Of a stretch of DNA of 11,005 bases, positions 1 to 11,005 are shown piece by piece (positions within the stretch are counted from its first letter, which is position 1; each line of letters begins with the position of its first letter). The position numbers and the translations under genes are program-made. The notes below the pieces were generated by a model. It was not told where the DNA came from. It saw nothing but the letters and a program-made list of their open reading frames with translations, and did no database searches. The DNA is taken from positions 1 through 11,005 of the forward strand of contig JABSPC010000030.1 of NCBI GenBank assembly GCA_013215515.1, given 5' to 3'. The DNA comes from Crocinitomicaceae bacterium. Lineage in GTDB: Bacteria > Bacteroidota > Bacteroidia > Flavobacteriales_D > Crocinitomicaceae.

Positions 1-2
1 AT

Positions 3-788
3 TTAATAATTTCTAGTTACAAAGGTTTTGAAAGCCTAGAGCAAATGATTAATATTTGCTCTATTGACAATACACTAGATGTTGGGGAGCCGGGAGGTGA
101 GGTAAAGTCTAACGGGTATGTAAGTCATCTATTAATGCAGCGCCCTTGCTATTTGTTTAATTATGCAAACATAGGTATGCAGCGTTTGATGGTGCAATCC
201 AAAGAGGTTGATTTATTCGATAAATTGTATTTTGATATATGTCGATTGGGAGCGTTTAATTCTGACTTTAGAATTGCCGAACCTTATTTAAGAAATTCAG
301 ATTTATTATCAGTTGATTTTAAAAGCATCAAAAACAGCGATTCAGATAATCTCAATTATAAAAATGCAAACGGATTCAAGTCGGATCAAATCTGTCAAAT
401 CATGAAATATGCAGGTATGAGTGATAAAATGTCCTGCGTAAACATCTTGGATGTACACCCAAGTCAGTCTTTGTCCGCATCAAATTTATTAGCGCAATTG
501 ATTTGGTACTTTGCCGATGGTGTTGCCCAAAGAGTAGGGGATTTCCCTATTGGTAATAAGCTGAGTTACAAGAAGTTCTATGTGGGATTGGATGATTTCG
601 AAGAAGATCTGGTGTTTTATAAAAGCGATAAATCTGCTCGATGGTGGTTGGAGATTTCTTATCCAGCCGGAGAAGGGTCGAAGTACGATCGGCACCACCT
701 GGTTCCTTGTAATCAATCTGATTACGACAACGCTCTCAAGAATAAGATTCCTAATTTGTGGTGGAAGACCCTGCAAAAACTAACGTGA
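3..788 (+). CDS. Arginase/formimidoylglutamase-family protein, 5'-partial, probably catalytically degenerate
   Basis: The reading frame is open to the left edge, so the Met codon at 45 is internal and the true start lies upstream. The visible part resembles the C-terminal two thirds of ureohydrolase-fold proteins (arginase, agmatinase, formimidoylglutamase). Recognisable segments are the strand and loop SIDNTLDV (about 60-83), SVDFKSIKNSD (about 309-341), QIMKYAGMSDK (about 396-428), QLIWYFADGVAQR (about 495-533) and the C-terminal RHHLVPC and WWKTLQKL blocks, typical of the Bacteroidetes branch of this family. In active enzymes the two metal-ligand motifs read DxHxD and DxDxxD. Here they read DNTLD and DFKSIKN, so a His and at least one Asp are lost. 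I infer a non-hydrolytic protein or one with another role. As I recall, relatives often sit upstream of gldK in this phylum. The gene ends in TGA and is followed by 170 bp before porP, with no strong terminator. Confidence 0.8.
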   Translation, partial: LIISSYKGFESLEQMINICSIDNTLDVGEPGGEVKSNGYVSHLLMQRPCYLFNYANIGMQRLMVQSKEVDLFDKLYFDICRLGAFNSDFRIAEPYLRNSDLLSVDFKSIKNSDSDNLNYKNANGFKSDQICQIMKYAGMSDKMSCVNILDVHPSQSLSASNLLAQLIWYFADGVAQRVGDFPIGNKLSYKKFYVGLDDFEEDLVFYKSDKSARWWLEISYPAGEGSKYDRHHLVPCNQSDYDNALKNKIPNLWWKTLQKLT

Positions 789-910
789 CCCTTGGGAGTG
801 TTAATAATCTAGCGCCTTGATAGGTTGATTCATTAAATTTTCAACAATGACCACTAAATAATTCTCTATTACAATAAAAATAGTTATTTTAGTCGCTTGA
901 ATGGGGGAGG

Positions 911-918
911 TATATTTG
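911..918 (+). promoter_or_regulatory. Candidate Bacteroidetes -7 promoter box for porP and the gldKLMN genes
   Basis: TATATTTG matches the Bacteroidetes primary-sigma -7 consensus TAnnTTTG exactly. It lies 40 bp before the porP ATG, giving a predicted 5' leader of roughly 30-35 nt. The -33 element (TTTG/TTG, usually about 19-21 bp upstream) is weak: only a T-run near 887-890 is at the right distance, and the TTG at 897 is too close. The box is flanked by a G-run (903-907) and C-runs (928-931, 937-940), unusual in this AT-rich gap. Assignment rests on the motif and its position only. Confidence 0.5.
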
Positions 919-958
919 CTTTTAAAGCCCCGCCAGCCCCAAGAAAACAAAGTTATTT

Positions 959-1948
959 ATGAAAAGAAAACTACTTGTTTTATCTTTAATTGCTTGTGCT
1001 ATAAGCGGTAATGCGACTGCACAGCAAGACAGAGCGATGACTCATTTTATGTACGAGAAAATGAGCGTAAACCCTGGAGCAACTGGGATTAATTTTATTG
1101 ATGGATTCTGTGGAACTTCGATTTACAGAAATCAATGGGACAAAGTAAATGGAGCTCCAAATTCAGCGGTTTTAAATGTTGAAGGAAACATTGATAGATG
1201 GGTTGCTAATAGTGGAGTAGGTATTGCGTTTTATCATGATGCGATTGCTTTTACAAGACAAAATACTGCTGTTATCAATTACTCATACCATATTCCTATT
1301 TCTGGCTTAGGGCAATTAGGGGTTGGAGTTGGGATTGGGATAACTAGTTTAGGAATGAATCCTGACTGGGCGCCACCTCAGACATTAGTAGACCCTTCAC
1401 TTCCAGCCGCTTTTTCTCAAACTAAATTTGATGCAAATTTCGGGTTGTACTTGAAGGCAAATGCTGGCTATTATATAGGCTTGTCTTCTACTCATATTCC
1501 TGGTCCAAGGTTTACGGATTCACTTGTGAATTTAAGTGCTCCAACAGGATTGACTTCTGCTAGACATTATTATTTAATGGGAGGGCATACAATTCAAAAT
1601 ATTTCTCAACCAGGAGATGATTTGGAAATGAATCTGTTTGTCAGAACCGATTTGATTAAGACTTCATTTGATTTGAATGCTAGATATTTCTGGCAGAATA
1701 AATTGTACGGAGGACTTACGTATAGAATGTCTGATGCAATAGGGATTATGGCAGGTGCCAATATTTTTGAATTGATGGATGGACCTACTCCACCACGTGC
1801 TCCGCAGTTAACTGTTGGGTATTCGTATGATATTTCAGTGCATAAGTTGTCAAGTATCTCAACGGGTTCGCATGAAATGTTTGTGAAGTTTTGTTACTTC
1901 CTGCCGCCGATTCCAATTTCGAAATCGAAACATCCTAGATGGCTGTAG
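959..1948 (+). CDS. porP: PorP/SprF family type IX secretion system outer-membrane protein
   Basis: This 329-residue protein has a clear Sec signal peptide: KRK, a hydrophobic core at about residues 4-18, and a likely cleavage at ATA|Q (21|22). The mature start contains VNPGATG, equivalent to the NPAxAG motif near the N-terminus of PorP/SprF proteins. The rest alternates short amphipathic strands and Gly-rich turns, as expected for an outer-membrane beta-barrel, and the C-terminus (KHPRWL) resembles the family's usual SPRFL-like ending. PorP in Porphyromonas gingivalis is needed for T9SS secretion, while SprF in Flavobacterium johnsoniae serves the adhesin SprB. These relatives work at the outer-membrane face with the GldK/GldN ring. 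It sits 112 bp before gldK with no terminator between, so co-transcription is likely. Which cargo it serves cannot be told from sequence. Stop codon is TAG, followed by an in-frame TAA three codons on. Confidence 0.9.
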   Translation: MKRKLLVLSLIACAISGNATAQQDRAMTHFMYEKMSVNPGATGINFIDGFCGTSIYRNQWDKVNGAPNSAVLNVEGNIDRWVANSGVGIAFYHDAIAFTRQNTAVINYSYHIPISGLGQLGVGVGIGITSLGMNPDWAPPQTLVDPSLPAAFSQTKFDANFGLYLKANAGYYIGLSSTHIPGPRFTDSLVNLSAPTGLTSARHYYLMGGHTIQNISQPGDDLEMNLFVRTDLIKTSFDLNARYFWQNKLYGGLTYRMSDAIGIMAGANIFELMDGPTPPRAPQLTVGYSYDISVHKLSSISTGSHEMFVKFCYFLPPIPISKSKHPRWL

Positions 1949-2060
1949 AATAATTTGTAATAAAAAATGTAACCAAATCGGTGAATGTTCCGTTATATCG
2001 AAACACATAGATCCTGTAATTCGTTAATAAAGATATCCGGAAGATTTAAAAAGAGGTAGA

Positions 2061-3626
2061 ATGAAAAAACTTTTGTTATTTACTATAGTGGCTGCGACGC
2101 TAGCTTCGTGTAGTACTAGATCAGGGCATTTGGAAGGTGCACGTGGAAGAGTGCCATACCATCCAGAAATTCCTTTAGGAATGATATACATACCTTCTGG
2201 TAGTTTTACCATGGGGGAAAATGATGGCGACATGCCTTTCCTTCATCAGACTAGAGCTAAAACTGTATCAATTCAGGCTTTCTATATGGACCAAACGGAA
2301 ATTTCGAACAATGAGTACCGCCAATTCGTAGAATGGGTTCGTGACTCTATTGCAAGAGAGAAAATCTACTTTGGATTAGAAGAAGCTGAAGATGCAAGCA
2401 GATGGATTAACTATAAAGAGTATTACTTTAGTGAAGGTGATTTGGAATACGTTGATTATGATGCAGAAGAACGTGATATCAACCGTGAGATTTTCAGTTT
2501 GAACTGGGATCGTAGATTTTACTACGCAGATCCTGAGTTAGTTCCGCTTTTGGCGGATATGTACTATCCACAACCAGAGCGATTCTACAAGCGAAGAGAG
2601 ATCGATACTCGTAAGTTGGTTTTTACTTACTATTGGATTGATTATGTTGAAGCAGCAAAAAGAGGACGTATTAATATAACACCTAATGCCTTTAGTAGCG
2701 ATGGTGTAAAATTGGTTCCTGAGCATAGAGAATTAGATACACCCCCACATCCTTTTACAGGACAGCCACAAGGACAAGATTTAAACTTGTCACAAGGTGT
2801 TGCTGGTGAAGGGTCTATTAACAAGAAAGGTCAGAGTAATGCAATTCGTGGACATGCTAACCGTCAACGTTTCATTATTGATGAGAAAATCAATGTTTAC
2901 CCAGATACATTATGTTGGGTACGTGATTTTACATACTCATTCCATGATCCAATGACTAACATGTATTTCTGGCATCCAGCATATGATAACTATCCAGTTG
3001 TTGGTGTGACTTGGACTCAAGCAAAAGCATTCTCTATTTGGAGAACACAACTTTTGAATTCATGGCTAGTTGAAATGGGAGATTTATTCGTGAATGATTT
3101 CCGTTTACCAACTGAAGCAGAATGGGAAAGAGCTTCAAGAGGTGATTTGGAATTATCACAATATCCTTGGGGTGGACCTTATATTAGAAATGAATCCGGT
3201 TGTTTCCTTGGGAACTTTAAGCCAATGCGTGGTAGATACTTCGAAGATGGTGGTTTCCATACTGTAAAGGTATACTCATACAATCCAAATGGTTGGGGAT
3301 TATACTGTATGGCAGGAAATGTTTCTGAGTGGTGTGAAACTGCTTACGATGAATCGATGTATGAGTTCTCTCATGATTTGAATACTGATTACAGATACAA
3401 TGCAATGGATTGGGATCCACCATCAATGAAGCGTAAAGTTCTTCGTGGAGGGTCTTGGAAAGATATTGGATATTACTTGAGAAACTCAACTCGTACATTC
3501 GAGTATCAAGATACAGCTAAGTCATACATTGGATATAGAAATGTAATGACACACCTAGGACGTGGAGGTCGTGACTTCACAAAAGAGGGTGGCGAAGAAA
3601 TTCGAAGCGATATTCAACTTCGCTAG
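2061..3626 (+). CDS. gldK: GldK, T9SS ring lipoprotein with FGE/SUMF1-like fold
   Basis: The 521-residue product begins with a lipoprotein signal peptide with lipobox LASC, so Cys17 should be lipidated. The purine-rich stretch aagaggtag just before the ATG supports this start. A formylglycine-generating-enzyme (SUMF1) fold is split: the first part, IPLGMIYIPSGSFTMG to about residue 95 (EISNNEYRQFVEW), then a GldK-type insertion to about 310, then YPVVGVTW (311-318), FRLPTEAEWERASRG (347-361), MAGNVSEWC (417-425), LRGGSW (461-466) and IGYRN (490-494). The two active-site cysteines of true FGE enzymes, just after the GGS motif, are replaced here by Asp468 and Leu473, so the fold is structural. 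GldK joins GldN in a large periplasmic ring attached to the outer membrane and contacts the GldM tip. The stop is TAG, backed by an in-frame TAA; gldL begins 61 bp downstream. Confidence 0.96.
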   Translation: MKKLLLFTIVAATLASCSTRSGHLEGARGRVPYHPEIPLGMIYIPSGSFTMGENDGDMPFLHQTRAKTVSIQAFYMDQTEISNNEYRQFVEWVRDSIAREKIYFGLEEAEDASRWINYKEYYFSEGDLEYVDYDAEERDINREIFSLNWDRRFYYADPELVPLLADMYYPQPERFYKRREIDTRKLVFTYYWIDYVEAAKRGRINITPNAFSSDGVKLVPEHRELDTPPHPFTGQPQGQDLNLSQGVAGEGSINKKGQSNAIRGHANRQRFIIDEKINVYPDTLCWVRDFTYSFHDPMTNMYFWHPAYDNYPVVGVTWTQAKAFSIWRTQLLNSWLVEMGDLFVNDFRLPTEAEWERASRGDLELSQYPWGGPYIRNESGCFLGNFKPMRGRYFEDGGFHTVKVYSYNPNGWGLYCMAGNVSEWCETAYDESMYEFSHDLNTDYRYNAMDWDPPSMKRKVLRGGSWKDIGYYLRNSTRTFEYQDTAKSYIGYRNVMTHLGRGGRDFTKEGGEEIRSDIQLR

Positions 3627-3687
3627 AATAAGTAAAACAACAAACTAAGTAGTAAATTTTTTTAAACCAAAAAAAACAAGGAAAACT

Positions 3688-4488
3688 ATGAAACCAGGAA
3701 GTAAAGCATGGAAACAATTAATGGCAAAGTTGTATGGAATTGGAGCAGCAGTCGTTATTATGGGAGCATTATTTAAAATTATGCACTGGCCTTACGCAGG
3801 GCCGATGCTTGTAGTAGGTCTTAGTACTGAGGCAGTAATTTTCTTCTTCTCCGCATTCGAACCTATTCACGAAGATCCAAATTGGGAATTAGTATACCCA
3901 GAGTTGGCATTAGGTCATTCTGATGATTTAGATCATGATAACCTTCCTGTGGGAGGTCGTGGGAACGGAATCACTGACCAACTTGATAAAATGTTGGAAG
4001 AAGCGAAAATCGATGGTGAATTATTAGAACGTCTTGGAGACGGCATGAGACACTTAGGTGAAAATGCTGCACAATTAAAAGGTGTAACGTCGGCAGTAGC
4101 AGCTACTGATTCTTACGTTGATAGTTTACAAGCGGCATCTGATAAGGTATCTACTTTATCTGAAGCTTACGAAAGAGCGTCTGTTTCTATCTCAGGAATG
4201 ACTTCTTCTCAACCAGAAGGTGAATCTTTCGGAGAGCAAATGCAAAAAGTATCTAAAAACCTTTCAGCACTGAATAATGTTTATGAATTGCAATTGAAAG
4301 GATCTTCAGCTCATCTAGAAGCAACTGAGAAATTCCAAGGTCAAGTTACTGATATGATGCAGAATCTTTCTGATTCTGTTGAGGATACTCGTCTGTACAA
4401 AGAGAACATGTCATTGTTGTCTAAGAACTTAACTGATCTTAACTCTGTTTACGGAAATATGTTACAAGCTATGACAATTAAAGGTTAA
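3688..4488 (+). CDS. gldL: GldL, inner-membrane motor protein of T9SS/gliding
   Basis: GldL surrounds the GldM transmembrane helices and uses the proton gradient to drive GldM. Two hydrophobic helices are clear: about residues 14-31 (YGIGAAVVIMGALF) and 39-56 (PMLVVGLSTEAVIFFFSAF). Polar membrane residues typical of the family are present: Lys30 and His33 at the end of helix 1, and Glu48 within helix 2, matching Glu49 of Flavobacterium johnsoniae GldL, which is essential there. FEP after helix 2 is also conserved. The cytoplasmic part (about 60-266) is acidic, helical and longer than in F. johnsoniae GldL (about 215 residues, from memory). It carries three related segments, KVSTLSEAYE (153-162), NLSALNNVYE (191-200) and NLTDLNSVYG (247-256). 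A purine-rich AAGGAAAA stretch precedes the ATG. gldM follows 42 bp downstream without a terminator. Confidence 0.95.
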   Translation: MKPGSKAWKQLMAKLYGIGAAVVIMGALFKIMHWPYAGPMLVVGLSTEAVIFFFSAFEPIHEDPNWELVYPELALGHSDDLDHDNLPVGGRGNGITDQLDKMLEEAKIDGELLERLGDGMRHLGENAAQLKGVTSAVAATDSYVDSLQAASDKVSTLSEAYERASVSISGMTSSQPEGESFGEQMQKVSKNLSALNNVYELQLKGSSAHLEATEKFQGQVTDMMQNLSDSVEDTRLYKENMSLLSKNLTDLNSVYGNMLQAMTIKG

Positions 4489-4530
4489 TCATCAGATTTA
4501 TCGAGTATTAACTAATTTAAATAATTAATT

Positions 4531-6291
4531 ATGTCAGGAGGAAAAGAAACCCCTAGACAGAAGATGATCGGTATGATGTACTTAGTACTCACCGCTCTTC
4601 TGGCACTTAACGTATCCAAATCTATCCTTGATGCATTCGTAGCTATTGAGGAAAACACACAACTAGGTAATATCGCTCAAGTAGAACGTGGTGATGGATT
4701 TATCATAGCTGTAAGAGGCGAGAAAGGGGCATTACAAGCTACTGATCCTAAGGGAAACGCGGCTAAGATTAAGAGTATTGATGAAGCCCTAAAACAAATG
4801 GACAAAATCAATAAGATTACAGGTGTAATGATCAAGTCAATTGATGATATCAAAATTGATATTTTGAAAAAATCAGGCGAGGCTGTTGATACTTACAAAG
4901 ATAATGATGAGGAGTCAATAATGTGGATTAAATATGATGGCAGCAAAGAAAATCAATGTCGTCCTATACGTATGCACTTAATGGCTGTTCAGGCAAAAGA
5001 TCAATATGACGTTCCAATGCATGAAATTATTGGAGAAGAAATCACAAATCCAACAGGATCGGGAAAGAAACTTTGGACGGATCTTATTCAATATCGTACT
5101 GACCTAATGACTCTTGCTGGAACATACAAGTGGGGCGGTAAGCAGTTTAAAATTGATGTTAAAGCTATTAACAAATACAAGGACAACAAACAGCTATCCA
5201 AAATGATTTTGGATATGACAAGTGGTGATGATGTGAATCCTGATGATGTAGAAGGATTAGGAATGATTTACAACCGTTTGACTAAAAGAGAGAGAAATGA
5301 TGTTCACGATGTAAAGGACGTTCATTGGATTGGAATGACGTTTGATCACGCACCTTTAGTTGCGGCACTTGCATCGTTGTCTTCAATGCAACAAGATATC
5401 TTATCTGCACGTGCTGAAGCACTTTACTTGTGGAAACAAAAAATCTCTACTGGTGAGTACTCGTTCGATAAAATTATGCCATTGGCATATGGACCTGGTT
5501 CTGTAAGAGGAGGTGAAGAATTTAAGCTTGATGTAATGATGGCTGCTTTTGATTCTCAAAATTCTCCAGTGGTACTTGTTACCGAAGGAGGAGAAGGTAG
5601 TAAAACTACTTACAACGGCGGTGTTGGAACAGTAACGCTTAGAGCAGGTGGTTCTAGTATGATGTTGAAAGGAACCGTTACGATTAAGAATAAGCAAGGA
5701 GCCGAGAAAACACGTAAATGGGAATATGAAGTTCCGGTTATTACTCCAAATGGTGCAATTGAATTGACAGATTTGAACGTACTATATAGAGGTTACCCAA
5801 ATAAGGTAGAGATTTCAGGATCTGGATATGAAACAGTTTCGTTAAGTGGAACAGCTTCAATTTCAAAGGTTGGAAAAGGATACATTGTTAAACCTGGTAA
5901 AGGTAGAAGTGCAACCCTTTCTGTAACTGGTAAAAATAAAGACGGAACTTCTAAAGTGTTGAAGACTGCAAAGTATAGAGTTAGTAACTTACCAGATCCT
6001 ACTTTATATTGGGGATCTGCAAAAAGTGGAGCTAAAGGATCAAAAGGTTCTCGTTTACTTCGAGCAAAATACCCACCTGAAATTCCATTGAAAGCAGACT
6101 TTACATTGGTAAGTTGGACTTGTTATGCTCCAGGTTTGAAGGGAAAACCACCAACAGGTAGTGGAGGTAATATCGGAGGAGCTGGACCGCTTATTAACGC
6201 ATTGAAAGCAGGCTCTGGAATTAGCTTTACTTGTAAGGTTAGAGGCCCAGATGGTATCACTAGACAAATTGGTGGAGGTTGGTCTCTGTAA
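4531..6291 (+). CDS. gldM: GldM, motor stalk spanning the periplasm (first, intact copy)
   Basis: This 586-residue protein begins with the highly conserved MSGGKETPRQKM, followed by a single transmembrane helix at about residues 12-32 (MIGMMYLVLTALLAL...). The large remainder is periplasmic and corresponds to the extended four-domain GldM/PorM rod. Conserved family segments include VHWIGMTFDHAPL, LASLSSMQQDI, IMPLAYGPGSV, LPDPTLYWG, PPEIPL and the C-terminal KVRGPDGI. GldM dimers couple the proton-driven GldL rotor in the inner membrane to the GldK/GldN ring, which the C-terminal domain touches. It is longer than the roughly 515 residues I recall for GldM of F. johnsoniae and PorM of P. gingivalis. 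A Gly/Lys/Ser-rich stretch (SAKSGAKGSKGS) lies just before the last domain. There is no good Shine-Dalgarno sequence before the ATG, as is common in this phylum. gldN starts 43 bp on. Confidence 0.96.
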   Translation: MSGGKETPRQKMIGMMYLVLTALLALNVSKSILDAFVAIEENTQLGNIAQVERGDGFIIAVRGEKGALQATDPKGNAAKIKSIDEALKQMDKINKITGVMIKSIDDIKIDILKKSGEAVDTYKDNDEESIMWIKYDGSKENQCRPIRMHLMAVQAKDQYDVPMHEIIGEEITNPTGSGKKLWTDLIQYRTDLMTLAGTYKWGGKQFKIDVKAINKYKDNKQLSKMILDMTSGDDVNPDDVEGLGMIYNRLTKRERNDVHDVKDVHWIGMTFDHAPLVAALASLSSMQQDILSARAEALYLWKQKISTGEYSFDKIMPLAYGPGSVRGGEEFKLDVMMAAFDSQNSPVVLVTEGGEGSKTTYNGGVGTVTLRAGGSSMMLKGTVTIKNKQGAEKTRKWEYEVPVITPNGAIELTDLNVLYRGYPNKVEISGSGYETVSLSGTASISKVGKGYIVKPGKGRSATLSVTGKNKDGTSKVLKTAKYRVSNLPDPTLYWGSAKSGAKGSKGSRLLRAKYPPEIPLKADFTLVSWTCYAPGLKGKPPTGSGGNIGGAGPLINALKAGSGISFTCKVRGPDGITRQIGGGWSL

Positions 6292-6334
6292 CTATTATTG
6301 GTTGATCCCGTTATAGTTTTGAATACCCTTAAAA

Positions 6335-7381
6335 ATGAATAATATGAAAAATGTTTTGATTGCTTGTTTAGTCCTAGTTGGATTATCAGCTAATGCCCAA
6401 AATGAGGAAATTAACGGCGGTCCCGTAAATGTACCTTCTGATGGTATTATTGATGGGGTATTTATTCAAGAACACATTCCTACAAAGCGTATGATTCCTT
6501 ACGAATACGTTCGTGAAGCTGATGCGATTTGGAGTAGAAGAGTGTGGGAATCAATTGATTTACGAGAAAAGATTAACCATAACTTATATTACCCGCTGGA
6601 TGAAATGCAAGCTGGTATTTGGACACGTAATGCATCTAGATGGAGTCTTTGGACTGTAATTAGAACGCATGTGTTAAATGGTGACTTAACTGTTTTTTCT
6701 CCGTTTAATCCAATTCTACTTGGTTTTGGAGCAAATGATGGTGATCAGTTGAAATACCCTATTAACCCTCAACCGGGACTCAATTTCTTTACGGATAGTA
6801 TCTTTAGATCGGAATTGACAAATTACTATTTGGCAAAACTGGGACCTGAGGGAACTATACCGAGAATTGATGAAGATCCAAATTCACCAAACTTTGGTGA
6901 GAATCTTACTACAATCGATGAAGATGGATTCGAGGCATACGTTTATGATGCACCGGATACTACATGGACAATGTCACAAGACATTGTACAATATCGATTG
7001 AAAGAAGATTGGTTCTTTGATAAGGAAAGATCTGTATTGGATGTGCGAATTATTGCAATGGCTCCAGTTAGATATGGAATAGAAACAGATCCAAATGGAA
7101 AGATTCAAGTAACGGGTCTTGAGGAAATGTTCTGGTTGTACTTTCCACACTGTAGATTCGTGTTCAATAACTATTTTGTATACAATGCCAAAAACGACGC
7201 ACAATGGATGAGTTTTGACGACGTATTCTGGAAACGCAGATTTAACGCTGTGGCGTATAAAGAAAGTAATACCTTTGATAGAGATATTGAAACATATCGA
7301 TCAGGTGTTGATGCTTTGTACGAATCAGATCGTATTAAGAATGAAATTCGAAATATTGAGCATGACGTTTGGTCATTCTAA
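6335..7381 (+). CDS. gldN: GldN, periplasmic ring protein of T9SS (first, intact copy)
   Basis: The 348-residue protein has a Sec signal peptide with probable cleavage at ANA|Q (21|22). A second in-frame ATG at 6344 (MKNVLIAC) would give an equally good signal peptide and could be the true start. Family features include DGIIDGVFIQEHIPTKRMIP near the mature N-terminus, IDLREKINHNLYYPLDEM, SRWSLWTVIRTHVLNGDLT, and a strongly conserved C-terminal half with GLEEMFWLYFPHCRFVFNN and SFDDVFWKRRF, ending in IEHDVWSF. GldN (PorN) binds GldK to form the ring under the outer membrane and contacts the GldM tip. It is the last gene of the main operon: a perfect hairpin terminator begins 18 bp after the stop. 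A diverged second copy follows directly. Confidence 0.95.
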   Translation: MNNMKNVLIACLVLVGLSANAQNEEINGGPVNVPSDGIIDGVFIQEHIPTKRMIPYEYVREADAIWSRRVWESIDLREKINHNLYYPLDEMQAGIWTRNASRWSLWTVIRTHVLNGDLTVFSPFNPILLGFGANDGDQLKYPINPQPGLNFFTDSIFRSELTNYYLAKLGPEGTIPRIDEDPNSPNFGENLTTIDEDGFEAYVYDAPDTTWTMSQDIVQYRLKEDWFFDKERSVLDVRIIAMAPVRYGIETDPNGKIQVTGLEEMFWLYFPHCRFVFNNYFVYNAKNDAQWMSFDDVFWKRRFNAVAYKESNTFDRDIETYRSGVDALYESDRIKNEIRNIEHDVWSF

Positions 7382-7399
7382 ATAAAAGAGAACTTAATG

Positions 7400-7434
7400 A
7401 AATCCCTCTCGGCTTAACCGAGAGGGATTTTTTA
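7400..7434 (+). terminator. Rho-independent terminator closing the gldK-gldN operon
   Basis: A perfect 13-bp stem (arms 7400-7412 and 7418-7430) with a 5-nt loop (CTTAA) is followed by a T-run. The GC-rich centre CCCTCTCGG pairs without mismatch. It lies directly after gldN and separates the main operon from the second gldN copy. Confidence 0.93.
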
Positions 7435-7512
7435 TTATATAAGCTTTTTGGTGTAACGGTTTGATCATAAACGTTAAGCATATGATGCCCTTTAAACCTA
7501 AAAGTAAAGTAT

Positions 7513-8532
7513 ATGAAAAAAGTAGTTATGGCATCACTCGTACTGTTTAGTTTTACAGCAAAAGCACAATTCGGACCTCTTGGTGTACCGTCACCTGGAA
7601 TAATCGATGGAATCGCATTAGGTACCCACATTCCAACAAAAAGAATGGTCCCCTATACAAATTTTGGTGAACGTGACATGATGTGGAGTAAAAGAGTCTG
7701 GTCATCAATTGACTTAAGACAGAAAATTAATCACGCGCTTTATTATTCTATGGATGAAATTCAAGCGGGCATTTGGACAAGGAACTCGACCAGATGGAGT
7801 TTGTGGACAATTATTAGAACACATGTTTTAAACGGTGATTTAACGCTCTTCTCGCCTTATAATCCTATTCTTATGGGATTTAGTGCAAATGATGGTGATC
7901 AACACAAATATCCCATAAAACCAACACCTGGCTTAAATTTTTATACGGATTCTATTTTTAGAGATCAACTTTCCTTTTATTTAGCTGAAATTGGACCGGA
8001 AAGTGTTATTGCGGAAATTGAAGAAAGATCAGGTCATCCATATTTTGGAGAAGTTATTATGATTGATTACCCAGATGGATCCAGAGGGGCTAAATATCCA
8101 GATCCTGATACTACTTGGGTTATGTCTGATGAGATCGTAGAATATCACTTAAAGGAAGATTAGTTTATTGATAAACAAAGATCTGTTTTGGATGTTAGAA
8201 TAATTGCTATGGCTCCGGTGATATATACTACGGAAATTGACCCCAATGGAAAGCGCCAAATCACAGGTTTGGAAGAAATGTTTTGGTTGTACTTCCCGCA
8301 CTGTAGATTTGTATTCAATAATTATTACACTTACAATTCTGACAATGATTCTCAATGGATGAGTTTTGATGATTTATTCTGGAAAAGAAAGTTTAGTTCT
8401 GTAGTTTACAAGGAAAGTAATACGGCCGATCTAGGCATTCAATATTATCGAATTGGAGTTGAGGCACTACAGGAATCGGAGATTATAAAAGAAGAAATAA
8501 GAGGAATCGAGCATGATGTTTGGTCCTGTTAA
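7513..8532 (+). pseudogene. gldN: Second gldN copy (gldO-like), interrupted by an amber codon
   Basis: The frame runs from ATG 7513 to TAA 8530-8532 but contains one TAG at 8161-8163, exactly where GldN has a Trp codon (LKEDW becomes LKED-stop). One G-to-A change explains it. Read through, the product has 339 residues against 348 for the first copy. It keeps a signal peptide (cleavage near AKA|Q), IPTKRMVPY, TRWSLWTIIRTHVLNGDLT and all of the C-terminal half. The 122 residues after the stop align with GldN without a gap, 91 of them identical. As it stands only 216 residues would be made, lacking the conserved core. Placement right after gldN parallels gldO of F. johnsoniae, a partly redundant gldN paralogue, but orthology is not shown. 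I saw no convincing -7 box in 7435-7512. Alternatives are readthrough, suppression or a base-call error. Confidence 0.85.
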
Positions 8533-8549
8533 AAAATAATTTAAAATTT

Positions 8550-8586
8550 AAAACCCGCTTTCAATCCTTTTGATAGCGGTTTTTTT
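8550..8586 (+). terminator. Rho-independent terminator after the second gldN copy
   Basis: An imperfect hairpin: the arm AAAACCCGCT (8550-8559) pairs with AGCGGTTTT (8575-8583) with one bulged C. The upper stem TCAA/TTGA lies above a T-T mismatch, with a 5-nt loop. Seven T residues (8580-8586) follow the GC-rich part. It separates the second gldN from the second gldM, so the two copies are probably not one transcription unit. Confidence 0.75.
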
Positions 8587-8687
8587 GCTGCTTATTATGA
8601 CTTATTTTTTTATGGGGATCTAAATTTCCTTTGTTACTTTCTGTTTCGAATTCCATTCCATTCATGAAACCAATAAAAACTATAATC

Positions 8688-10447
8688 ATGTCAGGAGGAA
8701 AAGAAACACCAAGACAAAAAATGATAGGAATGATGTATCTAGTCTTAACAGCTTTGCTTGCATTGAACGTTTCCAAATCTATTTTGGATGCATTTGTTGC
8801 AATTGAAGAAAATATGCAAAAAGCAAATTTGACAGAGCTGTTTAGAGGAGATGAGAAAAAGTCAGAATTAAAAGAAACCGCATTTGATGACACCAACCCA
8901 GAACGAGCTAGAAAAGCAAAAATTTTATTCGAGGCGGTTGAGCAAATTGATAAAATTACTGCGGAAAGAATTCGAGAAATTGATGGCTTAAAAATGGAAA
9001 TTCTTAAAGCTTGTGGGGAGGATGTTAGTACAGTTAGCCAATCAGGAAGCATTATAATGGAGAAGTACAACAATAAGGAAAATCCATTGAAACCAATTCG
9101 AATGAATTTGTCGTTTGTTAATGGGAAAGATAAATATGATGACCCAATGCGTATCATGTTGGGAGAGGAAACGGATATCAAGAACCCAAAAGGTAAAGGA
9201 TTGAAGCTTTGGAACTCCTTGAACAAATATAGAGCGCAGATTACAGAATTGGTGGCTTCTACGCATGTTTACACCAACAAAAGTGGTAAGGCAGTTACCG
9301 ATACAAAGTATTCATTCAAAGCGCCAAGTATTAATAAATTTAAGGACCAAGCTGATCTAAATAGGCAAATTAAGAAATCTATGAGCAAACAAAATGTGCA
9401 CTTGGATGACAAAGATGCGATACTGGAAATTTACAGAGGGTTGACTAAAGAGGAGCGAATGGATGTCGATGAGATGAAAGGAGTGCATTGGATCGGAAAA
9501 ACGTTCGATCACTCTCCTTCAGTAGCGGCAATTGCTTCACTTTCATCTTTGCAAAAGGAGATTTTGGCAGCAAGAGCAAGTGCAATTACCACAATTAGAA
9601 GTAGAGTAGGTGGTGGTGAGTATTCATTTAATCATATTATTCCATTGGCGTACGGACCTGAAGTTGTGAATGCAAACGAAGAATTTACCGTTGAAGTTTT
9701 AATGGCTGCATATGATAGTGATAAAAAGCCAGAGGTTGTTTATAATGGTGAAATCATAAAAGATGTTCGTAACGGAAAAGGATACATTAAGTTGAAAGGA
9801 TCTGGATCGACCATGGAATTGAGCGGAACTGTTTCGATTCGGAATAAGTCCGGATTGAAAAAGGAAATGGCTTGGACAAAAACCATTACTGTAATGAAAC
9901 CTCAAGGTTCAATTGAAATGCCACAATACAATATCTTGTACCGTGGATACGATAACATTGTTAACGCTACAGCTTCAGGTTATGCTTCTACAGTTTTGAC
10001 ACCATCAAATGCAACAGCGGTACGATTTGGTGAAGGTTATATTGTGAGACCAGGAAGCGGAAGATCGTCAACCTTAACCGTGTCAGGACGAACAGCGGAT
10101 GGGCGAACCGTTCAATTGAAGAAGGTTCAGTACAAGGTTGTGAGCCTTCCTGACCCGACTCTATATTTAGGTTCATCCAAAGATGGTGGGAAGTGTGGAT
10201 CTTCAAGACTTCTTCAAGCAAAGTTACCACCTGAGATTCCATTAAACGCGAAGTACAAAGTGCTTAGTTGGAAATGTAGCACTTCATCAATGAGAACTCA
10301 CCTATCACTGGAAGTACTGGGAATATAACACCCGCAGGAGTTTTGATCAACGCGGCACAATCTGGAACAATGATCACATTTGTGGTTAAAGTAAGAGGGC
10401 CAGATGGAATTGTAAGAAATGTAACCGGAAGTTGGGCTAAGAATTAA
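8688..10447 (+). pseudogene. gldM: Second gldM copy, broken by a one-base deletion near the 3' end
   Basis: The start at 8688 is chosen because its first 42 residues are identical to those of the first GldM; in-frame codons upstream add only non-homologous residues. The frame holds through the TM helix, VHWIGKTFDHSPS, IIPLAYGPEVV, LPDPTLYLG and LPPEIPL, then leaves the family at about 10280-10290 and stops at 10326-10328 (546 residues, the last dozen or so unrelated). The homologous ending continues from 10289 in another frame (ITGSTGN, LINA, KVRGPDGI) to TAA at 10445-10447. Restoring one base gives 586 residues, exactly the length of the first GldM. In the rejoined tail 26 of 45 aligned residues match. 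The unrepaired protein would lack the end of the domain that meets the GldK/GldN ring. No slippery heptamer is seen. The T-rich gap before it has only near-matches to the -7 box. Confidence 0.87.
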
Positions 10448-10465
10448 TCGATCAAATTAATAAAG

Positions 10466-10498
10466 AAATCCTTCTTGATTATTTCAGGAGGGATTTTT
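10466..10498 (+). terminator. Rho-independent terminator after the second gldM copy
   Basis: A 12-bp stem (10466-10477 with 10485-10496), containing two G-T wobble pairs, encloses a 7-nt loop and ends in a T-run at 10494-10498. It follows the restored gldM stop codon (10445-10447) rather than the premature one, which supports the view that the original gene ended at 10447. Confidence 0.85.
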
Positions 10499-10510
10499 AT
10501 TTATTACAAC

Positions 10511-10518
10511 TATCTTTG
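10511..10518 (+). promoter_or_regulatory. Bacteroidetes -7 promoter box directly before the ABC-F gene
   Basis: TATCTTTG is an exact match to TAnnTTTG. It ends only 4 nt before the ATG at 10523, so transcription should start at or within a few bases of the start codon. A -33 element would fall at about 10490-10495, overlapping the hairpin and T-run of the preceding terminator; no clear TTTG is seen there. No room remains for a ribosome binding site. Confidence 0.65.
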
Positions 10519-10522
10519 CGCC

Positions 10523-11005
10523 ATGATTAATTTAGAACAAGTTGGTGTACACCTTCCACAAGGATACCTTTTTAAAGATATTAGCCTTCAGATTAACGAT
10601 GGAGATAAAATAGGATTGGTAGGGAAAAATGGAGCCGGTAAGTCAACGATGCTAAAGTTAATATCTGGTGAAAGTCCAGTTTCTGAAGGAAAAGTTCATA
10701 AACCAAAAGACTGTACAATAGGCTATTTGACTCAGGACCTTAAGATTGATACAACGCAAACCGTATTCGATTACCTTCTAAACTCAAATGTTACTTTAAG
10801 AACGCTTAATGCTAGAATTGAAGAAATAAACCTGCTTTTAGTTGAACGTACAGATTATGAATCTGAATCGTATATGGCGATGTTGGATGAATTGAACGAC
10901 TTGAATCACGATTTCTCATTCAATGCAGGGTTTTTATGGGAGGAAAAGATCACATCTACTTTAATTGGCTTAGGTTTTGCCGAAAATGAATTAAAAAACA
11001 GCTTA
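10523..11005 (+). CDS. ABC-F family ATPase, N-terminal part (3'-partial)
   Basis: The first 161 residues are present; the gene runs off the right edge. The start is the ATG just after the promoter box and gives the typical ABC-F beginning (MINLEQVGVHLPQGYLFKDI). The Walker A motif GKNGAGKST is at residues 34-42 and the Q-loop region GYLTQD follows at about residues 74-79. The following helical, acidic segment (RTLNARIEEINLLL...) is as expected for the first ATPase domain's arm region. The protein has no membrane segment, as in ABC-F proteins, which act on ribosomes (EttA, Uup and antibiotic-protection types) rather than in transport. The subfamily cannot be decided because the inter-domain linker and second ATPase domain are outside the window. 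It appears to be a separate transcription unit, functionally unrelated to the T9SS genes. Confidence 0.88.
   Translation, partial: MINLEQVGVHLPQGYLFKDISLQINDGDKIGLVGKNGAGKSTMLKLISGESPVSEGKVHKPKDCTIGYLTQDLKIDTTQTVFDYLLNSNVTLRTLNARIEEINLLLVERTDYESESYMAMLDELNDLNHDFSFNAGFLWEEKITSTLIGLGFAENELKNSL

Follow-up and report, generated by a model that had tools for sequence, protein, structure and literature searches.

A second type of GldM beside the gldKLMN genes of a Crocinitomicaceae bacterium: a possible alternative stalk on a single T9SS motor

How force is transferred from the GldLM motor to the ring or track at the outer membrane is an open question, and it is addressed here through a locus of a Crocinitomicaceae bacterium in which gldKLMN is followed by a further gldN and a further gldM. 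In this regard, the locus raises the question of whether these extra genes form, as originally predicted, an exchangeable GldN/GldM pair working on the same GldK base and GldL motor. The window, that is, the whole stretch of 11,005 nucleotides that was analysed, is a whole contig of a MAG (796 contigs, 79% complete), and its ORFs, gene order and strand agree with the original description. All of its genes lie on the forward strand, starting with a porP/sprF-family outer-membrane protein gene (959–1948; PF11751, 166.5 bits; TIGR03519, 173.9 bits) placed 5′ of gldK (2061–3626; TIGR03525, 556.5 bits), and continuing with gldL (3688–4488; TIGR03513, 250.4 bits), the main stalk gene gldM1 (4531–6291; TIGR03517, 190.4 bits) and the main ring gene gldN1 (6335–7381; TIGR03523, 171.1 bits), the four of them free of lesions. 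An intrinsic terminator with a 14-pair stem and a T-run (7399–7431) closes this series, and similar hairpins occur 3′ of gldN1 in most of the relatives listed. The second ring gene, gldN2 (7513–8532), and the second stalk gene, gldM2 (8688–10447), come next, the former followed by a terminator-like hairpin (8555–8587, a 10-pair stem with a T-run) and the latter by a terminator (10464–10498), before an ABC-F ATPase gene recognised by Pfam/NCBIfam (10523–11005), which is truncated by the contig end and adjoins gldM2 in many relatives. The predicted gene content, with N before M in the extra copies, is thus borne out by both the ORFs and the Pfam/NCBIfam matches. A scan for viral contigs gave no match.

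As had been claimed, each extra copy carries one lesion. An in-frame TAG at 8161–8163 deprives gldN2 of an intact reading frame in the window, leaving two pieces (7513–8163 and 8164–8532) that reach 48.9 and 112.6 bits with PF19841 (cut-off 23) and, scored apart against TIGR03523, 46.6 and 81.0 bits (cut-off 85.9); the 222 columns aligned ahead of the stop show 62% identity between GldN2 and GldN1. The lesion of gldM2 is a frameshift at its 3′ end: the part before it (8688–10328) attains 201.6 bits with TIGR03517 (cut-off 180), the frame departs from the family near 10285–10300, and the conserved C-terminal end is found in another frame, up to the stop at 10445–10447, so that part of the tip domain D4 is lost; this domain is complete in the intact relatives P0122–P0126. 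GldM2 and GldM1 share 48% identity over 549 columns, and the single N-terminal TM helix has a conserved start, with residues 1–42 identical in both proteins. The fold of GldM2, taken from an intact relative, agrees with that of PorM/GldM.

No second gldK or gldL above the cut-off was found in the own genome, 79% complete, in line with the original prediction; moreover, among the 60 genomes searched, 56 gave a GldK match above the cut-off and 58 a GldL match, in every case a single one. With one GldK and one GldL per genome, alternative parts on one motor are a fair reading, and that half of the prediction is supported, whereas the matched pairing of GldN2 with GldM2 is not. Intact versions of the layout gldKLM-N-N-M, with one GldK, one GldL and the four N and M genes open, were recovered as anticipated in G003, G004, G005, G017, G020 and G025, and also in G040, G043, G044, G055 and G061. 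A fused GldN-GldN protein, suggested by open frames of 718–725 amino acids, was ruled out, stops parting both genes at L042 and L106. In a table of 52 genomes of the family, both extras are found in 17, GldM2 only in 10, GldN2 only in 4 and neither in 21, which contradicts the idea that they always travel together. This table leaves out 8 of the 60 genomes (G002, G018, G021, G024, G031, G035, G049 and G053), for which the operon was cut by contig ends, the sequence was not fetched or no match was found; it scores the window as carrying both extras though broken, scores G011 as lacking GldN2 despite a remnant, and counts GldN-like matches elsewhere in the genomes from 120 bits up. Co-occurrence of the two extras has a Fisher p of 0.0007, uncorrected for kinship, but is not significant when counted by independent pairs and reaches p 0.067 within the genus alone. 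In the genus table (31 genomes, without the own genome and without G024 and G031, whose loci are cut or missing), carriers of M2 have larger genomes (median 3.5 vs 2.6 Mb, p 0.0034). The counts of Por_Secre_tail, considered in view of cargo load as a possible cause of the second stalk, are unscored first-look matches, scored ones stopping at 78 per genome, and they go along with genome size.

The histories of the two extras are different. For the GldN2s of the genus a single clade is rejected (AU p 0.00023), whereas GldM1 and GldM2 are two old types in the motor-proximal domains D1-D2. The tree of these domains contains an M1-type clade (SH-aLRT 100), to which gldM1 of the window belongs, and an M2-type clade (SH-aLRT 98) that takes in all but one of the 21 second copies together with six genes in first position, the exceptions to the split in the genus being G027 and these six. 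One origin for N2 and M2, as first proposed, is therefore not what the trees recover; lineage-specific duplications at different times, which the original prediction held to be damaging, were found, while intact pairs do exist in relatives. The six first-position genes, among them the only GldM found in G026, indicate that the main operon can work with D1-D2 of the M2 type. In the D4 tree, built on 96 columns with the GldM2 of the window excluded, three of these six group with first-position D4s (SH-aLRT 94), two are unresolved and that of G026 lies elsewhere; a single clade of all first-position D4s is rejected on the same 96 columns (AU p 0.00016).

A domain-by-domain view of the two types reveals a TM region with 97% identity between them and a D1 with 40%, compared with 56–59% for D1 within types. 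Among the M2-type rows, 17 of 24 contain the start motif GKETPRQKMI, compared with 26 of 27 among the M1-type rows, a difference that speaks against the explanation preferred below. When M1 and M2 from the same genome are compared with those from different genomes, the gain in identity is +0.003 for D1, +0.024 for D2, +0.029 for D3 and +0.051 for D4, values reached in 1272, 25, 3 and 0 of 5000 permutations, respectively, kinship among genomes being ignored (14 of 18 genomes, without G005, G016, G022 and G027; all 18 give the same trend). Likeness of M1 and M2 within a genome is thus absent in D1 and climbs to strong in the tip D4, where the diversity of M2-type domains (41% identity within the type, 44% between types) by itself draws comparisons towards M1. 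Recent whole-gene conversion between the paralogues was not seen, synonymous differences amounting to 0.65–0.92 per site in the pairs compared.

The upstream regions suggest that gldN2 and gldM2 are transcribed apart from the main operon. A conserved bipartite element, TGTAACC-N15-CCGTTATATC (1968–1999), which may act as a promoter, precedes gldK; the form GTAAC-N13-18-CGTT occurs 5′ of gldK at 50 of 57 loci (0.06 in shuffles), and its strict form once per genome in six genomes out of six, always just 5′ of gldK. A second match to this type at the end of gldM1, before gldN1 (6287–6315), is shared by 5 of 61 loci (the window, G011, G017, G020 and G025). Upstream of gldN2 we find GTAAC-N14-CGTTA (7453–7476), represented in relatives by GTAAC-N14-19-TTAT at 18 of 22 other gldN2 loci, a pattern indistinguishable from that of gldK in that 40 of 57 gldK sites fit it too. 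The match preceding gldM2, TGTTACTT-N14-CATTCC (8632–8659), follows TGTTACT-N11-16-CATT, for which shuffles gave 0.00 and which appears elsewhere at 7 of 62 gldM1 loci and 1 of 60 gldL loci; only 15 of 29 gldM2 loci carry it, which counts against the explanation preferred below. The strict gldM2 pattern has a single match in the own genome and matches gldM2 in 5 of 10 genomes, with one match for the reversed control and five other sites in G015, G017, G025 (two) and G027. The notion of a distinct promoter for each extra is weakened by these shared patterns, and the gldM2 element, being also present 5′ of gldM1, may just have travelled along with the gene. No genome-wide regulon emerged: in four genomes out of four, the loose gldK/gldN2 form GTAACC-N14-17-GTTAT is rarer than its reversed control. 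The housekeeping-type motif TAnnTTTG precedes the ABC-F gene at 25 of 46 loci (4.5 expected from shuffles) but shows no enrichment 5′ of the extra copies (0 of 19 gldN2, 1 of 8 gldNx and 0 of 32 gldM2/gldMx, against 1.6, 0.7 and 3.3 in shuffles). Terminators part gldN1, gldN2 and gldM2 in many loci, and codon bias is weaker in the second copies in 27 of 30 genomes for M and 20 of 23 for N, with nearly equal values in the window (gldM1 42.2 vs gldM2 42.6; gldN1 45.8 vs gldN2 44.3).

What has to be explained, then, are the gene content, the layout, the histories and the gradient of GldM likeness within genomes as observed above. The reading we favour, at a probability somewhat short of one half (about 0.47), is that GldM2 is an alternative stalk on one GldL motor and GldN2 an independent, GldO-like extra ring subunit. 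The near-identical TM helix of GldM2 would fit GldL, so that GldM2 could be assembled on the single GldL motor, in the 5:2 arrangement typical of GldM/PorM; its shaft D1-D2 would have diverged from GldM1 while the D4 tip continued to fit the ring, or track, formed by the resident GldKN and common to both stalks, with which GldM2 would make contact. PMC8986121 reports an interaction between PorM D4 and PorKN and, in two-hybrid assays, contacts of the periplasmic part of GldM with GldK, GldN and GldO. Transcription of gldM2 would be separate from the main operon, and the second stalk would serve perhaps another load, speed or cargo set; GldN2 would be a dispensable ring subunit, independently derived, with its own transcription and frequently lost. 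Both extras are broken in the window, so that this cell would run on GldKLMN alone after a decay whose order we infer, and the function of the extras is not displayed by this genome, the window being a case of decay and unremarkable as such. In a bolder and doubtful version, Crocinitomicaceae would operate two kinds of GldM stalk simultaneously, with a common GldL pool and a common GldKN track, D1-D2 setting the gearing or load response and recombination keeping both D4s fitted. Alternatively, the D4 gradient could have been produced by conversion between the 3′ ends of the genes, with no selection exerted by a shared ring, or by heterodimers.

Plain redundancy, in which the second copies serve dosage only and their turnover reflects duplication, conversion and loss, would account for the 12 changes of M2 and 9 of N2 inferred on the gldK+gldL tree of the 52 genomes, for their greater frequency in the larger genomes of the genus, for the decay in the window and G011, and for the gldM2 element found 5′ of gldM1. 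We nevertheless regard it as somewhat unlikely: save for the exceptions named, the D1-D2 of M1 and M2 remain separate old types, with D1 far less alike between types than within them, and a dN/dS of 0.04 for gldM2, with dS near saturation, points to strong purifying selection on M2. A GldM1-GldM2 heterodimer within a single GldL pentamer, which would make the stalk asymmetric, seems quite improbable. According to PMC10202324, GldM acts as a dimer with strands swapped in its Ig-like domains, and the D2-D4 of both types are alike within a genome, as might be expected for co-assembling partners; but D1, likewise dimeric, does not track within genomes, 25 of the 52 genomes have one GldM only, and the genes are separated by terminators and differ in codon bias in most genomes.

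The joint duplication of GldN2 and GldM2 to give an alternative ring and stalk fitted to each other, the original proposal, draws on the adjacency of the two genes, their shared breakage in the window and their co-occurrence, and we give it very little credence, as their histories differ, 10 of 27 M2 genomes lack N2, their co-occurrence is not significant by independent pairs or within the genus alone, and G011, the nearest genome, keeps an intact GldM2 with gldN2 as a remnant only. Relaxed selection on both copies had also been proposed, and here the two genes part company. The gldN2 branch is 0.14 in the window against 0.03–0.06 in its sisters, and a rate count of 27:10 suggests some acceleration, which with another outgroup (21:15) is not significant; a further count of 42:6 with outgroup P0003 was set aside, since this outgroup clusters with P0002, which was itself under comparison. 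Relaxation is hence moderately supported for N2, with one of two fair outgroups, and not for M2, for which no rate acceleration was seen and whose lesion, given also its dN/dS, would be recent or an assembly error. Either lesion, or both, could be an error of assembly or consensus, with the pair intact in living cells. This would suit the fragmented MAG, these rates and the intact copies in near relatives; we consider it unlikely, in view of the longer gldN2 branch, the remnant in G011 and the lesion-free main genes of the same window.

If the alternative stalk on one motor is real, stalks would be exchangeable parts of the T9SS motor; in the bolder version, the two stalks would parallel the two stators of dual-stator flagella. 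In flagellar motors such as MotAB/MotCD and PomAB/MotAB, two force-generating parts work on one common partner and the choice is made by expression; stators, however, are exchanged there as whole units, whereas here the stalk alone is doubled and GldL is shared. GldM2 has the TM helix, D1 and Ig-like domains of GldM/PorM (TIGR03517; PDB 7cmg, 6ey4, 6ey5, 7sau) and differs from the usual case in that a second type stands beside the first with one GldL, its D1-D2 diverged and its tip more alike within a genome. Newly found here are the common TM helix, the likeness gradient from D1 to D4 and M2-type D1-D2 in six main gldM genes. A shaft swapped between genes with a tip alike per genome marks the part of GldM that fits a shared partner off from the part that varies, and the family supplies natural GldM hybrids for testing. 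GldN2, in turn, resembles GldO of Flavobacterium johnsoniae, a GldN paralogue adjoining gldN, described in PMC9127263 and PMC10202324 as a partly redundant component of the GldKN complex; the GldN2 copies differ in having more than one origin inside a single genus and in being frequently missing. A different case of two GldMs in one genome is offered by G483, where a second GldL-GldM pair (L224:4953–6848) has its own GldL and a neighbour that we take to be OmpA-like, and therefore looks like a separate motor.

The window, a complete contig of 11,005 bases from a 79%-complete MAG, carries a presumably arginase-like gene (without a Pfam or NCBIfam match), porP/sprF, gldK, gldL, gldM (gldM1, 4531-6291), gldN (gldN1, 6335-7381), a second gldN (gldN2, 7513-8532), a second gldM (gldM2, 8688-10447) and an ABC-F gene, with the four gldM and gldN genes on the + strand. 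The original prediction of an extra gldN and an extra gldM after gldKLMN, each with one lesion, was right: GldN2 keeps 62% identity with GldN1 in the part before an in-frame TAG at 8161, and GldM2, with 48% identity to GldM1, suffers a frameshift near 10285-10300, its conserved end resuming in another frame up to 10447. In this genome both extras are broken. The reverse situation, a first gldN split by a frameshift (7697-8730 of locus L111) and an intact gldN2, was seen in G032, a 72%-complete MAG, so the split may be an error. The seven top PDB matches of an AlphaFold2 model of P0122, an intact GldM2 relative (mean pLDDT 84, pTM 0.52, first 28 residues below 50), were all PorM/GldM chains (7cmg, 6ey4, 6ey5, 6ey6, 7sb2), and this predicted fold confirms the family, not the function. 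In the literature, GldO is described as a GldN paralogue. We found no description of a second gldM beside gldKLMN in the open-access literature, which is weak evidence of absence, and no open-access paper on Crocinitomicaceae together with gldM. The phrase 'two GldM' in excerpts of PMC12239597 was discarded as a second gene, since it denotes the GldM dimer, and 'gldm2' was not found in the main text of PMC8986121. At least 230 potential T9SS effectors have been reported for Fluviicola taffensis (PMC10202324).

The absence of a second gldK or gldL, also advanced from the sequence, was corroborated in a survey of 60 genomes (37 of the family, the others of the order), where GldK passed the cut-off exactly once in every genome with a match (56) and GldL exactly once in each of 58. 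A second GldM gene is common, occurring in 18 of the 31 tabulated relatives of the genus. Intact versions of the window layout do exist, as gldKLM-N-N-M was open throughout in 11 loci (G003, G004, G005, G017, G020, G025, G040, G043, G044, G055 and G061, the last from another family), and a gldKLM-N-M order was found in G011, G015, G019, G027, G033, G052, G058 and G084. The second gldM-gldN of G037 lies away from the main operon and adjoins an ABC-F gene. In a phylum-wide sample, GldM_3rd matched 105 of 392 genomes, a probe that is incomplete because it missed G054 of the same family; the window's own genome aside, only two second matches fell in frames longer than 400 aa. That of G483 turned out to belong to a separate GldL-GldM pair, and that of G414 is a protein lacking a GldM-type membrane start. 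The compact pair of G483 (L224:4953-7967; GldL of 191 aa, GldM of 435 aa), followed by a reading frame that we take to be OmpA-like, is perhaps a separate proton-driven motor. Two nearer genomes of another family of the order, G077 and G089, absent from that sample, each encode an additional full-length GldM well away from the operon (G077:C1:993688-995268 and G089:C14:18364-19944) that outscores the operon copy against TIGR03517. A 309-aa protein encoded at L223:75-1004 (G000:C584), one half of it GldM_3rd-like, but with both D1 and a GldM-type membrane start missing, appears from its sequence to be a free GldM-tip-like protein.

The proposal that gldN2 and gldM2 constitute one exchangeable module did not survive the separate GldN and GldM trees, whose duplication histories differ. 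The window GldN2 sits within a genus subclade alongside those of G017, G020 and G025, and the genus GldN2s do not form a single clade: forcing the 17 genus-level rows into one clade cost 125 log-likelihood units (AU p 0.00023). The D1-D2 shaft of GldM resolves as an M1-type clade (support 100) and an M2-type clade (98), the second copy of G027 sitting on the M1 side. Moreover, each extra occurs alone, since 52 genomes comprised 17 with both extras, 4 with GldN2 only, 10 with GldM2 only and 21 with neither. Their co-occurrence (Fisher p 0.0007, kinship ignored), for which independent pairs were too few for an association test, was weak in the genus alone (p 0.067; 0.38 among genomes at least 90% complete). 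The reading as a pair should give way to an additional stalk type of old origin, which probably shares motor and ring with the first, together with a GldO-like ring subunit that arose independently.

Along GldM, identity in the TM region is 97% whether sequences of one type or of different types are compared, D1 shows 59% and 56% identity within types versus 40% between, and D4, at the tip, 55% and 41% versus 44%. Six first-position GldMs (G005, G006, G016, G022, G026 and G032) have an M2-type D1-D2, and the AU test rejects a single clade of all first-position GldMs, with p 7e-55 on the full-length protein and 2e-61 on D1-D2. The last ~115 residues of these six are on average like M1-type; in the D4 tree, which has 96 columns and few firm forks, G006, G016 and G032 join first-position genes of G007, G012 and G028 (support 94), G005 and G022 fall beside first-position genes without resolution, and G026 lies elsewhere. 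The window's clade groups first- and second-copy D4s together (14 rows, support 97), and a single first-position D4 clade was rejected (AU p 0.00016), which fits tips that track the genome and not the gene. This tracking was measured as M1-M2 identity within minus between genomes, with 5000 permutations over 14 genomes having both genes. The excess rose from 0.003 in TM (1367 permutations as high) and 0.003 in D1 (1272) to 0.024 in D2 (25), 0.029 in D3 (3) and 0.051 in D4 (0); all 18 genomes gave 0.007, 0.007, 0.026, 0.029 and 0.061, respectively. An old split without exchange predicts zero excess, so the outer part of GldM was either exchanged or adapted to a shared partner. The D4 of PorM interacts with PorKN (PMC8986121), and GldN has been proposed to provide the contacts that motors push against (PMC12635249); on these grounds the natural partner for the tip is a shared ring or track.

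Relaxed selection, originally suggested for both extras, found partial support for gldN2 but none for gldM2. The nearest genome, G011 (88%, 91% and 86% identity to the window for GldM1, GldN1 and GldM2), has an intact gldM2, and its gldN1-gldM2 interval keeps the start and end of gldN2 with the middle missing. Intact relatives are P0002 for GldN2 (84%) and P0124 for GldM2 (85%), which probably share one contig of 18,015 bases. The window GldN2 branch is 0.14 long, versus 0.029 and 0.057 for its sisters P0002 and P0003. Relative-rate counts against P0002 were 27:10 (p 0.005) with P0004 as outgroup but 21:15 (p 0.32) with P0006, the excess being confined to the part before the stop (21:3 and 13:7) and absent after it (6:7 and 8:8). 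The stop not counted, the window GldN2 deviates at 2 of 73 near-invariant columns, P0002 and P0003 at 0, and other GldN2s at 0 to 5. GldM2 showed no rate excess, its six comparisons giving p values between 0.28 and 0.80, and the window GldM1 and GldN1 showed none either; dN/dS between the window and G011 was 0.04 for gldM2, whose dS (2.3) is near saturation, 0.11 for gldM1 and 0.08 for gldN1. On this evidence, the loosening of gldN2 has probably gone on for some time, and the gldM2 lesion is either recent or an assembly error.

Terminator-like hairpins occur 3' of gldN1 in the window and most relatives listed, and 3' of gldN2 in several. The element upstream of gldK reads TGTAACC-N15-CCGTTATATC; in its GTAAC-N13-18-CGTT form it was present in 50 of 57 loci (0.06 in shuffles), and its strict form occurs once per genome, just before gldK, in 6/6 genomes. 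GTAAC-N14-19-TTAT precedes gldN2 in 18 of 22 loci and also matches 40 of 57 gldK sites. TGTTACT-N11-16-CATT precedes gldM2 in 15 of 29 loci (0.00 in shuffles) and also matches 7 of 62 gldM1 sites, so this element may have accompanied the gene. From these signals, whose counts take in relatives of common ancestry and measure conservation, not promoter activity, we infer that the extras are transcribed apart from the main operon. Codon bias is weaker in the second copies of 27 of 30 genomes for gldM and 20 of 23 for gldN, the window being an exception. In Porphyromonas gingivalis, an ECF sigma factor controls T9SS genes (PMC8265659). The gldL-gldM1 gap of G003, G005, G006, G008, G009, G010 and G038 holds a gldM2-type TGTTACT-N-CATT element, which may be an internal promoter ahead of gldM. 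A second gldK-type element spans the gldM1 end of the window just before gldN1 (6287-6315), possibly as an extra gldN promoter, and such an element is found there in 5 of 61 loci (the window, G011, G017, G020 and G025).
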